Below, piece by piece: positions 1 to 64,000 of a stretch of 64,000 nt of DNA. Both the position numbers and the translations under genes were made by a program. Below the pieces are notes generated by a model. That model was given only the letters and a program-made list of their open reading frames with translations, did no database searches and was not told the DNA's origin. Each line of letters opens with the position of its first letter. Within the stretch, counting starts at the first letter, position 1. Origin of the DNA: Bdellovibrio reynosensis (GTDB lineage Bacteria; Bdellovibrionota; Bdellovibrionia; Bdellovibrionales; Bdellovibrionaceae); assembly GCF_022814725.1 (NCBI RefSeq), contig NZ_CP093442.1, positions 3,100,001-3,164,000 on the forward strand, in the 5' to 3' direction.

Positions 1-10
1 GCACAATAAA

Positions 11-40
11 AAAACCCAACCTTGTGGGTTGGGCTTTTTA
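11..40 (-). terminator. Bidirectional intrinsic terminator
   Basis: A 7-bp perfect stem (15-21 with 27-33, cccaacc/ggttggg) has a 5-nt loop and is flanked by an A-run and a T-run. It lies about 25 nt past the stop of the minus-strand SPOR gene and could also end a plus-strand gene entering from the left. Confidence 0.85.
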
Positions 41-65
41 GGAATTGAAAATAGAGGATTATAAA

Positions 66-869
66 TTACTCAGTGATTTTTTGAACGATAGCAGAACCAA
101 CTTTTGTTTTGCTTAAAAGTTCAGTGCGGTAAGTTTGCGCTTCTTTTTGTGTAGCAAACTGACCTACGCTTACACGGAACCAAGTTTTACCGTTGATATT
201 TGCTGGTACATAAAATGCGCTGTAGCCTTGAGTTTTAAGGCCTGAAGCCATTTTTTGTGCTTCTGCTTCATCAGCATAAGAAGCAACTTGCACGGTGAAT
301 TTACCTACAGCGTATTGCGCCACATCTTTAGGTAAAGCTGTTGGGACGCGAGGTTGAGTCTTCGATGTTGGAGCTGAGTGAGAAGAAGGATTTTTACCTT
401 CAACCATGTTTTTAGCAGCCGTTGAAGGTTCCGCGTGAGGAGCTGTGTGCGTTGTAGGAGCTTCGTGAACAGTCGCTGCTGGCTTATGAGCATCCGCTGT
501 TTTAGCAGCAGGTGCATGACCCGGAGTTGGAGAATGCTCAGTGCCGTGGGCTGGTTCTTCTCCATGTGCTGTTTCGCCGTGTGCTTCGCCGTGGCCAGCG
601 TCAGCTGTCGCAGGAACAGTTTCATCAGCTACAAACTCTTCAGCAAGTTTTGCGATTTCTTCATCGGTCATTGCGCCCGTGCGCTCTTCACCATGAACAG
701 AAGCGACTTCACGCTCAGTGCCATGAGTATTTTTTTGCGGTTCAAGAGCTGCAAGCTGATGTTGATTGTCACTATACTTTTTGCCTACAAAGGTACCTAC
801 AGAAAAAGAAAGCAAAGAGATAAAGAAAACTATCGCTAGTTTTACGACGGCATCAGTTTTAGAACTCAT
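66..869 (-). CDS. SPOR-domain inner-membrane protein with His-rich linker
   Basis: Predicted single-pass inner-membrane protein with a periplasmic peptidoglycan-binding SPOR domain. Start chosen at the second Met (MSSKTDAVVKL) because GAGG lies 9 nt upstream; the longer frame starting at 884 has no SD. A short cytoplasmic tail is followed by a membrane segment at about residues 8-27. A long linker of about 130 residues is rich in His, Ala, Gly and Glu with recurrent HGE/HGT motifs. A C-terminal SPOR domain of about 75 residues begins near GKFTVQVASY. SPOR domains bind denuded septal glycan strands in FtsN/DedD-type proteins, so a role in division or wall remodelling is likely. The His-rich linker is unusual and might bind metal. 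The gene ends at an intrinsic terminator. Confidence 0.85.
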   Translation of the reverse strand: MSSKTDAVVKLAIVFFISLLSFSVGTFVGKKYSDNQHQLAALEPQKNTHGTEREVASVHGEERTGAMTDEEIAKLAEEFVADETVPATADAGHGEAHGETAHGEEPAHGTEHSPTPGHAPAAKTADAHKPAATVHEAPTTHTAPHAEPSTAAKNMVEGKNPSSHSAPTSKTQPRVPTALPKDVAQYAVGKFTVQVASYADEAEAQKMASGLKTQGYSAFYVPANINGKTWFRVSVGQFATQKEAQTYRTELLSKTKVGSAIVQKITE

Positions 870-999
870 TTTTTCAATCCTCATAGTATTAAACTCGCGT
901 GAATGCTTAGTTTAGGGCCCTTCCTTTGACCCCTAGTTCATGTTAGCTTTAAGTCCCGGAATTGGTCAATGATCAGAGCCCTAGCCCAAAGGAGTGTTC

Positions 1000-1851
1000 G
1001 TGGGAAATAGCGAAAAATCATACGATTGGAAGCAAGTCTTAGGTCAAGCTATCAAGGCTGTCAGTTTGGGACGGCAAGTCCTTCTTAATTATTTCGGTAA
1101 CTTAGAGCACATTGAAGAAAAGTTCCAAGCAGGACTGGTCAGTGAAGCTGATAAAGAATCTGAAAGAGTCATCGCAGAGCATCTTAAGAAAAATTTTCCT
1201 GAGATTGAATTCCTCGGCGAGGAAACCTTTGCTGCGACGAATTCTCCCGGGGCCAAGGTCGAGTGGAAGCCTGCGGGTCCCCACGGGCGTTGGATTCTAG
1301 ATCCCCTTGATGGAACTACGAACTATATTCATCGGTTCCCCATTTTCTGCATCAGCCTTGCGCTGGAATACCAAGGACAAATTCAAATCGCGGTGATAGA
1401 TGTGCCGATGTTAAACGAAACCTACACGGCTATTCGCGGACAAGGTGCTTTCGTTAATGGGCGTCCGTTGAAGGTCAGCAAAAATTCAAATCTTGAAAAA
1501 GCGTTGTTAGCTACAGGATTTGTGTCAGAGCATGAACACGTGATCGCTGAACAGTTGAAAATTTTCGATGAAATGGTGCGCGAATGCCGTGGCGTTCGTC
1601 GTCCTGGCGCTGCTGCCTACGATCTTGCGCAAGTGGCTCGTGGGGTGTTTGACGGCTATTGGGAAAGAAATATTCAACCCTGGGATGCAGGTGCCGGAAT
1701 CTTGTTAGTGGAAGAAGCCGGTGGAGTTGTCGAAACCTATCGCGGAGAAAAATACGATCCTTATAAAAATTCGATCGTGGCGGGAAATGCGGACCTTGTG
1801 CACAGCATGCAAAAGGTCCTCGTAAAGCATTTAAGTAAGGAAACTCAATAA
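1000..1851 (+). CDS. suhB: Inositol monophosphatase family protein
   Basis: Mg-dependent phosphatase of the IMPase/SuhB family, about 283 residues (normal length about 265). Metal-binding motifs are in order: EFLGEET near residue 70, the signature WILDPLDGTTNYIHRFP near 103, and WDAGAGILLVEEAGG near 225. All catalytic acidic residues expected for the family are visible. GTG at 1000 is preferred over GTG at 994 because AAGGAG overlaps the latter and sits 5-6 nt before 1000. In other bacteria SuhB hydrolyses inositol-1-phosphate and binds NusA during rRNA transcription; which role applies here cannot be read from sequence. It stands alone, divergent from the SPOR gene. Confidence 0.88.
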   Translation: MGNSEKSYDWKQVLGQAIKAVSLGRQVLLNYFGNLEHIEEKFQAGLVSEADKESERVIAEHLKKNFPEIEFLGEETFAATNSPGAKVEWKPAGPHGRWILDPLDGTTNYIHRFPIFCISLALEYQGQIQIAVIDVPMLNETYTAIRGQGAFVNGRPLKVSKNSNLEKALLATGFVSEHEHVIAEQLKIFDEMVRECRGVRRPGAAAYDLAQVARGVFDGYWERNIQPWDAGAGILLVEEAGGVVETYRGEKYDPYKNSIVAGNADLVHSMQKVLVKHLSKETQ

Positions 1852-1874
1852 GCCATTCGCAAAATGCAGGCGGC

Positions 1875-2447
1875 TTATTGATTCAAACTTTGCTGAATTT
1901 GCTGAGCTTTTGAAAGATGCTCTTGCACGTGGGACTTGGTTGTCTCTAGGAAAGCTTTAAACTCTGGGTTTTGAACCGCAGGAATAAATTTTTCGTTAAG
2001 ATCACGTAAAACCATTTCATGCATTGCGATTTGGTTTTCAATGTAAGCTTTATCGAAGTCCGCACCCTTTTTCTTTTTAAGATCAGCTAATTTATCTTTA
2101 GCATCTTTTTTCAAAGATTTTGCAGTGTCGTTATTTTTCATATCGATGTCCGCTTTCTTTGTGATCTTTTTTGCCTCTTTGTTGTTTTCTTTGTGTTGCT
2201 CTTCCATGTGTTTAGCGAAATCTTTTACTTCTTTATTTTCAGCTCTGCGTTTTGCAGCCTGAGCCATGTCGATCTCTGCATCGTTCGCTGTTTTTAAGAT
2301 TTCAGCGACTTCTTCTTGTGTCAGGTTCGTCGTTGTTTGCGTAGCCGACGGAGCCTGCATGCTGCCCCCACCTTGACCACTTTGTGCATGGGCAAACGAT
2401 ACAGAAAGAGATGCTATAACTGGAATTACCAATAACTTAAAGTTCAT
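1875..2447 (-). CDS. DUF4142 family secreted protein
   Basis: Exported helical protein of about 190 residues. The start at 2447 has a strong GGAGGA SD; the longer frame from 2537 adds 30 residues without signal character. A Sec signal peptide (residues 1-21, ending SFAHA) precedes a Gln/Gly-rich spacer. The DUF4142 four-helix region follows, with ferritin-like helices carrying spaced Glu/His, for example EIDMAQAAKRRAENKEVK and FAKHMEEQHKENN. The central part is Lys/Asp rich. DUF4142 proteins are periplasmic and often stress-linked, with unknown biochemical function. The gene converges on suhB with only 23 bp between stops. Confidence 0.8.
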   Translation of the reverse strand: MNFKLLVIPVIASLSVSFAHAQSGQGGGSMQAPSATQTTTNLTQEEVAEILKTANDAEIDMAQAAKRRAENKEVKDFAKHMEEQHKENNKEAKKITKKADIDMKNNDTAKSLKKDAKDKLADLKKKKGADFDKAYIENQIAMHEMVLRDLNEKFIPAVQNPEFKAFLETTKSHVQEHLSKAQQIQQSLNQ

Positions 2448-2553
2448 TATAATCCTCCAAAAAGAGTGGTTTGTTTTTGGCAGCCTCGCCCATTTATACA
2501 GTTTTGAGCAAGTTTCTGATTTAATTTCAGCGAACATACATAGTAGTTTTAAA

Positions 2554-3843
2554 CTACAAAGTTTTTATAATCTGTAAGGCCGCTTTCTTTCCTTGTTCAA
2601 TGGCACCATGAACTGTTCCCTGTGCAGAACCTTTTGCTGTGGCTTCTCCGCAAACCCAGATTCTTTTTTCAAATGGCAAAGAAAAGTTGTGGGGAGTTTT
2701 CTTATGCTGAACTCGGGTATAAGAATACGCGCCGAGAGTGTAGGGATCCGCGCTCCAATTGTGGTTGTGAGATTCAAGCACTTGGTCTTTTATAAATTGC
2801 ACATTCTTGGCGGTCACTTCCGCCAATGTCGTTAAAGCAGCGGTTATTTTTCTATCCGCACTCCATCTCGACATTTCAAAAGCCTTCGGTCCGCCTTGCC
2901 AAGCTACAAGATAATTTGTGCGCACAGGATTTTGAGTCCACCAAGTGGGGAAGTAGTATTCTGGATCCGCTCTTAAGAACGCAGGGGCGGCTTCAGTCAA
3001 AGTTTCCCAAAAGCGGGTTTTAAACTTAAAAACCATTTTTTGGACATGGCCCATTTCAAAAACATTCAGTTGCGTTTTTATTTCAGGGATATCAGGAATG
3101 ATTTCAATTTTTGATTTAGGATGTTCACCTACAAGCACACCTAGGGGAACCGTAACAACGACATAGCTGGCAGTTAAAACCTTTTTCCTGCCGCTTGCTA
3201 AGCATTCAACTTGGACTGCGGAGTTGGACCAGTGAATGGTTTTTGCCACGTGTTTGAACTTAATGCGCTTCTTCTGTTTTTCGGTAAGCAAGTGCGAAAG
3301 CACTTTTACATAGGGAACCGCCGGACGAAAGGTGTCTAGCTTATTAAGTTTTGAATCTTCAGTTTTTTCAGCCAGCGCCAAATAGCGTTCGCCCATTAGA
3401 TCCGTGTCAGCACCATAAAAACCTTCGACATAAGCTTTGAACTGATTGACGGATTTCGCTGGAAATTTGTGGTGATGCAGAAAATCCGTGACGCTTTGAT
3501 CGGGCTCGCGATCTTTTTTTAAGCGCTTAGAGATGATTTCAATATCTTTCCAAGGGTCCTTTTTCTCGGTCAGTTTTCCAGCTTGATATGTAGCACTGTT
3601 GTCATTGGAATCTATAAACGGCAAAGCATGTTTTTCGAAGTGTTCAATAAATTCCGGCGTAGCACCGTGAATAAACTCAGCGCCATATTCAAAATGATTG
3701 TCGGAATAAACTCTTCCGCCTATGCGGTCCCGAGCTTCTAAAAGTAAGACTGTTTTACCTTGCTCAAGAAGGTTTGCAGCACAGGAAAGGCCTGCCGCTC
3801 CTGCACCAATGATAATAACGTCTATGGACTTCTTCTTTGGCAT
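2554..3843 (-). CDS. Flavin-containing monoamine oxidase family protein
   Basis: FAD-dependent amine oxidase of 429 residues with no signal peptide, so cytoplasmic. The N-terminal dinucleotide-binding motif IIGAGAAGLSCAANLLEQG is followed by LEARDRIGGRV, the typical RxGGR flavin contact. The C-terminal FAD motif is WVCGEATAKGSAQGTVHGA, where the chain wraps the flavin. Together these match the monoamine oxidase / polyamine oxidase / LSD1 superfamily. Substrate cannot be assigned; oxidation of amines or polyamines, possibly from prey, is inference. An intrinsic terminator lies between it and the upstream csbD gene, so it is probably transcribed alone. Confidence 0.87.
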   Translation of the reverse strand: MPKKKSIDVIIIGAGAAGLSCAANLLEQGKTVLLLEARDRIGGRVYSDNHFEYGAEFIHGATPEFIEHFEKHALPFIDSNDNSATYQAGKLTEKKDPWKDIEIISKRLKKDREPDQSVTDFLHHHKFPAKSVNQFKAYVEGFYGADTDLMGERYLALAEKTEDSKLNKLDTFRPAVPYVKVLSHLLTEKQKKRIKFKHVAKTIHWSNSAVQVECLASGRKKVLTASYVVVTVPLGVLVGEHPKSKIEIIPDIPEIKTQLNVFEMGHVQKMVFKFKTRFWETLTEAAPAFLRADPEYYFPTWWTQNPVRTNYLVAWQGGPKAFEMSRWSADRKITAALTTLAEVTAKNVQFIKDQVLESHNHNWSADPYTLGAYSYTRVQHKKTPHNFSLPFEKRIWVCGEATAKGSAQGTVHGAIEQGKKAALQIIKTL

Positions 3844-3891
3844 GGCTTAAGGATAAGCGCGGCCACCAAGGGGCTCAATCAACAGTGGCGT

Positions 3892-3931
3892 AAAACAAAA
3901 AGAGGATCTTTAATGATCCTCTTTTTGTTTT
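3892..3931 (-). terminator. Strong intrinsic terminator after csbD-like gene
   Basis: A 17-bp perfect stem (3892-3908 with 3915-3931) with a 6-nt loop is rich in A on one side and T on the other, so it can act in both directions. It lies 26 nt past the CsbD stop codon. Confidence 0.9.
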
Positions 3932-3956
3932 GCCCTCGATTGGATTGATATTTTAT

Positions 3957-4226
3957 CTAATGAGAAAGTTTGTCTTTCGCTTTATCAATTCCTCTGTTGA
4001 GCTTGTCGGAAAGTGTATCGCCAGAGTCTTCAAATCGTCCCATAACATCATCTACTTGACGTTTTGCTTCGTCTTTAGATAGTCCGACTTTTTGTTGTAC
4101 TAGACCTTGCAGAGCTTCCGTATTACCTTTAGTTCTTTGGATCTCATCGTCGGTGAGTTCACCCCATTTTTTACGGAGCTCACCGGAAATCTCTTTGATT
4201 TTTCCTTCGAAGATATCTTTATTCAT
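3957..4226 (-). CDS. CsbD-like general stress protein
   Basis: Small hydrophilic CsbD-family protein of 89 residues. The family N-terminal signature is clear: MNKDIFEGKIKEISGELR followed by KKWGELTDDE. The second half is a Lys/Asp-rich helix ending KLNRGIDKAKDKLSH. CsbD is a sigma-B general-stress gene in Bacillus and its homologues are widespread stress-induced proteins without known activity. A strong AGGAGGTC SD lies 7 nt before the ATG. A TATAAT-like hexamer lies a little further upstream on the minus strand, but no convincing -35 is seen. It is divergent from the flagellar operon. Confidence 0.88.
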   Translation of the reverse strand: MNKDIFEGKIKEISGELRKKWGELTDDEIQRTKGNTEALQGLVQQKVGLSKDEAKRQVDDVMGRFEDSGDTLSDKLNRGIDKAKDKLSH

Positions 4227-4348
4227 AAAGACCTCCTGTTGCTTTCAATTATAACACTCACGTTATTTTTTGATACTGGACAGTCAAATCTTCCCGCCAA
4301 AACTTTGACTACTGTCAGAGAAAAATTGCACCGGAAACATTTTCCCCC

Positions 4349-4365
4349 CAGGCAAAATTTGCCTG
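4349..4365. promoter_or_regulatory. Perfect palindrome upstream of fliL
   Basis: Sequence CAGGCAAA-A-TTTGCCTG has 8-bp perfect arms around one central base. It lies between the divergent csbD and fliL genes, about 80 bp upstream of the likely fliL transcription start, a normal distance for an enhancer-binding-protein site. Operator function is inference. Confidence 0.5.
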
Positions 4366-4380
4366 AGATCAAATATGTTG

Positions 4381-4410
4381 GACCGCAGTCTGTCCGTCTA
4401 GACCACAGTC
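4381..4410 (+). promoter_or_regulatory. Helically phased direct repeats before the fliL promoter
   Basis: GACCGCAGTC at 4381-4390 and GACCACAGTC at 4401-4410 differ at one base and are spaced exactly 20 bp apart, close to two helical turns. They sit just upstream of the sigma-54-like promoter and may be activator sites. A protein binding them is not known from sequence. Confidence 0.45.
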
Positions 4411-4413
4411 CTG

Positions 4414-4430
4414 TTGGCATTCCAGTTGCT
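4414..4430 (+). promoter_or_regulatory. Sigma-54-type (-24/-12) promoter of the flagellar operon
   Basis: TTGGCATTCCAGTTGCT matches the RpoN consensus TGGCAC-N5-TTGC with GG (4416-4417) and GC (4428-4429) separated by exactly 10 nt. Transcription would start near 4440, giving a leader of about 38 nt before fliL. RpoN control of middle flagellar operons is well established in Vibrio, Pseudomonas and Campylobacter. Confidence 0.7.
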
Positions 4431-4460
4431 TACCTTTTCGTAAGGACCACCTTGTGGGTC
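4429..4460 (+). promoter_or_regulatory. Small hairpins at the fliL leader
   Basis: Two adjacent inverted repeats are present: CTTAC/GTAAG (4429-4433, 4440-4444) and GACCAC-CTT-GTGG-GTC (4445-4460, one bulge). The second would lie in the 5' leader directly before the GGAGG SD. Function unknown. Confidence 0.35.
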
Positions 4461-4477
4461 ATCATCATGGAGGATGA

Positions 4478-5014
4478 ATGGCTGAAGAAAAAGCAGCAGC
4501 AGCAGAAGTTAGTGCCGGAGCCGGTGGCGGTTCTGGACAAAAGCCTATCCTATTAATTGCTTTAGCTGTGATTAATATGCTCGTCGTCGCTGGCGTTGGA
4601 TTTATGCTTTACAAAGGACGCCAAAAAGAAGCGGCTGAACCAAAAATCGAACACGTTATTAAAGGTGAAGCTCAGGCGCAAGCGCATGAAGCTACTGAAC
4701 AAAAGGAAGTTATCGGTAAGGTGATTCCACTTGAAACCTTTATCGTGAATCTTGCTGGATCTAAAGGACGTAAAGTTGCCAAAGTGAATATGGAGCTTGA
4801 AGTTCAAGGTGAACACGTTTTAGAAGAAATCGAAAAACGTAAAGCGCAAATACGCGATATCATCATTATCATTCTGTCTTCAAAGTCCTTTGAAGACGTT
4901 TCATCGCGTGAAGGTAAAGACAATCTAAGAAATGAAATCAAGGACACCATCAACTCTTTCCTAGTTCAAGGAAAGATCTCTAACGTGTTCTTCACTGAGT
5001 TTATCTATAACTAA
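4478..5014 (+). CDS. fliL: Flagellar basal body-associated protein FliL
   Basis: Single-pass inner-membrane protein that rings the stator units of the flagellar motor. Of 178 residues, the first 22 are Ala/Gly/Glu-rich and cytoplasmic. A membrane helix follows (about 23-44, ILLIALAVINMLVVAGVGFM), then a periplasmic domain containing VIPLETFIVNLAG, which aligns with the conserved FliL core, and a C-terminal end FLVQGKISNVFFTEFIYN typical of the family. SD GGAGG lies 4 nt before the ATG. It is the first gene of a tightly packed flagellar operon reading to fliA, driven by the sigma-54-like promoter just upstream. Confidence 0.92.
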   Translation: MAEEKAAAAEVSAGAGGGSGQKPILLIALAVINMLVVAGVGFMLYKGRQKEAAEPKIEHVIKGEAQAQAHEATEQKEVIGKVIPLETFIVNLAGSKGRKVAKVNMELEVQGEHVLEEIEKRKAQIRDIIIIILSSKSFEDVSSREGKDNLRNEIKDTINSFLVQGKISNVFFTEFIYN

Positions 5015-5023
5015 GGCAGGACT

Positions 5024-6028
5024 ATGAATCAGGTTCTATCGCAAAGTGAAGTAGATGCTCTGTTAGCCGCCGTCTCTGATGGCGACGTCGCCTCGTCGGA
5101 TTCGCCGAAGGCCGAAACAGCGCAGAACTTGGGTAAGGTCGATGAGCGTAAGATTGTTTCCTACGATCTTACCAGCCAAGACCGTATTATCCGTGGTCGT
5201 CTACCACAGCTTGAAGTTATTTACGAAAAGTTCATGAGAGCTTTCCGCGTTTCTCTATCTTCAGCACTTCGTAAAATCGCTTCGATCACTTTAACGTCCA
5301 CAGAATTTTTAAAATTCGGTGAGTTTATCAATACATTGCCAATGCCAACATGCATGAGCGTTCTGCGTTTTGGTAACTTGCGTGGTTCGGCCCTTTTCGT
5401 TATCGAAAGTAAGCTTGCTTACGCATTAGTAGATAGCTTCTTTGGTGGCGCGGATCGTCCTTATACAAAAATTGACGGTAAAGATTTTACTCCGATTGAA
5501 CTTTCCATCGTGCAAAAAGTCGTGGGTCTTGCGATCAACGATCTAGAGCAAGCGTGGGCTTCGATTGAAAAAATCGGTTGTTCTTTTGTTCGTACCGAAG
5601 TGAATCCACAATTCGTAGGTATCGTGCCTCCGACAGACGTGGTTATCGCTTCTACATTTGACGTGGAATTGGAAAACGCGACAGGAACTATTTCCATCGT
5701 TATTCCTTACGCGACTATCGAGCCGATTAAACAAAAACTTTCCACTGGTTTCCAAGTAGAGTCAGACCAAACAGATAAAAAACTTTGGACTTCGATCATC
5801 CATGAACAGCTTTTAGAAACTGACATGGAAATCAAAGTGAATCTTGGTGAAACAGAGATCAAACTTAAAGACATGATGAATCTTAAAGTGGGCGACGTGC
5901 TTCCTTTAGATCAGGATGCTTCTGGTGAGTTTGATGTGACAGTTGAAGGCGTTAAAAAATTTAAAGGTTATTACGGAATACATCACGGCACAGTGGCAGT
6001 TCAAGTAACTCGTCCGGTGCAGAAGTAA
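5024..6028 (+). CDS. fliM: Flagellar motor switch protein FliM
   Basis: C-ring switch protein of 334 residues, normal length. The N-terminal CheY-P binding peptide MNQVLSQSEVDALLAAV is intact, so rotational switching by chemotaxis signals is expected. The middle CheC-like domain carries the GG hinge region around LVDSFFGGADRPY. The C-terminal SpoA domain (about residues 250-330) includes KVGDVLPLD. It assembles with FliG above and FliN below. SD AGGAC; 9 nt separate it from fliL. Confidence 0.96.
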   Translation: MNQVLSQSEVDALLAAVSDGDVASSDSPKAETAQNLGKVDERKIVSYDLTSQDRIIRGRLPQLEVIYEKFMRAFRVSLSSALRKIASITLTSTEFLKFGEFINTLPMPTCMSVLRFGNLRGSALFVIESKLAYALVDSFFGGADRPYTKIDGKDFTPIELSIVQKVVGLAINDLEQAWASIEKIGCSFVRTEVNPQFVGIVPPTDVVIASTFDVELENATGTISIVIPYATIEPIKQKLSTGFQVESDQTDKKLWTSIIHEQLLETDMEIKVNLGETEIKLKDMMNLKVGDVLPLDQDASGEFDVTVEGVKKFKGYYGIHHGTVAVQVTRPVQK

Positions 6029-6043
6029 GAGCAGGGGGAATAG

Positions 6044-6424
6044 ATGACAGACGATTCTTTAGATAATTTGGCTGAACAGCTGGTGGCGGAAGCAACCGGC
6101 ATGGCAGAAGGCGGCGGCGGCGGAGCTAAAAAATCTGCAGCAGCAGACCTTAGCGGCAGCCAAGATAGAAATTTAAATTTAATTTTGGATATTCCATTAA
6201 AAGTTTCCGTTGAACTGGGTCGTACTAAAATGCCAGTCAGCGAACTTTTAAACTTAACGCAAGGAAGTGTTATTGAGCTTAACAAACTTGCGGGTGAGCC
6301 CATGGAAGTTTACGTGAATGACAAATTGATCGCCCGCGGTGAAGCGGTTGTGGTCAATGAAAAATTCGGTGTTCGTTTAACTGATATTATTTCTCCGGCT
6401 GAGCGCGTAGAGCAGCTTAAGTAA
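6044..6424 (+). CDS. fliN: Flagellar motor switch protein FliN
   Basis: Small C-ring protein of 126 residues. The first 45 residues are acidic and contain a poly-Gly stretch. The C-terminal SpoA domain starts at LILDIPLKVSVELGRTKM and continues with PVSELLNLTQGSVIELNK and ARGEAVVVNEKFGVRLTDI, which is diagnostic for FliN/YscQ-type proteins. It forms the base of the C-ring and docks the FliH/FliI export ATPase complex. It follows fliM by 15 nt with a GGGGGAA SD. Confidence 0.96.
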   Translation: MTDDSLDNLAEQLVAEATGMAEGGGGGAKKSAAADLSGSQDRNLNLILDIPLKVSVELGRTKMPVSELLNLTQGSVIELNKLAGEPMEVYVNDKLIARGEAVVVNEKFGVRLTDIISPAERVEQLK

Positions 6425-6434
6425 GAGGTATTAG

Positions 6435-7118
6435 ATGCGTTTGTTGCTTTCTTTCATTTTTATGGTTTCGGTTTCAGCGCAAGCTGGTGAAGCAGTTGTT
6501 GAAAAAACAGCGGCGGCAGCAGTGGTTGCGGAAAACACAACATCAGCAGCAGTTTCGGAAGAAGCCGCTACTGCTGTTGAAACAAATAAAATCGACAACC
6601 GTCATGAGTCAGAGATTCCTTTGAATCTTGATAAAAATAAGAAAGCAGCTTCAGAAGGCAGTGGCCTTTTCCGCATTCTATTTACACTTTCGATTTTAGG
6701 TTTGGTGGGTACGGGTGCTTACTTCTTCCTGCGTAAGTACTCTGTTCCAAAAGCTAAAAAGCACCAAACTCAAATCAAAGTTTTGCAACAGCACTATTTG
6801 GGTCCTAAGAAAAGCTTGGCAATTGTAAGAGTTGCCGGTGAGTCGATCCTGATTGGTATCACTGATCACAATATTTCCATGATCAAGCCTTTGTCTTTGA
6901 TGGACGATGAAGTTCCAGAAGAAGCTCCACAAAATTTCGGTAAAGTTCTTGGTGGTATGTCGCCAAAAGCAAGCTTCACGAATGACGATGAGACGGAAGA
7001 GGCTGCTCCAGTAGCAAAACGTGCTTCCCGTGACCTTGATAGCGATGAAGAATTCGCGATCAGCGGTATTAAAGATATCGTTTCTAAAAGACTTAAGGGA
7101 ATGAGGTCTTTCCAGTGA
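6435..7118 (+). CDS. fliO: Flagellar export protein FliO
   Basis: Assembly factor for the FliPQR export gate. Of 227 residues, the N-terminus looks like a signal peptide (MRLLLSFIFMVSVSAQA), followed by an Ala/Glu-rich periplasmic stretch. One membrane helix lies around residues 78-98, and a cytoplasmic FliO domain includes QIKVLQQHYLGPKKSLAIVR, the conserved family segment. The remaining tail is acidic and ends ISGIKDIVSKRLKGMRSF. The length is longer than E. coli FliO but similar to that of bacteria with long periplasmic FliO. It overlaps fliP by 4 nt (GTGA). Confidence 0.88.
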   Translation: MRLLLSFIFMVSVSAQAGEAVVEKTAAAAVVAENTTSAAVSEEAATAVETNKIDNRHESEIPLNLDKNKKAASEGSGLFRILFTLSILGLVGTGAYFFLRKYSVPKAKKHQTQIKVLQQHYLGPKKSLAIVRVAGESILIGITDHNISMIKPLSLMDDEVPEEAPQNFGKVLGGMSPKASFTNDDETEEAAPVAKRASRDLDSDEEFAISGIKDIVSKRLKGMRSFQ

Positions 7119-7873
7119 TTAAAATGAATTGGTCCCGCTGGAGTTTATTACTTATTCCTTTTTTCTTGTTGGTAGCCTCTAGCGCATTTGCGCAAGTGAC
7201 TTTGCCAACTGTAAATCTTGGTTTTAAAACGACAGACAATCCAAATGAAGTGGTGAACGCGGTTAAATTGATTCTGATCATGACAGTGCTAACTTTGGCA
7301 CCGGCGATCTTGATCATGATGACTGGTTTTACTCGCATCATCATCGTTCTATCCTTCTTAAGACAAGCGATGGGTGTGCAACAAATGCCGCCAAATCAAT
7401 TGCTAGTGGGCTTGTCTTTATTCCTGACTTTCTTTGTGATGCAACCGGTATTTAACGAAGTAAATACGAAAGGTATTCAGCCTTATCTTGCGGGAACGAT
7501 CTCTCAAGAAGTGGCGATTGATAATACTTTGGCTCCGCTTCGTAAATTCATGTTTCATCAGACCCGTGATTCTGACTTAGCTTTGTTTATTAAATTATCA
7601 AAAGTTGAAAAGCCAAAAACCCGTGCGGATGTTCCGACGATGGTTTTAGTTCCTGCCTTCGTGGTTTCAGAACTTAAGACGGCTTTCCAAATTGGTTTCA
7701 TCATTTTCCTTCCGTTCCTGGTCATCGATATCGTGGCAGCCAGTGTGCTTATGGCCATGGGTATGATGATGCTTCCGCCAGTTGTGATTTCATTACCTTT
7801 CAAGATCATGTTGTTCGTTTTGGTTGATGGTTGGGGATTATTAATTGGTTCGATGGTTAAAAGTTTCGGTTAG
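7115..7873 (+). CDS. fliP: Flagellar type III export gate protein FliP
   Basis: Export-gate core subunit of 252 residues. A cleavable-type signal sequence (residues 1-27) is followed by four hydrophobic segments. The family signature FTRIIIVLSFLRQAMGVQQM is followed by PPNQLLVGLSLFLTFFVM. The late segment includes DIVAASVLMAMGMMMLPP, the second highly conserved FliP block. GTG at 7115 is taken as the start because GAGG lies 8 nt upstream and it overlaps the fliO stop; ATG at 7124 is possible. Confidence 0.96.
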   Translation: MIKMNWSRWSLLLIPFFLLVASSAFAQVTLPTVNLGFKTTDNPNEVVNAVKLILIMTVLTLAPAILIMMTGFTRIIIVLSFLRQAMGVQQMPPNQLLVGLSLFLTFFVMQPVFNEVNTKGIQPYLAGTISQEVAIDNTLAPLRKFMFHQTRDSDLALFIKLSKVEKPKTRADVPTMVLVPAFVVSELKTAFQIGFIIFLPFLVIDIVAASVLMAMGMMMLPPVVISLPFKIMLFVLVDGWGLLIGSMVKSFG

Positions 7874-7882
7874 AGGGGAAAA

Positions 7883-8155
7883 ATGACTGAAGAATTAGTG
7901 ATTAAACTTGGACAAGATGCCCTAAGAACAACTGCGATGCTGGCGGCTCCGTTACTTATTAGCACCCTGGTTGTGGGTTTGGCTGTCAGTATTTTTCAAG
8001 CTTTGACTCAAATCAATGAGGCGACTTTAACTTTCATTCCAAAAATGATCGTCGTTGCCTTGGTGATCGTGTTAGCTGGTCCGTGGATGATGGACGTGAT
8101 GAGCGCTTACACTGTGAATCTTTTCGATAACATCGCTGTGATGGTAAGGGAATAG
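7883..8155 (+). CDS. fliQ: Flagellar export gate protein FliQ
   Basis: Two-helix export-gate subunit of 90 residues. The hairpin of two membrane helices is visible (about 16-40 and 50-75), and the family pattern is SIFQALTQINEATLTFIPKM. It assembles with FliP and FliR in a helical core. SD GAGGGG lies just after the fliP stop. Confidence 0.96.
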   Translation: MTEELVIKLGQDALRTTAMLAAPLLISTLVVGLAVSIFQALTQINEATLTFIPKMIVVALVIVLAGPWMMDVMSAYTVNLFDNIAVMVRE

Positions 8156-8156
8156 C

Positions 8157-8936
8157 TTGATCAACTGGAACACGATGACCGAAGCACAAATTTTGCTTTT
8201 TGCGCTGATTCTTCTGCGCATGATTGCTTATGTGTTTTCGTCAGCGGTGTTTGGTTCGCCGACAGTGAATACTCCGGTGAAAGTTTTACTATCCATCGTT
8301 CTTAGCATTCTTTTGTTCCCTTTAGTAAAAGTCGGCAACGTCGACTATGCCCTTATTTCAAATGAAATCATCGGCTTAGCTATCCGCGAGATGATCATCG
8401 GATTATCCCTGGGATTTTTAACCCGTCTGTTCTTCTTTGTCGTCACAATGACAGGGGACCTAGTATCCATGTCTGTGGGATTGAGCGCTTCGCAATTATA
8501 CAATCCAATGCTCGGTTCCCATGGTAATACCATCGATCAATTCTATTCGACTGTGGGAACCTTGGTGTTCCTTGCGATTAATGGCCATCACATGCTTATC
8601 AGTGCAATTGCACAGAGCTATGACATCGTTCCGGTGGCTTCTTTGAGTTTAAATTTAACTGCTTTTGCAGACGTCGCATTGTATGGGCAAACAGCCATGA
8701 TAATGGCGATCAAGATGTGCGCTCCGGTCTTGGTGACTATACTTTTGGTTAATTTAGCGATGGGTATTTTAGGTCGTGCAGTACCACAGATAAATGTCTT
8801 GGTAACAAGCATGCCCGTAACGATCCTATTGGGTATGACAGTGGTTTTCCTGTGCCTTCCTCTACTAGTCCTTGAGATGAACGGGCTAGTGGAAATCACG
8901 GCTGGAAAACTATTCGATGTGATGAAACAATTATAA
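8157..8936 (+). CDS. fliR: Flagellar export gate protein FliR (TTG start)
   Basis: Third subunit of the export gate, 259 residues with about six hydrophobic segments. The conserved region GLAIREMIIGLSLGFLTRL and later LAMGILGRAVPQINVLVTSM identify the family. The start is an unusual TTG one base after the fliQ stop, supported by AAGGGA 5 nt upstream; no better start exists before the first membrane segment. Tight coupling to fliQ is likely to keep subunit ratios. Confidence 0.93.
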   Translation: MINWNTMTEAQILLFALILLRMIAYVFSSAVFGSPTVNTPVKVLLSIVLSILLFPLVKVGNVDYALISNEIIGLAIREMIIGLSLGFLTRLFFFVVTMTGDLVSMSVGLSASQLYNPMLGSHGNTIDQFYSTVGTLVFLAINGHHMLISAIAQSYDIVPVASLSLNLTAFADVALYGQTAMIMAIKMCAPVLVTILLVNLAMGILGRAVPQINVLVTSMPVTILLGMTVVFLCLPLLVLEMNGLVEITAGKLFDVMKQL

Positions 8937-8943
8937 AGAGTAC

Positions 8944-8958
8944 CCCGAAGGATTCGGG
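8944..8958. repeat. Small CCCGAA/TTCGGG hairpin between fliR and flhB
   Basis: A 6-bp stem with a 3-nt loop lies in the only noticeable gap (61 bp) inside the flagellar operon. There is no T-run, so it is not a typical terminator. It resembles the hairpins near 26.8 and 55.8 kb. Confidence 0.4.
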
Positions 8959-8997
8959 ATCTTTGAAAAGCTTTTTAGTTCTAGGAAGGAACTTTAG

Positions 8998-10059
8998 GTG
9001 TCAGACGAGAGCGGCGAAAAAACCGAACAGGCAACGGACGCGAGACGGGAAGAGTTTCGCAAGCAGGGTAACGTTGCCCATACAAAGGAACTTGCGTCAG
9101 CAGTAGTTTTACTTGCTGCTGCGGGTGGTTTGTATGCAACGGGCCGTTTCTTTTTCCAAAATCTTTACGAAGTATTCCACTATGCATTCGGACCAGACAT
9201 GGTTCACTTAGTTCGTGAAGGCAAATTCACTGATGCCTTTTATTTCTGCGGTTCCAAAGCTTTAATTCTAATGGCTCCAGTTCTTGGCATGGCCGGAATC
9301 ATCGGGGCTGCTTCTTCGATTTTGCAAATCGGTTTCCTGCAAGTGGAAGACGCTCTTTCCCCGAAGTTTGATAAGTTAAATCCAGTGGAAGGCGCGAAAC
9401 GTATCATGAGCATGCGTGCCGTAATGGAAGCAGTGAAGTCCATTCTGAAAATGGCTGCTGTGGGCGTGGTGCTGTACTTCTTGTTGCGCGGTGAAGTGTC
9501 GCAAGTTCCATACATGGTTACTTTCTCTGTAGAACAAATCCTAATGTACCTGGGCACCGTGGTTGTAAAACTATTGGGCGGTGTAGGAACAGTTATGTTG
9601 GTCATCGCTGTCGCTGATTATTTTTATCAGCGCTGGGATCTTGAAAAAAAAATGATGATGACGAAACAAGAAATCAAAGAAGAACACAAGCAGCGTGAGG
9701 GTGATCCTATGATCAAATCACGCATTCGTCGTATCCAAAGGGAAATGGCTTCTAAGCGTATGATGTCAGAAGTTCCTAAGGCTGACGTTATCATCACGAA
9801 CCCAACCCACATTGCTGTGTGCTTAAAATACTCTGATAATTTACCGGCTCCGCAATTGATCGCTATGGGTGCTGATCACGTAGCGGAAAAAATCAAGGAA
9901 CTGGCCCGTGAACACAATATTCCAATTGTGGAAAACAAGCCGTTAGCCCGCACTATTTTTAAAACAATGAAAATTGGACAAGTTATTCCTCGGGAGCTTT
10001 TTGTCGCTGTGGCTGAAGTGCTTTCGTATGTTTACCGTTTACGTAGGAAGAAAAGATAA
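8998..10059 (+). CDS. flhB: Flagellar export switch protein FlhB
   Basis: Substrate-specificity switch of the flagellar export apparatus, 353 residues. The N-terminal motif GEKTEQATDARREEFRKQGN is diagnostic. Four membrane segments follow, then a cytoplasmic domain with the autocleavage motif NPTH at residues 268-271 (asparagine encoded at 9799). The site is intact, so cleavage and the hook-to-filament switch are expected. GTG start with an AGGAAGGA SD. The stop overlaps the flhA start by one base (TAATG). Confidence 0.96.
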   Translation: MSDESGEKTEQATDARREEFRKQGNVAHTKELASAVVLLAAAGGLYATGRFFFQNLYEVFHYAFGPDMVHLVREGKFTDAFYFCGSKALILMAPVLGMAGIIGAASSILQIGFLQVEDALSPKFDKLNPVEGAKRIMSMRAVMEAVKSILKMAAVGVVLYFLLRGEVSQVPYMVTFSVEQILMYLGTVVVKLLGGVGTVMLVIAVADYFYQRWDLEKKMMMTKQEIKEEHKQREGDPMIKSRIRRIQREMASKRMMSEVPKADVIITNPTHIAVCLKYSDNLPAPQLIAMGADHVAEKIKELAREHNIPIVENKPLARTIFKTMKIGQVIPRELFVAVAEVLSYVYRLRRKKR

Positions 10060-12158
10060 TGGATCAAGTATTTCAATTCTTAAAAAGATTCGAAAAGTAT
10101 ACGAAGAATACGGATCTTTTTATTGCCTTTGGTATGCTGGCAATTCTGGCGGTGATGATCATTCCATTGCCACCGCTTTTACTTGATATCAGCTTAACTT
10201 TTTCTTTAGCCATCAGTATCTTAATCCTCCTAGTAAGTCTTTATACACAAAGAGCTTTGGATTTCACATCCTTCCCGTCGTTGCTGTTAATGACGACCTT
10301 ATTCCGTCTGTCACTGAATGTGGCAACGACTCGTTTGATCCTGACCCACGGTCATGAAGGTGAAAAAGCAGCCGGTGATGTTATTGCGTCTTTCGCGAAC
10401 TTCGTTGTCGGCGGAAACTACGTCATCGGTTTCATCATGTTTATGATCCTTATCGTGATCAACTTCATCGTTATCACCAAAGGTTCGGGTCGTGTGGCCG
10501 AGGTTGCTGCCCGCTTCACCTTGGATGCTATGCCAGGTAAGCAAATGTCGATTGATGCGGAGTTAAACTCTGGTCACATCACAGAAGCTGAAGCTCGTAA
10601 ACGCCGCAGACAAATTGAACAAGAAGCCGACTTTTACGGCGCGATGGACGGTGCCTCGAAGTTCGTACGTGGTGATGCCATTGCCGGTATCATCATCACG
10701 ATCATCAATATCTTGGGTGGTCTTGCGATTGGCGTCATGCAAAAGGGCCTGGATATCAGTACAGCTGCGAAGTATTACACGATGTTGACCATCGGTGACG
10801 GTCTACTTGCACAGATTCCAGCTCTTATCATTTCAACCGCAGCCGGTGCCATCGTAACCCGTACTTCTAATTCTGATAAAGACATGGGTGAAGAGGTTAC
10901 AAGCCAACTTTTAGTAAACCCACGTGCCGTTATGATTTCTGGTGGCGTGTTGGTTCTTTTGGGCTTGGTTCCAGGTCTTCCAACAATTCCATTCTTATTC
11001 ATGGGTGGTTTGCTTGCGGGTCTTTCATGGGTTCTTAGAAAATACAGAGCTGAAATGGCCGCTGAAGAACGCAAAGCAAGTGAAGCATCACTTAATGCGC
11101 CGAAAAAAGAAAACATCGAAACCATGCTTCCATTGGATATGGTTGAGTTGGAAGTTGGTTACGGCCTTATCAATATCGTTGAATCAGATCAAAGCGGTGA
11201 CTTGTTAGAACGTATCGTCAGTATCCGTAAGCAATTTGCTTTGGATTTGGGTATCGTTGTTCCAAGTATTCATATCCGTGACAACTTGCAGTTGGCTCCG
11301 GGCGAATACCGTTTATTGATCAAAGGTAACCGCGTTGGTGGTGGTCTGCTTCGTCCAGAATCCTTGCTTGCCATGGATCCAGGTAACGTTGCTGAACGCA
11401 TCGAAGGTATTCCGACAAAAGAACCTGCGTTTGGTTTGGATGCTCTATGGATTTCGCCTGGTCGTAAAGAAGATGCAGAGATCGCTGGTTACACAGTGGT
11501 TGATCTTCCAACAGTTATGGCGACTCATCTTACAGAGATCATTCGTACCCATGCCCATGAATTGTTGGGTCGTCAGGAAGCTTCAACTCTTATTGAGAAC
11601 TTCAAAAAATCACATCCAAAAGTGGTTGAAGAGCTTATCCCAGATCTATTGCCATTGGGATCTGTGGTTCGCGTATTGCAAAGCTTGTTAAAAGAGCAAG
11701 TTTCAATCCGTAATCTATTAACGATTTTTGAAACATTGGCAGATGAAGCTCCAAGAAATAAAGATATCGAAGTTCTTACTGAACAAGTTCGTCGTGGTTT
11801 AGCTCGTGGTATCACGGCGAAGTACACTACGGATCAAGGAAACATCCCAGTGATGACTCTTCATCCGATCATCGAAGAGCTTATCGCAAACTCCCTATTG
11901 CAAACAGAGCAAGGGGTTCAACTAGTGATGGATCCAAACAGTGCCCATCGTTTGATTAACGAAATCGCGCGCACTGTGGAAAACCATCCTGAAGTTGCTA
12001 GTCAGCCGATTTTGCTGACCAGCCCAACTTCGCGCCGCCATATATATAAATTAACGTCTCGATTTATTCCGCAGTTAGTTGTGCTTTCGCATAACGAACT
12101 TACTTCAGACGCCGATGTTCAGTCAGTAGCACTTGTGGAGATGAGCCATGCAGGTTAA
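10059..12158 (+). CDS. flhA: Flagellar biosynthesis protein FlhA
   Basis: Major export-gate protein that forms the nonameric ring docking chaperone-substrate complexes. At 699 residues it has normal length. The N-terminal half has about eight membrane segments and the FHIPEP-family signature region (FPSLLLMTTLFRLSLNVATT). The cytoplasmic linker region contains RFTLDAMPGKQMSIDAELN. The C-terminal half is the soluble four-subdomain ring domain. It starts one base inside flhB and overlaps flhF by 11 bp. Confidence 0.97.
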   Translation: MDQVFQFLKRFEKYTKNTDLFIAFGMLAILAVMIIPLPPLLLDISLTFSLAISILILLVSLYTQRALDFTSFPSLLLMTTLFRLSLNVATTRLILTHGHEGEKAAGDVIASFANFVVGGNYVIGFIMFMILIVINFIVITKGSGRVAEVAARFTLDAMPGKQMSIDAELNSGHITEAEARKRRRQIEQEADFYGAMDGASKFVRGDAIAGIIITIINILGGLAIGVMQKGLDISTAAKYYTMLTIGDGLLAQIPALIISTAAGAIVTRTSNSDKDMGEEVTSQLLVNPRAVMISGGVLVLLGLVPGLPTIPFLFMGGLLAGLSWVLRKYRAEMAAEERKASEASLNAPKKENIETMLPLDMVELEVGYGLINIVESDQSGDLLERIVSIRKQFALDLGIVVPSIHIRDNLQLAPGEYRLLIKGNRVGGGLLRPESLLAMDPGNVAERIEGIPTKEPAFGLDALWISPGRKEDAEIAGYTVVDLPTVMATHLTEIIRTHAHELLGRQEASTLIENFKKSHPKVVEELIPDLLPLGSVVRVLQSLLKEQVSIRNLLTIFETLADEAPRNKDIEVLTEQVRRGLARGITAKYTTDQGNIPVMTLHPIIEELIANSLLQTEQGVQLVMDPNSAHRLINEIARTVENHPEVASQPILLTSPTSRRHIYKLTSRFIPQLVVLSHNELTSDADVQSVALVEMSHAG

Positions 12159-13626
12159 GAAATTTGAAGCTCGAACAATGAAAGAAGCTCTTGAAATGGT
12201 TAAGACCCAATTGGGTCCTGACGCCATCATTCTATCAGCTCGTGACAACAACAAAAGTTACGGGCTTGTAGGCGAGGGTAGCGTTGAAATCACTGCGGCA
12301 GTTTCTGAAGAAACTTTGCAGAAAAAGAAATTTGCGGAAAGCAAACTTCGTGAACAGGATCGCGCCAGATTCCAACAAAGTTCAGCACGCCAGCAAAAAG
12401 AGCTGATCCACAAAATGGTGGAAAAGCATGTGCAAAAATCTCAAGGCCCTGCACCCATCACTCAACGTCGCTACATCGATATCGAAGACGAAGCTGAATT
12501 CAATCGTCAACAAACTGTTTCTGATGAAAGAGTTCGTAATGCTGCTCAACGTGCATTGCATGCTTTCCAAGAGCAGGAAGAAATCTTTGCAGCTAAAGGC
12601 AACTACTCTAAAAAAGCTGTAGCGCAAGCTCCACAAGCTCAGGCTCCTGCGGTCAGAGCAGTGCAAGCGGTTAAACCTGCGGCTCCAGTCGCTGCAACTG
12701 AATCTCCAGAGATTTTGGCTCTTAAAAATGAAATCGCAAGTTTGAAGCAAGTCATCACTCAGTTCCAGCAAATGCCTCAAAACTTTGTTGGCACTCATCC
12801 GGGCGCTGATTATGGCATCAATTACGATTTAAGTTTTGTATACGATAAATTGACTTCGGCGGGTATGGCTCAAGAAATTGCAGCTGAAATCCTAACGAAA
12901 GCTCAAGACACTTTGCCTGCGCTGAAACTTAAAAATAAATCTTTGGTTGAAGCATGGGTGGCTCGTCACGTGCTTGATACTACGAAAGTGGTTTCGCACC
13001 CAACGCAAGGTAAAATCCACTGTTTCGTGGGACCTGCGGGCAGCGGTAAAACTTCTGCATTAATTAAAATGGCAAGTCAGATGGTGGTACGTGAAGGTAA
13101 GAAAATTGCCTTACTGACCACAGACACTTTCAAAGTCGGCGCTGCTGACCAAATGAAAATCTACGCGCAAATTTTGAATGTTCCATTCTCTGTGATCCGT
13201 TCACAGAACGATTGGACAAACTTGATGCGTTACCTTGCAAATGTTGACTGCGTATTAGTCGACTACACTGGCTTAAGTCTTAAAAATAACGATGAAGTGA
13301 ACATGCTAAAAAGCTTGCTTCCACCTCAGGCGTTGAATCCAAATATTCATATGGTTCTTTCTACCAATGCCAAAGACAGCGATGCGACTGAACTAGGTCG
13401 TCGTTATGCTGCTTTGGGATATAAAGACGTGATCTTTACATCCTTAGATGAATCAACTCAGCACGGAACGATTTATAACTTTATGAAGCGTTTTGATGTG
13501 CCATTGCATTCATTCGGTATTGGTTCAAGAGTTCCAGAAGATTTCGAATTCGCGACAAAAGAACGTCTTCTAGACCTTATTTTTAAAATCACAAAATTCA
13601 AACAACAGGATTCTGAGGCTGTATGA
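12148..13626 (+). CDS. flhF: SRP-type GTPase FlhF with degenerate G motifs
   Basis: Polar-flagellum placement GTPase related to Ffh/FtsY, 492 residues. The first 70 residues match the FlhF N-terminus (MQVKKFEARTMKEALEMVK). A long basic/Gln-rich B domain follows, then the NG domain from about residue 230. The P-loop GPAGSGKTS is intact at 295-303 and DTFKVGAADQMK is present. The usual DTAGRS motif reads DYTGLS (372-377) and the usual TKLDE reads TSLDE (431-435), so nucleotide recognition may be altered. It overlaps flhA by 11 bp and flhG by 4 bp. Confidence 0.93.
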   Translation: MQVKKFEARTMKEALEMVKTQLGPDAIILSARDNNKSYGLVGEGSVEITAAVSEETLQKKKFAESKLREQDRARFQQSSARQQKELIHKMVEKHVQKSQGPAPITQRRYIDIEDEAEFNRQQTVSDERVRNAAQRALHAFQEQEEIFAAKGNYSKKAVAQAPQAQAPAVRAVQAVKPAAPVAATESPEILALKNEIASLKQVITQFQQMPQNFVGTHPGADYGINYDLSFVYDKLTSAGMAQEIAAEILTKAQDTLPALKLKNKSLVEAWVARHVLDTTKVVSHPTQGKIHCFVGPAGSGKTSALIKMASQMVVREGKKIALLTTDTFKVGAADQMKIYAQILNVPFSVIRSQNDWTNLMRYLANVDCVLVDYTGLSLKNNDEVNMLKSLLPPQALNPNIHMVLSTNAKDSDATELGRRYAALGYKDVIFTSLDESTQHGTIYNFMKRFDVPLHSFGIGSRVPEDFEFATKERLLDLIFKITKFKQQDSEAV

Positions 13627-14453
13627 GAAGCATGAATTCTTTCCACCTGAACCGCACAAGAACAATTAGCATCACCTCTGGTAAAGGGGGCGTTGGTAAA
13701 ACCACACTAGTGGCGAATTTGGCGTTAACTTTGGCGCAAAAGGGTAAAAAGGTCTTAATCCTTGATGGCGATTTAGGCATGGCCAACGTCGATATTATGT
13801 TTGGTGTAAAAACCCAAGGAAACATTCACGATATTATCTCTGGCCGTAAAGAAATGAAGGACATCCTAGTTGAAGTTTCTAAGGATGTTTTCTTAATTCC
13901 TGGTGGCAGCGGAGTTGTTGATTTCAATAACATGAATCACTTCGAGCGCAGAGCCATGGTGGAAGCGGTGAGCGCTTTGCCTCACGGTTTTGATTATCTT
14001 CTTGTTGATACTGCTCCTGGTATCGCTGAAAATGTTTTGTTCTTAAATTCTGCGGCTCAGTCGGTATCTGTAGTGATCACTCCAGACCCTGCGAGCTTCG
14101 CTGATGCTTATGCGCTTATTAAAGTTCTAAATAAGAACTACAAGGTGAATCACTTCTCTATCATCTGCAATCAAGTGCGTGATGAAAACGAGGGATTGGG
14201 CCTGTACCAACGCTTTAACGATGTCGTGAATAAGTTTCTGTACATTGGTCTGGACTACTGGGGTTCAGTTCCCAACGACGTTGTTTTAAGAAAAGCAACA
14301 CAAATGCAACGTCTCATCGTGAGACACGATGCGGGTGCAGAATCAACTAAGGCAATTCGTCAAATTTCTAATCACATCGAGAAATCTTCCAAACAAATCG
14401 AGAGCACCGGTGGCATGCAAATGTTCTGGGATCAGGTCGTTGGATTTGCTTAA
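13623..14453 (+). CDS. flhG: MinD-like ATPase FlhG
   Basis: Flagellar number regulator of the MinD/ParA family, 276 residues. The deviant Walker A SGKGGVGKTT lies at 19-28. The switch regions ILDGDLGMANVDIMFG and LVDTAPGI are intact. The protein begins only about 14 residues before the Walker A strand and lacks an obvious DQAxxLR peptide, the N-terminal motif that stimulates FlhF GTPase in other bacteria. It overlaps the flhF stop by 4 bp (ATGA), so translation is coupled. Confidence 0.92.
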   Translation: MRSMNSFHLNRTRTISITSGKGGVGKTTLVANLALTLAQKGKKVLILDGDLGMANVDIMFGVKTQGNIHDIISGRKEMKDILVEVSKDVFLIPGGSGVVDFNNMNHFERRAMVEAVSALPHGFDYLLVDTAPGIAENVLFLNSAAQSVSVVITPDPASFADAYALIKVLNKNYKVNHFSIICNQVRDENEGLGLYQRFNDVVNKFLYIGLDYWGSVPNDVVLRKATQMQRLIVRHDAGAESTKAIRQISNHIEKSSKQIESTGGMQMFWDQVVGFA

Positions 14454-14524
14454 TCATTGAAATTAGAATTGGACTTTCAGCTCACTGGTCTGTTTGTTAA
14501 CATAGTGTTCAAGAGGGAAAAAAA

Positions 14525-15310
14525 ATGGCGAAAAATGCGGCGTTGTTGAAGAAGTACAAGGAAGAACCTCGTAAAGTTGCTGCTAACCAAAAAGATGAAT
14601 TGATCCGCGAATACGCGCCGCTAATTAAATTTATCGCGCAAAAGATTGCAGTCCGCCTTCCTTCTAATATCGAATTAGACGATTTGATCTCTGCAGGCGT
14701 TATCGGTTTGATGGATGCTATCGAAAAATATGATTCATCCCGTGATAATAAATTTAAAACTTACGCTGAATTCCGTATCCGTGGAGCAATCCTTGATGAA
14801 TTACGTGCGCAAGATTGGGTGCCGCGTTCAATCCGTGATAAAGCCAAACTTCTTGATAAAACAATGGTGCAATTAGAAGCCGATCTGGGCCGTGCACCAA
14901 CGGATGAAGAAGTTGCTAAAGCATTGAATATCAATATTGATGAGTTCCATGACCTTGTGAACCAAGTTCGCCCTGTAAGTCTTTTACCCATCGATCAGGC
15001 GACAACGTTCAGTAACACTGACAAGAAATCCATCATGGATATCTTGGAAGGTTCTAGAACAAACAGCCCCTTCAATCAATTAAACGTAAAAAACATCAAA
15101 GAAGTCGTAGCTCAAGCCATTGAAGAATTGCCTGAAAGACAACGCTTGGTGCTTTCTCTTTATTACTATGAAGATTTGAACTTAAAAGAAATCGGTCAAG
15201 TTCTTCGTGTGACTGAATCCCGCGTTTCTCAGTTGCATGCCCAAGCAGTCACTCGTTTGCGCGCTAAGCTCGCTGCCACCATCGGTGCAGGAGAGCTTGA
15301 AATCGCTTAA
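14525..15310 (+). CDS. fliA: Flagellar sigma factor FliA (sigma-28)
   Basis: Sigma-28 family factor for late flagellar genes, 261 residues. Regions are visible in order: region 2 (ELDDLISAGVIGLMDAIEKY, then FKTYAEFRIRGAILDELRAQ), region 3 around VPRSIRDKAKLLDKTM, and region 4 (LPERQRLVLSLYYYEDLNLK followed by the helix-turn-helix with VTESRVSQLHAQAVTRLR). The set is typical of the FliA/WhiG group. It is the last gene of the operon, 71 bp after flhG, with a GAGGG SD and a terminator downstream. Confidence 0.95.
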   Translation: MAKNAALLKKYKEEPRKVAANQKDELIREYAPLIKFIAQKIAVRLPSNIELDDLISAGVIGLMDAIEKYDSSRDNKFKTYAEFRIRGAILDELRAQDWVPRSIRDKAKLLDKTMVQLEADLGRAPTDEEVAKALNINIDEFHDLVNQVRPVSLLPIDQATTFSNTDKKSIMDILEGSRTNSPFNQLNVKNIKEVVAQAIEELPERQRLVLSLYYYEDLNLKEIGQVLRVTESRVSQLHAQAVTRLRAKLAATIGAGELEIA

Positions 15311-15342
15311 CCAAAATTAAGTCACATATCTATCGCATTGTT

Positions 15343-15371
15343 AAAGGGGACCTTATGGCCCCCTTTTTTCG
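15343..15371 (+). terminator. Intrinsic terminator after fliA
   Basis: A GGGGACC-TTAT-GGCCCCC hairpin with one mismatch is followed by six T. It closes the flagellar operon. Confidence 0.85.
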
Positions 15372-15451
15372 TTGTTTTGAGATTTGATTCTCGGATCCAA
15401 GACGGGACAGCGTACTCAGCTCGAATATACTGCTTTTTAAGCCCCCATTAT

Positions 15452-15468
15452 TTGGCAACGGAATTGCT
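15452..15468 (+). promoter_or_regulatory. Sigma-54-like promoter of the downstream lipoprotein gene
   Basis: TTGGCAACGGAATTGCT has GG (15454-15455) and GC (15466-15467) exactly 10 nt apart and both half-sites TGGCA and TTGCT intact. The start point would be near 15478, about 30 nt before the ATG at 15508. Confidence 0.65.
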
Positions 15469-15507
15469 ACTAAGTATCTCCGTAATTGAACCTTAACGGA
15501 GTAACCC

Positions 15508-17187
15508 ATGAAACCGACTTATTATTTGCTTCTTTCAATCCCTCTTCTTTTATCGCTATCTGCATGTTCACAAGGGCAAGGCGAATGGAGCAAGAAAGCT
15601 CGTATCGCTAGGTCAGCGACAACGAAAAAGAAGACGGACGGGGTTGCTAAAAAAGGATCTGAGCAGCAAAAAGTGGGGAGTACACTAGAAGTTGTTCCGA
15701 TGTATGGAGTGTCACTGCCAGAAGATATTGTAAATCCTGAGGGTCATTTATTAATTCCTGCAGCTTCTTTCAAAGGAGGGCAGCTTGTTTCAAACAATTC
15801 ATTTTTCTTTGTTTCTAATGGCTTAAAGGTTGAGTTGGAAGGTGTAGTCCATAAATCAGAACAAAACTGTGAACGAATTGATGATATGGAAAGTATCAAA
15901 AGGGATTTGGAATACAAAAAACTATACCTTCAATCCTTGGTTTCTGCGTCGGGAAAGTCTCTGGAAGACTTACATAAAGAAAAGGAATTCAAGGACTATA
16001 TTTGCGCGCAATTAAAAAGTGAGACTGACAGTAAAGGTCTTCGTCGCCAAGAAATTGCTGCCCTTGAAAAGAAGGGAGACGAAGATCTTGTTAAAATGAA
16101 AAATGACTTAAGTACGTGCCTTGCTGAAAAAGAGGCAGCAGCCTGTGAAGTACAGACAAAGGAAAAGTTAATCGCGGCTCGCAAAGAAGAGAATGAAAAA
16201 CTGACAAATGAGAAAGTAGAGTTGTCACGGGAACTTATGAATCTTAGATTTAGGTCCCACGAAGTTTGTCAGGATGCCATCAAATTACAAGATACTTTGA
16301 AGCGCGCGGATGAACTCGCGAAAGTTATCACACAGTTAAGCGAGGTTGATAAGAATATTTCTGATTTGAATGCTCAAGAAGGTGGAACTGTCACTTTAGC
16401 AATATCAAATGTTATGGCTGCACAAACGGCGCATCTTCAAGCGGCCAATCCGAAATTAAATCCCCAACCGGTTCATATCGATGCTTATGGCTTGTCCCTT
16501 ATTTCCTTGGATGACAAAGCAAGTAAGCAGAATTCATTGGTTTTGGGCGCATCTATTGCGGGTCAGAATTTTAAAACAGCGGATCTTTCTAAGATCGATA
16601 CAAAATATTTTTCTGGAAGCAATAAAGCACACATCGAATTGCGTCTGTCTAGATTGGGAATGTGTGTAAAGAATCTATCGACTAAAATAGATGCGCACTA
16701 TTCCACATTCAATTATGCTTCTGGGAAAGCGGTCTTCACTAGAAAAAATATAATTGCAAACTTCGCGTCCAAATTGAACGCAGGTGAGATCACCTCGAAA
16801 GCTATCAATGATCTTTATAAGGATATTAAAAACGAAGAAAACGTTAAGTTCGATGTGGATGAGACTATTAAAGATGTCACCATCGCTGCGAAAATGAAAC
16901 AAACAATGAAACTGGAATTATTTAAGCATTTCTTAGTTCAATGGACTGATTTTAACTCTGAAAAAAGCAAAACTAGGTTTGAAGCCGATGAGAACGATCT
17001 TAAGAAGTTAGCGATGGATTTAAATGACCGAGTTATAGGCCATAAGATGAAGTCGATTGATGCCATCGTAGTAAGCTTGGGATCTGCAACTCAAGAGGAC
17101 TATCTTAACTCTGAAGTTAGGTTTGATTTCAAAGTCGATAAGAAGGATGCAAGAAAAGCAACGTCGTTCATTCCTTTAAGAAAATAG
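15508..17187 (+). CDS. Large lipoprotein of unknown function
   Basis: Predicted lipoprotein of 559 residues; no family recognised. The signal peptide ends in the lipobox LSAC at residues 17-20. A basic, Lys/Thr-rich stretch follows. The central part (about 140-260) is charged and helical, likely coiled-coil, with several Cys residues (for example CERIDDME, YICAQLKSE, STCLAEKEAAACEVQ). The C-terminal 300 residues appear globular. SD CGGAGTAA lies just before the ATG. A sigma-54-like promoter upstream and the position right after fliA suggest it may be co-regulated with motility genes, which is inference. A terminator follows. Confidence 0.8.
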   Translation: MKPTYYLLLSIPLLLSLSACSQGQGEWSKKARIARSATTKKKTDGVAKKGSEQQKVGSTLEVVPMYGVSLPEDIVNPEGHLLIPAASFKGGQLVSNNSFFFVSNGLKVELEGVVHKSEQNCERIDDMESIKRDLEYKKLYLQSLVSASGKSLEDLHKEKEFKDYICAQLKSETDSKGLRRQEIAALEKKGDEDLVKMKNDLSTCLAEKEAAACEVQTKEKLIAARKEENEKLTNEKVELSRELMNLRFRSHEVCQDAIKLQDTLKRADELAKVITQLSEVDKNISDLNAQEGGTVTLAISNVMAAQTAHLQAANPKLNPQPVHIDAYGLSLISLDDKASKQNSLVLGASIAGQNFKTADLSKIDTKYFSGSNKAHIELRLSRLGMCVKNLSTKIDAHYSTFNYASGKAVFTRKNIIANFASKLNAGEITSKAINDLYKDIKNEENVKFDVDETIKDVTIAAKMKQTMKLELFKHFLVQWTDFNSEKSKTRFEADENDLKKLAMDLNDRVIGHKMKSIDAIVVSLGSATQEDYLNSEVRFDFKVDKKDARKATSFIPLRK

Positions 17188-17213
17188 ATTTAAAATTCTA
17201 AAAATGATCATCG

Positions 17214-17246
17214 CAAAAGAGAGTCGTTAGGATTCTCTTTTTATTT
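17214..17246 (+). terminator. Intrinsic terminator after lipoprotein gene
   Basis: An 11-bp stem (AAAAGAGAGTC with GATTCTCTTTT, one G-T wobble) has a 5-nt loop and runs into a T-rich tract. Confidence 0.85.
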
Positions 17247-17382
17247 TTCAAACCAATTTAGTATCCTTAGTGTGCGCAGTGCGTATTGCGCCGAATTTGT
17301 TAACCAAAATAGGGTGAACAAAAAGAAACACACAGGGGGAGGTCCCAAGTTTATAGGGGCACTTTCATTAAGGAGTATTATT

Positions 17383-18144
17383 ATGCCACTTAAGGTAGGG
17401 CTCTTAGGTTTTGGGAGGACTGGTTCTGTTGTTGCTAAGGAAATTTCTAAGGACCCGGGATTGTCTTTAGAATGGGTTTGCAGAAAGACTGTCGATGATA
17501 GCCAACCTTTTGCTAGCCATCTTCTTGGGTATCACGAAGACTTTGCTCCGTTTATTACCATTGAAAATATTGATGAAGAATTTCTTAGGCGATCCCCCGT
17601 TGATCTTATTATCGACTTTTCCTCTAACTGCACCAGTGTTGCTTACGAGAAATTAGCGCGAACAGGTGTTCGTATTGTTAGTGCGATTTCAAATTATGAA
17701 CCCCATGAATTGGAGCTACTGAGCAAAGCAGCGCAAAATACAGCGGTACTTTATTCGCCCAACATCACGTTGGGAATTAACTGGCTGATGATGGCATCTA
17801 AGATGTTAAAAAGAATCATTCCCCATGCCGACATCGAAGTGGTGGAAGAGCATTTCAGAGCTAAAAAAGATATTTCCGGAACGGCATTGAAATTAGCAAA
17901 GCACTTGGACCTAAACGCTAAAGAACACGTGAATTCAATTCGCGTCGGGGGAATCGTAGGAAAGCACGAAGTGATCTTCGGCTTACCAAATCAAACCATT
18001 CGCTTGGTTCACGAAAGTATCAATCGCGCCGCTTTCGGCACAGGGGCCATCTTTGCCGCTAAATGGTTAAAGGATAAAAAGTCAGGCCTTTATTCGATGG
18101 AAAATGTTTTACAAGAAACCTTTTTGAAAGAACTGAATACTTAA
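17383..18144 (+). CDS. dapB: DapB-like dihydrodipicolinate reductase family protein
   Basis: NAD(P)-dependent reductase related to 4-hydroxy-tetrahydrodipicolinate reductase of lysine/diaminopimelate synthesis; 253 residues. ATG at 17383 has AGGAG 7 nt upstream; the longer frame from 17272 lacks support. The Rossmann motif LGFGRTGSVVAKEI lies at 9-22. The active-site block reads EEHFRAKKDISGTAL, compared with EAHHRHKVDAPSGTAL in classic DapB: the first His, the Lys and SGTA are kept, the second His is Phe, and one residue is missing at the Ala-Pro position. DapB function is likely but a divergent substrate is possible. Confidence 0.75.
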   Translation: MPLKVGLLGFGRTGSVVAKEISKDPGLSLEWVCRKTVDDSQPFASHLLGYHEDFAPFITIENIDEEFLRRSPVDLIIDFSSNCTSVAYEKLARTGVRIVSAISNYEPHELELLSKAAQNTAVLYSPNITLGINWLMMASKMLKRIIPHADIEVVEEHFRAKKDISGTALKLAKHLDLNAKEHVNSIRVGGIVGKHEVIFGLPNQTIRLVHESINRAAFGTGAIFAAKWLKDKKSGLYSMENVLQETFLKELNT

Positions 18145-18523
18145 AATGGGAAAACGCCTCAGGCCAGGGGGATAGATAACTAGGTAAGTGTAGTCGCAAA
18201 CAGTGTGAAAGAAAAACGCGGAAGCCAAAGGCGCTCTGTCTAAAAGATCTGAAAGTGAAAAATCAAAGCCAGTTCTCCTATGTCAAAATCGCAGAAACTA
18301 TTCCTTATAAAGTCGATATTTTTATAACCAGAGGATGGAGATAATTAGTAGGGGCAAATTGAGGTGATCTTAAAAGAATGAATATAGAAGTTCTTAGATA
18401 AGAATGAGAATGAATTGAAGATGAAAAAATGAAGACTGATTTAATGCAGAGACGAACTGTATTGTTGTGAGGTTGAGGCTTGTAATGCTGAAGAGTATGA
18501 ACGGAGCTGAAAAAAAAGGCCTA
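18145..18523. other. 379-bp region without a recognised gene
   Basis: No credible coding frame, tRNA, tmRNA, SRP or RNase P RNA signature is seen. The part around 18337-18456 is strongly depleted in C on the plus strand and repeats short GAATGA/GAAGATGAA-like words. The right end (about 18506-18528), read on the minus strand, holds a weak stem followed by eight U, a possible terminator for the neighbouring minus-strand gene. Confidence 0.5.
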
Positions 18524-19426
18524 TTAAGCCGCTTTGCTTTCTTTGTAAGATCTTTTGATTTGCTTCTTAAGCTGAGTGAACAAACTCTCTTCAATCTTAT
18601 CAAGTAGGATCGAAATTCTTTTTCTGTGCAATCCCAGCTTCAACCGTACTGGATCACTTGCCACAGTGACAGCCGTGGTGACGATCATCAAAAGCGCACC
18701 GATAATAACCGTCGCGATGAAGATGTCTTTGCCAGTAGGTTGGGGCGGAAAAAGATTATAGAAAGCTGAGCCCGCTTTTTTACCAAAGATGAATTTAGTA
18801 GAAGCATCATCATGGGCCCATTTTCTGGCCATCTGATCGCCCATCGCAGAAACACTTAAGTTCTGTTTGCCAAAGAAATACCAACCAGTCCCAAGGGTGA
18901 TGAAACTTCCCAATAAATCACTGATCGTATTCTGATTCGCACAATATTTTTCGACTTCCTTATTTAAGGCTAAATTAATATGCCTATTTGAAAGAGAAAT
19001 CTCGTTTTTTTCAAGCAAAGGCCCAAGGACTTTATGATCCTGAATCTTTTTAAAAAGTTCAGAATCGCGTTCGCTGTATTTGCCACCAAAACCTAAAAAC
19101 TCAGTCTGAATCTGCTTTTCAATATGGCGTTGGTAAGCCGTTTTAATCCCCGATGGCAGGACTTCAAAGAAAGGCACTAAAGCCGTCCAGCCGACTTGCT
19201 CTAAAGTCTCTACGATCTTCTTGATCGTTAAATAGGGGATAGACCAGAGCGAATTAAGGGGGTTGAGTAATAGATCCAAGGCCAGGACCTTTTTTTGAAC
19301 ATCAAGCGTGGCCTGCATAGAGTACTGATTAGAAATAAAGGAATCAATACAGGCGCGTTTTTCTTCAACGTATTCAGAAATACATTCTTCCAAAGCACCG
19401 AGGATAAGAGCAGATCTTTCAGGCAC
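18524..19426 (-). CDS. Hypothetical membrane protein
   Basis: Protein of 300 residues; no family recognised. The first 180 residues are mostly helical and amphipathic. Weak hydrophobic stretches occur near LLGSFITLGTGWYFFG and a clear membrane segment near residues 234-258 (ATVIIGALLMIVTTAVTVAS). A basic helical tail ends in many Lys/Arg. GTG start with GGAG 8 nt upstream. That GGAG lies in the 3' arm of a long hairpin whose U-run directly abuts the start codon, so expression probably depends on read-through from the imelysin gene or on opening of the hairpin. Confidence 0.7.
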   Translation of the reverse strand: MPERSALILGALEECISEYVEEKRACIDSFISNQYSMQATLDVQKKVLALDLLLNPLNSLWSIPYLTIKKIVETLEQVGWTALVPFFEVLPSGIKTAYQRHIEKQIQTEFLGFGGKYSERDSELFKKIQDHKVLGPLLEKNEISLSNRHINLALNKEVEKYCANQNTISDLLGSFITLGTGWYFFGKQNLSVSAMGDQMARKWAHDDASTKFIFGKKAGSAFYNLFPPQPTGKDIFIATVIIGALLMIVTTAVTVASDPVRLKLGLHRKRISILLDKIEESLFTQLKKQIKRSYKESKAA

Positions 19427-19484
19427 AAAAAAACTCCATTTAATGCTCTATGTTCTCAAAAAGAGGACAGAAATTAAATGGAGT
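19427..19484 (-). terminator. Terminator-like hairpin that contains the SD of the next gene
   Basis: Outer arms ACTCCATTTAAT (19433-19444) and ATTAAATGGAGT (19473-19484) are perfect 12-bp complements. An inner stem GTTCTC/GAGGAC adds six pairs with one wobble. On the minus strand the 3' arm carries the GGAG SD and is followed by seven U, then the GTG start at 19426. It also lies 40 nt after the imelysin stop, so it can serve as that gene's terminator. Confidence 0.75.
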
Positions 19485-19524
19485 CTTAAACTTCCAGACT
19501 TTTATGAAGTAGCGAATCTGAATC

Positions 19525-20823
19525 TTAGTCAGAATCCCCTTGGTTCGTCGGTGGAGCGCGAAGGGCCAAAGCCGCTAGGACTTCAGTTTTAAGCAAGAAT
19601 GCCACTTCACGGACGTCAGCGTGAACAGCGCAGATTTCTTCCTTACGATCTGTCATAGTCGAAGCTTTGCAAAGCGTCGGATCTACGGCTTCGATTTGCG
19701 AATATAAGCTACCAGCCGCTTGAGCTTTGATTACAGAAACAATCGCAGTATCTAAAGCTGCAACCATTTTATCCGCAACATCTTGGCGTCCAGATTGGAT
19801 TAACAAGTCGTCAATACCGAAAGCTGGATCTTTAGTATAGCTACCAGTGAAAAGCGCTTTAAAAGCTTTTAACTGAGCTTCAGCAGAAGCCAAAGAAAGA
19901 CCTGAATAGATATGCTCAACATCTTTCGCACACTTTTCATCATAGCAAGTGGCATGACGGCCAGTTGGTTTACCAAGCTTTACATCTTTAAGCTTTTCAA
20001 TGTTAGACATCGCATCTGTTAAAGCGTTGATAGCTTCTTTATGAGTTTTATAGCGAGAACCATCGATGATGTTTTTAGTGAAGTTGCCTTTAGCCACGCT
20101 CCACTTGTTGTTTAGCTCTGCCGCTTTACCTTCAAGGTCCTTTGTCAAAGTCAAAGCCCATTGGCAACGATCTAACCTCTTTTGTTCAGCAGAACGAGCG
20201 TTCCAAATTTCCATTTCTTTGTGTGCGCGCAAGTTGCACGTGCTTTTCATGGATGTTTCAAACAAAAGGTATTCAATCGCACCGATGCCACGAGTGTTGT
20301 ACGGAAGTGTTTCGCTGCTAATAGCAGAGTTGGCATTTTCAAAAACCTTTTTATCAACACCACAAGTGTTCAATAAAGGCCAAGAGTAGATAACAACATT
20401 CAACGCTGAAGTATTGTCAGTCAAAGGGCCCATCGGTGCTGCTTCAACTTCATGAAAGGCAAGAGCTACACGTTCCCAGTCTTTTTTAGCTTGAGCTTCC
20501 AAACGATCTGTCGGAAGGCCGGAAGGCAAAGCTTCGCAATACTCACGCACAGAATTTTTTAAAGAAGGAACAGCATTTGCGAATTTTTCAACTGCGCGAG
20601 CCATCACGTTGGTGCCAATATTGATCAGCATTTTTTGTTCAGTGAAAACACCTTCATTAGGTTTTTGGAAATCACCTGGAAGAGTTTGTTCGTTATTAGA
20701 CTGAGTGCCGTCAGTTCCTTTTTTAGGGTTTTTGATTTGATTGTTTTCAAAGAAATCAGCACATGCGCCAGTGAGTAGGAAGGTCGCAGCTAGGCACACT
20801 TTTACGAGATTTTTAGCAGTCAT
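19525..20823 (-). CDS. Imelysin-family lipoprotein
   Basis: Surface or periplasmic lipoprotein of the imelysin (peptidase M75, iron-regulated protein A) family; 432 residues. The signal peptide ends in the lipobox LTGAC near residue 21, followed by an Asn/Gly/Gln-rich linker. Imelysin helices begin near residue 60. The family GxHxxE motif appears as GIGAIEYLLF, so the His is replaced by Gly while Glu is kept; other Trp/Tyr landmarks such as VVIYSWPLLNTC are present. Imelysins are linked to iron uptake. It sits close to an iron-binding protein and TonB receptor. GAGG SD 6 nt before the ATG. Confidence 0.82.
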   Translation of the reverse strand: MTAKNLVKVCLAATFLLTGACADFFENNQIKNPKKGTDGTQSNNEQTLPGDFQKPNEGVFTEQKMLINIGTNVMARAVEKFANAVPSLKNSVREYCEALPSGLPTDRLEAQAKKDWERVALAFHEVEAAPMGPLTDNTSALNVVIYSWPLLNTCGVDKKVFENANSAISSETLPYNTRGIGAIEYLLFETSMKSTCNLRAHKEMEIWNARSAEQKRLDRCQWALTLTKDLEGKAAELNNKWSVAKGNFTKNIIDGSRYKTHKEAINALTDAMSNIEKLKDVKLGKPTGRHATCYDEKCAKDVEHIYSGLSLASAEAQLKAFKALFTGSYTKDPAFGIDDLLIQSGRQDVADKMVAALDTAIVSVIKAQAAGSLYSQIEAVDPTLCKASTMTDRKEEICAVHADVREVAFLLKTEVLAALALRAPPTNQGDSD

Positions 20824-20956
20824 AAAATCCTCACTTTTGATGAGGCAGTTGTGCCTTAAAATGACGGTTGTTACAAGTTTTCATAGCGCCCTTGGCAAAA
20901 TTGAAAACGCAATGAGGATTTCTTTAGAGTATGTTAAAATCCACCGAAAGGTAAGT

Positions 20957-21895
20957 ATGACTGATTCTTGGACACGTCTGCAAAAATTACTCTTTCAATT
21001 CGATGAGCCGACCTCAAGGCTTTATCATGTGAATGTCCTTTCCAGTCTTATTTTCATTCTTATAGTGATCTGGCTTGTAGGCAGACAGAAGAATGTTTCC
21101 CTAAGCCATTTGTTTAAAAAATGGGTTCTTCGCCGCAGATACTGGTGGAATCGCTCGACCAAGCAGGATTACCTGATTTACCTGATTAATGCGGGTTTAA
21201 AGAGCTTGTTGTTAGTACCTCTATTTGAATTCAGCTTTCAAATCTCTCAATTCGTCATTCGCCTTTTAGCCCCTCTAAATAACGGCGATGTTATGAATAC
21301 TCCGACTTCAAGTGGGCTTATTCTGCTTTTCACCTTAGGTGTTTTTGCCTGGGATGATTTCCTGAGGTTTTTCCATCACTGGCTGATGCATAAATTCCCG
21401 TTCCTATGGGAGTTTCATAAATTTCATCACAGCGCTCGGGTTTTAACGCCAGTGACTTTATATCGCACTCATCCGGTGGAATCAGCTATGGCCATTCTTC
21501 GTAACAGCTTAAGCCTGGGAGTAAGTATCGGCCTTTTCATTTTTATTTTCGGTTCCAGTTTTTCAGTCTGGACACTATTAGGGATTAACGGCTTCGGATT
21601 TATATTCAATCTTGTAGGGGCGAACCTGCGCCACAGTCATATTCCTTTAAGCTTTGGTCCGCTAGAGTGGCTTTTAATCAGTCCGATTCAGCATCAAGTG
21701 CATCACTCAAAGAACCAAGAGCATTACGATAAAAACTTCGGCGTCAGCTTAGCGGTGTGGGATGCCTTATTCGGCACCTTGGTTTTTTCAAAGAGTGTTG
21801 GAAAATTAAAATTCGGAATCAACGAACGTTATCGAAGCGCATTGTGGCGGCATTATCTAGAGCCATTCGCGACGGCATTTAAAAAGAACAAATAA
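20957..21895 (+). CDS. Sterol desaturase / fatty acid hydroxylase family membrane enzyme
   Basis: Di-iron integral membrane oxygenase of 312 residues. The start at 20957 (MTDSWTRLQ) has AAAGGTAAGT upstream; the longer frame would run back into the divergent imelysin gene. Several membrane segments surround the His clusters: FHHWLMHKFPFLWEFHKFHH supplies HxxxH and HxxHH, and HQVHHSKNQEHYDKNFG supplies the third. All eight metal ligands of the FA_hydroxylase family seem present. The substrate may be a membrane lipid or sterol-like compound; it cannot be decided from sequence. A terminator separates it from the convergent TonB receptor gene. Confidence 0.87.
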   Translation: MTDSWTRLQKLLFQFDEPTSRLYHVNVLSSLIFILIVIWLVGRQKNVSLSHLFKKWVLRRRYWWNRSTKQDYLIYLINAGLKSLLLVPLFEFSFQISQFVIRLLAPLNNGDVMNTPTSSGLILLFTLGVFAWDDFLRFFHHWLMHKFPFLWEFHKFHHSARVLTPVTLYRTHPVESAMAILRNSLSLGVSIGLFIFIFGSSFSVWTLLGINGFGFIFNLVGANLRHSHIPLSFGPLEWLLISPIQHQVHHSKNQEHYDKNFGVSLAVWDALFGTLVFSKSVGKLKFGINERYRSALWRHYLEPFATAFKKNK

Positions 21896-21897
21896 AA

Positions 21898-21930
21898 TAG
21901 GGAAGCTTGAAGCTTCCCTTTTCTTTTTCA
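21898..21930. terminator. Bidirectional terminator between convergent genes
   Basis: GGGAAGC-TTGAA-GCTTCCC is followed by a T-rich tract on the plus strand. It serves the hydroxylase gene and, read from the other side, the TonB receptor gene. Confidence 0.85.
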
Positions 21931-21944
21931 TAATCTAAAGAAGA

Positions 21945-24137
21945 TTAGAAAGTGTGTTTAAGACCTACAAGCAACGAACGTGCTTTGCCAGGGCGAGCCC
22001 CGAACGGTCTTAAGGACACCAAGTACTCATGATCCAATATATTATCAATACGAGCGTAAACAGAGCCTTGAGGTTGATACTGATACTTCATCGTCCAGTC
22101 CATCACACCGTAAGCGGGGATTTCTTGGCGATTTGTTTCAACCGATTGATCATACATTTTCCCAGTCCAAGAAAGAATAAATTCCTGAGAATACTTTTTG
22201 TACTGAGTTCCTACACCTAAACTGTATTGAGCTTCAGGAACATAAGGTAACGGATCCCCAGAGTGAATATCACCCACGCCCCATTCAGGGTTTGTAGTGT
22301 AAGAGTCAGCCGCAAATTCAGCCTTAGTCACAGTGACATTGAAGTTCACTGGGATATAAACATTTTTGTACATGAATCCTTTAGCAAAACGAGTTTCCAA
22401 ACCACGGATCATCGCTTTACCGCCATCAAACTCTTGATCTAAGGTGTTCCCAGTGCAACCTGAAGAAAATGAACAAGTCCCTTTGATATTCTGATAATCA
22501 GCTACAAAGGCAATACCTTCAGCAAAGAACTCTTGGTCCGGATTAGAGTAACGAACTCCAGTTTCGTAGTTCATACTTTCTTCTGGTTTTTCACTTAAAG
22601 TTTGCCCAGGGCCTACGATCGTCACGCCACGGTTTACACCCAGAAGGGCTGACCACTTGTCATTGATTTGATAAAGCGCGCCTGCACCCGGTACAAACAC
22701 GTTTTCAGTGCCATTTGATGATTCTGCCGTCAAATCGTCTTCAGATGCGTAGGTCACATTTTCAAAACGACCAGAAACCGTAAACTTCCAAGCTTGCCAT
22801 ATCATCTCGTCTGTTGCCGAAACGCTAACCGCTTGAGTGTTATCTTTATTGATCGCAGTTTTGCGACGAGCATCAGCCGTGCGAACCATATTCCCCGAAG
22901 TCATTGAGAAAATATCTTCAGAGTGATTGCGGCGGATTTGATCTTCGTGCAAACGAAGACCCAAGCTTAGTTGGTGAGTCCAATCATTCACAGTGTAGTA
23001 AGAAAACGATCCTAGCTGCAGACCTTGGCTATAGAAGTAGCGATCATTGTTTGTAACAACGATATCAGCGCCCGCGCCGACACTTGCTGAATCGGCGTTA
23101 CCAGACAATACGTCATAATAAAGCTGATTTGCGCCTTGATCAGGATTTCTTAATACAGAATTCACATCAACTGTTGTGTCTCTAAAGTTATTAAAGCGCG
23201 ACCAGTTACGATGGAATTTATGGTGATACCCAGTAGCCCAAATGCCTAAGTTTTCTTGCAACTGAGACTTATAGGTCAATTGATACTGTTCATGCTGCCA
23301 GTCCATCAAATCATTTTCAGAAGCAGCGTAACGGCGGTATGGCGAACTAAAAAAATCGTCTTGAGTTAAACCCAAATACGATTCGTCAGAAAGCTCAGTG
23401 CCGTAGCCTACTTTCCATTCAATGGATTGTTTGCGGTCACTTGTTAAGCGCTGTTCACCCTTAACAAGGAAATCGTTTTTATCAAAACCTGTGTTCTTAC
23501 CATTATCTAATTTTTTAAAGCCATCAGTTTGCAAATGGGCGCCTTCAAAAAGAATGGCCCCTTGATCCCAAACGCGACCCAAATTAGCGCGATATTTTTG
23601 CGTATTATAAGTTCCACCGGCGAAATCCAACTCTGTGCGGTTTTCCTTAGGAAGACTGCGAGTGATGTAGTTGATAGCGCCACCGATGGAGTTTGGTCCG
23701 TAAGGAACTGAAGCAACACCTTTAAACACTTCCATCGACTCTACTTTACTCATGAATGGAGTGTAATAAGCCGCCGGAGCCGAGTAGGGTGCAGGACCAA
23801 TCAGAATACCATCTTCAAGAATAACAATTTTGCGACTGCGATGAGGATGGGTGCCGCGCAAACCTATATTAGGACGAAGACCGAAGCCATCTTCCTCTTG
23901 CACGTAAACACCAGGAACCTGCTTTAACACGCGATTCACGTCGCTTTGTTGCTGCTGTTCGATCTTTTGTTTATCAATGAAATGAGCAGAATTCGGCTGC
24001 AGAAGTTCTTCTTCAGAACTGCCGATGATTTTAACAGGGCCCAGCTCAGACATTTTTGCTGAGACCTCAGAAACGCCTTCGGCCTGAGAATTCAGGCCGA
24101 AGAACACACACAAAACTATAAGGACAAAATTAATCAT
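21945..24137 (-). CDS. TonB-dependent outer-membrane receptor (FecA-like)
   Basis: Outer-membrane active transporter of 730 residues. A signal peptide (about 1-19) leads to a plug domain with VNRVLKQVPGVYVQEEDG and NIGLRGTHPHRSRKIVILED, similar to the FecA/iron-citrate group. The last residues LVGLKHTF end in the Phe typical of outer-membrane barrels. There is no extra N-terminal signalling domain, so it is not a sigma/anti-sigma transducer. It starts 2 nt after the stop of the periplasmic iron-binding protein gene, so both form one operon. Substrate is probably a ferric chelate. Confidence 0.9.
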   Translation of the reverse strand: MINFVLIVLCVFFGLNSQAEGVSEVSAKMSELGPVKIIGSSEEELLQPNSAHFIDKQKIEQQQQSDVNRVLKQVPGVYVQEEDGFGLRPNIGLRGTHPHRSRKIVILEDGILIGPAPYSAPAAYYTPFMSKVESMEVFKGVASVPYGPNSIGGAINYITRSLPKENRTELDFAGGTYNTQKYRANLGRVWDQGAILFEGAHLQTDGFKKLDNGKNTGFDKNDFLVKGEQRLTSDRKQSIEWKVGYGTELSDESYLGLTQDDFFSSPYRRYAASENDLMDWQHEQYQLTYKSQLQENLGIWATGYHHKFHRNWSRFNNFRDTTVDVNSVLRNPDQGANQLYYDVLSGNADSASVGAGADIVVTNNDRYFYSQGLQLGSFSYYTVNDWTHQLSLGLRLHEDQIRRNHSEDIFSMTSGNMVRTADARRKTAINKDNTQAVSVSATDEMIWQAWKFTVSGRFENVTYASEDDLTAESSNGTENVFVPGAGALYQINDKWSALLGVNRGVTIVGPGQTLSEKPEESMNYETGVRYSNPDQEFFAEGIAFVADYQNIKGTCSFSSGCTGNTLDQEFDGGKAMIRGLETRFAKGFMYKNVYIPVNFNVTVTKAEFAADSYTTNPEWGVGDIHSGDPLPYVPEAQYSLGVGTQYKKYSQEFILSWTGKMYDQSVETNRQEIPAYGVMDWTMKYQYQPQGSVYARIDNILDHEYLVSLRPFGARPGKARSLLVGLKHTF

Positions 24138-24139
24138 GA

Positions 24140-25126
24140 TTATTTGTAATCAAGTTCCTTGATGATGCGTTCAGCAGCAGGAACTTGCTCCCCAACGATT
24201 GACCAGTTAGCAGCGTCAACTTTGAAAGTACCCCAGTTAGCAATAAGAGTGTTTGCAGTCAAACCTACAGCCGCAGGATATTCCATGTGTTGGCTAGATA
24301 GGTGAAGTTGCGCAGAGTCAGTCAACATCAAAGCGATGAATTCCTGAGCTAGAGCAGCTTTTTGAGAGTGTTTTACAACGCCTACGCCAGTACCGTTAGT
24401 GTGTACACCTGTTGAATCTTGGTTCACAAAAAGAGGTTTTACTGGGAAGTTAGGGTTCGCAGCTACTGCTTGGCCCAAATAGTATGTATTCGCAATACCG
24501 ATGTCGCATACGCCAGTCGCGATAGCTTGCATCATCAAAGTGTCGTTTTTGAAAACGTCAGTTGCTAGGTTAGAAAGGATGCCAGCAAAGATGTCTTTAG
24601 CAGCCGTTTCACCTTTGTTAACAACTAGGTTAGCAATCAATGCTACGTTGTAAGTACCACCTGAAGTTCTCAAGCAGATACGACCAGCAAATTTAGAATC
24701 AGCCAAGTCTTCGTAAGATTTGATATCCGAAACGTCTACGCGAGAAGCATCGTAAACAAGAGTACGAGCTCTGTATGATACAGCAACCCAGTTGTCATTG
24801 TGATCTTTCATTGCAGGAAGAACGCGAGCTTTTACAGAAGCGTTAGTCAATGGTTGGAAAAGATCTTTTTTAACAGCTTTGTCTAAAAGAACTAAGTCTT
24901 TGATGTAGATAAGGTCTGCAGTTGGAGCTGTACCTTCAGCAACCAATTGAGTTTCCATGTCAGCGTAAGCTTTTTCAACTACGATAACGTCTACGCCTTT
25001 TTCTTTTTTGAATTGTTCAACAAGAGGTTGAAGACGAACCGCTGGACGGTCAGTAAGAATTGTCAAAGTTTCTGCGTTAGCAACAGCAGATACAGACACA
25101 AGCAATGCTACAACGAGCTTTTTCAT
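24140..25126 (-). CDS. Periplasmic Fe(III)-binding protein (FbpA/FutA-like)
   Basis: Substrate-binding protein of an iron ABC transporter type, 328 residues. The start at 25126 (MKKLVVALL) has AAGGAG upstream; 18 extra residues in the longer frame are not signal-like. The signal peptide ends near VANA. Family landmarks are LTILTDRPAVRLQPLVEQF, YRARTLVYD, ICLRTSGGTYN and the paired Tyr in ANTYYLGQA, which in FbpA/FutA ligate iron. No permease or ATPase gene is adjacent. The gene leads an operon with a TonB receptor. A 9-bp inverted repeat brackets part of its leader. Confidence 0.88.
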   Translation of the reverse strand: MKKLVVALLVSVSAVANAETLTILTDRPAVRLQPLVEQFKKEKGVDVIVVEKAYADMETQLVAEGTAPTADLIYIKDLVLLDKAVKKDLFQPLTNASVKARVLPAMKDHNDNWVAVSYRARTLVYDASRVDVSDIKSYEDLADSKFAGRICLRTSGGTYNVALIANLVVNKGETAAKDIFAGILSNLATDVFKNDTLMMQAIATGVCDIGIANTYYLGQAVAANPNFPVKPLFVNQDSTGVHTNGTGVGVVKHSQKAALAQEFIALMLTDSAQLHLSSQHMEYPAAVGLTANTLIANWGTFKVDAANWSIVGEQVPAAERIIKELDYK

Positions 25127-25167
25127 GAGATCTCCTTTTTTGATGGGCCAGGAGATAACTAAATTTA

Positions 25168-25290
25168 CTCGGGACCACAAGACTTACGGCGCTTCTTTTT
25201 TTAAATGAGAAAGCAATGAAGATGAAAGCTTATTGAGAACCCAATAAATCTAAAATACCGCATTTAAATTAATAACTTAGGGGTCCCGAG
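25168..25290 (-). promoter_or_regulatory. Widely spaced 9-bp inverted repeat in the leader of the iron operon
   Basis: CTCGGGACC (25168-25176) and GGTCCCGAG (25282-25290) are perfect complements, GC-rich within an AT-rich gap, enclosing 105 nt. On the minus-strand RNA they could form the closing stem of a structured leader about 42 nt upstream of the start codon. No known riboswitch core was recognised. Confidence 0.35.
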
Positions 25291-25323
25291 CATTAATTAC
25301 TTGGCAGTTAATGATGGCAAAAT

Positions 25324-25689
25324 TTACCCAGGGTACTTCGCCCGCAACTCGCGAAGTGCCGTCATAAATGGAGTCATTCCTGGAAAAGGAGAGATCTTTC
25401 CTAAGCGTTTTCCCTGATAAAAAAAGATGAAAGTAGGAATTCCGTGTAAGCCAAATCGAGTCGCAAGATCGAAATCTTCATAGGTGTTTACATGAAACCA
25501 CTTAAGTCCCAACGACTTCACATCCGAGGAATCCTGGTGAATCATTTTCTTAGCGACTTCACAGTTAGGGCAGTCGTGTCCCCAGAAGAAAACTCCCACC
25601 AACTCGTTTGCATGTTGTTCTAATTTACTGTCGAAAGTGTCGGGGCGAAGCTGTTCCATTTCTAGATCAGCGAAGATGGGATGGCTCAT
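25324..25689 (-). CDS. Thioredoxin family protein
   Basis: Small thioredoxin-fold protein of 121 residues without signal peptide, so cytoplasmic. The active site is CPNC in FFWGHDCPNCEVAKK (about residues 36-39) rather than CGPC, and the cis-Pro loop is GIPTFIFFYQGKRLG. The N-terminal 25 residues carry an extra acidic segment. Reduction of a specific partner is likely. It overlaps the rpoH-like stop by 4 bp (ATGA) with GAGGACGT as SD, so it is made together with a stress-type sigma factor, which may point to a redox or stress role. Confidence 0.88.
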   Translation of the reverse strand: MSHPIFADLEMEQLRPDTFDSKLEQHANELVGVFFWGHDCPNCEVAKKMIHQDSSDVKSLGLKWFHVNTYEDFDLATRFGLHGIPTFIFFYQGKRLGKISPFPGMTPFMTALRELRAKYPG

Positions 25690-26789
25690 ACGTCCTCATC
25701 CATCTTGGCTTTGATTTTCTTCATCAAGCGAGCTTCCATCTGACGAACGGCTTCGCGGGTGATGCCGTATTTTTCGCCAATCTCTTGTAAAGTTAATGGA
25801 TCATCATTCAGGATTCTTTCATCAAGAATGATTTTTTCACGCTCTGATAAATCAGGCCGAATTTCTTCAATCTTCTTACGCAAAATATCCAGTTGCTCTT
25901 CGCGAGCTAAGGCTTCATCCAAAGGTTGATCTGAAGTGTTGCGCTGAAGATCGCCTAGGCTAGCCCCAGAGCCATCATCTAAAGGGCGATCCAAGCTGAC
26001 GTCTCTGCCAGACATACGCATTGCCATGTCGCGAACTTCGTCTTCAGGAATTCCCAAGCGGCTACTAATAAGAGCGGCATTCGGTTCAATCCCCATCGCA
26101 TCCAAAGCTTCTTTTTCTCTTTGCAGTTGATAGAAAAGCTTACGCTGATTTTGGGTCGTACCAATTCTTACCATAGAGTATTGGCGCATCAGATATTCTT
26201 GAATATAACCTTTAATCCACCAAACAGCGTAAGTGATCAGACGAGCACCTTTATAAGGATTAAACTCGCGCACGGCGTGCATTAAGCCGACGTTGCCCTC
26301 TTGAATAAGATCAATCATCTTTGCGCCAAATTTAGAATACTCCGCTGCGACTTTAACTACGAAGCGAAGATTTGCTTTTACTAAAGCTTCTGCAGCAGCA
26401 GGGTCTTTGGATTCAAAATATTTTTTAGCAATGGCCATTTCCTCTTCACGGGAAAGGACTTTATAACGGCGAATTTCATTAAGGTACATCACCAGCGGAT
26501 CGGCAGAGGTGATGGCTTTTGTAGCTTCTTGCGGAAGAAGGTTCTTGCTGTCTTCTAGGGTCTCATCTGCAGTGAATTCAGAATCTTGAGGGACCGCATA
26601 GGCTTTTTCGGTTTCGATCGAAGGATGCAAATCGTCCTGGGTTTCGTTGGGATCAACGATCTCTGCGACGACTTTTTTGGTTTCTATAGTAGCTGATTTA
26701 TTTTCAGACGTGGCTTTTTTCTTAGGCGTCGTTTTTTTAGCGACGCCTTTTGATTTTTCAGAAGACTCTTTAGCTTTAGTTTTTGCCAT
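25686..26789 (-). CDS. rpoH: RpoH-like alternative sigma factor (sigma-32 type)
   Basis: Group 3 sigma factor of 367 residues, longer than E. coli RpoH (about 284) because of a Lys/Thr/Glu-rich N-terminal extension of about 95 residues. Region 1.2 starts at LVMYLNEIRRYKVLSREEEM. Region 2 includes DLIQEGNVGLMHAVREFNPY and YAVWWIKGYIQEYLMRQYSM. The RpoH-box-like QRKLFYQLQREKEAL follows. Region 4 ends with LQEIGEKYGITREAVRQMEA. It likely directs heat-shock or envelope-stress genes. A 6-bp hairpin spans its SD region. It is translationally coupled to a thioredoxin gene. Confidence 0.9.
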   Translation of the reverse strand: MAKTKAKESSEKSKGVAKKTTPKKKATSENKSATIETKKVVAEIVDPNETQDDLHPSIETEKAYAVPQDSEFTADETLEDSKNLLPQEATKAITSADPLVMYLNEIRRYKVLSREEEMAIAKKYFESKDPAAAEALVKANLRFVVKVAAEYSKFGAKMIDLIQEGNVGLMHAVREFNPYKGARLITYAVWWIKGYIQEYLMRQYSMVRIGTTQNQRKLFYQLQREKEALDAMGIEPNAALISSRLGIPEDEVRDMAMRMSGRDVSLDRPLDDGSGASLGDLQRNTSDQPLDEALAREEQLDILRKKIEEIRPDLSEREKIILDERILNDDPLTLQEIGEKYGITREAVRQMEARLMKKIKAKMDEDV

Positions 26790-26798
26790 CTGGTCTAC

Positions 26799-26817
26799 AC
26801 TCCGACTTCGCCGGAGT
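26799..26817. repeat. ACTCCG/CGGAGT hairpin before rpoH-like gene
   Basis: The plus-strand text CACTCCGACTTCGCCGGAGT is nearly the same as CACTCCGATTTTGTCGGGGT at 55777-55796. On the minus strand it places GGAG, a possible SD, in the 3' arm, 10 nt before the ATG. Confidence 0.45.
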
Positions 26818-26857
26818 AATCCTTGATTAAGTTACTGGTCAACTACGATAGGTATGA

Positions 26858-27163
26858 CTACGACAAGTACTTAGCGAGTTTCCTTTGCAAAGTCTCTTGG
26901 ACCTTACCTTTGAAGGGGGTCAACATCAACGGAAGATCCACTGTGACAGAAACTTTGCTTCCCGCACCAGCAGCAGAGACCGCCATATCCGCTTTAAATT
27001 GTGAGCCCTTTAAATTTGCGCTCTTAGAGCCATCATCAAAGGAGCACTGAAGTTTTGGGTCAAAGCGTCGAATGTCCTGATCCTTTTCCAAGAATTCCTT
27101 AATTTTTTGATAGGCTTCGTCAACATTGCTTGAGGTTTGGTGATCGATAGTAAATTTCGGCAT
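26858..27163 (-). CDS. Polyhydroxyalkanoic acid system family protein
   Basis: Small protein of 101 residues matching the putative PHA granule-region family. The start MPKFTIDHQTSSNVDEAYQK and the end DLPLMLTPFKGKVQETLQRK agree with the family's conserved ends. Such proteins resemble START/SRPBCC-like folds by their MPKxTIxH start. Function is not established, and no PHA synthase gene lies in this window. SD GAAGGT. It lies upstream of the rpoH-like gene with a 68-bp gap. Confidence 0.75.
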   Translation of the reverse strand: MPKFTIDHQTSSNVDEAYQKIKEFLEKDQDIRRFDPKLQCSFDDGSKSANLKGSQFKADMAVSAAGAGSKVSVTVDLPLMLTPFKGKVQETLQRKLAKYLS

Positions 27164-27398
27164 TGTTTACCTTCATTTAGCCTTCGTGGCCTTTAGTGGT
27201 TTCTGACTTCGTCCCTAAACGCGCTTTAATGGCAGTTATTTAAGACGACAGTTTCCATCATAAAATTATAAATCTTTGTGGTTCCAAAATGGAAGTGAAT
27301 ACCGACGTATACAGACGAGTTATGGGGGATATAAAAATATGGCTTTTGACTGTGTTGGCACATTATGTAAATCTGTCGTTCACGAACAAGGTAGATTT

Positions 27399-29213
27399 AT
27401 GAAGTTTGTTAAAGAACTAAAAAGAACACATTATTGCGGAAATCTTGGGCAAAGCCAAGTCGGCCAAAAGGTCGTCATCATGGGTTGGGTCGACGTGCGT
27501 CGCGACCACGGAAGCCTTGTATTTATTGATCTAAGAGATCGTGAAGGCATCGTTCAAGTTGTTTTGGATCCAAATAAGACTGAAACAGCCGCTGCAAAAA
27601 ATCTACGTGGCGAATTCGTCATTGCCGTAGAAGGTGTGGTTCGTGCTCGTCCAGACGGAATGAAGAACGCAAAAATTAAAACAGGCGAAATAGAAATCGA
27701 AGCCGTTCGCTGCGAGATCTTAAATGAATCCGCAGTACCGCCATTCCGTGGCGATGATGAAAACGTGAATGAAGTATTGCGTTTGAAACATCGGTACTTG
27801 GATCTTCGTTCACCAAGATTGACTCATCACTTGATGACTCGTCATAAAGTAGCGCAACTGGTTCGTCGTTTCCTATCTGAAAATGGTTTCATCGAAGTTG
27901 AAACGCCGATCTTGTATAAATCGACTCCTGAAGGTGCTCGTGACTATCTAGTTCCTTCACGTGTGAATCCTGGTCACTTCTACGCTCTTCCACAATCTCC
28001 ACAAACTTTAAAACAGTTGTTGATGATTTCTGGTTACGATCGTTATTTCCAAATCGCTCGTTGCTTCCGTGACGAAGACTTGCGTGCGGACCGTCAGCCT
28101 GAATTCTCTCAGATCGATATGGAAATGTCTTTCATCGATCAAGAAGACATCATGGCGATGAATGAAAAACTTCTGCGTACGATCTGGAAGGAAATCAAAG
28201 GCATTGATGTTGGCGAAATTCCTCGCATGACTTATCAAGAAGCCATGGACCGTTATGGTATTGATAAACCTGACACTCGTTTCGGTTTAGAAATCCATGA
28301 CCTTAAAGATGTAGTGACGGGTTCTGGTTTTAAAGTTTTTGACGACGTTCTTGCCCGTGGCGGAATCGTGCGTGGTATTGCTATTCCTAAAGGCGGCAGT
28401 TCTTCACGTGGTCAGTTGGATAAACTGACTGACATGGCAAAACGCGCTGGCGCTAAAGGCATGGTGTGGATTAAGTCTGAAGCGGATGGTTCATTAACTT
28501 CAGTCGCTTCTAAATTCTTCACTCCAGAAAAATTAGCAGAAATCTTTAAAGCAACAGGCGCCCAAGCTGGCGACATGGCTTTGATCATCGCTGATGACTA
28601 CGACACAGCTTGTGCGGCTTTATCAACTTTACGTTTGCACTTCGGTCGCGAACTGAACTTGATCGATTCAAGCAAATACAAATTCCTGTGGGTCGTAGAC
28701 TTCCCATTGCTAGAGTACTCTCCAGATGAAAAGCGCTGGGTGGCTCGTCACCATCCGTTCACATCTCCAAAAGATGAATTCGCTCAAGACCTATTAAGCA
28801 ACAACGAAGCAGCCTACGGTAAAATGTTGGCAAAAGCTTACGACCTTGTTTGTAACGGTTACGAAATGGGTGGCGGAAGTATCCGTATTTATCGTAACGA
28901 AATCCAACAAGCGATGTTCCGCTTATTGGGTATGAGCGATGAAGAAACTCAACACAAGTTCGGCTTCTTCCTGGATGCTTTGAAATACGGAACACCTCCG
29001 CACGGTGGTATCGCTTGGGGTATGGACCGCTTGGTTATGCTTCTTTGTGAAACCGATGCGATTCGTGAAGTTATCGCCTTCCCGAAAACGGCTAAAGCGA
29101 CTGATCTTATGGCAGATTGTCCAAGTGAAGTAAGTCGTGATCAATTGGCTGAAGTGGGTGTGCGCCTAAGTCCGCTAGCTGAAAAGCACATTGAAGATTT
29201 GAAGAAATCTTAA
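27399..29213 (+). CDS. aspS: Aspartate--tRNA ligase
   Basis: Class II aminoacyl-tRNA synthetase, bacterial-type AspRS of 604 residues. ATG at 27399 has AAGGT 8 nt upstream and matches the usual N-terminus; the frame from 27276 adds an unrelated 41 residues. The OB-fold anticodon domain contains GWVDVRRDHGSLVFIDLRD. Motif 2 is FRDEDLRADRQPEFSQID and motif 3 is GIAWGMDRLVMLL. A bacterial GAD insertion separates motifs 2 and 3. Residue 37 is His, at the place where non-discriminating AspRS often has His, so Asp-tRNA(Asn) formation is possible. The stop overlaps the stop of the convergent gene. Confidence 0.96.
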   Translation: MKFVKELKRTHYCGNLGQSQVGQKVVIMGWVDVRRDHGSLVFIDLRDREGIVQVVLDPNKTETAAAKNLRGEFVIAVEGVVRARPDGMKNAKIKTGEIEIEAVRCEILNESAVPPFRGDDENVNEVLRLKHRYLDLRSPRLTHHLMTRHKVAQLVRRFLSENGFIEVETPILYKSTPEGARDYLVPSRVNPGHFYALPQSPQTLKQLLMISGYDRYFQIARCFRDEDLRADRQPEFSQIDMEMSFIDQEDIMAMNEKLLRTIWKEIKGIDVGEIPRMTYQEAMDRYGIDKPDTRFGLEIHDLKDVVTGSGFKVFDDVLARGGIVRGIAIPKGGSSSRGQLDKLTDMAKRAGAKGMVWIKSEADGSLTSVASKFFTPEKLAEIFKATGAQAGDMALIIADDYDTACAALSTLRLHFGRELNLIDSSKYKFLWVVDFPLLEYSPDEKRWVARHHPFTSPKDEFAQDLLSNNEAAYGKMLAKAYDLVCNGYEMGGGSIRIYRNEIQQAMFRLLGMSDEETQHKFGFFLDALKYGTPPHGGIAWGMDRLVMLLCETDAIREVIAFPKTAKATDLMADCPSEVSRDQLAEVGVRLSPLAEKHIEDLKKS

Positions 29214-29869
29214 TCTTGGGGCTCTACCAAAATAGAGCCTTCCGCAGTTTGCAATTTTATTTGACCCACTTCTTGAGGAACTAAATCAGAAGTGGGTTTT
29301 TGTTTTAAGTTGTTAGTAATTTTTCCTGATATGGATTGCAGATCCAGCTCATAAAGAACTTCTTCTGGCAGTTGCAAATGAAGATGTCCGTTGCGTGATT
29401 CCACAGTGATTTTCTTCTTGAATGACTCAGGAATGAAAACTTCTGCCACAAGTTGAGCATCCGATTCCTGCGTGTGTTCTTCTCCGTTCACAGTGATCTG
29501 AATCCACTGGCTTGCTAATGGCTCGCGCAGTTCTACATGCAAAAGATTTTTTTCTGGAGTCTGCAAAATGAAGGGACCATTTTCAAAGCGGGGAACTTTC
29601 CCTTTCAGGCTGAGTTTTAAAGTACTGCCTGCATAGGTTTTGATTTGCACGTCTGTGCTGCGAGAAGAAATGATAATTTCATCCATTCCTTGCAAAAAGA
29701 ATTCGCCATTTTCTTCATAGGCTTGTCCCTGCAGGAACTTTTGCGTAACGGTGTTAAAGGCGTTAAAGACTGAATCGGGATTATTAAATACATATCCCAT
29801 GATCAAAATAAGTGATCCTGCTAAAACTAAGAAAAGAGCAGCCAGTGCTAGCAACAGCTTCTTCAACAT
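29210..29869 (-). CDS. Membrane-anchored protein, DUF4097-like beta repeats
   Basis: Protein of 219 residues with an N-terminal membrane anchor (residues 5-27, LLLALAALFLVLAGSLILIM). The rest is periplasmic and beta-rich, with repeating turns such as SSRSTDVQIKTYAGSTLKLS, VESRNGHLHLQLP and QSISGKITNNL. This resembles the right-handed beta stacks of DUF4097/DUF2807-type putative adhesins, but identity is weak. No clear SD is visible before the ATG. It converges on aspS with a shared TTAA stop palindrome. Confidence 0.6.
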   Translation of the reverse strand: MLKKLLLALAALFLVLAGSLILIMGYVFNNPDSVFNAFNTVTQKFLQGQAYEENGEFFLQGMDEIIISSRSTDVQIKTYAGSTLKLSLKGKVPRFENGPFILQTPEKNLLHVELREPLASQWIQITVNGEEHTQESDAQLVAEVFIPESFKKKITVESRNGHLHLQLPEEVLYELDLQSISGKITNNLKQKPTSDLVPQEVGQIKLQTAEGSILVEPQD

Positions 29870-29936
29870 GCTTTATATTTAACACATTGAAAATTAAAGT
29901 GAAACGTAATTGAATAAGGTAAAGAGGTGTTCATCC

Positions 29937-30707
29937 ATGCAGCGAATTTTACCTGAAACTACATTAGAACAAAAAATGATGTGCATGGGTGCCATTTTTA
30001 TCGAGGAAAACCAAGTCCTTGATGAAGTGTTTCAAGTTGTCGGGTCTGATCTTGTCGAGGGCAATGAACTGGCCCCAGATATTCGCGAACAGATCATAAA
30101 TGAAATAGGGGAATACTTTTTCCGCTTAGATATGAACTATGGGCCCGAGATTAAAATTGATTGCATCGGCATCTTAGAAGAATTCTGGAAGGTGATGGAT
30201 AAAACATCTGCTTTAAAGAATTTAGAAGATATCCGCACCCAAGGCCATCGCACGAAGTTCAATGTGCTTCGTTCCTCACTGCCAAGCGAGGGGAACATCG
30301 ATGCGATGTCCATGGAGCGATTCAAACAAATCTTTTCCTTCGATCTAGAAGACCAACAAGATATGCAGATGAGCGACGAGGATTTTTTAAAACTCGGGCA
30401 GTGGGTGCAACGAACACACAAATATCTTAAAGAGGCGGGGATTCTTGCCTGGGATGCTGCTCGTTACATTCAGCTAGTTCGCCTTTCATTTGTTGCTGGC
30501 TATCTTACCGACAACGAAGCTTGGGCCGAGATTTTAAAACTCGCTCCGATCACGGAAACTAGTTTCAATTCGTGGATGGAATTTTCCCAAAGCTTTTTAA
30601 TCGGTCGAACTTTCTGGTCGGGCGGGGATGATCCTGAAGTTAAGGGCATCTGCGAACGTCTTTTAGGCCACCCTGCAAGCCCTTGGCAGTTCTTTACCTG
30701 GACCTAG
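29937..30707 (+). CDS. DUF1266 family protein
   Basis: Cytoplasmic protein of 256 residues. ATG at 29937 follows AGAGG at suitable distance; a TTG-started longer form from 29910 is less likely. The C-terminal region matches DUF1266: AWDAARYIQLVRLSFVAGYL, then FNSWMEFSQSFLIGRTFWSG. The family is widespread in proteobacteria, sometimes linked to contact-dependent or secretion loci, and has no known activity. The N-terminal 140 residues are acidic and helical and are not recognised. Confidence 0.72.
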   Translation: MQRILPETTLEQKMMCMGAIFIEENQVLDEVFQVVGSDLVEGNELAPDIREQIINEIGEYFFRLDMNYGPEIKIDCIGILEEFWKVMDKTSALKNLEDIRTQGHRTKFNVLRSSLPSEGNIDAMSMERFKQIFSFDLEDQQDMQMSDEDFLKLGQWVQRTHKYLKEAGILAWDAARYIQLVRLSFVAGYLTDNEAWAEILKLAPITETSFNSWMEFSQSFLIGRTFWSGGDDPEVKGICERLLGHPASPWQFFTWT

Positions 30708-30729
30708 CTCCTGATTTCCACATTCTGTC

Positions 30730-30756
30730 TCAAGTTGTGACGTCTAATTCCGATAC
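30730..30756 (+). promoter_or_regulatory. Sigma-28 (FliA)-like promoter
   Basis: TCAAGTTG-N11-TCCGATAC compares well with TAAAGTTT-N11-GCCGATAA, with correct spacing and an intact CCGATA core. Transcription would start near 30763, about 46 nt before the ATG of the gene at 30809. Confidence 0.6.
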
Positions 30757-30808
30757 ATCTGTGTAGATAGCCAGGATGGCTTTCTAAAAACACACACGGA
30801 GGTGTGGT

Positions 30809-31243
30809 ATGGATAAAATCAGCGGAATTATTCCAGCAAGTGCCCGTACAAGAACGGCTGACACTTCAAATTCGCAACCAGCGCGTCCCGGTGCTCCTGC
30901 TTTGGGAAGACCGATGGGCAAAAACTCTTTAGGGGATCGTGTGATCCTTAGTAAAAAACTTGAAGAGATGAGAGCTGCAGGCGTAGCCCTTGATCAACCT
31001 CAACAAGAACCAGCAGCAGCATATACAAACCCTGCTGAGGCTAAGAAGTTGAAGGTGATTCAAGATTTGAATTCTAAATTTTTCAACAATCCAAAATCAG
31101 TAGCTAGAGAAGGCGATCAGACGAAGTCTGAGGAAGCTTTAGGTAAAACGACCGATAACGAAAGCCTTTTCGTCGTTGAACCAGAAATGCGTCCACAAGC
31201 TGCATTAGCTCCAGTTGTGGCAGACGCCAAAGAAAATAAATAA
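30809..31243 (+). CDS. Small hydrophilic protein, possible FliA regulon member
   Basis: Cytoplasmic protein of 144 residues; no confident family. The N-terminal 40 residues are Pro/Ala/Ser/Arg-rich and look disordered (MDKISGIIPASARTR, RPGAPALGRP). A helix follows with SLGDRVILSKKLEEMRA, similar in style to the DRVxLS segment before the sigma-binding part of FlgM. A second helix is AKKLKVIQDLNSKFF, and an acidic tail closes the protein. Strong GGAGG SD. With the sigma-28-like promoter upstream, a motility role is plausible; FlgM identity is not shown. Confidence 0.65.
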   Translation: MDKISGIIPASARTRTADTSNSQPARPGAPALGRPMGKNSLGDRVILSKKLEEMRAAGVALDQPQQEPAAAYTNPAEAKKLKVIQDLNSKFFNNPKSVAREGDQTKSEEALGKTTDNESLFVVEPEMRPQAALAPVVADAKENK

Positions 31244-31260
31244 GGCACCCGTCTTGACAG

Positions 31261-31292
31261 CTCCCGTTTCGAATACACCTTCTAAACGGGAG
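31261..31292 (+). promoter_or_regulatory. SD-sequestering hairpin before rhomboid gene
   Basis: CTCCCGTTT (31261-31269) is perfectly complementary to AAACGGGAG (31284-31292) across a 14-nt loop. The 3' arm holds most of the GGGAGG SD for the ATG at 31298. There is no U-run, so it would act on translation rather than termination. Confidence 0.55.
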
Positions 31293-31297
31293 GCTTC

Positions 31298-31984
31298 ATG
31301 GAACCCATAGGCCGGTCTTATTCTGTGATTCGTGCCACTTGGCTCACTCGTAAGCCCCATCCTCGTGCGTGGTTTATCGCCACGTGGTCTGTTATCTTTT
31401 TAATCATCTGCAGTATTCTTTTTTGGCAAAATTATTTTTTCGCATCCCAATGGATGACATCCTCCAAGCAAGAGGTTTTTTATAATGGTCAGCTTTGGCG
31501 ACTGTGGACATCTTTATTTGCTCATGCGGATCTTGCGCATTTAGCTTCAAACTCTCTGTTATTTTTTATTTTCGGATATTTTCTTTCAGGCTATTTTGGC
31601 CTTTTTGTTTTTCCGTTTCTGGCGATTCTGCTGGGTGGTCTGACTAATGCGCTGACGGTTGCGACCTATGCCCCGGATATGAAGTTGATCGGAATTTCTG
31701 GAGTCGTTTATTGGATGGGCGGCATGTGGCTGGTGCTGTATCTTTTATTAGATATTCAGCGTACTGTCTTGCAAAGAGCCTTGCGCAGTATCGGTGTTGC
31801 CCTTGCCGTGTTTTTTCCATCCACAGCCTTTGATCCGCAGATAAGTTATAAGGCGCACTTCATCGGCTTTTTTCTAGGTATTGTAAGTGCAATCATTTAT
31901 CACCGATTAAATGCGGCGAAATTCAAAGCAGCGGTTCGTACAGAATTGGTCATTGAGCCCGAAGAAGAAACTAGAACTCACTAG
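31298..31984 (+). CDS. Rhomboid family intramembrane serine protease
   Basis: Membrane protein of 228 residues with about six hydrophobic segments. The L1/TM2 region has LWTSLFAHADLAHLASNSLL with the His-Asn type pattern. The catalytic serine motif is GISG in KLIGISGVVYWMGG (TM4). The catalytic His lies in YKAHFIGFFLGI (TM6). The set is sufficient for an active rhomboid. Substrates are unknown. It shares its CTAG stop palindrome with the convergent cpaF gene. Translation may be controlled by the upstream hairpin. Confidence 0.85.
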   Translation: MEPIGRSYSVIRATWLTRKPHPRAWFIATWSVIFLIICSILFWQNYFFASQWMTSSKQEVFYNGQLWRLWTSLFAHADLAHLASNSLLFFIFGYFLSGYFGLFVFPFLAILLGGLTNALTVATYAPDMKLIGISGVVYWMGGMWLVLYLLLDIQRTVLQRALRSIGVALAVFFPSTAFDPQISYKAHFIGFFLGIVSAIIYHRLNAAKFKAAVRTELVIEPEEETRTH

Positions 31985-33093
31985 AGCTCTTCAGGCTCAA
32001 GCAAAAATCCATGTTCTTCTAAAGAGCACAAACGATAAGCCCCTTTGAAAGTTCTTTCCCCGGAAGGTAGCTTTCCCGTCACTATAATATAATCAATGGA
32101 AAGCTGAATGAGTCGGCGAATAGCCGTTAAACTCCATTGCGGGGCGCCCATTTGAATTAGCATTTCTAGCCTAATCAAGGCTTGCCCTGCGTCTTGCGCA
32201 TGTAAGGTCCCGAAACTTCCGGCATGACCTGTGGCCATGGCCATTAAAAAGTCTTTGGCTTCAGCGCCTCTGATTTCACCCATAATGATTCTATCGGGGC
32301 GAAGGCGAAGAGCTTTTTTAACTAAATGATTTTGATCGATATTAGGTAAAATCCCGTGGGGATCGTCGCGGGTTAAAAGTTTCATACTGGCCGAATTAGG
32401 CAAAACTATTTCAGAAGTGTCTTCTAAAACCACAGCCCGTTCATTTTCGGGCAAGAGCTTTAAAAATGAATTCAGCACTGAAGTTTTACCGGCGCCCGTA
32501 GGGCCAATTACTAAAAAGTTCTTACGATTTTCAATAAGGCTTTTAAAAAAATCAACGGATGAAGAACTGCACCAACCTTTGGCATTCAGTTTTTCAAAGT
32601 TCCATGGATTCTTAGGATGACGACGAAGTGAAAGGTGGACATCGCAATGGGTTAGATCTTCACCAATAAGGCTCAGGCGAAAGTTTTTAAAGTTCCCATC
32701 TGCACTAGGGTGTTCCTTGGTAATATGCACCTGGGCATGCTGACAAAGGCGCTCGATAAAATTTCGATAACTAAGGTCTGAAAAGAAGAAATCGCCGTGG
32801 GGTTGCAAGCGCCCCTGCTTTTCTAACCAAATAGAACCAGGTCCATTGATGATGATTTCGGTAATGCTTTCATCATCAATTAAATCTTCTAGGGGGCCCC
32901 AAGAGTAATACTCTGCTAAAATTCTTTTTTGGCTGACGGGGTCTGTGTCGGCTGTGCGCTGGCGAAAGATGTGATCAACTTTTTGCGAACGTAAATTGTT
33001 CTGTTCATCAGGGGTCAGCAAAAATTCATTATAGGGGATTTTTTGAATATCTTCTTGAATCAATGAATAAAGTTCGGCCGCTGTTTGATTCAT
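31981..33093 (-). CDS. cpaF: Flp pilus assembly ATPase CpaF/TadA
   Basis: Secretion ATPase of the Tad/Flp branch, 370 residues. The N-terminal domain includes DDESITEIIINGPGSIWLEK, typical of CpaF. Walker A is VIGPTGAGKTSVLNSFLKL, the Asp-box region is LEDTSEIVLP, and Walker B with the His box is RIIMGEIRGAEAKDFLMAMA followed by GHAGSFGTLHA. It powers pilin assembly at the inner membrane. It follows cpaC by one base, so the two are coupled. The membrane platform genes tadB/tadC are not adjacent. Confidence 0.93.
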   Translation of the reverse strand: MNQTAAELYSLIQEDIQKIPYNEFLLTPDEQNNLRSQKVDHIFRQRTADTDPVSQKRILAEYYSWGPLEDLIDDESITEIIINGPGSIWLEKQGRLQPHGDFFFSDLSYRNFIERLCQHAQVHITKEHPSADGNFKNFRLSLIGEDLTHCDVHLSLRRHPKNPWNFEKLNAKGWCSSSSVDFFKSLIENRKNFLVIGPTGAGKTSVLNSFLKLLPENERAVVLEDTSEIVLPNSASMKLLTRDDPHGILPNIDQNHLVKKALRLRPDRIIMGEIRGAEAKDFLMAMATGHAGSFGTLHAQDAGQALIRLEMLIQMGAPQWSLTAIRRLIQLSIDYIIVTGKLPSGERTFKGAYRLCSLEEHGFLLEPEEL

Positions 33094-33094
33094 A

Positions 33095-34387
33095 TTATGT
33101 CCCTTGTCGAAGATGTTCTGCCTGCGGCATCGTTTGTTCTTGTTCGCCTAAAATAGTAGGTCGTACAAAGATAACTAATTCAGTGCGATTTTCGCGAAAG
33201 TCCTTACTTGAAAACAACGCGCCGATAATGGGAAGGCGAGATAAAAGTGGCAAGCCTTCAGAAGCTTTACCATCTTCGCTTTTAATAAGTCCTGATAAGG
33301 CAATCGTCTGCGGTTTAGTTAAGTCAAAGTGACTAGAAACTCGGTTGGTAAGAATTCCCGGGATGTCATCAACCTGCATGGATTTATCCAAAGTACTGAC
33401 TTCAGTTTCAATGGAAAGACTGATTCTGCCAGCGGCATCTGCTTTTGGTTTTACTCTTAATAAAATTCCGTAACGCTTCCAAACAACGTCTTGAGCTTTA
33501 AAGTTCAGAATTTTGATTGGAAATTCGCCGCCAGCAAGAAACTCAGCTTCTTTGCCACTGCGACATAAAATATTGGGACTAGCTAAAATTTTTGCCTGAC
33601 CTTGATTTTCTAAAGCGTTTAGACTGAACGGCAAGTCTGATACTTCCTTAGACCCATCAGAAAGAATAGTGGCCGTATAGCTTTGTGGCCATTTAAGACC
33701 GTACTTGACGCTAAGATCCCGGCGGATTTCTGCCACAGTGATTTGAACTTTGACGGTGGGTTCAACTTGCAGGCTTGATTCATCTTTAATGATAGCAATC
33801 CCGTAAGGCGATAAAAGCTTTTGATATTTCTTAACCAACAAGTCAGCAGCACTGATGCGAACTTCAAGCTGAGGTTCAAAAATCAATGTTTGTGGCGGCA
33901 GTTTGGCTGTACTTAAAAGTTCTTGAAAATGATTTTGCACTTCGTTTTGCAGTTCTGCTGACATGCGCGCACGCATCTGAAAACCCAGGTTTCTATCTTC
34001 GGCAAACTGAGACAGTTTTATCCAATCTTTTAATCGATAAAGCTGGCCACGGACTAAAAGATCCCCTTCAGAAATTTCTGTATTAAGACCAATGATATTA
34101 CCCAACATGTCTTGAAGTTCTTTAAGCGAAGCTTTTTTTACCGGATGAACGACATGGACATAGTAAATGTCTGATCCTACTTTGACGGTGGTTTTGCCTT
34201 CTTTATTCCCTTTCACGGAAAGATTTCCGGCACCGCCGTCGGCTTGCAGAATGTCGCGATCTTGAATCCATACCGATGAGGATCCTTTTAAAGGAAGTTT
34301 GTAAGATTCCCCTAAGCTTAACACCAAAGTTTTTTGAGCGAAGGCCGGGGAGTAAAGGAAAATAAAAATAAGAAAGAACTTCTTCAT
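33095..34387 (-). CDS. cpaC: Flp pilus secretin CpaC/RcpA
   Basis: Outer-membrane secretin, about 430 residues. The start is placed at MKKFFLIFIFLYSPAFA, a good signal peptide; an in-frame TTG at 34411 is an alternative and neither has a strong SD. The N-terminal pilus-assembly domain contains LVLSLGESYKLPLKGSSSVW. The C-terminal secretin core includes ILASPNILCRSGKEAEFLAG, GGEFPIKI and the end SRLPIIGALFSSKDFRENRT with LVIFVRPTI. It forms the channel for Flp pili. Confidence 0.92.
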   Translation of the reverse strand: MKKFFLIFIFLYSPAFAQKTLVLSLGESYKLPLKGSSSVWIQDRDILQADGGAGNLSVKGNKEGKTTVKVGSDIYYVHVVHPVKKASLKELQDMLGNIIGLNTEISEGDLLVRGQLYRLKDWIKLSQFAEDRNLGFQMRARMSAELQNEVQNHFQELLSTAKLPPQTLIFEPQLEVRISAADLLVKKYQKLLSPYGIAIIKDESSLQVEPTVKVQITVAEIRRDLSVKYGLKWPQSYTATILSDGSKEVSDLPFSLNALENQGQAKILASPNILCRSGKEAEFLAGGEFPIKILNFKAQDVVWKRYGILLRVKPKADAAGRISLSIETEVSTLDKSMQVDDIPGILTNRVSSHFDLTKPQTIALSGLIKSEDGKASEGLPLLSRLPIIGALFSSKDFRENRTELVIFVRPTILGEQEQTMPQAEHLRQGT

Positions 34388-34461
34388 GAAAAGGTCATGA
34401 AGCAAGTTCAAGGTTCCGTTTTAAATCTTTTAATCCTGAAGGTTTCGCCGCAGGCCGGACA

Positions 34462-35568
34462 CTATGCCAAAGGTAATTCGAAAAATACCATGACCCCTTG
34501 ATCTGTATTTTTGAATTGCAGATTTGAATTATGGGATTTCAAAATGGATTGGCAAATTGTCAGACCAAGACCTGTTCCTGACGAGTGATGCATGACATCT
34601 TCATCGATGTAAAAGGGCTTCGTTATTTTATCAATAACCGAAGTCGGAAGTTGCGGCCCGCGATTATGAACTAAAAAGCGCAGGTTGTTTCCGTTGCGCA
34701 GACTTTCAATGTGGATCTCAGAGCTTTCATTTCCGAACTTAGCGGCATTGTGAATCAATCGTGACATCACTTGTTTGATCAAACGCACATCGGCTTTTAC
34801 GTTCAATGGTTCAAGCTTACTAATAAGCTTTTGATGCTTTTTCGCTAGCATGTCCGTTAGGTCTTTACTAAGTCCTTCATCAAACTGAGTGAAAGCCACT
34901 TGCTGTTGATCGATTTTTAATTGATTCGTTTCAGCCCGCACAATAAGCAAAACATCTTCAACAAGGTTTTTCAATCGTTCCGCACTTTTGGTGATTCGAT
35001 TCACCATTAAGCGGTCATCGTCTGCTAAGTTTGATTCAGACAGCAGTGATGAAAAACTTAAAATCGAAGTCAGTGGTGTTTTTAACTCATGATTTATCAG
35101 AATCATAAAATTTGATTTAGCGACATCCAGACTTTTTAGTTCATCTAAAGCTTTTGCTAGCTCTTGGTTTTTAACCTTTAGTTCTTGGCCCACGGCGAAT
35201 CTTTCAACTGCATGGTCAACGGTGTTGCTAAGGTCCGTCGGGTCCCAGGGCTTCGTCAGATAACGAAATATCTGTCCTTTATTTACAGCTGTGATTACAG
35301 ATTCAAGATCGGTGTAACCAGTTAGTAAAATTCGAACTGTATCGGGATGAGACGAAACAGTTTTCTCTAAAAACTCTACGCCCGTCATTTCTGGCATTCG
35401 TTGATCCGTAATAATAAGAGCAAGAGGCCCTGGATTTTTGGCTAGAACCTCTAGCGCTTCTTTTCCGGAAGTGGCCTTTAGTACGGAATATTTTTTTCGA
35501 AATAGTCGCTCGAGTGCATCGACGTTGTCTATTTCATCATCCACGCAAAGAATTGTGTGCTTACTCAT
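34462..35568 (-). CDS. Receiver-histidine kinase hybrid protein
   Basis: Cytoplasmic protein of 368 residues with an N-terminal receiver followed by a kinase core. The start at 35568 (MSKHTILCVDDE) fits the receiver fold. Receiver residues are CVDDE, the phospho-acceptor in LIITDQRMPEM, LLTGYTD and TKPW. A coiled-coil linker leads to HisKA with H in INHELKTPLTS and a HATPase domain with N-box SRLIHNAAKFGN and G-box GTGLGLTI. With the receiver first and no sensor domain, it probably takes phosphate from another kinase. An 18-bp palindrome lies just upstream. Confidence 0.88.
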   Translation of the reverse strand: MSKHTILCVDDEIDNVDALERLFRKKYSVLKATSGKEALEVLAKNPGPLALIITDQRMPEMTGVEFLEKTVSSHPDTVRILLTGYTDLESVITAVNKGQIFRYLTKPWDPTDLSNTVDHAVERFAVGQELKVKNQELAKALDELKSLDVAKSNFMILINHELKTPLTSILSFSSLLSESNLADDDRLMVNRITKSAERLKNLVEDVLLIVRAETNQLKIDQQQVAFTQFDEGLSKDLTDMLAKKHQKLISKLEPLNVKADVRLIKQVMSRLIHNAAKFGNESSEIHIESLRNGNNLRFLVHNRGPQLPTSVIDKITKPFYIDEDVMHHSSGTGLGLTICQSILKSHNSNLQFKNTDQGVMVFFELPLA

Positions 35569-35598
35569 AAATGGTAGTGTAGGATTTGAAAAAGTGCA

Positions 35599-35616
35599 GT
35601 GCAAAGGAATTTGCAC
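35599..35616. promoter_or_regulatory. Palindrome upstream of the hybrid kinase gene
   Basis: GTGCAAA-GGAA-TTTGCAC has 7-bp perfect arms, 31 bp upstream of the kinase start codon. It may be an operator for autoregulation or an RNA hairpin. Confidence 0.4.
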
Positions 35617-35813
35617 GGGCCCTGAAGCAGTCATGGAAGATGGCAGAGGGGATTTTTGTGAACAGTGCTAGTTTACAGGATCATAGTCCTGGGGCTTAAG
35701 TCTAGTTTCACATTCTTTCCACAGTTTTGACCAGAAATGAGTCAAGTCCGCGTAATCTCCTGACGATCAGTGAAACGATAATAGTGTTTTTTATCCTTTT
35801 CAGGAGATCGAGT

Positions 35814-37949
35814 ATGAAATTTTCGATGCGCATTGCAACTCTTACCACGTTGGTGACGAGCTTTGCATTGAATGCTCAGGCGAACTGGGGAACTGGTATG
35901 TGGGGCGGTATGCAATCTTGCCCATATGGTTACTCAGCAGCAGCTGGCTCTTCTAGTTATCTAGATGAAATGAAAGAGATCCAGGCAAACATTCGTGAAA
36001 TGGAAACTGAGCTGCGTGAAAAGAAATCCGATAGAAGGAAGCTTGAGAGAGATAATGATCGCGCTAAGCGTGACATTGAGAAAACGCTGAGTAGCGAGCA
36101 TGCTGCGTTCGTAACTAATCATATCGAAAATACCATTCCATGCAGTGATTATAAGTTCACAGACACTGAAGAATCACAAGTATCTGCTTCTGAAGGTGGC
36201 AAAAATGCTGGTACAAAGGAAATGGTAGAAATTACTGCTTTCGATAGTAGTGCTTGGAAGGCACTTTGTGGTAGAAAGCCCGGGACTGTTTCCACTTCCG
36301 TTTGTTCTGTAACTCACTATATGAAAGAAAATTCAACTGGTACCACATCAAGAAGAAGTGTGGGTGGTGCAGCTAACTGTGCAAAAGGTATCACTGAATT
36401 TCAACGCGGTATTGCTGATGCAAAGGCACTTCAAGAAAGAATCATTGAATTAGAAACTAATATTAAAGTTGCAAAAGAAGATCTTCGTGATACGAAAAAA
36501 GACTACGCTTCAGAAATGCGCGAAAGACAGCGTGAAATGTCTGAAGGTGGCGTGTGTATCGAGTGTATGGCTTCAGGCTCTGGTTATTCTTATGAAAAAC
36601 CAGAAACAAACTGGGGTTCTGTGATCGCAAACGTGGGACTTGGTCTTGCGGCGACTTACATGGGTCATAAAACAAATCAAATGACGGCTGAATACAATGC
36701 AAACATTGGTTGGCCGACGAATCCGTACCCAGCTTGGGGTTATGGCTTTCCGTTCATCGCAACGGGAATCTCTCAAGCTCTTGGTGGTGGTGCGGGAATT
36801 TACGGAGCTATGGGCGGCGGAATCGGCGCTGGTGGTTTCGGTTGCGCAGGTATGAACGGTGGCGCAATGGGTATGATGGGTCCATTCGGTGGCATGAACG
36901 GTGGTGGCATGTGGGGTAACCCATATGGCATGGCCGGCCTGGGTGGCGGTCTTGGTGGCGGAATGTATATGCCTGGTATGGGTCCTTGGGGCGCAGCTGG
37001 TCCGTGGGGAATGGGTGGACCATTCGGCGGCGGCATGGGTATGGCCATGGGTGGAGCTATCGGAATCGGTGGCGCTATGGGCATGCCGATGATGGGCGGT
37101 ATGGGAATGCCTATGGGTGGCATGGGAATGCCAATGATGGGCGGCATGGGTATGCCGATGATGGGCGGAATGGGAATGCCAATGGGTGGCGCACTTGGTG
37201 GCGTGATCGGTGGCGGTATGGGAATGCCTATGATGGGTGGCATGGGAATGCCAATGATGGGCGGCATGGGAATGCCGATGATGGGTGGAATGGGAATGCC
37301 AATGGGTGGCGCACTTGGTGGCGTGATCGGTGGCGGTATGGGAATGCCTATGATGGGTGGCATGGGAATGCCGATGATGGGCGGAATGGGAATGCCAATG
37401 ATGGGCGGCATGGGAATGCCTATGGGCGGAGCTATCGGTGGAGCCATTGGTGGCGCACTCGGTGGCGGTATGCCGATGATGGGCGGTATGGGAATGCCTA
37501 TGATGGGTGGCATGGGAATGCCAATGATGGGCGGAATGGGTATGGCTGCAATGGGCGGCATGGGAATGCCGATGATGGGTGGTATGGGTATGGCTGCTAT
37601 GGGCGGTCAAATGTACCAACAAATGATGCAAATGCAGATGCAAGCCTATAACCAATACATCCAACAGCAACAGTCTTACATGCAACAACAAATGCAAAGA
37701 CAACAAGTTGTCCAAAGCTTGCAACAAGAACTTTATGGTTTGATGTATAGAATCCAACAAGTTCAATATGGTGGTGGCGGAAACTATCTTGGCGGTTCAT
37801 TAGGTGGCGGCGGCTTTATCGGTGGAACAATCGGTATTGGCGGATCCGTTGGTATCGGAACGGGCACTGGCACAGGAGTTATTACTCCGCTTCCAGGTTC
37901 TGGTTCAGGTACAATCAATACTACGACTCCAGCGACTTCACCTCGCTAA
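35814..37949 (+). CDS. Secreted Gly/Met-rich repeat protein
   Basis: Exported protein of 711 residues; no family recognised. The start at 35814 has AGGAGA 8 nt upstream and gives a clean signal peptide ([13 protein letters not shown] to NAQA). Residues 45-270 form a charged coiled-coil-like region with about eight Cys, including VCIECMASG. Residues 280-600 are Gly/Met/Pro-rich, built from GMGMPMMG octets grouped in 40-residue units. A Gln/Met-rich helix ([19 protein letters not shown]) and a Gly/Thr/Ser tail close it. It may form an extracellular or envelope fibre or bind metal through Met; both are inference. Confidence 0.75.
37078..37610 (+). repeat. In-frame tandem repeats, 24-bp and 120-bp periods
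   Basis: Octet codons for GMGMPMMG repeat every 24 bp. They are organised in a 120-bp higher-order unit (three GMGMPMMG octets, then GMGMPMGG and ALGGVIGG), seen about three times between roughly 37094 and 37440. The 60 bases from 37201 and 37321 differ at only one position. Period is a multiple of three, so length changes keep the frame. Confidence 0.9.
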
Positions 37950-37974
37950 TAAAAACAATTTAGTTAAATTTCCT

Positions 37975-38010
37975 AAGGCTCTCTGCTAAAACAGAGGGCC
38001 TTATGTTTTT
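37975..38010 (+). terminator. Terminator-like hairpin overlapping the next gene's SD
   Basis: AAGGCTCTCTG (37975-37985) pairs with CAGAGGGCCTT (37992-38002) with one wobble, loop CTAAAA (one A unpaired in the count). The ATG of the amidohydrolase follows immediately at 38003 and then a GTTTTT run. The GAGGG SD lies within the 3' arm. Confidence 0.7.
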
Positions 38011-39262
38011 AAAAATCCCGCGTCTTTACGATAGCCATACTCACTTCCTCGCCACCGGAGAATTTGCCGCTGGTTTGCATTTAGGAAGTCTTAAAAACGC
38101 AAACGACGTCTCATCACTTCAATTATCACCGAGCTATTTCCGCGGCGACTGGCTTGTGGGATTTGGTTGGAATGAAAAAGGTTGGAGCGAAGAACCTCAC
38201 AAAAATATCTTAGATAAAGCGTTCCCAAATAACCCTGTGTTCTTTGCCCGCATGGATGGTCACCGTTCCTGGGTGAACTCTCGCGCTTTGGATATTTTAG
38301 GTGCGACGTCGCAAGACGGGATCTTAATTGAAAAAGATCACCTGCGCGCCTGGGAAATGCTGCCCTCTTTTTCAAAAGAACAAGATCGTCATCACATTCT
38401 TTCTGCCTGCCAGGTTTACAACAAAGCAGGTTTCACCCACGTGCGGGACATGACTTGTTCTGAGCATCTGTGGAATCTTTTAATCGAGATGGGTGAAAAG
38501 AAAGAAATCACTTTAGCAATCGAAGAAAACTGCACGACCCATGATTTAAATGATTTCGACAAAACATTGCAGTCCGCTATTCAAATGAAGAAAGCAGAAA
38601 CCACTTTACTTCGTATGAAAGGGATCAAACTTTTCTATGATGGGTCTTTAGGTTCACAGACCGCCTTCCTGTCAAAGCCCTATAACGGGCTTCCTGATGG
38701 TACTCGGGGTATGACCCTGTGGGAACTGTCAGAGGTTGAAGAGGTCATTAAAAAAACTTGGACTGCTGGATTGGATTTTTCGGTTCACACAATTGGCGAT
38801 GAAGCGGCCCACCAAATGGTGCAGCTGGTGCGCAAAGTATCGGCGCAAGGTTTTGTCGGAAGATTTAATTTAGAACATGCGCAGATGCTTCGCCCAGAAA
38901 CAATCCAAATGATGAAGCCTTTGCACGTGCGCTGTCACATGCAGCCTTGCCATTGGCTTAGTGATAGGGTGTGGCTAAAACAGAAATTGGGGGACCTATA
39001 CAAACACGTCTTCCCGTGGGAAGCACTTCGGTTAGCGCAAATTCCAATGTCATTTGGGTGTGACAGTCCCATTGAGCCCCCTTCCTTTTGGCGCAACAAA
39101 CAAGCTTTGGAAGAAAGTCCTCAACACGGGATTCGTAAATTCACAGGAGATTTATCCCAGGTTCATTCCCATCCTGATACCAACTTCGCTGCTGATTCTT
39201 ATTCTGTTTTTGCAGAAGGGGAATTAAAGGAAATCGTTTTTAACGGGCAGAAGTTATTTTAA
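38003..39262 (+). CDS. Amidohydrolase family protein (YtcJ-like)
   Basis: Metal-dependent hydrolase of the amidohydrolase-3 group, 419 residues, cytoplasmic. The metal motif YDSHTHF is at residues 9-15. Other family marks are FGWNEKGW, ARMDGHRSWVNSRALDILG, KGIKLFYDGSLGSQTAFL (with the Lys that is often carboxylated), VHTIGDEA, NLEHAQ and the late FGCDSPIEPP. The protein is shorter than typical YtcJ enzymes (about 530) and lacks most of the N-terminal beta-sandwich. Substrate unknown. Start codon and SD are embedded at the end of a terminator-like hairpin. Confidence 0.85.
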   Translation: MFLKIPRLYDSHTHFLATGEFAAGLHLGSLKNANDVSSLQLSPSYFRGDWLVGFGWNEKGWSEEPHKNILDKAFPNNPVFFARMDGHRSWVNSRALDILGATSQDGILIEKDHLRAWEMLPSFSKEQDRHHILSACQVYNKAGFTHVRDMTCSEHLWNLLIEMGEKKEITLAIEENCTTHDLNDFDKTLQSAIQMKKAETTLLRMKGIKLFYDGSLGSQTAFLSKPYNGLPDGTRGMTLWELSEVEEVIKKTWTAGLDFSVHTIGDEAAHQMVQLVRKVSAQGFVGRFNLEHAQMLRPETIQMMKPLHVRCHMQPCHWLSDRVWLKQKLGDLYKHVFPWEALRLAQIPMSFGCDSPIEPPSFWRNKQALEESPQHGIRKFTGDLSQVHSHPDTNFAADSYSVFAEGELKEIVFNGQKLF

Positions 39263-40123
39263 TGCCGGCGCATCGATAACAACGGTTTTATCTTTCATGG
39301 AATAAATAATTCCAGTCAGCACCGCAATCCCGGTGACATAAAGCAATGACTTCTTTGCAATTAGCGAACTGGATTTTTTATTTGCTAAAGATGTTTTTAC
39401 TAAACAGTCTTTTGCGAAAAACACCGTGGAAGTTTCCATAATTTCAAAATCAAGATCCGTTGGAAGACTGTGCTGTTCACAGGATCCTTCTGCCAAAGAT
39501 TCAAATACGAAATGCTGATTTAACAGCTGTGAAAAGGTGCCATAAAATCGAACGGCTTTATGGGAATTAGATAACAACGTCCACTGATAAGGATTGTTGG
39601 ATCCCAGGACGAGGTTATCTTGGAAATCAAAAACTAAACCTTCAATGGCAATCTTTTCTATTTGCGGAAAACGCTTGTGCAGTAAGGACGCAGAAACAGT
39701 GTCATAAACACAAGGGTGTAAAGCCGGTCCTTCATTTAAGATTGAAATCGTCTTGCAGTAGATCCCCAAGATGTCTTTTTTAAGGTCAGCTTTGATTTTT
39801 TCGTTAAGTAATTTATCGCTAAGGTCACGGATAAAACGTAAGCTTATTAAAGTTAAGGGTCCTTGCGCTTGGATTTTTTTAATCTCTTCCACCACCAGTT
39901 TTGGTTCATGATGAAACAGTTCGCTTAACTGAAAAAGAGCTTCTTCTTGTGTGGGGTTTCTTTGAAGTTTGGCGTGATTGTAGTCGATAAATGAAATGAA
40001 CTTTTTGTTTTCATTTAAAAATATTTGGTACTGCAATGGTGAACTGCCCAAGCTTTTGATTAAGACCTCTTGGGAAAAAGCCAAGCTTGGAAAAAATAGT
40101 AAAAGAAATATAAGAGCATTCAT
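39254..40123 (-). CDS. Hypothetical exported membrane-anchored protein
   Basis: Protein of 289 residues; no family recognised. A signal peptide (MNALIFLLLFFPSLAFS) is followed by a helical periplasmic domain with a single C-terminal membrane segment (about 259-275, LLYVTGIAVLTGIIYSM). Four Cys are present in the mature part. It is the last gene of the minus-strand Flp/Tad group, 11 bp after the CpaB-like gene, so a pilus-assembly role is possible by context. It overlaps the end of the convergent amidohydrolase gene by 9 bp. Confidence 0.65.
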   Translation of the reverse strand: MNALIFLLLFFPSLAFSQEVLIKSLGSSPLQYQIFLNENKKFISFIDYNHAKLQRNPTQEEALFQLSELFHHEPKLVVEEIKKIQAQGPLTLISLRFIRDLSDKLLNEKIKADLKKDILGIYCKTISILNEGPALHPCVYDTVSASLLHKRFPQIEKIAIEGLVFDFQDNLVLGSNNPYQWTLLSNSHKAVRFYGTFSQLLNQHFVFESLAEGSCEQHSLPTDLDFEIMETSTVFFAKDCLVKTSLANKKSSSLIAKKSLLYVTGIAVLTGIIYSMKDKTVVIDAPALK

Positions 40124-40134
40124 TTAAATTTTCC

Positions 40135-40629
40135 TTAGTTCTGATAGTCCACACGGATTTTAGATTTTGCAGAAACCGTCGCAGGCAAAAGGCTTCCTTT
40201 TTCATTGGGATTTTGGACGACAGCGATAAATGGTCCCTGATAGCTCAGTAATTTAGGCCCTTCGGAAGCTTTTATTAGAACCGCAAAAAGATCCGGATTC
40301 AGTGGTGCGCGCATTAATTTCACTTTTTCGGCGACCTTAAGGCCGCCTTTTTGTTTTTCAGTAGTGGCTAAATATAGATCGACCACGCCACCTTGATCCC
40401 CAATCAGCGATGAAAGCCCTTCGGCATTGGCGATATCTATAGTAATAAGTGCAAGTCCCTTAGGTATGTAAGTGTCAACGGACCGAGGTGTCGGCTGATT
40501 ATGGAAGGTGGTTTCGACCTGATTTTCAGGAGTTTGGTTCGATGAAGCAATCCACGAAGCAATACCCATTACTATGAATGCAATCACTAATAGATTCTTT
40601 TTAACGAACTGAAAAAGTTTTTCGCCCAT
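40135..40629 (-). CDS. cpaB: CpaB/RcpC-like Flp pilus assembly protein (short)
   Basis: Single-pass membrane protein of 164 residues. A membrane helix lies at about 11-29 (NLLVIAFIVMGIASWIA). The periplasmic domain contains YIPKGLALITIDIANAEGLS followed by GDQGGVVDLYL, which is the RcpC/CpaB core that normally follows an SAF domain. The protein is much shorter than usual CpaB (about 250-300) and shows no SAF domain. It overlaps the preceding small gene by 29 bp. Assignment rests on this core plus Flp context. Confidence 0.65.
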   Translation of the reverse strand: MGEKLFQFVKKNLLVIAFIVMGIASWIASSNQTPENQVETTFHNQPTPRSVDTYIPKGLALITIDIANAEGLSSLIGDQGGVVDLYLATTEKQKGGLKVAEKVKLMRAPLNPDLFAVLIKASEGPKLLSYQGPFIAVVQNPNEKGSLLPATVSAKSKIRVDYQN

Positions 40630-40771
40630 GGGATTTGTCCTTTGAAAGATTATATTTGTCTCTAGAGTGGGGAAGCGAAGACAGGCCGTTTAAGGCACCA
40701 AACATCACTATAGCGATGAAAAATAAAATAAAACACGCCTCTATGTAGATTTGTCCGTAGGGGTTCTTCAT
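40601..40771 (-). CDS. Small TadE/pseudopilin-like membrane protein
   Basis: Peptide of 56 residues starting MKNPYGQIYIEACFILFF at 40771, with GGAGG 4-5 nt upstream. One membrane helix with Glu at the position typical of TadE-like pseudopilins (IYIEACFILFFIAIVMFG) is followed by a basic tail. It may be a minor pseudopilin or assembly factor. The ATG is preferred over a start nine codons further upstream because of the SD. It overlaps the CpaB-like gene. Confidence 0.6.
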   Translation of the reverse strand: MKNPYGQIYIEACFILFFIAIVMFGALNGLSSLPHSRDKYNLSKDKSHGRKTFSVR

Positions 40772-40874
40772 CGGGCCTCCATAATCGCTAGTTAGCAAAC
40801 TCTAGCCCCCTTGTTGTTTTTTTATTTTTTGTTTTCACAGATAAATGTCGGATTTTAAAAAAACCAGTCGGACG

Positions 40875-41606
40875 TTACCAAAGTTCGTTTTGGGATAAGC
40901 TTCCCTGAACTATCTGCGGAACCCAAGTTGAACCTTCGGATTCTAAGCTGACAGCGCAGGCTTTTTTAAATTTGAATTTTCCATGAACGAAAGAACTGTA
41001 AGGTTTTTTCAAAGATAAAGAGTACGACCATTGGTGCTGCAGCGCCTGCTTTTCGCTAAATCCCGGAACGGGGCTATACGTGGGTGCAATGTCCACATAA
41101 TCCGCAACAACTGCCAGTTCCGACGCTTTACCTTGAACAGAAACTTCACGTGTCGCGAATAAAATGCTTTCGAGGGGTAAAGAGGTTTGAATGTTCGCTT
41201 TGGTTTTGGCATGGGATGTTTTAAGTAGCTGGTCGCCTTCGCGAATCAGCTGCCGCTGCTTAGCATCCAACTCTGAACGGGCTATCTCAAGTTTTGATAT
41301 TTTAGCCAACGAAGTTGCGATTACAGGATAGTTTTGCACCTTAATGGCGGCGGCCAATCTTTCCTGGGCTGTGACTAAATCACGCTTCAGTTTTCGTGCT
41401 TTGGAATTCAGTTTTAATAGTGAGGTCAGGATTTTTCCCACGGCTCGCTGTCCTTCTAGGCCGCCCTTGCGACATTCATGTTTGACGCTAAGGTCTTTGT
41501 TAATAAAACCACTGATAGCAAACACCACGAAAAAGCCTGCAAGTAAGATGGGTAAAAAAGCGGTCATTAAAGCTAAGGCAAAACCTTTTTGATTTTGTAC
41601 CATCAT
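40875..41606 (-). CDS. TadE/TadG-like pilus-associated protein
   Basis: Protein of 243 residues with an N-terminal pilin-like hydrophobic helix after a KGF motif (QKGFALALMTAFLPILLAGF). A charged helical, likely coiled-coil part follows (LNSKARKLKRDLVTAQERLA and further Lys/Glu/Gln repeats), then a beta-rich C-terminal part with two Cys. The arrangement resembles pseudopilin-type Tad accessory proteins, but it is not a close match to TadG. It overlaps the TadE-like gene stop (ATGATG), so translation is coupled. Confidence 0.6.
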   Translation of the reverse strand: MMVQNQKGFALALMTAFLPILLAGFFVVFAISGFINKDLSVKHECRKGGLEGQRAVGKILTSLLKLNSKARKLKRDLVTAQERLAAAIKVQNYPVIATSLAKISKLEIARSELDAKQRQLIREGDQLLKTSHAKTKANIQTSLPLESILFATREVSVQGKASELAVVADYVDIAPTYSPVPGFSEKQALQHQWSYSLSLKKPYSSFVHGKFKFKKACAVSLESEGSTWVPQIVQGSLSQNELW

Positions 41607-41977
41607 AGTTTTTTGGTGGTTTCTTTTTTTAGATAAAATTCTGGTGATAGCTTGTTAAACACTTCGGAAACCCCACTATCACCTGCATGAAATTTAATTT
41701 TTATTTCCGCTGAAAAACTGTCGGCGCGATCCTTAAGGTCGATAGTCAGTTTTGATTGATCTAACAGCACGGCCTTGATTCTTTTTTTTAATTGGCCTTC
41801 GCAATGTTTTATGGAAAAGCCATCAGCACAAATCAATGCTTCCCGCAGCTGGTAATCGCTATAGGAATAGATAAGACCCCGATAAAGCAGAAGCCCTAAA
41901 GCGAAAGCTGTCGCCAAAAGGATCGGGAGGCATAAAACAGCTTCAAGGGCCCCTTGGCCTTGTCGTGACAGTTTCAT
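41603..41977 (-). CDS. tadE: TadE-like pseudopilin
   Basis: Protein of 124 residues with the TadE N-terminal signature RQGQGALEAVLCLPILLATA, where Gly-Ala-Leu-Glu gives a prepilin-type processing site and Glu+5-like position. One membrane helix is followed by a small soluble domain with a Cys pair (LICADGF, IKHCEGQL). TadE/TadF pseudopilins are needed for Flp pilus biogenesis. It follows the Flp pilin gene by 2 bp. Confidence 0.78.
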   Translation of the reverse strand: MKLSRQGQGALEAVLCLPILLATAFALGLLLYRGLIYSYSDYQLREALICADGFSIKHCEGQLKKRIKAVLLDQSKLTIDLKDRADSFSAEIKIKFHAGDSGVSEVFNKLSPEFYLKKETTKKL

Positions 41978-41979
41978 TA

Positions 41980-42249
41980 TTATTTGGATTTTGATTTTTC
42001 CGGATTTACGGAACCTTCGAAAAAATCGCTGAAGTCTTTTTTCTTATATAATGTCTCTGTAACTTCATGATGTTGTTTCTTTGTACCGGAACCTGTCAAT
42101 GCCTGGGCCACATTGGCGAACTGAACATTGATGTTTCCGCCTACGACTTTGATTACGCCGATAGCGCCTACAGCAACAATGGCTACGATAATTAAGTATT
42201 CAACTAAGCCTTGGCCCTTTTTATTTATTAATAATGTTTTTGCTTTCAC
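41980..42249 (-). CDS. flp: Flp family type IVb pilin
   Basis: Structural pilin of the Tad system, 89 residues. The motif GQGLVEYLIIVAIVAVGAIG shows the Flp cleavage site with the Glu-Tyr pair. The mature helix is followed by an unusually long charged tail (ends NPEKSKSK) compared with typical Flp pilins of 50-60 residues. GTG start with a strong GGAGGAG SD. The leader holds nested inverted repeats that reach into the SD. Confidence 0.9.
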   Translation of the reverse strand: MKAKTLLINKKGQGLVEYLIIVAIVAVGAIGVIKVVGGNINVQFANVAQALTGSGTKKQHHEVTETLYKKKDFSDFFEGSVNPEKSKSK

Positions 42250-42250
42250 T

Positions 42251-42290
42251 CTAATCTCCTCCGGTCAACTCTCTGGCGCTGCCAGATTAG
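42251..42290 (-). promoter_or_regulatory. Structured leader of flp
   Basis: TCTGGC-GCT-GCCAGA (42272-42286) is a perfect hairpin, and CTAATCT (42251-42257) with AGATTAG (42284-42290) forms an alternative 7-bp pair. On the minus-strand RNA the latter would bind sequence next to the GGAGGAG SD. The two pairings compete for TCT/AGA. Confidence 0.45.
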
Positions 42291-42379
42291 GTTCACAGGG
42301 ACAAAGCAAAGTTGAAGGCGAGGCGGTGATTAATTAAAAAGAACTAACCGTCCGAAGGACGATAAAACAGCCGAAATAA

Positions 42380-42405
42380 AAAAAGCCCGAATATTCGGGC
42401 TTTTT
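42380..42405 (-). terminator. Intrinsic terminator after small Lys/Ala-rich gene
   Basis: AAAAAGCCCGAAT/ATTCGGGCTTTTT is a perfect 26-bp palindrome, with A-run and T-run, between the 42436 gene and flp. Works in either direction. Confidence 0.9.
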
Positions 42406-42435
42406 CAAAAATGAAGCTAATGGATTATGGGACAC

Positions 42436-42720
42436 TTATTTCTTTTTAGCTTTAAGATCTTTTTTCGCAGCAGCTGCTTTTTCTTCTTTAGCGGCAGCAG
42501 CAGCTTCTTTTTTAGCGCCGGCTTTTTTAGCCTTACGCTGGATGATAATTCTATCAAGAATTTCGTAAGCTTCTTTTTGTAGGTCGTTTTCGAAGATGAA
42601 GCGGTAAAAACCTTCGATCTCTGGGCTTTGGCGGAATTTTTTTAGCGACGTAGGAAGGCTGTCAGATTGTACGAAGTCAATTGAGCTACCATCTTTGGAG
42701 AGTTTTACTTTTTCAGCCAT
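42436..42720 (-). CDS. Hypothetical protein with Ala/Lys-rich tail
   Basis: Cytoplasmic protein of 94 residues. The first 60 residues appear folded (MAEKVKLSKDGSSIDFVQSD, then LKKFRQSPEIEGFYRFIFEN and a helix). The last 35 residues are a Lys/Ala/Glu tail resembling those of histone-H1-like or nucleic-acid-binding bacterial proteins. No family recognised. The SD is the AGGGGCAAGA stretch before the ATG. It stands between a terminator and folD, which is divergent. Confidence 0.7.
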   Translation of the reverse strand: MAEKVKLSKDGSSIDFVQSDSLPTSLKKFRQSPEIEGFYRFIFENDLQKEAYEILDRIIIQRKAKKAGAKKEAAAAAKEEKAAAAKKDLKAKKK

Positions 42721-42917
42721 TCTTGCCCCTTAAAAATCTCAAGATTAAATCAACAGATTTTCTAATGTTTTAAAGGGTTTGTATACCGGCGAGGCCTTGT
42801 TAATCAAGCAAAAAAGGCTTTGGGCATCTGTGCAAAAGCAGCGCTTTAGGCTTCTGTCAGGATTGTGCCAAGGTTTATTAAACCATTGAATTTCCTAATC
42901 AAATAGCTCAAATTTAA

Positions 42918-42934
42918 ACCTCTAGGTCGGAGGT
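42918..42934 (+). promoter_or_regulatory. Hairpin including the folD SD
   Basis: ACCTC (42918-42922) pairs with GAGGT (42930-42934) across a 7-nt loop. The 3' arm is the SD for folD at 42941. Short stem, so only modest stability. Confidence 0.35.
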
Positions 42935-42940
42935 GCTTTT

Positions 42941-43798
42941 ATGTTGGTTCTGAATGGAAAAGAAGTCGCCAAAGAAGTTCGTTCTTCCCTTGCTCCTCGA
43001 GTGACTCGCTTTATGAAAGAATTCGGAAGAGCCCCTCACTTAGCTGTCGTTCTGGTTGGGGATGATGGCGCCAGCCATGTTTATGTGAAAAATAAAAAAA
43101 TCGCCTGTGAATCCATTGGAATGTCTTCAACCATTCATAACATGCCGACTAGCACAACCCAGCAAGAGCTTGATGATAAAATTCAAGAGCTGAATCAAGA
43201 TCCTGCGGTGGATGGAATTCTGGTTCAGTTTCCACTGCCGAAGCACCTTAACTCAGATGAAGTTTTGCGCCAAATCGCCCCAGGCAAAGATGCCGACAGT
43301 TTAACTTACGAATCCATGGGCCTTTTCTTTGCCGGTCGTGCGGATGTGAAACCGTGTACCCCGGAAGGTGTGATGACCATGCTTCGTCATTATGGCATCG
43401 CAGTGGAAGGTAAACGTGCGGTGGTGGTTGGACGTAGCAATATCGTCGGAAAACCTATGGCGCAGCTTCTCACTGATGCAAACGCCACTGTGACTGTTTG
43501 TCATTCCCGCACAAAGAACCTTTCTGAATTTACTCGCCAAGCCGATCTTGTGGTTGTTGCAGCCGGTAAGGCTCGTATGTTAGGTAAAGAGGACTTTAAA
43601 AAAGACGCTATCGTTATCGACGTCGGAATCCACAGGGACGGACCTGGTGGGAAACTGTGTGGAGACGTGCGTTTTGAGGAACTTACCCAATGGGCCCAGG
43701 CCGCAACACCTGTTCCTGGCGGGGTCGGTCCTATGACTATTGCGACCTTATTGCAGAATACCTGCTTGCTTGCAGAAAAAAGGGCAGGTTTGCGCTAA
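42941..43798 (+). CDS. folD: Bifunctional methylene-THF dehydrogenase/cyclohydrolase FolD
   Basis: Folate one-carbon enzyme of 285 residues that interconverts methylene-, methenyl- and formyl-tetrahydrofolate with NADP. Catalytic YVKNKKIACESIGM contains the Tyr and Lys of the cyclohydrolase site. DGILVQFPLPKHL, KDADSLTYESMG, the dinucleotide motif VVGRSNIVGKPMAQLL and the end PVPGGVGPMTIATLLQNT are all intact. SD GGAGGT lies before the ATG, within a small hairpin. A phytase-like gene follows by 30 bp. Confidence 0.96.
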   Translation: MLVLNGKEVAKEVRSSLAPRVTRFMKEFGRAPHLAVVLVGDDGASHVYVKNKKIACESIGMSSTIHNMPTSTTQQELDDKIQELNQDPAVDGILVQFPLPKHLNSDEVLRQIAPGKDADSLTYESMGLFFAGRADVKPCTPEGVMTMLRHYGIAVEGKRAVVVGRSNIVGKPMAQLLTDANATVTVCHSRTKNLSEFTRQADLVVVAAGKARMLGKEDFKKDAIVIDVGIHRDGPGGKLCGDVRFEELTQWAQAATPVPGGVGPMTIATLLQNTCLLAEKRAGLR

Positions 43799-43799
43799 G

Positions 43800-43822
43800 G
43801 CTTCCAATCCGCTTGGAGAAGC
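43800..43822 (+). promoter_or_regulatory. Hairpin including the SD of the phytase-like gene
   Basis: GCTTCCAA (43800-43807) pairs with TTGGA-GA-AGC (43813-43822) with a 2-nt bulge. The GGAG SD lies in the 3' arm, in front of the ATG at 43829. Confidence 0.35.
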
Positions 43823-43828
43823 TTAAGT

Positions 43829-44932
43829 ATGGCAAAACAAATCCTGTTCCTTTCTACTTTGTTGATGACCTCTGTGGCATCAGCAATGACCCTTCAATAT
43901 CTCGGTGAGACGTTTTTAAAAACTGGAATGCAGTTCAAAAGCACCAATGTCGGTGGATTATCAGCCATCGTTTGGACCGACAATACTTTGTATTCACTTT
44001 CTGATGATAAAGGCAAAGCAGGGGAGCCGCGCTTTTACGAATTTGATCTGACGATCGATAAAAAAACCGTCGGCATCACGCCACGGGCAGTTCACTTCAT
44101 CACGGGAATTCCTGACCAGGCTGGAAAGAAGCAAGGACTTGATCCAGAAGGTTTTGTGAAACTTCCTGGTGGCGACATCTTAATTTCTTCAGAGGGTAAT
44201 AACGATTCTAAACCGCGTGAGATGCCACGTATTTTCCGTGCGGGCCCGAGTGGAGCGTGGAAATCTGATCTGCCTCTTGCTGATAAATATTTACCTGAAG
44301 CCACTGGCCAACAGAAAAAGGGGATTCAAGGTAACGCTGCTTTTGAAAGCTTAACGTCTTTTGACGGTGGACGAATTGTTTTTGCCACTACCGAAAGCGC
44401 GTTACAGCAAGATGTGATCGCGGATCATGAAGCTGAAGGCGATTGGATTCGTATTATTAAATATGAAAATAAAAATCAGGCTGGTTACCAGGCGGTGGCA
44501 GAATACCCTTACCGTATCGAAGCCTTCAGAGATGCCCAAACCGGGAAAGAACTTTTCCGTGGGGTTTCAGAGATTTTAGCTATCAGTGAAACGAAGCTTT
44601 TAGTCCTAGAGCGTGGGGTCCGAATCTTTTCTAAGACCGTTTGGTCTAATACTGTGGCTATTTACCTGGTAGATCTTGCAAAAGCCTCTGATGTGAGCGG
44701 CCTTCAGAAGCTAGCTGATGGAAAATTTACGGGAGCCACTAAAACCAAATTGCTTGATTTCGAATTAGACCTTACTAAAGAACGCCCTGGTAAAGCTGTA
44801 CAAAATTTTGAAGCTTTGGCCTGGGGGCCTGTTCTTGCTGACGGACGTAAAAGTTTGTTAGTGATGGCAGACAATAATTTTTCGAAAAAAGAAATCACAG
44901 AGCTTTTAGTTTTTGCTGTTGAAGGTGAGTAA
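43829..44932 (+). CDS. Esterase-like phytase family protein
   Basis: Secreted protein of 367 residues with signal peptide MAKQILFLSTLLMTSVASA. It matches the esterase-like activity of phytase family (a beta-propeller) through GGLSAIVWTDNTLYSLSDDK, LDPEGFVKLPGGDILISSEG, FESLTSFDGGRIVFATTES, LVLERGV and NFEALAWGPVLADGRKSLLV. The Glu/Asp residues that bind calcium in such propellers are present. Phosphate-ester release in the periplasm is likely. It lies 30 bp after folD and 4 bp before the rlmI-like gene. Confidence 0.8.
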   Translation: MAKQILFLSTLLMTSVASAMTLQYLGETFLKTGMQFKSTNVGGLSAIVWTDNTLYSLSDDKGKAGEPRFYEFDLTIDKKTVGITPRAVHFITGIPDQAGKKQGLDPEGFVKLPGGDILISSEGNNDSKPREMPRIFRAGPSGAWKSDLPLADKYLPEATGQQKKGIQGNAAFESLTSFDGGRIVFATTESALQQDVIADHEAEGDWIRIIKYENKNQAGYQAVAEYPYRIEAFRDAQTGKELFRGVSEILAISETKLLVLERGVRIFSKTVWSNTVAIYLVDLAKASDVSGLQKLADGKFTGATKTKLLDFELDLTKERPGKAVQNFEALAWGPVLADGRKSLLVMADNNFSKKEITELLVFAVEGE

Positions 44933-44936
44933 GTAG

Positions 44937-46241
44937 ATGACGACCGTTTGGAGACTCCGCACTGGAGCTGATAAAAGAATTCGCAGTGGCCATCCGTGGG
45001 TGTTTTCAAATGAGCTTGCGGAAAGTCCAAAGGGTCTTCCACCGGGATCAGCGGTTGAGCTTCAAGATGCAAAAGGTGCATTCTTAGCAAGAGGTTACGG
45101 CAATCCCCATTCTTTGATTGCCTTCCGTGCACTTAGTTTTAATAGCCAAGATGAAGAGCCTACCAGTTTAGATTTCCTGCAAAACAAAGTTTTGAATTCT
45201 TGGAAAGTTCGCAAGGCGGCTGGATTTCGTGGTAGCTTCCGTTTGGCTTTCGGAGAGTCTGATTATATTCCTGGTTTAGTTTTAGACTACTACGTTGTTG
45301 AACAAAAAGGGCAGAAGGCGCAAGTCTTTGCCGCTCAATTGGTAACTGCGGGTATGAATGAAGCTTTAAAAAATGTTGAAGAATTCTTTAAGGGCTTAGT
45401 TGAAAAAGCAAAGGCTCAAGGTCTTTCAGAATTTGGTTGGGATAAATCCGCTGTCGTAGTTCGTAACGACGTTAACATCCGCAAACTTGAAGGTCTAAAC
45501 GTTGAAGAGCCAAAAGTTATTAAAGATCTTTCTGACTTTGATTTAACCGATGTCGAAATTCTTTTAAATGCAGCAACTGATTCTGGCTTAGTCCACATGA
45601 GCTGTGATCTAAAGGAAGGTCAGAAGACTGGATTTTTTCTAGATCAAACCCACAATATTCATTTAGCTGTAGAGCTTTATAAAAACTGGGCAATGACTCA
45701 AGAAAAACGTAAATTACGTGTTTTAGACCTGTGTTGCTATGTTGGTCACTGGTCAACGCAAATTACGCGCGCTTTAAAGGCTGCGGGCTTTGAAGTGGAA
45801 GTGTCTTTGGTGGACGTTTCTAAATCAGCCTTGGCTTTTGCTAAGAAAAATGCGGAACGCGAAGGGGCTGAAGTGATCGTTCATGAAATGGACGTATCAA
45901 CAGGCCTTGGCGAACTGCCAAGTACTCACTATGACATCGTGATCGCCGATCCTCCGGCATTTATTAAATCTAAAAAAGACATTCCTATTGGTAAGCACGC
46001 TTACCTTAAAATGAACACGCAAGCCTTCAGAGTGGTTAAAAAGAACGGCTTTGTCGCTTCTTGCTCTTGTTCTGGTTTGCTTGAAGAAGAAGAATTCCGT
46101 GATGCTATCAGAAAAGCTTCGTTAAGAAACTTTTCTGAAGTGCGCAGTGTACTTCGTGGTGGGCATGCGGCCGATCATCCGACCTTAATGCAATTCCCGG
46201 AAGGTTTTTACCTTAAGATGTACGTTCACTACGTAATCTAG
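44937..46241 (+). CDS. rlmI: Class I SAM-dependent rRNA methyltransferase (RlmI-like)
   Basis: rRNA large-subunit cytosine-C5 methyltransferase type, 434 residues. The N-terminal PUA domain contains KRIRSGHPWVFSNELAESPK. A middle domain with GLVLDYYVV is followed by SAM motif I LDLCCYVGHWSTQITRAL and IVIADPPAFIKSK with the catalytic SCSCSGLL region. The length slightly exceeds E. coli RlmI (396). The start follows the previous stop by 4 bp. The stop shares a CTAG palindrome with the convergent hsp70-like gene. Confidence 0.88.
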   Translation: MTTVWRLRTGADKRIRSGHPWVFSNELAESPKGLPPGSAVELQDAKGAFLARGYGNPHSLIAFRALSFNSQDEEPTSLDFLQNKVLNSWKVRKAAGFRGSFRLAFGESDYIPGLVLDYYVVEQKGQKAQVFAAQLVTAGMNEALKNVEEFFKGLVEKAKAQGLSEFGWDKSAVVVRNDVNIRKLEGLNVEEPKVIKDLSDFDLTDVEILLNAATDSGLVHMSCDLKEGQKTGFFLDQTHNIHLAVELYKNWAMTQEKRKLRVLDLCCYVGHWSTQITRALKAAGFEVEVSLVDVSKSALAFAKKNAEREGAEVIVHEMDVSTGLGELPSTHYDIVIADPPAFIKSKKDIPIGKHAYLKMNTQAFRVVKKNGFVASCSCSGLLEEEEFRDAIRKASLRNFSEVRSVLRGGHAADHPTLMQFPEGFYLKMYVHYVI

Positions 46242-47527
46242 ATTACTTTTTGTCCGTGAGCCCAAAATTTCGCAGATTCCGTCAGTCCTGAAAGGACTGA
46301 ATGGAAGTGGGCTTGGGTTTGCAGCTTTTCGCCGCCGAATCTTTGTTCGAATTCTTTTTGGATAAATGGTACTTTCGCAGTACCGCCAGTCAGACAAACT
46401 AAATCTACCTGTTCTGGGGAAACGCCCGCTGCACTTAAGCAGGTATCAAGCGAAGCAAAGATCTTTTCTTTGGTTTGCGCCGCAAGTTCTTTAAATTGAA
46501 AGCTTGAAAACGATTCACTGATTTCTAATCCTGGATAATCAAACTCAAACTTCGCCTTTTCTTCGCTTGAAAGGTGACGTTTCGTTTTTTCGATGTTTTC
46601 AAAAAACGGAAAGATCTGTTGATCTTCAATTAAGATAAATAATCTTTCAACAGCCTCCGCATCTTTCGCGGCTAACGAGCACTTTTTAACTTCGCGAATG
46701 AACTCGTAGGTTTCTTTTTCTTTTAAGTGTACGATGTGTGCTGGGTGATTCAAACGCTGCGTGATCGCTGGGGGCATAGTTAGAACATTGCTTCCCATCG
46801 GCAGGCGATAGCGAGACTTAGCGCCAAAATATTCATTTAATTTGCTGCTCATAAAAACACTATCAAGGGCATCACCCGCTAATGGGCAACCATCAATAGC
46901 TAAGACGTCTTCTTTATTAAAATTTTCTGGGCGCAGTTTGATCAGAGTAAAATCCGAAGTACCACCACCGAAATCGCCGATAAGAACGATTTTTTCTGAA
47001 GTGATTTGGCGGCGATAATCAAACGCGGCAGCTAAAGGCTCTGGGACAAATTGAACTTCTTTAAAGCCGGCAAAGGTTGCTGCCTTTTGCATACGGTGAA
47101 GGGCGAAACCATCAGCCACTGGATCCATCGAATATCTGGCTGGACGGCCAACCACGGCGTTTTCAACGGGTACACCTAAGGTTTTTTCAGCGCGCTTTTT
47201 AAGTTCTAAAAGAAAAACGCCAATCAGCGTTTCTAAAGTAAGAATGCGATTGTCTAGCACTGTTCCCAGATAATTCTTATTAGGCAAGTGGGACTTGAAC
47301 GATCGAAAAAGTCGGCCTTCCATATCTTGCTCGATATATTCCTGAATCGCCTGGCTGCCGTAGTAACAAAGATCAGGGTTAGGAAAATATAAAAGAGTTC
47401 GCATCATCGTCGGATCGGTGGCGCTGGGGTCAATGCTTAAAGCTTCGTAACGCTTTCCTTGGTGGAAAGCGCCTACTAACGAGTTACTTGTGCCGAAATC
47501 GATGGATAGGAAGGTGTCTTGATTCAT
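46238..47527 (-). CDS. Hsp70 family protein without substrate-binding domain (YegD-like)
   Basis: Actin-like ATPase of about 429 residues, smaller than DnaK (about 640) and like the YegD group. The start at 47527 (MNQDTFLSIDFG) fits phosphate loop 1, though no SD is obvious. Nucleotide motifs are SIDFGTSNSLVGAF, VLIGDFGGGTSDFTLI and VCLTGGTAKVPFIQKEF. The C-terminal beta-sandwich substrate domain is absent, so any client binding must use another surface. Probably a specialised chaperone. It overlaps the rlmI-like stop. Confidence 0.85.
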   Translation of the reverse strand: MNQDTFLSIDFGTSNSLVGAFHQGKRYEALSIDPSATDPTMMRTLLYFPNPDLCYYGSQAIQEYIEQDMEGRLFRSFKSHLPNKNYLGTVLDNRILTLETLIGVFLLELKKRAEKTLGVPVENAVVGRPARYSMDPVADGFALHRMQKAATFAGFKEVQFVPEPLAAAFDYRRQITSEKIVLIGDFGGGTSDFTLIKLRPENFNKEDVLAIDGCPLAGDALDSVFMSSKLNEYFGAKSRYRLPMGSNVLTMPPAITQRLNHPAHIVHLKEKETYEFIREVKKCSLAAKDAEAVERLFILIEDQQIFPFFENIEKTKRHLSSEEKAKFEFDYPGLEISESFSSFQFKELAAQTKEKIFASLDTCLSAAGVSPEQVDLVCLTGGTAKVPFIQKEFEQRFGGEKLQTQAHFHSVLSGLTESAKFWAHGQKVI

Positions 47528-47695
47528 CTGAAAAAGATAACAGATTTCAAGGGTTTCCACAAATCATGGAAGTCACTAAAGGCGGGGCTTCTGACTAAAA
47601 ATCTGACAGTCGTTTCTTCTTTTCATCGGGTCGGTGATTTTAGCCTGTTCCGTAATGAGCTTTGGTATTATTTGCCCCATTAACTAGAGGTGTTT

Positions 47696-48853
47696 ATGTC
47701 GGGACTTACTACCATTTCTCTCCGCTTGGTACTTTTGGGTGCTTTGACTGTGACGGTGGCTTGCGGTGATATGCAAGGACGTATTAATACTGAAATCGAG
47801 TCTAATGATTTGGCTAGCTCAAACGCTATTCGCACGGTCGAGATGGTGACCGAAGAGGACGCTGATGAGCTAGATGAGCTTATCAATAATTTACTTTACA
47901 AAGAAGCTGTTGCTTCAGTCGTAGATTTCCACGCAGAGACCACACAAAAAAATAAAGAAGAAAAAGAACAAGCTGCCGCTAAACCTGAACCAAAACAGGA
48001 ACCCAAAGTAGAAACTCCTAAAGCCGCTGAACCAAAGAAAGAAGAAGTTAAGCCGGTAGTAAAAGAAGAACCTAAAAAAGAAGAACCTAAAAAAGAAGAG
48101 CCAAAAAAAGAACAACCAAAGACTATTCCTGCTCCGCAAGTAAAACCGACAGAGGGTGCTGGTTCTGTGGGTGGCGTTGCTTCGACTGTGCAAAAAACTC
48201 CGCCTAAGGAAGATTTCGAAGGCCCAGGTAAGTTAAAACCGACTATTTATTATTTCGTGGTGATCAACGAAGATAAAGCATCAAAGTGCGACGATAGAAT
48301 GGGCTTGCACGGTCAGGGTGGTAAGAAGCTTTTAACTGTTTGCAAAAGAACCCATAAAGCTTGTGCTCTTCAAGGTTCGTGCGGTGTTATTCAAAATGGC
48401 AGAATGCACTACTTTAACATCATTGGCCGCTTTCAAAACCAAGAACGCTTTTTTGAAATCGAAAAGGGTGGCTGCCGTTATGGTTATGGCGTGAATAGTT
48501 CGTGCCTTGATCCTTTTTATACTTTGGCAGCGGACTTAACGATTTATAAACCAGGTGAAGTGATCTTTATTCCTTCAGTAGTAGGTTTGGAACTTCCGGA
48601 TGGTTCTAAGCACAGTGGATATTTTATTATCCGCGATAAGGGTCGTGGCATCATTGGGCGTGGCCGTTTTGACTTCTATTCGGGTGAATATCACTGGAAT
48701 GATAAGAAGAATAATTCTTTAGCGAAAATTGGTTTTGCGGATGTAACTACCAACGTGCCGTACTACAGAGTGAAAGGCGAAACAGCGAAAGCTGTTTTAG
48801 CTAGCCGTGATTTCCCGCGTTTGCCTGTAAATGCTGTCGGATCTGATAAATAA
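47696..48853 (+). CDS. 3D-domain lipoprotein with Lys/Glu/Pro repeats
   Basis: Lipoprotein of 385 residues starting at ATG 47696 behind GAGGTG. The lipobox VTVAC ends the signal peptide. A flexible region (about 80-150) is made of EPKKEEPKKEEPKKE-type repeats, probably spanning peptidoglycan. The C-terminal half has six or more Cys and a likely 3D domain: CLDPFYTLAADLTIY then FIIRDKGRGIIGRGRFDFY, which matches the DxGxxIxGxxxDxY pattern of MltA/YabE-type 3D domains. A role in cell-wall cleavage is likely. A bidirectional terminator follows. Confidence 0.75.
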   Translation: MSGLTTISLRLVLLGALTVTVACGDMQGRINTEIESNDLASSNAIRTVEMVTEEDADELDELINNLLYKEAVASVVDFHAETTQKNKEEKEQAAAKPEPKQEPKVETPKAAEPKKEEVKPVVKEEPKKEEPKKEEPKKEQPKTIPAPQVKPTEGAGSVGGVASTVQKTPPKEDFEGPGKLKPTIYYFVVINEDKASKCDDRMGLHGQGGKKLLTVCKRTHKACALQGSCGVIQNGRMHYFNIIGRFQNQERFFEIEKGGCRYGYGVNSSCLDPFYTLAADLTIYKPGEVIFIPSVVGLELPDGSKHSGYFIIRDKGRGIIGRGRFDFYSGEYHWNDKKNNSLAKIGFADVTTNVPYYRVKGETAKAVLASRDFPRLPVNAVGSDK

Positions 48854-48855
48854 AA

Positions 48856-48882
48856 AAACTCCGGGAGGTCCCGGAGTTTAAA
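48856..48882. terminator. Bidirectional intrinsic terminator
   Basis: AAACTCCGGG-AGGT-CCCGGAGTTT, a 10-bp perfect stem with A/T flanks, lies between two convergent genes. Confidence 0.9.
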
Positions 48883-48884
48883 TC

Positions 48885-49931
48885 TTAGTTTTGAACTTGT
48901 TGAACAGTCGCCGTCGGAGCGGCTGTTTGATTTTGGGCAGCAGCTACTTGCTGCATCTGAGCCACCACCATGTGCGCTTGTTGCGCTTGCTGGTGATAAT
49001 AATTCAACTTAGTGACATACTCTTTTAAAGCGGCGTTTTCTTGTTTAAGAACACCCAGCTGAGTTAAAGCCTGTTGCAGATGGCTATAATAGTCTTGAGC
49101 TTCCAAGGCCTTCTTATCCAAAGCCAGCTTCATTTCAACAATCTTAGTTTCAGCTACAGACATTAGGTTCTTAAGAACATCATGCTGCTGGTGAGCGGAA
49201 GATTCCACTTCGCTAAATGACGTAGAGATCTTTTCAATTTCTTCGTTTAACGAAGAAATAGTACCGTCGCGGACCACGATTGTTTCTTGAAGTTCTTCTA
49301 CGGTTTGGATCAACTCTTGCTTTTCAGTTTTAAGCGTCATGATTTGTGCTTCAAACTGCTCGCGTTGTTCTTCCCACAATTGCTGTTCTTTGTTGAAAGC
49401 AGATTTTGCTTTCATCAGCTCCATGGCAGTTTCATCTTTCAAAGCCTGATTCAATTCAAGATCGCGAGAAAGAACTTTGTTTTTTTCAAACAAAGCTTGG
49501 CTGTATTTCTTTTCTTCGCTTTGAATTTGCATCGCGCGGGCTTTAAGACCTTGAATCTCTAGTTGCAGTTGCAAGCTAAGTTCTAACGACTTTGCCAGAT
49601 CAGCGCTGAGTTTTGTGTTATTTGCACGTTCCGCTGAAAGCAAATCAGATAGCTGTTTTAACTGAGCATCCAAAGTTTCAGGACCGTAAGATACGTTTTC
49701 AAGGCTTTTGATTTTTTCCCTTAAAACTTCTTGGGAACCTTGAAGTTCTGAATGGAACTTCTTCATCTGAACTTGCATCTGTTCATACTTTGGTTGGGCC
49801 GGTACTTGGCCATCCTCAGCATGTGTGCTTAGTTCATTCAGTTTATTACAAATTTCATCAAAAAGTTTTTCGTGATCCTGAACTTGGTTCGTCATAGAAT
49901 CCATTGTGAACATAGACTGAAGTAGAGTCAT
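48885..49931 (-). CDS. Cytoplasmic coiled-coil protein
   Basis: Protein of 348 residues, almost wholly predicted coiled-coil from about residue 60 to 310 (for example LKTEKQELIQTVEELQETIV, then SLNEEIEKISTSFSEVESSA). There is no signal peptide or membrane segment. The tail is Gln/Ala-rich (AAAQNQTAAPTATVQQVQN). Such proteins in Bdellovibrio-like cells can be cytoskeletal or polar scaffolds, which is only context. The start is uncertain (Met at positions 1, 8, 10 and 13) because no SD is seen before any of them. Confidence 0.72.
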   Translation of the reverse strand: MTLLQSMFTMDSMTNQVQDHEKLFDEICNKLNELSTHAEDGQVPAQPKYEQMQVQMKKFHSELQGSQEVLREKIKSLENVSYGPETLDAQLKQLSDLLSAERANNTKLSADLAKSLELSLQLQLEIQGLKARAMQIQSEEKKYSQALFEKNKVLSRDLELNQALKDETAMELMKAKSAFNKEQQLWEEQREQFEAQIMTLKTEKQELIQTVEELQETIVVRDGTISSLNEEIEKISTSFSEVESSAHQQHDVLKNLMSVAETKIVEMKLALDKKALEAQDYYSHLQQALTQLGVLKQENAALKEYVTKLNYYHQQAQQAHMVVAQMQQVAAAQNQTAAPTATVQQVQN

Positions 49932-50000
49932 CGAAATAAATTGACAAGAGTCGAGGCTCTAGCTTTAGGTCCAGTGATTATCTTCATTCGGGAGACTAGC

Positions 50001-50558
50001 ATGGTATTAAACAAAGCCGTTCGTTTTTTAATGTCTGTTGTATTGATCATTACAACGACCCAGACAGCTTTTGCGCAAGAGTCTGGACTTTTGTTGAGCG
50101 ACATTAAACCACCTCAGCAAGCTGCTGAATACATCTTTAGATCCTCACAAAAAGAATCGCTGATTGCGGTCCAACTTTTGGGCGCTGTTAATAAACCTGG
50201 GATCTACTATGTTCCTGCGAACACAGATTTGCTAAAGTTAATTACCTTAGCGGGCGGGACAACCAATGGGGGAGACCTTTCCGAGGTTTTGGTGCGTAAA
50301 CTAGAACCAAAAAGTTGGAGCGAAATTAAGTCCAAAGCGGTGAGCGAATATCAAGGGGCTTTTGAAGTGGATGCTGAAAAACTGATCAAATTTGGCGGCG
50401 CCCGCAGTTTAAAACTGCAACAGGATGATTTTATCTATGTCCCACCCAAAACTCCGTGGGTTAGTAACGAGGCGGCTCGCGGTATTACTATTGTTTCTGT
50501 CGTTTTGGGTATTGCTTTAACAGCCATCCTTATCGATAAAAATACGGACAATAAGTAA
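50001..50558 (+). CDS. SLBB-domain polysaccharide export protein
   Basis: Exported protein of 185 residues. ATG at 50001 has GGGAGA upstream; the longer frame is not signal-like. The signal peptide ends near TAFA. One SLBB domain (AVQLLGAVNKPGIYYVPANT, LKLITLAGGT) resembles the soluble-ligand-binding part of Wza/Wzx-type exporters. A C-terminal membrane segment (about 160-178, ITIVSVVLGIALTAILI) is present. It is far shorter than Wza and lacks the Poly_export domain. It is the first gene of a polysaccharide cluster, and its stop overlaps the next start (TAATG). Confidence 0.75.
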   Translation: MVLNKAVRFLMSVVLIITTTQTAFAQESGLLLSDIKPPQQAAEYIFRSSQKESLIAVQLLGAVNKPGIYYVPANTDLLKLITLAGGTTNGGDLSEVLVRKLEPKSWSEIKSKAVSEYQGAFEVDAEKLIKFGGARSLKLQQDDFIYVPPKTPWVSNEAARGITIVSVVLGIALTAILIDKNTDNK

Positions 50559-51838
50559 TGGTTAGGGCTAACGACGGACGCATTTTATTTCTAATAAAAG
50601 CTCTGGTAGCCCTGCTATTTATTTCTAAAATTTCTTTAGGCAGTATTCTGCCAATTCCTCGCAGCTTTTCTTATTTTATTTTTCAGCAGGGTCTTCATCC
50701 GTTCATGAATGTGCTGCTGTGCTTTTTGTTCGGTATGCCGCTGGTTTTTTTGTGGCTTCGAGTTCGAGGGCGGCATCACTTAAGTGGTTTTTATAAGCTC
50801 TTTATATTAGTGATGATGTCGACTTTGTTCGTACAAACATTTTTGCAGACTCAGTACGTGAATTCTGGCGAATCCATGATCATGCAGTTGGGGGCTTTGT
50901 TTTCGTCGCTGTTCATGATTGGTATTTATGGACTGATCATTCCAAGTCTTTGGGACGCTGAGGACTTCCTAAAGTTTGTACAGCGCTGGTCAGGAATTTT
51001 AGTTCTGATTTCATTGATTTTGTTTGTCGTGGCAGGCGGCCAAGTTTTTAAAGGCGGTCGCTTCGTAGGTATCTTTAAGCATATTCCACATATGGTGACT
51101 TGTGCGACGGTGGCTTTTGTTTTTTCTCTTGGTACTTTTTTGCAGGCACAGGAAGCGAAACATAAGATTTGGAACTTGGTGATATTGTTTGCTAGCTTCC
51201 TTGCCATAATTTTAACGGGAACTCGTTCATCAGCCGCAGCCGCTGTCATGGCCTTTGTGGTGACAATGATTCTGCATAAGACCCAAACAAATCAGGGGCG
51301 CATATTCAAGTTTGCTTTTATCTCTTTTGCGATCACTTTTACCACGTTCTTTGGCGCGCAAGCTTATGACTTCGCAAGAGGAGTAGCGACAGGGCAATCC
51401 GCCTTAGGCGGCCGTGAAGCACAGGATGGTATCGCTTCCCGATGGGAGGAAGTCGAACGCGGAAGCCAAATCTTTTTGCAGGAACCTTGGTTAGGTCATG
51501 GCCTGTTATCAAAGTTTGCTGCCGGTAACGATGTGGATGTTTCAAATTACAATGCAATGAAAGATCCCCATAATATCTTTATTTCCGCAGGTGTTGTTGG
51601 CGGCTGGCCATTGTTAGTGATCAGCGTGATTGGTGTGATCTTTATGTTGATTGGCGCTTTGAAGGCCGTGAAGTCCCACGACATTTCTAAACGCCAAATA
51701 GCAGTTTATCTTTTAGCGCATTTACCAATTCTTTTGATCTATCACATCCATCTTTCCATTGGTGGTATGGCGGATCGTCTTTATTGGTTGGTTATCGGCT
51801 TTGTAGCGGCATCAACAACTCGAACTGGGAAGTCATGA
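50558..51838 (+). CDS. O-antigen ligase/polymerase family membrane protein (Wzy/WaaL-like)
   Basis: Membrane protein of 426 residues with about 10-12 hydrophobic segments. The Wzy_C region includes LTGTRSSAAAAVMAF (the TGxR motif), and a large periplasmic loop contains WLGHGLLSKF and NAMKDPHNIFISAGVVGGWP, where the DPHN pattern matches ligase/polymerase active-site His. It probably joins repeat units of a surface polysaccharide. It starts one base inside the SLBB gene and overlaps the MFS gene by 4 bp. Confidence 0.85.
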   Translation: MVRANDGRILFLIKALVALLFISKISLGSILPIPRSFSYFIFQQGLHPFMNVLLCFLFGMPLVFLWLRVRGRHHLSGFYKLFILVMMSTLFVQTFLQTQYVNSGESMIMQLGALFSSLFMIGIYGLIIPSLWDAEDFLKFVQRWSGILVLISLILFVVAGGQVFKGGRFVGIFKHIPHMVTCATVAFVFSLGTFLQAQEAKHKIWNLVILFASFLAIILTGTRSSAAAAVMAFVVTMILHKTQTNQGRIFKFAFISFAITFTTFFGAQAYDFARGVATGQSALGGREAQDGIASRWEEVERGSQIFLQEPWLGHGLLSKFAAGNDVDVSNYNAMKDPHNIFISAGVVGGWPLLVISVIGVIFMLIGALKAVKSHDISKRQIAVYLLAHLPILLIYHIHLSIGGMADRLYWLVIGFVAASTTRTGKS

Positions 51839-53103
51839 AGGGTGTTGGATACGGTTTTGCAGAACTCGGCATTAACTGTATAGAGATCTTCGTTAGGATT
51901 CATCTTTTAGTTTTTTATACGGATTATGTGGGTCTGGATTCATCTTTGGCAGGCTTAGCCTTGGGCTTGGCTATTTTTTGGGATGCTATTTTAGATCCCA
52001 TCGTCGGCTATTTTTCAGACTGGTTCAGGGCAAAAAAAGCAGAGAGGTTTTCGTTCCTTCCATTTGGTTTTTTGTTTTTGGCATTTTGCATATGGGCCAT
52101 CTTAAATCCTCCGGAATTAAAAACACCCGCAGCTCAATTCGTTTATCTATTAGTGTTTGCTTTGTTATTGAATTCTGCCTACACAACCTTAAGTGTTCCT
52201 TATTCCGCTTTGGTTGGTGATCTTTCCCATGATTCTAAAGAACGCTCGCACTTAATTGGATGGCGTTTGGCTTTTGGCAATTTGGGGGCCATCTTTGGAA
52301 TCGCTATTCCCAGTTATTTTCTGATTCGCAAACAAATCAATCCCTATGGCTCAACAGCTTGGGTGATAATGGCGTTGTTGGCCTTGGGAACCTTTATTTC
52401 TTGGCAGACAGCGAAGAAATACAATCGGCCACCGACGGATAAAACTTCTGCGCGCAGGTTTTCCTTGGTTGCTCCGCTAAAGAACAAAGTATTTCTGCCG
52501 CTAGTCGCCGCTTACTTCATCGCTAACATGGGGCTTACTTTCAATTCTTCACTGGCACTTTATTTTTATCGGTTGCGGTTAAAGTTTGATGAAGAACAAA
52601 TTCAAACGGTGTTGCTTACTTTTCTGGTGGTGTTCACCGTTTCAATTCCTTTTTGGATCTACGCTGCTCGCTTTATTTCAAAGATTCATGCGTTGATGAT
52701 CGGGGCGGGGATGATGGGACTTTCTGCCGCTTTAATTTACCCGTTCTTACCTCCGCGGGAACTGACGTGGACGGTGTTATTCGCTTCGGTATTAGGTGGT
52801 GCGCTCGTGGGCTCTGTCGTGCTATTGGAGTCCTTGCTGACTGATATCGTGAAAGAAGAAGAGCAGCGTACTGGTAAGGATGAATTGGGTCTTTATTTTG
52901 GCGTATGGAAGATGATCGGCAAGATCTCTAGAGGTCTTGCCTTGGCTGTTACAGGGCAAATTTTAACGTGGTCCCGTGTTGATGATCTGTTGACTGCTAA
53001 TTTACGTCTGAACTTAGCTTTTGGTCCCTTAGTTGGCTGCTTTTTTATTGTTTCGGTTTTGATCCTCAAGAAGCTGTCAAATGCCCGCACAACTCTGAAG
53101 TAA
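51835..53103 (+). CDS. GPH-type MFS transporter
   Basis: Major-facilitator sugar:cation symporter family protein of 422 residues, 12 predicted membrane segments. ATG at 51835 gives the usual cytoplasmic start (MKGVGYGFAELGIN) and overlaps the preceding stop by 4 bp. The first-loop signature is AIFWDAILDPIVGYFSDWFR, typical of the MelB/GPH group (DPxxGxxSD). YTTLSVPYSALVGDLSHDSK matches the second conserved loop. In a polysaccharide operon it may move a sugar precursor or act as a flippase, but direction cannot be told. Confidence 0.85.
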   Translation: MKGVGYGFAELGINCIEIFVRIHLLVFYTDYVGLDSSLAGLALGLAIFWDAILDPIVGYFSDWFRAKKAERFSFLPFGFLFLAFCIWAILNPPELKTPAAQFVYLLVFALLLNSAYTTLSVPYSALVGDLSHDSKERSHLIGWRLAFGNLGAIFGIAIPSYFLIRKQINPYGSTAWVIMALLALGTFISWQTAKKYNRPPTDKTSARRFSLVAPLKNKVFLPLVAAYFIANMGLTFNSSLALYFYRLRLKFDEEQIQTVLLTFLVVFTVSIPFWIYAARFISKIHALMIGAGMMGLSAALIYPFLPPRELTWTVLFASVLGGALVGSVVLLESLLTDIVKEEEQRTGKDELGLYFGVWKMIGKISRGLALAVTGQILTWSRVDDLLTANLRLNLAFGPLVGCFFIVSVLILKKLSNARTTLK

Positions 53104-53205
53104 TTTCAAAGTCTTAATCCTCATTACAGATTAAACACAGGCCAAGCCCTTCTTTCAGTGGCACAACGAATGCTTGCAGGGGAAAATGACTTGGAAGGTG
53201 GAAAT

Positions 53206-54624
53206 ATGAGTGATCAGCATATTGAACCTGAATTAACAGTGGGTGAAATCATTAAGCTATACCTATCCCACTGGCGCATGTTTGCCTTTTTTACTGCAGG
53301 CTTATTTGCGATCAGCGTTCTTATATACGTATTAAAAGTTCCCTTTGTTGCATCGTCGACTATTGTCATCAACGATTCACAGAACTCGTCTATGCAGGCG
53401 TTTTCTAACCAATTCTTTGGTCTTTCCAAATCCGTCCAAGAATCTAAAAAGGGTAGCAGCCTTCTTTCAAAACACATTGAGTATTTGAAAACACGGGAGT
53501 TTTACGAAACTTTATTAACGCGTATTCAAGAACGTGGCAGCAGTCCACTTTTAACGATGGAAGAACGTAAGGGCTACGATGTTCTTCGCACCACCTACTT
53601 TAAAAACTTAGAAAAGCCTGAAAACAAAATCGCGTTATTGCAGCGCCTGGATTCATGGACTCGCATCCAACTGGATTCTGACTTCGAAATTCAAATCGAT
53701 GCAGTAACTCCGATTAAGGCCGTATCTTTATTCCTATCTAATACGATTTCTGAATTGGCAGCTCAGACCTTAAAAGCCCGCGAGTTGGGCGAGATCGCAA
53801 AAGTTGAAAACTTCATGGCGAAGCAAAAAGCTGATGCGGATGAAAAGCTTGCGACTTTCAGTAAACAACTTGCTGAGCTACAAAACAAAGATGAAAACTT
53901 ATTGCCGCTTTCTTCAAAAGAAAAAATGGGCGACTACGTAACGGAACTTTTAGTTCGCGCCAACGAAATCAAACTTAAGATCTCTGAAAATAAAAAAATG
54001 ATCGAGTATCTTGAACGTGGTCGTACTGGGCAAAGAGAAAGTGCGCTTTATGGTGTCGGCGGAAAAATCGAAGCGCTTAAAATCGAAAACAATCTTTTGC
54101 TGGGAAAATTGGGTCAGGTTCAAGGTTCTATTGATCGTTTGAAAAAAGAAGTGAAGGCTTTGCCGTTTGCCGCACAAATGGTGGAAGACCTTAAAAAGAA
54201 ATCCGAACTTGAATTCGCTCGTTATAAAGAGCTGACTACGAACCTAGCTAAACTTGAAGCACAAAAGATCTCTATCGATACTCGTTTTGAAGTTTTAGAA
54301 AGAGCCCGCTGGGAAAATACGTTGCCGCAAATTGGTTTGCTTAGCCTAGGACTTCTGTCGTTGCTGTTTAGCCAGGTGATTGGTTCTTTGATCATCTATT
54401 TTAAATACCTTTGGAATCCGCATGTGGTTACGGCACAAACATCGCGCAACTTGGTTATCTTTGATAATCATTCTGTCGATCCGCGAGTTATCATTGAAAA
54501 CTCTAAAATCAAATTCAGCTTAAAAAAACCTGAAGGTAAAAAAGAGGGTGAGCCTGGCGAAGAACAAGATAAAATCGCCTGGAATGTGCTGAATGTAGGT
54601 CAGGGTACAGATATCTCGCAATAG
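53206..54624 (+). CDS. Wzz-like chain-length determinant protein
   Basis: Polysaccharide co-polymerase of 472 residues. ATG at 53206 has GGTGG 4 nt upstream. N-terminal helix (about 24-44 from LSHWRMFAFFTAGLFAISVL) and C-terminal helix (about 383-403, IGLLSLGLLSLLFSQVIGSL) flank a long coiled-coil periplasmic domain with AQLQNKDENLLPLSS-like helices. The tail after the second membrane segment is cytoplasmic and lacks a tyrosine-kinase domain. It should set polymer length together with the Wzy-like protein. Confidence 0.83.
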   Translation: MSDQHIEPELTVGEIIKLYLSHWRMFAFFTAGLFAISVLIYVLKVPFVASSTIVINDSQNSSMQAFSNQFFGLSKSVQESKKGSSLLSKHIEYLKTREFYETLLTRIQERGSSPLLTMEERKGYDVLRTTYFKNLEKPENKIALLQRLDSWTRIQLDSDFEIQIDAVTPIKAVSLFLSNTISELAAQTLKARELGEIAKVENFMAKQKADADEKLATFSKQLAELQNKDENLLPLSSKEKMGDYVTELLVRANEIKLKISENKKMIEYLERGRTGQRESALYGVGGKIEALKIENNLLLGKLGQVQGSIDRLKKEVKALPFAAQMVEDLKKKSELEFARYKELTTNLAKLEAQKISIDTRFEVLERARWENTLPQIGLLSLGLLSLLFSQVIGSLIIYFKYLWNPHVVTAQTSRNLVIFDNHSVDPRVIIENSKIKFSLKKPEGKKEGEPGEEQDKIAWNVLNVGQGTDISQ

Positions 54625-54634
54625 GAAGTTTTTT

Positions 54635-55771
54635 ATGAAAACGCAGATTTTAAACAGCTTAGTCATTCTTGTCGCGGGTTCACTGGTAGCCTGTGGAAAT
54701 CAGGTCAGTCAAAGTGTCAATAAAGCTATCGTCGATAATCAAAATGCAAAGACCAGTCTTGAGTGGGATCAATCTGAGGCAAATCCAGAAATTCTGTTCC
54801 CGCAATGGCAAGAGCAGTTTATGCGCGACTCTTCTAAGCGCGAAGAACTTAAAAAAGATGTATGTACAGCTTTGGATGAGATTGAAACTCGGGAGCTGAC
54901 TCTTTTCGAAAATGAAATTCGCAAAGAACAAAACCGCGCTCTTCTTGCTGATTGCAAAACGGATCTTCTTGCTAAGATTGAAGCGTACTACGATGTAGAA
55001 CGCAGTGGATTGGTGGCCGCGACGAATGCTATAATGCCAAAAGCTTCGACTAACAATTTTAAATTCGCTGATAACGTGCAAAAGCGCGATACTACAAATG
55101 GCTATAGAGCGAAGACAGGTGATATCGGCCGTAAAGAAGTCATTCTGACTTTTGATGATGGGCCAAGCAACCTTTATACAGAATCCATTTTACAAGCCCT
55201 TAAAGAAGTTAATGCGAAAGCGATCTTCTTTCACCAAGGTAAAAACGTACGCATGAATCCTGCGATTGTTAGAAAAGTAGCGGCTGATGGTCACTCTGTT
55301 GGTAGCCATTCTGTTTCGCATTCTTGCTTGGGACCAAGTGCAGCTTGTAAGCGCTTTAACGGTCGTAATTTGAGTTATGATGAAGCCGTCGCAGAAATCC
55401 GCGGCGGTCATCAGGCCATTTATGACACCCTTGGATGGGTTGATCCTTTCTTTCGTTTTCCATTCGACGAGAAAAGCCCAGAACTTAGATATTTCTTAAA
55501 AACTCAATCTACGGGCGAGTTTATGTGGAATGTTGATAGTGAGGACTGGAAAGCCACGTCACTGCAAACTGTACTGGATAATACTTTAAGACAGATTGAA
55601 GCTTTGGGAACAGGCCTAGTGCTTTTCCACGACGTGCAAAGAAAAACGGCAGAGATTATGCCGCAATTCCTTCGCGAGCTTTACATTCGTGGTTACAGTG
55701 TTGTATTACTTCAACCCGCTGACCTTAATGTCAGATACAACAGCAAACTGGTAAGAAAGCCGACTCCGTAG
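54635..55771 (+). CDS. Polysaccharide deacetylase lipoprotein (NodB domain)
   Basis: Lipoprotein of 378 residues; lipobox LVAC at the end of the signal peptide. An N-terminal helical region (about 25-160) precedes a NodB domain with all metal and catalytic motifs: TFDDGP (metal/catalytic Asp), HSVSH (metal His pair), RFPFDE, NVDSEDW and LFHDV. Two extra Cys occur in SCLGPSAACKRF. It probably removes acetyl groups from the cluster's polymer or from peptidoglycan at the outer face. It lies 10 bp after the wzz-like gene. Confidence 0.87.
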   Translation: MKTQILNSLVILVAGSLVACGNQVSQSVNKAIVDNQNAKTSLEWDQSEANPEILFPQWQEQFMRDSSKREELKKDVCTALDEIETRELTLFENEIRKEQNRALLADCKTDLLAKIEAYYDVERSGLVAATNAIMPKASTNNFKFADNVQKRDTTNGYRAKTGDIGRKEVILTFDDGPSNLYTESILQALKEVNAKAIFFHQGKNVRMNPAIVRKVAADGHSVGSHSVSHSCLGPSAACKRFNGRNLSYDEAVAEIRGGHQAIYDTLGWVDPFFRFPFDEKSPELRYFLKTQSTGEFMWNVDSEDWKATSLQTVLDNTLRQIEALGTGLVLFHDVQRKTAEIMPQFLRELYIRGYSVVLLQPADLNVRYNSKLVRKPTP

Positions 55772-55777
55772 GTCTGC

Positions 55778-55796
55778 ACTCCGATTTTGTCGGGGT
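55778..55796. repeat. ACTCCGA/TCGGGGT hairpin
   Basis: A 7-bp stem with one wobble and a 5-nt loop lies between the deacetylase stop and the YkgJ-like start. It is almost identical in text to the hairpin at 26799-26817. It ends 1 nt before the TAGG SD region. Confidence 0.45.
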
Positions 55797-55805
55797 AGGT
55801 ATTAA

Positions 55806-56198
55806 ATGAAACGCCCTGATATTGATCGTCCTTCGACTTGGAAACCCTATAAAAACAATATGTGCAATGGCTGCTTTGGCGGCTGTTGCACGATGCCGGT
55901 AGAAATCAGACTTTCTGATCTGATTCGTCTTGGTGTTACAGACGAAGACGAAGCTGCTGGTTCCATCAAAAAGTTAGCAAAACGACTGATCAAGGAAGGC
56001 ATCTTAACTTCCTATCGCGCGGGCACTGAATTTTTCATGCTTTCCCAAAAAGCCAACCGCGATTGTTATTATCTCGACTCGAAAACACGTCTTTGCACGG
56101 TCTATGAAAAGCGCCCGGATACTTGTCGTCAATTCCCTTCTATAGGACCTCGCCCGGGATTCTGTCCTGGGACCTCTGCTTCTTCCGTCTTAAAATGA
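55806..56198 (+). CDS. YkgJ family zinc/iron-cysteine cluster protein
   Basis: Small cytoplasmic protein of 130 residues with the YkgJ-type Cys pattern: CNGCFGGCC near residue 19, CYYLDSKTRLCTVYEKRPDT and CRQFPS, ending with FCPG. Eight Cys probably bind a metal cluster. The role of the family is not established. The end GTSASSVLK is hydrophilic. It follows the polysaccharide cluster by 34 bp and may be co-transcribed. Confidence 0.83.
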   Translation: MKRPDIDRPSTWKPYKNNMCNGCFGGCCTMPVEIRLSDLIRLGVTDEDEAAGSIKKLAKRLIKEGILTSYRAGTEFFMLSQKANRDCYYLDSKTRLCTVYEKRPDTCRQFPSIGPRPGFCPGTSASSVLK

Positions 56199-56285
56199 GA
56201 CTGTAGAAGCTCTGTACAGCCAAGGACGCAATAACGGCCCTGTCTCAGTCTGAGCTGTGCTAGGAGCCTTATATCGCATTAGAAG

Positions 56286-56301
56286 TGGCATAAGCGCTGC
56301 T
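56286..56301 (+). promoter_or_regulatory. Sigma-54-like promoter of the 56331 gene
   Basis: TGGCATAAGCGCTGCT has GG (56287-56288) and GC (56299-56300) exactly 10 nt apart; the -12 part reads CTGCT rather than TTGCT. Start near 56311, 20 nt before the ATG with AGGAGG between. Confidence 0.5.
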
Positions 56302-56330
56302 CTTACTAACTGTAAGAACAGGAGGCTATT

Positions 56331-57389
56331 ATGGGCTTCGATGATAACAAATTAGAAACTGCGATTATCGGCTTTTCCATCGTCTTGGTGGCAGGCCTAG
56401 GGTTTCTTTTAAAAACCCCTGTTCAATCTGCACTAGGGTACCAAAATGTATCTTACGAAATGCCACGCCCTAAAGCGTCCTTCTTAGCCTCATTATTTGA
56501 TCTAGGTGATCGTGAAATTGAACGAAAATACGTAAATCCATTTGATAAGAAAAAGGCCGATGCGAAAAAAGCAGCGGTGGACCCTAAGGCTGCAAAAACT
56601 AACGTAGCTAAAGCGCCAGCGCCAGCACCAAAACAAGCTGATAAAAAAGCGGATGAAAGGCAGAAAAATGTGGATGTTCAAGTCGTTGGTTCTGATCCAT
56701 CGGTGGATCTTGGCGACTTTGATAAGATGGCCGACAATTCACAAGTTCCAGGTAATTATAGCGACGTGGGAGCTGCGAATAAAAAGAACAATATTCCCGC
56801 AGAAGAAGCTAAAACCGGTCTGACTGCAGATCAATGGAGAGCCTTGCTGCAAGCGCAACCAACAAAAGAAAATGTGACCAAGCTTGTTGCTGCATTTTCA
56901 AATAAGGAAATCGATGATCAAACGTTCTATATGATTTCCTCTGAACTTTTGCGCAACAACCAAGCTGAAGTGCAGAAGTTAGGTCTTGCTGCAGTTCAAT
57001 CGTTTTATTCAGTGAAAAGCTTTGCTTTAGTTTCACAAAGCTACAACCAACTGACGCCAGAACTTCAATCCCAGGCGCATAATTATCTTCTGACTTATGC
57101 AGTTAGCAGCCGCATGGGCATTTTAATGGCGGCTTTGCAAAGCCGTGATGTGGTGGTGGTGACTTCAGCTACTCAGATCGTGATGGAAGGTCATCAAAAA
57201 GCGAAAGAAGGTGTTTTGACTTCGGCGGATCCGCGCAACCAGCGTGGTGACGTGACGACAAATTCGATTTCAGGTTATGCGAAATTCCTTCCCGTATTTC
57301 AACAACTTGCGCAATATCCTGATTCGTCGATCTCGGGTTTAGCAAACTCTGCTCTTAGCCAAATTCAGGGAGCTGTAGCTGCTCTTTAA
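56331..57389 (+). CDS. Hypothetical membrane-anchored protein
   Basis: Protein of 352 residues; no family recognised. One membrane segment lies at about 11-29 (TAIIGFSIVLVAGLGFLL) after a short acidic start. A basic Lys/Ala/Pro region follows (KKADAKKAAVDPKAAKTN). The C-terminal 190 residues look like helical repeats of HEAT/TPR type (AQPTKENVTKLVAAFSNKEI, ISSELLRNNQAEVQKLGLAA). A strong AGGAGG SD and a sigma-54-like promoter precede it. Confidence 0.7.
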   Translation: MGFDDNKLETAIIGFSIVLVAGLGFLLKTPVQSALGYQNVSYEMPRPKASFLASLFDLGDREIERKYVNPFDKKKADAKKAAVDPKAAKTNVAKAPAPAPKQADKKADERQKNVDVQVVGSDPSVDLGDFDKMADNSQVPGNYSDVGAANKKNNIPAEEAKTGLTADQWRALLQAQPTKENVTKLVAAFSNKEIDDQTFYMISSELLRNNQAEVQKLGLAAVQSFYSVKSFALVSQSYNQLTPELQSQAHNYLLTYAVSSRMGILMAALQSRDVVVVTSATQIVMEGHQKAKEGVLTSADPRNQRGDVTTNSISGYAKFLPVFQQLAQYPDSSISGLANSALSQIQGAVAAL

Positions 57390-57428
57390 GATGGACAGCT
57401 TCCGGTTTTGTCAGTCAGAATATTTCTG

Positions 57429-58160
57429 ATGTTTTCTTTAAAATATGCCGCTTTATTCCTGATCTTTTTTTCCAATATTACTTGGGCAGCGACGACCTTA
57501 CCTAGGGGCTTAGACGATATAGACCGTATTCGCGCCTTACAGATTTTAGGCTTTGGCTCGGCTTCTAAGATTCTGAACAACCCTTATCCGCTAGGTGGGT
57601 ATTCGGGGATCGAAGTGGGACTTTCTTCGGAATTTATCCCCATCGAAGATTTGGCCCGCTTAGGTACCAAAACCACGGACCGTGGAGAACTTAACTACTA
57701 CACTCTGACTTTCGGTAAGGGCCTTTATTATAACGTTGATACTCATTTGTATTTCACTCCCTCTTTGCAGTCCGAAAAAGTTCAAGCCTTCGGGGGACAG
57801 CTTCGCTGGGGTTTTTATGAGGCTAAGTTTTTTCCTTTAAGTCTTACGGCCATTCTGTATACGGGTGGTGCGAACTTTTCTAACCTTATAAATATTTCGA
57901 CCATCGGGACGGATCTAGTGGCAACGGTATCCATGGACAACGTCGCTATATATTTTGGCGGTGGCAGGGTTCGAGCTATCGGAAAATTTATCGGTGGCGC
58001 TGATGGAATCACAGACGATGCACAGACCGTCGAACAAGACGAAACTGAAAATCACACGGTGTTCGGTGTAAGCTTTGATATCGCTCGTTTCTTTGTGGCA
58101 CTAGAGATTGATCGTTACTCAGATTCAATCTATTCCACCAAATTGGGCTTCCGTTTCTGA
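57429..58160 (+). CDS. Putative outer-membrane or periplasmic beta protein
   Basis: Exported protein of about 243 residues. The ATG at 57429 gives signal peptide MFSLKYAALFLIFFSNITWA; a TTG at 57408 is an alternative and neither has a clear SD. The rest alternates polar and hydrophobic residues and ends YSTKLGFRF with C-terminal Phe, as in outer-membrane barrels. Eight to ten strands would fit the length. No family recognised. It follows the 56331 gene by about 40 bp. Confidence 0.68.
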   Translation: MFSLKYAALFLIFFSNITWAATTLPRGLDDIDRIRALQILGFGSASKILNNPYPLGGYSGIEVGLSSEFIPIEDLARLGTKTTDRGELNYYTLTFGKGLYYNVDTHLYFTPSLQSEKVQAFGGQLRWGFYEAKFFPLSLTAILYTGGANFSNLINISTIGTDLVATVSMDNVAIYFGGGRVRAIGKFIGGADGITDDAQTVEQDETENHTVFGVSFDIARFFVALEIDRYSDSIYSTKLGFRF

Positions 58161-58184
58161 CAAACAAAAGATGATTGTTATATT
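58157..58184 (+). promoter_or_regulatory. Sigma-70-like promoter of the VTC operon
   Basis: CTGACA (58157-58162), 16-nt spacer, TATATT (58179-58184). It would give a leader of about 128 nt before the DUF4956 gene. It overlaps the stop codon of the preceding gene. Confidence 0.45.
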
Positions 58185-58214
58185 TCGAATTACAAAGTTT
58201 TCCCTAGTGTAAGG

Positions 58215-58238
58215 GTGGGTTGTCGAAAGACAATCCAT
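58215..58238 (+). promoter_or_regulatory. GAAA-tetraloop hairpin in the VTC operon leader
   Basis: GGGTTGTC-GAAA-GACAATCC forms an 8-bp stem with one wobble, extendable by U-A and G-U, capped by a GNRA tetraloop. No T-run follows, so it is not an intrinsic terminator. Confidence 0.5.
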
Positions 58239-58318
58239 CTTAACAAAATCCTGAAAATCATTGTTATCGCCTCTGCATGATCCAAAATAGATACGCCTTA
58301 GCGGTCTAGGGAGGCTTT

Positions 58319-59002
58319 ATGTTGGACTTTTCTGTTCTAAATTCATCGTTTGCCAATCCAACGTGGATCTCTGTGATTTACGCGTTTTTACTAAGTTTCA
58401 TCTTAGGAACGGTATTGGCGATGCTTTACGTGAAGACGTTTCGGGGATTGTCTTATTCAATCAATTTTCTTCATGGCTTAGTTTTACTTCCCATTGTGAT
58501 TGCCATCGCGATGCAGGCCATTGGCGACAATGTGGCGCGCGGCATAGGTATGATTGGTGCGCTTTCGCTTCTTCGATTTAGAACCAACGTAAAAGATCCA
58601 AGGGACATGTTCTTTATCTTTGCTTCCTTAGCGGTGGGCCTTGCTAGCGGAGTGAACGCTTATGGTGTGGCTATTTTGGGAACAGCTTGTTTTGTTTTGG
58701 CTTTGCTTGTTCTAAACGGCTCTTCATTCGCATCGGGGCCTCAATTTGATGGACTTTTGCGCTTTAATCTAGAGCGGTCTCCGGATCATCAACGCGCGAT
58801 TGAATCTGTTTTAGAAAACAAATGCCGCCACTTTGCCTTAGCGACTATTCGTGAAATGGGACAGGGGGAGCGTTTGGATTTTTCGTACCAAGTCCGTTTG
58901 AAACCCCAGGCTAATTCCGCGCAGTTGATCGAAGAGCTTGGAAAAGTGCACACAGTTCGCGGTTTGAATTTCATGAACCAAGAATCAGTGATTGAGGTGT
59001 AA
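58319..59002 (+). CDS. DUF4956 membrane protein (VTC partner)
   Basis: Inner-membrane protein of 227 residues. About four membrane helices occupy residues 18-145. The DUF4956 signature GIGMIGALSLLRFRTNVKDP and FFIFASLAVGLASGVNAYG is clear. A soluble C-terminal domain of about 75 residues follows (RAIESVLENKCRHFALATI...). DUF4956 genes are typically found beside VTC-domain polymerase genes. Here it could be the membrane part through which the polymer is passed, which is inference. SD GGGAGG. It overlaps the region before the fusion gene. Confidence 0.87.
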   Translation: MLDFSVLNSSFANPTWISVIYAFLLSFILGTVLAMLYVKTFRGLSYSINFLHGLVLLPIVIAIAMQAIGDNVARGIGMIGALSLLRFRTNVKDPRDMFFIFASLAVGLASGVNAYGVAILGTACFVLALLVLNGSSFASGPQFDGLLRFNLERSPDHQRAIESVLENKCRHFALATIREMGQGERLDFSYQVRLKPQANSAQLIEELGKVHTVRGLNFMNQESVIEV

Positions 59003-59006
59003 AAAA

Positions 59007-60785
59007 ATGAAAACCCTCAAAAGCTTGATTCATTCTTTCTTTTTTGACGTCGTTGGTGCTGACAACAAGTTTTTATTTTTCTTTTGGAGTGGCGCCGTTA
59101 TTGCGGTCCTAAGCCTGGGCTTATATTTAGGCACAGAACCGGTCAGTATACTGGGGGTAGCCGAATCCCGGGAATATCAGGTGAACTTTAGCAATCCTGT
59201 GGAAATTAAAAGAGTTCACGTCCAACAAAACCAAGTTGTTAAAAAAGGCGATTTGCTAATTGAGCTCAGTCAGGCGGACCTTGATATGCAACTGCGGGTT
59301 TTAAAATCCCGCATGGACCGTTTATTAGCAGAATATAAACTGCGCCAAGAAATTTCCTTACTGACAAAAGATGTGACCCGTTTGCCGGCGGGTTCGGACC
59401 CCTTGCAAGTCGACATCATCGATACGAAACGAGAAATTGAAGTTATTGAGCGGCGCATGCGCAATCTTTTTGTTTTTGCTGAGGTTGAAGGATCCGTCGG
59501 TACTGTGAATTTTAAAGATGGCGAAAAGGCCCCTTCCTTTGCCACGCTGTTGACCTTAGTTCCATTGAATCCAAGCTATGTGAACGGTTATGTGAATGAA
59601 AACCTGCAATCTATGGTAGAAGTTGGGCAAACGGTTAATGTGTATTCAAGTTCGGGCCTGACAGTTCAAGGCAAGGTCACTAGCGTAGGTGCTCGCATCG
59701 TTCCCATCCCAGAGCGGTTGTTGCGTATTCAGACTTTGCCTGCTTGGGGTCGTGAAGTCGTCGTTAAGATTCCAGATGAAAATAAGTTTCTTTTAGGTGA
59801 AAAAGTCACTGTTCGTAAATCTTGGGGAATTTCTTTATTTAGTACCGCCCAAGCTGAAGCTGATACCGGGATCGAGATTCAGCATAAACCAGTTCAAGAT
59901 ATTACTTTTCCGCCAAGTGTTCGTGAAGAATTCATTCCAGAAATTTCGGGGGTTGCTTATCTGCCAGAAATTCATCAGTTTGCACTGGTATCTGATGATT
60001 ACCCGGGGGATGTGCCACATCTGTTGTTAATGAACTCCCGCGGGGAAGTGACGGAACAAATGTTGCCAATCTTGAACTTGGATAAAATGGAGGACATTGA
60101 ATCTATTTCTCAACAAGGTTCTGATATTTACCTTCTTTCAAGTCTTTCAGGGACTAAGAAAAATAAACTGAAGAAAACCAGACAACTTTTTGTGAAGGTT
60201 CAACGAAGTGGTTTGACGTTCACAGCCGAAAGAAAAATCGATCTGCGCTTGGCCCTTTTGGAAGCGTCGAAGAAATCAAAAGATGTTGTTCTAAATAAAC
60301 TTTACGCCGCTGCCCAAGGGACCCAAGAAAGCGATCTAGAGGTAGAAGGCCATGCGGTAAAAGGCAATGAGCTGTTCTTGTTGTTGAAACGCCCCCAATT
60401 TTCGAATAACGAAGGTGTGATTCTAAAGATCAAAAATCTTGAAGACCTTTTAGAGACGGGAAAGATTGCTAACGGCGATCTTTCTGTGGCGGTTCAGTTT
60501 ACCGCATCGGCGGGAACTGATCATAGCGGTGCGTACCACTCTGACATGATCTTTGCTGAAGATACCATTTTTATTTCAAGTTCTTGCCGCGAAGAAAAGT
60601 GCAGTGCCATCTGGAGGTTAAAGCCGGGTGAAACAAAAGCAGAACTGGTTGAAGAATTTAAAACCAAAGGTCTTGAAGGTCTGACGATTTATCCGCCGAC
60701 GGGGGAGCTTTTTGGTGTGTTTGATCAAAAAAAGGGAAGCAAATTTATTTCCCTAGCGATGCCGGATTCTTTGAGGGTGGAATGA
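59007..60785 (+). CDS. HlyD-type membrane fusion protein fused to a phytase-like propeller domain
   Basis: Protein of 592 residues starting at ATG 59007 with GAGGTG upstream. One membrane helix lies around 25-45. The adaptor part has a lipoyl half-motif VEIKRVHVQQNQVVKKGDLL, a short coiled-coil hairpin (SRMDRLLAEYKLRQE) and a barrel with YVNGYVNENLQSMVEVGQTV. From about residue 305 a second domain resembles SdiA-regulated/esterase-like propellers: ISGVAYLPEIHQFALVSDD, EDIESISQQGSDIYLLSS and GLEGLTIYPPTGELFGVFD. Such a fusion is unusual for adaptors. Four-base overlap with the next gene. Confidence 0.75.
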   Translation: MKTLKSLIHSFFFDVVGADNKFLFFFWSGAVIAVLSLGLYLGTEPVSILGVAESREYQVNFSNPVEIKRVHVQQNQVVKKGDLLIELSQADLDMQLRVLKSRMDRLLAEYKLRQEISLLTKDVTRLPAGSDPLQVDIIDTKREIEVIERRMRNLFVFAEVEGSVGTVNFKDGEKAPSFATLLTLVPLNPSYVNGYVNENLQSMVEVGQTVNVYSSSGLTVQGKVTSVGARIVPIPERLLRIQTLPAWGREVVVKIPDENKFLLGEKVTVRKSWGISLFSTAQAEADTGIEIQHKPVQDITFPPSVREEFIPEISGVAYLPEIHQFALVSDDYPGDVPHLLLMNSRGEVTEQMLPILNLDKMEDIESISQQGSDIYLLSSLSGTKKNKLKKTRQLFVKVQRSGLTFTAERKIDLRLALLEASKKSKDVVLNKLYAAAQGTQESDLEVEGHAVKGNELFLLLKRPQFSNNEGVILKIKNLEDLLETGKIANGDLSVAVQFTASAGTDHSGAYHSDMIFAEDTIFISSSCREEKCSAIWRLKPGETKAELVEEFKTKGLEGLTIYPPTGELFGVFDQKKGSKFISLAMPDSLRVE

Positions 60786-61936
60786 GTTTTTTGTGCTTGA
60801 TCCTTTTTTGCGCCTCTGTGGCTGAAGCAGTCACTCCTGACCAAGTATTAAAATCTGCTTGGACAGAAAAAACCTATATGGCTTTAGATGAGGTGCAATC
60901 AACGAGCTCTAAAAACCCGTTTAAAGCGGTGGAAGTTTCTTTTACAGATGAACGGGAAGATTCTAAAAGCTCTTTTGAAACGGAAGTGAAGTTTCAGTTT
61001 AAATCCTACCCTGAATGGAAAATCGGCAACGGCCATGAAAATCAAAAGAACTTATTAAAGGCTTCAAGTCTTGGTTGGGCCTTGAAGAATCGTTACAGTG
61101 TGATTTTGCAGTATGAACTGAATCGCCGGAAATTAGAGAGGGTCGCAGAGGCGCTGCGATTATCCGATGGCTACCTTAAAGCTCAGAACCTTTCTTTACG
61201 CGCAGGCAAAGCGACGTCTAAAAACTATCTTAGCGCCCAAAATGAGCTTTATAAATTGAAACGCTATCAAAGCGGATTGCAGCAGGAACAGAGTCAGCTA
61301 GAGAAAAAACTTAAAACCTGGGTGAAGGAAACTGATTCTTCCGGACTGACCTCTTATAACTTAGTGAGCGTTGAAGAGATTGGCCAAGTGTTACAAACCA
61401 ATCCCACGGAATCAGAATCCTTATCTAAAAAGCTGTCAGACCAAGAAATTAAGTTGATGAGCGAAGAGCTTGCCATCGTCAAGGGCCGCGAACGGCAGTG
61501 GGTGAAAAGTTTTGACGTCGCCCATGTAAGCAAAGACGAAGAAGATCAGTATAAAATTGGTGTGACTTTTCAAATTCCAACCCTGGGCCACGACGTTTTA
61601 GCGAAACAAAAGCAAAACGATCTGCTTTTAAAGCGCGCTTTAAAACAGAAAGAAGCGGAAGAAGCAGGCGATCAGCTGCAAAATCTGAAGGTGCAGATCT
61701 TAAACTTGATTGAGCTTTATAAAAACGAAAGCAAATTATCCGAGCTGAAGGTGGGGAGTTTAGACCCCCTTGCTAACATCGAACGAAAAATCGCGATGGA
61801 ACAAGAGCAAATTGATCTTTTGAATAAGCATCAAGAAATCTGTTATCTCTATTTAGACTATCTATTGGAAAGCGAACTTTTAGTTAAAAATCCTGAAAAG
61901 AATTATTTAGAAAAATCACTGCAGGCGGCTTTATGA
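60782..61936 (+). CDS. TolC-like outer membrane factor
   Basis: Protein of 384 residues with a signal peptide (MSFLCLILFCASVAEA). The rest is mostly long helices with heptad-like charged patterns typical of TolC/OMF repeats: RRKLERVAEALRLSDGYLKA, SLRAGKATSKNYLSAQNELY and KQKQNDLLLKRALKQKEAEE. A beta-strand pair is expected at KIGVTFQIPTLGHDVLAKQK. The sequence is short compared with TolC (about 470), so it is a divergent OMF. It overlaps both neighbours by 4 bp, so the operon is translationally coupled. Confidence 0.7.
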   Translation: MSFLCLILFCASVAEAVTPDQVLKSAWTEKTYMALDEVQSTSSKNPFKAVEVSFTDEREDSKSSFETEVKFQFKSYPEWKIGNGHENQKNLLKASSLGWALKNRYSVILQYELNRRKLERVAEALRLSDGYLKAQNLSLRAGKATSKNYLSAQNELYKLKRYQSGLQQEQSQLEKKLKTWVKETDSSGLTSYNLVSVEEIGQVLQTNPTESESLSKKLSDQEIKLMSEELAIVKGRERQWVKSFDVAHVSKDEEDQYKIGVTFQIPTLGHDVLAKQKQNDLLLKRALKQKEAEEAGDQLQNLKVQILNLIELYKNESKLSELKVGSLDPLANIERKIAMEQEQIDLLNKHQEICYLYLDYLLESELLVKNPEKNYLEKSLQAAL

Positions 61937-62718
61937 GCATTCAAGTTTCGCCGTTAAATCTTGAAAGATACGAACTGAAGTATTTGATTTCTCCGGATAT
62001 GGTCGAGCCGATTTCAAAATACGTCGAAGCCTACTGTAAAATGGATTATTTTTCTGAGATCGCGCCGGATAAGTGCTACAAAATCAATAGTCTTTATTTA
62101 GATTCACCGTCGCTTTATATTTTACGTTCTAAGGAAACCGCGGAAGCCTTTCATTTTAATATGCGGGTTCGTTCCTATGGAGAAGGTCTAAAGCCGCCTT
62201 ATTTTTTTGAAATTAAATACAAGCTGCGCGAGTTCGTGCGTAAAAAGAGGGCTAAGGTCACGTGTGAAAACTGGCAAGACATTTTGGAGTATGGACTTAT
62301 TCCTGAAAATCTAGAGGGAATGTCCGTCGACAACCTGGAAGAGTTTTTGTTTATGAAAATGACCTACAACGTGGGGCCCGTTATTTTAACTCAGTATAAG
62401 CGTAAGGCCTATTTGTCAGAGGTGGATGATTATGCCCGGGTGACGTTTGATATGTCTTTAAGATACCAGGAAATGTTTGAATGGAACGTGAAACCCGATG
62501 ATAAGATGATGTGCAACTACGACCATCCTGATATCTTTGAAGAGCCTGGGAAAAATGTGGTTTTAGAGTTGAAATGCGAAAAGAAAATTCCATACTGGAT
62601 CGTGGACTTAATTAGGAAGTTTCAATTGCAGCGGGGGTCCTTTTCTAAGTTTGGGAACTCTATGCTGACTCACTATACGATTCCGGAGGTTATGGCCGCC
62701 GGGACTTTGTATAGATAA
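61933..62718 (+). CDS. VTC-domain polyphosphate polymerase family protein
   Basis: Cytoplasmic enzyme-like protein of 261 residues forming the VTC tunnel fold (about 230 residues). Conserved basic and acidic residues for nucleotide and metal are visible: ERYELKYLI at the start, INSLYLDSPS, NMRVRSYGEG, YFFEIKYKLREFVRKKRAKV, ILTQYKRKAYLS, TFDMSLRYQ, and VLELKCEKKIPYWI. In yeast Vtc4 this domain makes polyphosphate from ATP and moves it across a membrane. No SPX domain is attached. It is the last gene of the operon, overlapping the TolC-like gene by 4 bp, followed by a terminator. Confidence 0.87.
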   Translation: MSIQVSPLNLERYELKYLISPDMVEPISKYVEAYCKMDYFSEIAPDKCYKINSLYLDSPSLYILRSKETAEAFHFNMRVRSYGEGLKPPYFFEIKYKLREFVRKKRAKVTCENWQDILEYGLIPENLEGMSVDNLEEFLFMKMTYNVGPVILTQYKRKAYLSEVDDYARVTFDMSLRYQEMFEWNVKPDDKMMCNYDHPDIFEEPGKNVVLELKCEKKIPYWIVDLIRKFQLQRGSFSKFGNSMLTHYTIPEVMAAGTLYR

Positions 62719-62748
62719 AAAGGGAGCTTGAAAGCTCCCTTTTTTCGT
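62717..62748. terminator. Bidirectional intrinsic terminator
   Basis: GGGAGCTT-GA-AAGCTCCC with A-run before and T-run after lies between the VTC gene and the convergent gene. Confidence 0.9.
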
Positions 62749-62749
62749 T

Positions 62750-64000
62750 TTAACAGCTTGGTGCTGGGGCCGCCGCACCTGGTACGTAAAGTTCAAGGTC
62801 GACATCAAAGCGCAATTGATTGGCCTGACACTTTGTTTTCAGGATCTGTTTTGCTTCCGCTGCATTTCTTTGCAGATGTCTAAATTCTGACGGTGAAAAC
62901 AAAAGCTCTTTAACAAAATAGTCTTGTCCCGCAGGGGTTGAAAGAGCTTGTTCAAAAGCCATAAACTTTTTGTAGGTGTGGAAGCTCATATGGCGAATTT
63001 GCTCTAAAACTTTATATTTTTTCATCATATTGGTTTTAGTAACACCGCAGTCGTTATCTTTAAGTAGCATTTCTTTTACTAGCGCTGCTTTCTTGCCGGC
63101 CATGGCTGATGTTTCTTGTTCAGGAACCTGAATCACATCGTTCACCCATTTAGCGTCTGATTTTTGTCTTACAACTTTTTTTGCAACGGGATCGATGTAA
63201 TACCAGAAGAACTTATAGTGGATATTTCCGATACGGTCTTGCTGGTTTAAAAGTGTATCCATCAAAATCATGTCAGAAACGTCTTTCAGTTGCAGAGCTG
63301 TTTGCGCCACTTGGGCAAAATCAGTCGTCCCAACCATTTGGCTTACGGATGCGGAGCTAATAAGACGTTTAAAAGGATCTTGATTCATAAAGCGCTCGTA
63401 ACGAGTGTCGTACTTTCCGACACCACTTACATCCACATACTGTTCTTCATTTTTAGGATTGTCGCTTAAGGCTCCATAGAACTGGGTCGCTTGCGCATCA
63501 ACTACGGCTGGAAAGAAGCGGGGGCTTTGGTGTACTTCTAAAACTTTTTCCCACGAAGCTAAGATGGGATTGTTGGTGCCTTGTAAAGTATTGATGGCTT
63601 TATCAGTCAGTCTTTTATGAATAGTGATATCCATGGTTCTGATAACTGCTGGGGGAACCCGCCCGGCATTTCCAAATATTCTTGAAAGATGATAATAGGC
63701 AAGAATCGCAGGAGTGTAAGAGCAAGTGATACTTTGCTTAAACTTCGCTTCTGTTTTCACGCCCATTTTTTTGACATCGCAATTAGAGGCATCAATCTGC
63801 TGTTTCGTGTATTGGGCATTGGGTTCAAGCAAAAGAATAGCAGGATTCGTCGAGTTGTATTTAGGACAAACACCCATGTTGGTATAGAAATCATAACCAC
63901 ATAAGGTGCCTTCTTTTTTTTGATCTTCAGTTCTGTAGTCTGCTCCTGGCCATTTTTTTCCGATCACGCATAATTCTGTTAAATTGCGCGGTGATTTAAA
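62750..64000 (-). CDS. Unknown protein, possible atypical kinase fold (5' end outside the window)
   Basis: The frame stays open to the right edge of the window, so the gene is partial: at least 416 residues are seen and the start lies beyond 64000. GTG at 63967 lacks an SD and is not favoured. No family is certain. The segment MDTLLNQQDRIGN followed by IHYKFFWYYID resembles the catalytic loop of HipA/PI3K/Fam20-type kinases (DRxxN), and LLKDNDCG could be the later metal-binding Asp. About seven Cys are present, including the final residue. It lies directly after the VTC operon but on the opposite strand. Confidence 0.5.
   Translation of the reverse strand, partial: FKSPRNLTELCVIGKKWPGADYRTEDQKKEGTLCGYDFYTNMGVCPKYNSTNPAILLLEPNAQYTKQQIDASNCDVKKMGVKTEAKFKQSITCSYTPAILAYYHLSRIFGNAGRVPPAVIRTMDITIHKRLTDKAINTLQGTNNPILASWEKVLEVHQSPRFFPAVVDAQATQFYGALSDNPKNEEQYVDVSGVGKYDTRYERFMNQDPFKRLISSASVSQMVGTTDFAQVAQTALQLKDVSDMILMDTLLNQQDRIGNIHYKFFWYYIDPVAKKVVRQKSDAKWVNDVIQVPEQETSAMAGKKAALVKEMLLKDNDCGVTKTNMMKKYKVLEQIRHMSFHTYKKFMAFEQALSTPAGQDYFVKELLFSPSEFRHLQRNAAEAKQILKTKCQANQLRFDVDLELYVPGAAAPAPSC

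Follow-up and report, generated by a model that had tools for sequence, protein, structure and literature searches.

The window, that is, the whole 64-kb stretch of DNA analysed here, belongs to a genome of a single 3.58-Mb contig, whose nearest named relatives in a FliM search were Bdellovibrio, including B. bacteriovorus strain kdesi. The control region described here is situated in the 251 bp that separate fliL (4478-5014) from a CsbD-like gene on the minus strand (3957-4226), and fliL is followed by ten genes, which we take to be fliM to flhG from their order and sequence, and by fliA. The following features were assigned, in window coordinates:

4282-4317, plus strand: distal GTCA/TGAC element AGTCAAAT...GCCAAAACTTTGACTACTGTCA, conserved in the genus alignment, with similar elements at flgF and flgB
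4333-4345, no strand: second palindrome GGAAACATTTTCC, 18 bp upstream of the first, assigned from genus conservation
4349-4365, no strand: 17-bp palindrome with conserved core GGCAAAATTTGCC at 4351-4363, assigned from genus conservation
4369-4381, plus strand: conserved block TCAAATATGTTGG, 1.70 bits per column
4381-4390, plus strand: distal direct repeat GACCGCAGTC, the first repeat of the preliminary description, not generally conserved
4401-4414, plus strand: promoter-proximal box GACCACAGTC-CTGT, containing the second repeat of that description, abutting the -24 element and assigned from an order-wide logo
4415-4430, plus strand: putative sigma-54 core promoter TGGCATTCCAGTTGCT, with GG at 4416-4417 and GC at 4428-4429, assigned from sequence and conservation
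4441, plus strand: predicted transcription start (+1), placed 12 bases past C4429 from sigma-54 geometry
4443-4460, plus strand: hairpin (GGACCAC..GTGGGTC) at the 5' end of the predicted mRNA, assigned from folding against shuffles in 23 species
4478-5014, plus strand: fliL, first gene of the putative operon (Pfam FliL PF03748, E 1e-24)
5024-14453, plus strand: fliM, fliN, fliO, fliP, fliQ, fliR, flhB, flhA, flhF and flhG, open reading frames with intergenic gaps of at most 61 bp
14525-15310, plus strand: fliA (sigma-28 type), last gene of the putative operon, with Sigma70 r2/r3/r4 domains, 71 bp after flhG

Only comparison between species can tell which parts of such a region exceed chance; the repeat word and the palindrome class occur in this genome at chance frequency, and conservation between species was therefore used as the criterion. 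For the genus, 23 congeners were compared with the window's genome; FliL was present in all 24 genomes and had a close orthologue in 23, and one genome (G016) was left out because its FliL matches were distant, leaving 23 fliL loci. Upstream of fliL, these loci align from the start codon back to about -125, nearly without gaps around the promoter, and bits per column were computed on the 17 non-redundant sequences among them. For the order, a FliM search of a named genome collection gave 73 loci, mostly labelled as Bdellovibrionales relatives, of which 71 were analysed after removal of L205 (without a usable fliL frame) and L250 (partial fliM). Two distant FliL-like paralogues (G000:C1:1587157-1587612 and 1817296-1817781; 31% and 26% identical to FliL) were also seen in the window's genome, with counterparts in most other genomes of the genus.

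The -24/-12 element, read directly as TTGGCATTCCAGTTGCT at 4414-4430, had been called near-consensus in the preliminary description; positions 4415-4430 in fact make up the sole perfect (11/11) match to TGGCAYN5TTGCW in the window, with GG and GC 10 bp apart. Seven further sites matched at 10/11, and five shuffles of the window gave 0-8 sites at 10/11 or better. Genome-wide, TGGCAN6TTGCW had 25 matches versus 14 for the reversed control. The core was identical at all 23 genus loci, though the upstream genes vary, and the -24 and -12 positions reached a mean of 2.00 bits per column. In the order set, a perfect TGGCAYN5TTGCT was the best upstream site at 67 of the 71 loci, and the remaining four (L220, L228, L238 and L248) departed from it at one position, a level not reached in 60 mononucleotide shuffles of each. 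The search for rpoN that had been proposed, the absence of which would have told against the reading, returned one RpoN DNA-binding domain in the genome (PF04552, E 1.6e-65).

Judged by sequence, then, a sigma-54 promoter drives the operon from fliL to fliA, and its core is nearly unchanged across the order. Order-wide conservation, the presence of rpoN and sigma-54 activators in the genome and a predicted start at 4441 all agree with the earlier assignment, and we have good confidence that the region is an enhancer-dependent sigma-54 promoter of the fliL-fliM-...-flhG-fliA operon. RNA polymerase with RpoN would sit on 4415-4430, awaiting an ATP-using activator, and transcription would start near 4441 and run for about 11 kb to fliA across gaps of at most 71 bp. 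We infer co-transcription of fliL to fliA from this arrangement. The gap between flhG and fliA held no good FliA-type site (best match 6/11), and a weak sigma-70-like match was present just before fliA (14497-14526), which by its sequence may represent a second promoter for this gene. Separately, the stretch from fliA to a 559-aa gene (15508), which has a lipoprotein-like start and no Pfam match, contains a second sigma-54-like site, TGGCAACGGAATTGCT (15453-15468). Among the 25 genomic sigma-54-like sites, 13 are outside open reading frames of at least 70 aa and at most 200 bp before the start of one, and several of them precede proteins with signal-peptide-like starts.

Conserved sigma-54 sites were also found at flgF (24 loci) and at the operon with flgB, fliE-K and flgD-E (21 loci: 20 plus the genome's own, of 24 genomes), where the -12 element reads GTGC and not TTGC. 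Comparison of column profiles (width 10) showed that the fliL and flgB regions share TCATAGAATT, GAAACNTTTT and CAAATATGTT, with none of 400 shuffles as good for each. Upstream of flgB, the fliL block TCAAATATGTTGG is found again as its reverse complement (none of 400 column shuffles did as well), and weaker elements are shared between the column profiles of fliL and flgF (p of about 0.02 to 0.03, uncorrected).

The perfect 17-bp palindrome that had been described is present as CAGGCAAA-A-TTTGCCTG at 4349-4365, centred on 4357, 84 bp before the predicted start; by arithmetic, chance alone would give about one pair of 8-bp arms around a single spacer base in every 64 kb. Conservation picks it out together with a second palindrome: the core of the first carried 1.82 bits per column and the second 1.49, the first matched at 11 or more of 13 positions at -64 (counted from the -24 element) in 22 of 23 genus loci, and the second at 10 or more of 13 at -82/-81, again in 22 of 23. 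Outside the genus, the two palindromes were absent from most loci of the order in the 71-locus set, the first reappearing, at -65 and with 10 to 13 of 13 matches, in L231, L232, L234 and L244, four distant loci. The enhancer would consist of the conserved upstream block from about -130 to -35 from the -24 element (approximately 4282-4381), with its two similar 13-bp palindromes and the GTCA/TGAC element. A FleQ box reads GTCAA-N4-TTGAC, and GCCAAAACTTTGAC at 4296-4309, within that element, differs from it at one arm position when compared by eye. The claim of a complete enhancer-dependent control region is thus supported for the sigma-54 promoter and, in part, for the palindrome, which belongs to a conserved pair of 13-mers with 18 bp between them; it is not supported for the ordered pair of repeats, and it lacked the second palindrome, the GTCA/TGAC element and the hairpin of the 5' untranslated region.

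It is conceivable, if on the unlikely side, that the sigma-54 promoter is real and the palindromes belong to another regulator (a repressor, a nucleoid protein or a cyclic-di-GMP-dependent factor), the activator acting from elsewhere or from solution. Consistent with this, the palindrome core class GGMAANANTTKCC is not enriched in the genome (12 matches versus 11 in the control), and Helicobacter FlgR is described as working without DNA binding (PMC3930126). Against it, the palindromes and upstream elements lie at the usual distance for an enhancer and with fixed spacing, and two further flagellar sigma-54 promoters have similar upstream elements.

Downstream of the predicted start, the mRNA would open with a small hairpin, probably a stabiliser. 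The hairpin occurs in nearly all of the 23 species, with a mean z of -3.05 versus mononucleotide shuffles; that of the window itself is weaker (-5.2 kcal/mol, z -1.3), and it is nearly absent in L061. The inverted repeat (4444-4460) could instead act at the DNA level, as an operator placed beyond the start like those of some flagellar enhancers, a reading to which we give perhaps one chance against several: its half-site GGACCAC resembles the GACCAC of the proximal box, and ftr sites downstream of the start are reportedly known in Caulobacter, to go by the title of a paper. However, the spacing of the arms varies from 3 to 8 between species with the pairing kept, and L073 has a different hairpin at the same place; a stem maintained while the loop length varies favours an RNA structure over a DNA operator. 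The end of the leader, TCATCATGGAGGATGA (4459-4478), was also nearly invariant in the 23 species, many of which, the window's species not among them, have an in-frame earlier FliL start at ATGGAGGATGAAGTG.

The two 10-mers GACCGCAGTC (4381-4390) and GACCACAGTC (4401-4410), found by direct reading and with a repeat finder, are nearly identical and stand 20 bp apart, start to start, where they had been reported. As an ordered pair of operators they did not survive comparison. The proximal repeat carried 1.19 bits per column, the distal repeat 0.79 and the stretch between them 0.47; the distal copy reached 9/10 identity or better in 6 of 23 genus loci, and GACN4GTC was present there in 4 of the 23 and in a single one of the 71 order loci. 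As a genome-wide operator, GACCRCAGTC was ruled out by its 6 matches versus 14 in the control, two of the 6 being those at the fliL promoter. The proximal repeat, read in the order-wide alignment, is part of a box fixed beside -24: GAC-N4-GTC-N2-GT directly upstream of TGGCA was the second conserved feature around the -24 anchor (logo of 75 non-redundant sequences out of 94 from the pooled genus and order sets, which have some species in common). GTC at -7 was present at 55 of 71 order loci versus 1.3% expected by composition, and the full GACN4GTC beside -24 at 16 of 71 versus 0.02% expected.

The box also recurs at the other flagellar promoters, as had been suggested for the repeats, but not as a 20-bp tandem. 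With a proximal-box matrix (GACNNARGTC) trained on 55 sequences from outside the genus, and with dinucleotide shuffles as background, matches per region amounted to 3.78 for fliL (0.45 expected), 4.88 for flgF (0.71) and 2.48 for flgB (0.42), that is, about 6-8 times the expectation; the counts take both strands, so that a palindromic site is counted twice in the real and the shuffled sequences alike, and the genus fliL region has common ancestry with the training set, whereas the flgF and flgB regions do not. We think it improbable that the GAC-N4-GTC box is an extended promoter element read by the RpoN or the alpha subunit of the order and not an operator. Its distance to -24, fixed in most of the 71 loci, would suit such an element, whereas the flgF and flgB sigma-54 promoters have similar boxes at other distances (-25, -56, -114; -98), and most other genomic sigma-54-like sites, inspected by eye, have no box beside -24. 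In the operator reading, the box GACCANNGTC-CTGT touching -24 would be separate from the upstream enhancer; it stands too near for ordinary looping, so that binding there by a regulator which promotes or hinders the loading of polymerase is more likely. As a last alternative, an upstream sigma-70 or FliA promoter driving the operon, with the -24/-12 match fortuitous or minor, would allow a biologically sensible FliA feedback loop, but was rejected as very improbable, given a best FliA-type match of 7/11 upstream of fliL, no sigma-70-type match on the plus strand of 4227-4477 in the scan, and a sigma-54 core conserved across 71 loci.

The genome encodes 10 strong, full-length activators with the PF00158 domain, nine of them with a GAFTGA-type motif; the tenth (L097:3403-4773) has GAMPGV instead. 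An NCBIfam scan placed none of the 10 proteins at the cut-off of the FlbD or FlgR flagellar models among the best 25 matches of each. An eleventh homologue, an FlbD-like AAA+ protein without GAFTGA, lies directly before flgB (G000:C1:3016416-3017255; L088:4417-5259) and was the only activator-like gene seen inside a flagellar cluster. GAFTGA was found in none of the 33 members of its family that were examined (23 from the genus, 10 from other genera), whereas 15 of 16 flgB-linked proteins of other families have GAFTGA or GSFTGA, and L260 reads GAFVGA. Its Fis-type HTH_8 domain scored 50.9 bits, and the stretch LGISIRTLRNK was identical in 48 of 49 proteins. The best score was obtained on the Caulobacter FlbD model (190 bits versus a cut-off of 750), and the protein has no receiver domain. 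Walker B is also changed in this family, and is intact in most homologues of the sister families. By this comparison, the gene has retained the region that reads DNA, and the region acting on sigma-54 has been lost.

A plain activator of the FlrC/FleQ type, as had been anticipated, does not fit a cluster-linked homologue that has lost the motif touching sigma-54, and from this loss in the family's flagellar regulator we infer that another protein is the activator; RpoN and one of the nine GAFTGA activators should then control the fliL-fliA promoter. The best candidate, put forward tentatively, is an NtrC-type regulator (2989157-2990572), on account of its deep conservation and one shared non-coding element. 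It is present in 116 of 138 genomes of the order and 87-95% identical within the genus, and the non-coding TTTTGACAGTCCCGTCAAAA near it, behind the stop codon of an upstream kinase, resembles the flgF and flgB elements (0 of 400 shuffles, best of several widths, uncorrected for widths and pairs). A kinase frame of at least 447 residues runs up to the NtrC-type gene in 18 of 30 loci read, with HisKA in the two proteins scanned, and nine of the 23 genus loci, that of the window's species included, have a frame of at most 55 residues; the histidine kinase upstream of 2990572 (L279) is eroded in the window's species and eight other genus loci, where its last codons remain. A fliL-type palindrome in the NtrC-type gene's own promoter (GGCAAAAATTTCC, in most of 23 species) was considered and rejected, since in relatives this stretch codes for the end of that kinase (...AKISFxRPVLRS-stop). 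The distance between the two activator genes was read in 49 hand-picked genomes with both matches on one contig, a sample that is not an unbiased test of linkage.

These observations could be joined in a model that we regard as speculative and rather improbable in its entirety: the FlbD-like regulator of the Bdellovibrionaceae, its sigma-54 contact lost and itself non-remodelling, would still occupy the proximal GAC-N4-GTC box of flagellar sigma-54 promoters, activation would have passed to the NtrC-type regulator, and the pair would gate fliL-fliA, FliA and with it the switch from intraprey growth to attack phase. By way of fliA, the promoter would determine how much sigma-28 factor is available, and most attack-phase genes have been proposed to be run by this factor. 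In Bdellovibrio, FliA has been put forward as global regulator of the attack phase, and in strain HD100 FliA sites were reported in 92 of 140 mapped attack-phase promoters, or two thirds (PMC3627812); the putative sigma-54 step is accordingly placed above FliA. Sigma-54 control of fliA is not named in the available portion of that paper, and the word rpoN is absent from its main text. In the accessible text of two further papers, RpoN of Bdellovibrio is named only as a predicted gene (PMC3464611, PMC11209729), bd0843 in HD100 (PMC3464611). Bdellovibrio is absent from the main text of two sigma-54 surveys (PMC3162934, PMC12316311), and a search of the literature by title, mostly outside subscription journals, returned nothing on sigma-54 flagellar promoters of Bdellovibrio. 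With a nearly invariant sigma-54 promoter heading an operon that ends in fliA, what turns FliA on becomes directly testable.

Control of flagellar genes by sigma-54 is standard in polar flagellates (PMC3930126, PMC7064773, as far as their available text goes), which makes the fliL-fliA promoter one of a known kind; its unusual parts are the fixed box beside -24 and a flagellar activator in decay. In Vibrio and Pseudomonas, sigma-54 drives early or middle flagellar genes, with fliA among the early ones in Vibrio (PMC3930126), and one analysis of sigma-54 promoters mentions P. putida fliL (PMC3162934). Bdellovibrio resembles the RpoN-dependent flagellar operons of Vibrio (FlrA/FlrBC) and Pseudomonas in its use of sigma-54, but differs in the box touching -24 and in a cluster-linked activator homologue that has lost GAFTGA. 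Compared with Caulobacter FlbD and ftr, the likeness drawn from the protein alone, the cluster regulator fits the FlbD model best and has a nearly invariant Fis-type helix, yet it lacks the receiver domain and GAFTGA and scores far under the FlbD cut-off. Activator homologues without GAFTGA include Caulobacter NtrC, TyrR and VpsR, and action on sigma-70 promoters has been reported for some of them (PMC10274813, PMC3162934). Like these, the flgB-adjacent regulator has lost the loop and kept the DNA-binding domain; unlike them, it is flagellar, and its sister-family relatives keep the loop. The loss of GAFTGA with an unchanged DNA-binding helix amounts to a natural experiment in rewiring the flagellar hierarchy, and the FliA attack-phase regulon of Bdellovibrio would be the downstream product of the fliL-fliA promoter.

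Follow-up and report, generated by a model that had tools for sequence, protein, structure and literature searches.

The window analysed here, a stretch of 64,000 nucleotides (3100001-3164000) from the closed 3.58 Mb genome of Bdellovibrio reynosensis, contains at 58319-62718 a four-gene operon encoding a DUF4956 membrane protein, a HlyD-type adaptor, a TolC-type channel and a VTC-domain protein, which we read, with a probability of about 0.48, as an envelope-spanning conduit that exports VTC-made polyphosphate by way of DUF4956, the adaptor and the TolC-type channel. The architecture and the conservation of the operon are strongly supported, and the export of polyphosphate from the cell is plausible, at about even odds. 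If true, this would add to the known means by which bacteria release a polyphosphate-like polymer one that has not been described before. In this regard, we know of no dedicated bacterial route by which polyphosphate reaches the cell surface, and a literature search found none. Were a polymerase and a dedicated envelope-spanning conduit encoded together, how polyphosphate reaches the surface would become a directly testable question in laboratory Bdellovibrio.

The four genes lie on one strand (Table 1) with junctions spanning -4 to +4 bp. Both the adaptor/channel and the channel/VTC junctions are ATGA overlaps of 4 bp, just as the original prediction had it, and the open reading frames, the tight junctions and the conservation described below bear out its view of the four genes as a single unit. 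The adaptor frame offers two starts, of which ATG 59007, lying 4 nt 3' of the DUF4956 stop and behind GAGGTG, is probably the one used, TTG 58992 being less likely. A gap of 158 bp precedes DUF4956, and a terminator-like stem sits directly after the last operon gene, where the VTC and kinase genes converge. On the evidence of the reading frames and Pfam profiles, there is no ABC, RND or MFS pump within the four-gene unit.

Table 1. Coordinates of the operon, its putative signals and the convergent neighbour, in window positions unless marked
Feature	Position	Strand	Remarks
Promoter-like site	58157-58184	+	10/12, with extended -10, within the gap of 158 bp; no better than chance in this region
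DUF4956 ORF	58319-59002	+	227 aa inner-membrane protein
Adaptor ORF, longest reading from TTG 58992	58992-60785	+	
Adaptor, probable start ATG 59007	59007-60785	+	HlyD-type periplasmic adaptor fused to phytase-like/DUF3616-related domain
C-terminal domain of adaptor	59853-60785	+	Pfam matches of relatives; family alignment
TolC-type outer-membrane factor ORF	60782-61936	+	384 aa, signal peptide
VTC-domain ORF	61933-62718	+	261 aa
Terminator-like hairpin	62717-62744	+	12 pairs, T-rich both sides; consensus match only
Predicted secreted Fam20-like kinase	62750-64000	-	450 aa; start beyond window (L002:7750-9102)

Upstream in the window (49941-54624) lie genes for an SLBB (Wza-like) protein, a Wzy_C protein and a third protein that weakly matches Wzz, a block that resembles an exopolysaccharide locus and whose synteny with the operon holds for only part of the genus. 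Membership of the operon in this block was considered and rejected, several Bdellovibrio genomes (L058-L065) placing the operon elsewhere. A further long stretch, L002:13923-14867, is of low complexity, with overlapping Phe/Leu/Ser/Pro-rich reading frames in all three minus frames, and is likely a simple repeat, not genes.

The VTC-domain identity holds, with a match to PF09359 at 1.2e-45 (156 bits against a cut-off of 23), an alignment to yeast Vtc4 at 4.6e-20 and an intact set of Vtc4 active-site residues. The protein consists of the VTC domain alone, having no transmembrane segment, signal peptide or SPX domain, and its gene is the only VTC gene in the genome. K200, R264, R266, K281, R361, E426, K428, S457 and K458 of Vtc4 are all kept, and K200, K281, R361 and K458 (also K428 and S457) are what we take to be tunnel or active-site residues of the yeast enzyme. 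In the window protein, K200, R264, R266, K281, R361, E426 and K458 become K16, R78, R80, K95, R157, E212 and K239, which are invariant across 18 bacterial VTC proteins. R264, R266 and E426 are the residues that were jointly mutated in the VTC complex whose structure was solved, and it is in yeast VTC that polyphosphate synthesis is coupled to membrane translocation (PMC9911596). Judged by these residues, the window protein would be a polyphosphate polymerase with the Vtc4 active site. The genome also encodes PPK1, PPK2 not having been found in it, and with PPK1 present a second polymerase for cytoplasmic storage is unnecessary, which fits a role in the envelope. The coupling of this second polymerase to a channel points to a task specific to one compartment.

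The third protein has no Pfam match over cut-off and no PDB match by profile, and in 4 of 15 of its relatives OEP appears at sub-threshold level (best E 0.002). Since sequence alone thus failed to prove its TolC-like identity, structure prediction was needed. The AF2 model (pLDDT 81.6) contains two helix/beta-hairpin repeats, as in the TolC protomer, and in a Foldseek search against the PDB its best 43 matches are all outer-membrane factors, with the top TolC model at 2.9e-12. At the level of the predicted fold, the protein is confirmed as a TolC-fold outer-membrane factor, and the TolC-like assignment originally made is upheld. In divergent members of the phylum, where profile matches are weak, the channel gene was recognised partly by position and size.

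The adaptor matches PF16576 (HlyD_D23) at 2.2e-7 and also PF13437, both over the Pfam cut-off, and hydropathy places an N-terminal membrane anchor at residues 23-41. Its C-terminal domain, in which acidic residues are conserved across the family alignment, gave no useful match in a profile search of solved structures. The putative phytase-like/DUF3616 label comes from Pfam matches of relatives, namely to DUF3616 (1.3e-8), Phytase-like PF13449 (1.3e-6) and DUF6929 (4.4e-5). The domain is separable, and stands as an add-on outside the core of the operon, because it is missing in L195-L198 and free-standing in L200-L206. These stand-alone relatives occur in Bdellovibrionota with no operon nearby.

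The DUF4956 protein, the most conserved of the operon (78-89% identity in most Bdellovibrio), matches PF16316 over the Pfam cut-off (E 4.2e-15). Hydropathy indicates about four transmembrane segments within residues 17-132, with peaks at 17-35, 50-68, 97-115 and 114-132, and a basic stretch, R86-F-R88...K92, is conserved. The NCBIfam MgtC/SapB model covers residues 67-217, and the MgtC Pfam match, at 2.7e-5, falls below cut-off. MgtC, the nearest named relative, has to our knowledge no agreed channel function. By analogy with a related Streptococcus protein, which combines an MgtC membrane domain with an ACT domain (PMC12345266), the C-terminal region of DUF4956 may be ACT-like.

Searching 40 genomes with the adaptor shows it to be present in most members of the genus, where VTC adjoins it. 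Fourteen other Bdellovibrio genomes have the same four-gene order, the gaps ranging from -11 to +3 when the most upstream start is taken; a fifteenth Bdellovibrio locus (L057) is cut by a contig end, and a locus in Bdellovibrionaceae (L072) carries the same operon. In about half of the 14 genomes the flanking genes are unlike those of the window, and because they differ while the unit stays, the operon appears to be kept for its own sake. A search of 291 genomes finds the adaptor family in further families of the phylum, and VTC adjoins the DUF4956-adaptor pair in all 28 Bdellovibrionota loci that are not cut by a contig end. The combination of DUF4956 and VTC with HlyD and TolC families, first noticed in the window, is therefore not confined to it but recurs phylum-wide, and a chance or local arrangement is rejected. 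In family f18, as well as in one f4 genome, proteins of about 1100-1200 aa with signal-peptide-like starts are encoded beside the operon, standing after VTC in L189, L190 and L192 and before DUF4956 in L191, L193, L194 and L195; four members were scanned and gave no Pfam match.

A second phylum carries the transport genes in another setting. Two Saprospiraceae loci, found by DUF4956 similarity, contain DUF4956, adaptor and channel and no VTC, and each of these genomes has a single VTC gene elsewhere, which in L239 is accompanied by its own DUF4956 and by CotH. The adaptor is present in 19 of the 199 genomes of the same order, and DUF4956, adaptor and channel follow one another in nearly all of 16 further Bacteroidota loci. 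Across the 18 Bacteroidota loci VTC never stands beside the unit, and in 13 of the 18 genomes, which are drafts, no VTC was found anywhere. The transport unit can thus work without a VTC product, and a different or broader cargo is conceivable. None of the DUF4956-adaptor-channel units in other Bdellovibrionota or in Bacteroidota includes an ABC, RND or MFS pump. At the Saprospiraceae VTC locus, a protein with a CYTH domain (4.1e-6), whose start resembles a signal peptide, is encoded between CotH and DUF4956 (L239:10130-11005, minus strand), and is possibly an extracytoplasmic tunnel enzyme.

A wider sample of 80 loci from many phyla, chosen by DUF4956 similarity and scanned without filtering, has VTC no further than 6 kb from DUF4956 in 75 loci, in keeping with the earlier statement that DUF4956 is the usual partner of VTC, and a CotH kinase in 26. 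These surveys bear on an account of the operon in which the DUF4956-adaptor-channel unit exports some other cargo, be it an ion, a phosphorylated metabolite or a nucleotide, and VTC, as a cytoplasmic partner, regulates or supplies it in some lineages only. VTC-less operons common in Bacteroidota, and the MgtC-like sequence of DUF4956, would be expected of such an exporter; the presence of VTC, with its active site intact, in every uncut Bdellovibrionota locus, and its partnership with DUF4956 in most phyla, would not, and we regard this account as possible but rather doubtful.

To address the relationship of DUF4956 to the adaptor and channel, 101 DUF4956 proteins, 34 of them adaptor-linked, were placed in a maximum-likelihood tree. 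All 34, Bacteroidota included, form one clade with support 100/99, and when the adaptor-link labels are shuffled on the tree 28.6 changes are needed on average. As far as this tree of sequences goes, adaptor-linked DUF4956 is of one origin across two phyla. Because DUF4956, adaptor and channel stay together in two phyla, even without VTC, DUF4956 is likely to be the inner-membrane partner of the other two, and is the best candidate for that position; the single-origin clade, which marks it as forming a unit with adaptor and channel, is the best evidence for this partnership, and likewise the best evidence that the cargo of the unit extends beyond what VTC makes. It might be supposed instead that the adaptor and TolC-like protein work with a pump whose gene lies elsewhere, and that VTC and DUF4956 are a separate polyphosphate or regulatory pair, placed in the operon by coincidence. 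TolC-type channels are indeed often shared, and these genomes do encode further HlyD proteins, but the gene order persists in another phylum, among different neighbours and with no pump gene, and one clade is what co-adapted partners would give, such that a distant pump appears improbable. Of the envelope-spanning machine first predicted, one part stands, a single pump-less unit with DUF4956 as the best candidate for the inner-membrane place; the Bacteroidota genomes without VTC speak against dedication of that unit to polyphosphate.

In the mechanism that we favour, the export of VTC-made polyphosphate, VTC would polymerise phosphate from ATP on the cytoplasmic face, and DUF4956, filling the place of an ABC or RND pump in the inner membrane, would take up the growing chain. 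The HlyD-type adaptor would bridge the periplasm and the TolC-type protein would cross the outer membrane, such that the polymer, or phosphate cut off from it by the phytase-like domain, would reach the periplasm or the surface. As in yeast VTC, the driving force for translocation would come from polymer synthesis, and the phytase-like domain, if its family name is any guide, may act in the periplasm by trimming or hydrolysing the product. Complex formation, the polyphosphate product, its export, the direction of that export and the role of the phytase-like domain are features that we infer.

Convergent with VTC is a gene for what is predicted to be a secreted kinase of the Fam20 fold, with a signal peptide and conserved cysteines. 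Its AF2 model (pLDDT 91.6, pTM 0.89) aligns with Fam20C at Z 17.7 over 279 residues (rmsd 4.1), 5yh0 being the best of 987 chains, and Foldseek gives Fam20C at 5.4e-7; the value for CotH, Z 10.3, is below that for Fam20C. The family has the invariant residues D289-R290, N293 and D349-N350-D351, of which D289, N293, D349 and D351 would fit as candidate catalytic and metal-binding residues. In 12 of the loci examined across the phylum a homologue lies near the operon, nearly always directly convergent with VTC; in L064 a diverged copy immediately precedes DUF4956, in the same orientation. The kinase is present in 15 of 15 Bdellovibrio genomes with the operon and in none of six without it (p 2e-5), and, among 291 genomes, in 26 of the 32 that carry the adaptor against 18 of the 259 that lack it (p 7e-20, a value that ignores relatedness); it is not exclusive to the operon because paralogues occur elsewhere in these genomes. 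CotH was not found near the operon in any of 31 Bdellovibrionota loci. Profile comparison gave no sequence link between the Fam20-like family and CotH (hhalign probability 0.1), nor with the f18 proteins of about 1100 aa, for which no kinase identity is proposed, and any kinship there is thus by fold only. Both the kinase neighbour and the phytase-like identity of the fused domain go beyond the earlier reading, which was of the sequence only. Past the end of the window, the kinase is followed by a conserved lipoprotein-like gene (L002:9312-10112, plus strand) with the cysteine-phosphatase-like motif HCWNGWHSSG and weak tyrosine-phosphatase matches (Y_phosphatase2 best, at 0.0063); the two genes may possibly form a kinase/phosphatase pair.

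Secreted kinases also accompany the module elsewhere. Sets of CotH, polyphosphate polymerase and DUF4956 at Pel loci have already been published (PMC7112168), and the 80-locus scan places the set outside such loci as well, contradicting a remark in PMC12345266 on its three genes. Three of the VTC-less Bacteroidota operons have CotH kinases within or beside the unit. The recurrence of a secreted kinase suggests that export of polymer or phosphate is linked to phosphorylation outside the cytoplasm, for which the phosphate donor is a problem. VTC might be a tunnel enzyme that phosphorylates another polymer or a protein and acts with the secreted Fam20/CotH-type kinases on surface material, making no free polyphosphate. 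Such a role would draw on the diverse substrates of TTM enzymes, as given in PMC4641920, and on the kinases near the module, CotH in the wider sample and Fam20-like in Bdellovibrio; the compared residues, however, are those of the polyphosphate polymerase Vtc4, and a protein with neither signal peptide nor transmembrane segment would have no direct contact with a secreted kinase, which leaves this role very unlikely. Since secreted kinases otherwise have no ATP outside the cytoplasm, DUF4956 could also carry polyphosphate, or another energy-rich phosphate where VTC is missing, out to fuel the Fam20/CotH-type kinases, in double-membrane cells via the adaptor and the TolC-type channel, a proposal that we hold to be a long shot.

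Compared with known systems, the operon combines familiar parts in a new way. With the eukaryotic VTC complex (Vtc1/Vtc3/Vtc4) it shares a TTM polymerase with the same active-site residues and a membrane subunit as partner, and the cytosolic placement of the polymerase, with the synthesis-translocation coupling of yeast (PMC9911596), is the arrangement proposed for the operon; it differs in that its VTC protein has no SPX domain, its membrane partner is DUF4956, for which no link to Vtc1 was found, and its product faces two membranes, hence the adaptor and TolC-type channel. The CotH/polyphosphate polymerase/DUF4956 module of Gram-positive Pel loci likewise has VTC beside DUF4956 and a secreted kinase nearby (PMC7112168, PMC12345266), whereas the operon is without Pel genes, adds an adaptor, a phytase-like domain and an outer-membrane channel, and neighbours a kinase that is Fam20-like by fold, not CotH by sequence. 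That neighbour resembles Fam20C kinases in fold, signal peptide, cysteines and the DR...N and DND residues, but is bacterial and 13-17% identical, its kinase activity being a prediction only. Tripartite efflux and type I secretion systems (HlyD/TolC, AcrA/TolC, MacA/TolC) also join a HlyD-type adaptor to a TolC-fold outer-membrane factor in one operon. We found no description in the literature of adaptor or TolC-type genes with DUF4956, and the role of DUF4956 as the inner-membrane partner of a tripartite exporter would be new. If DUF4956 does partner a TolC system, it would constitute a further inner-membrane class beside the ABC, RND and MFS pumps; in the operon it is DUF4956 that would hold the inner-membrane place which, in the tripartite systems, belongs to one of these pumps.
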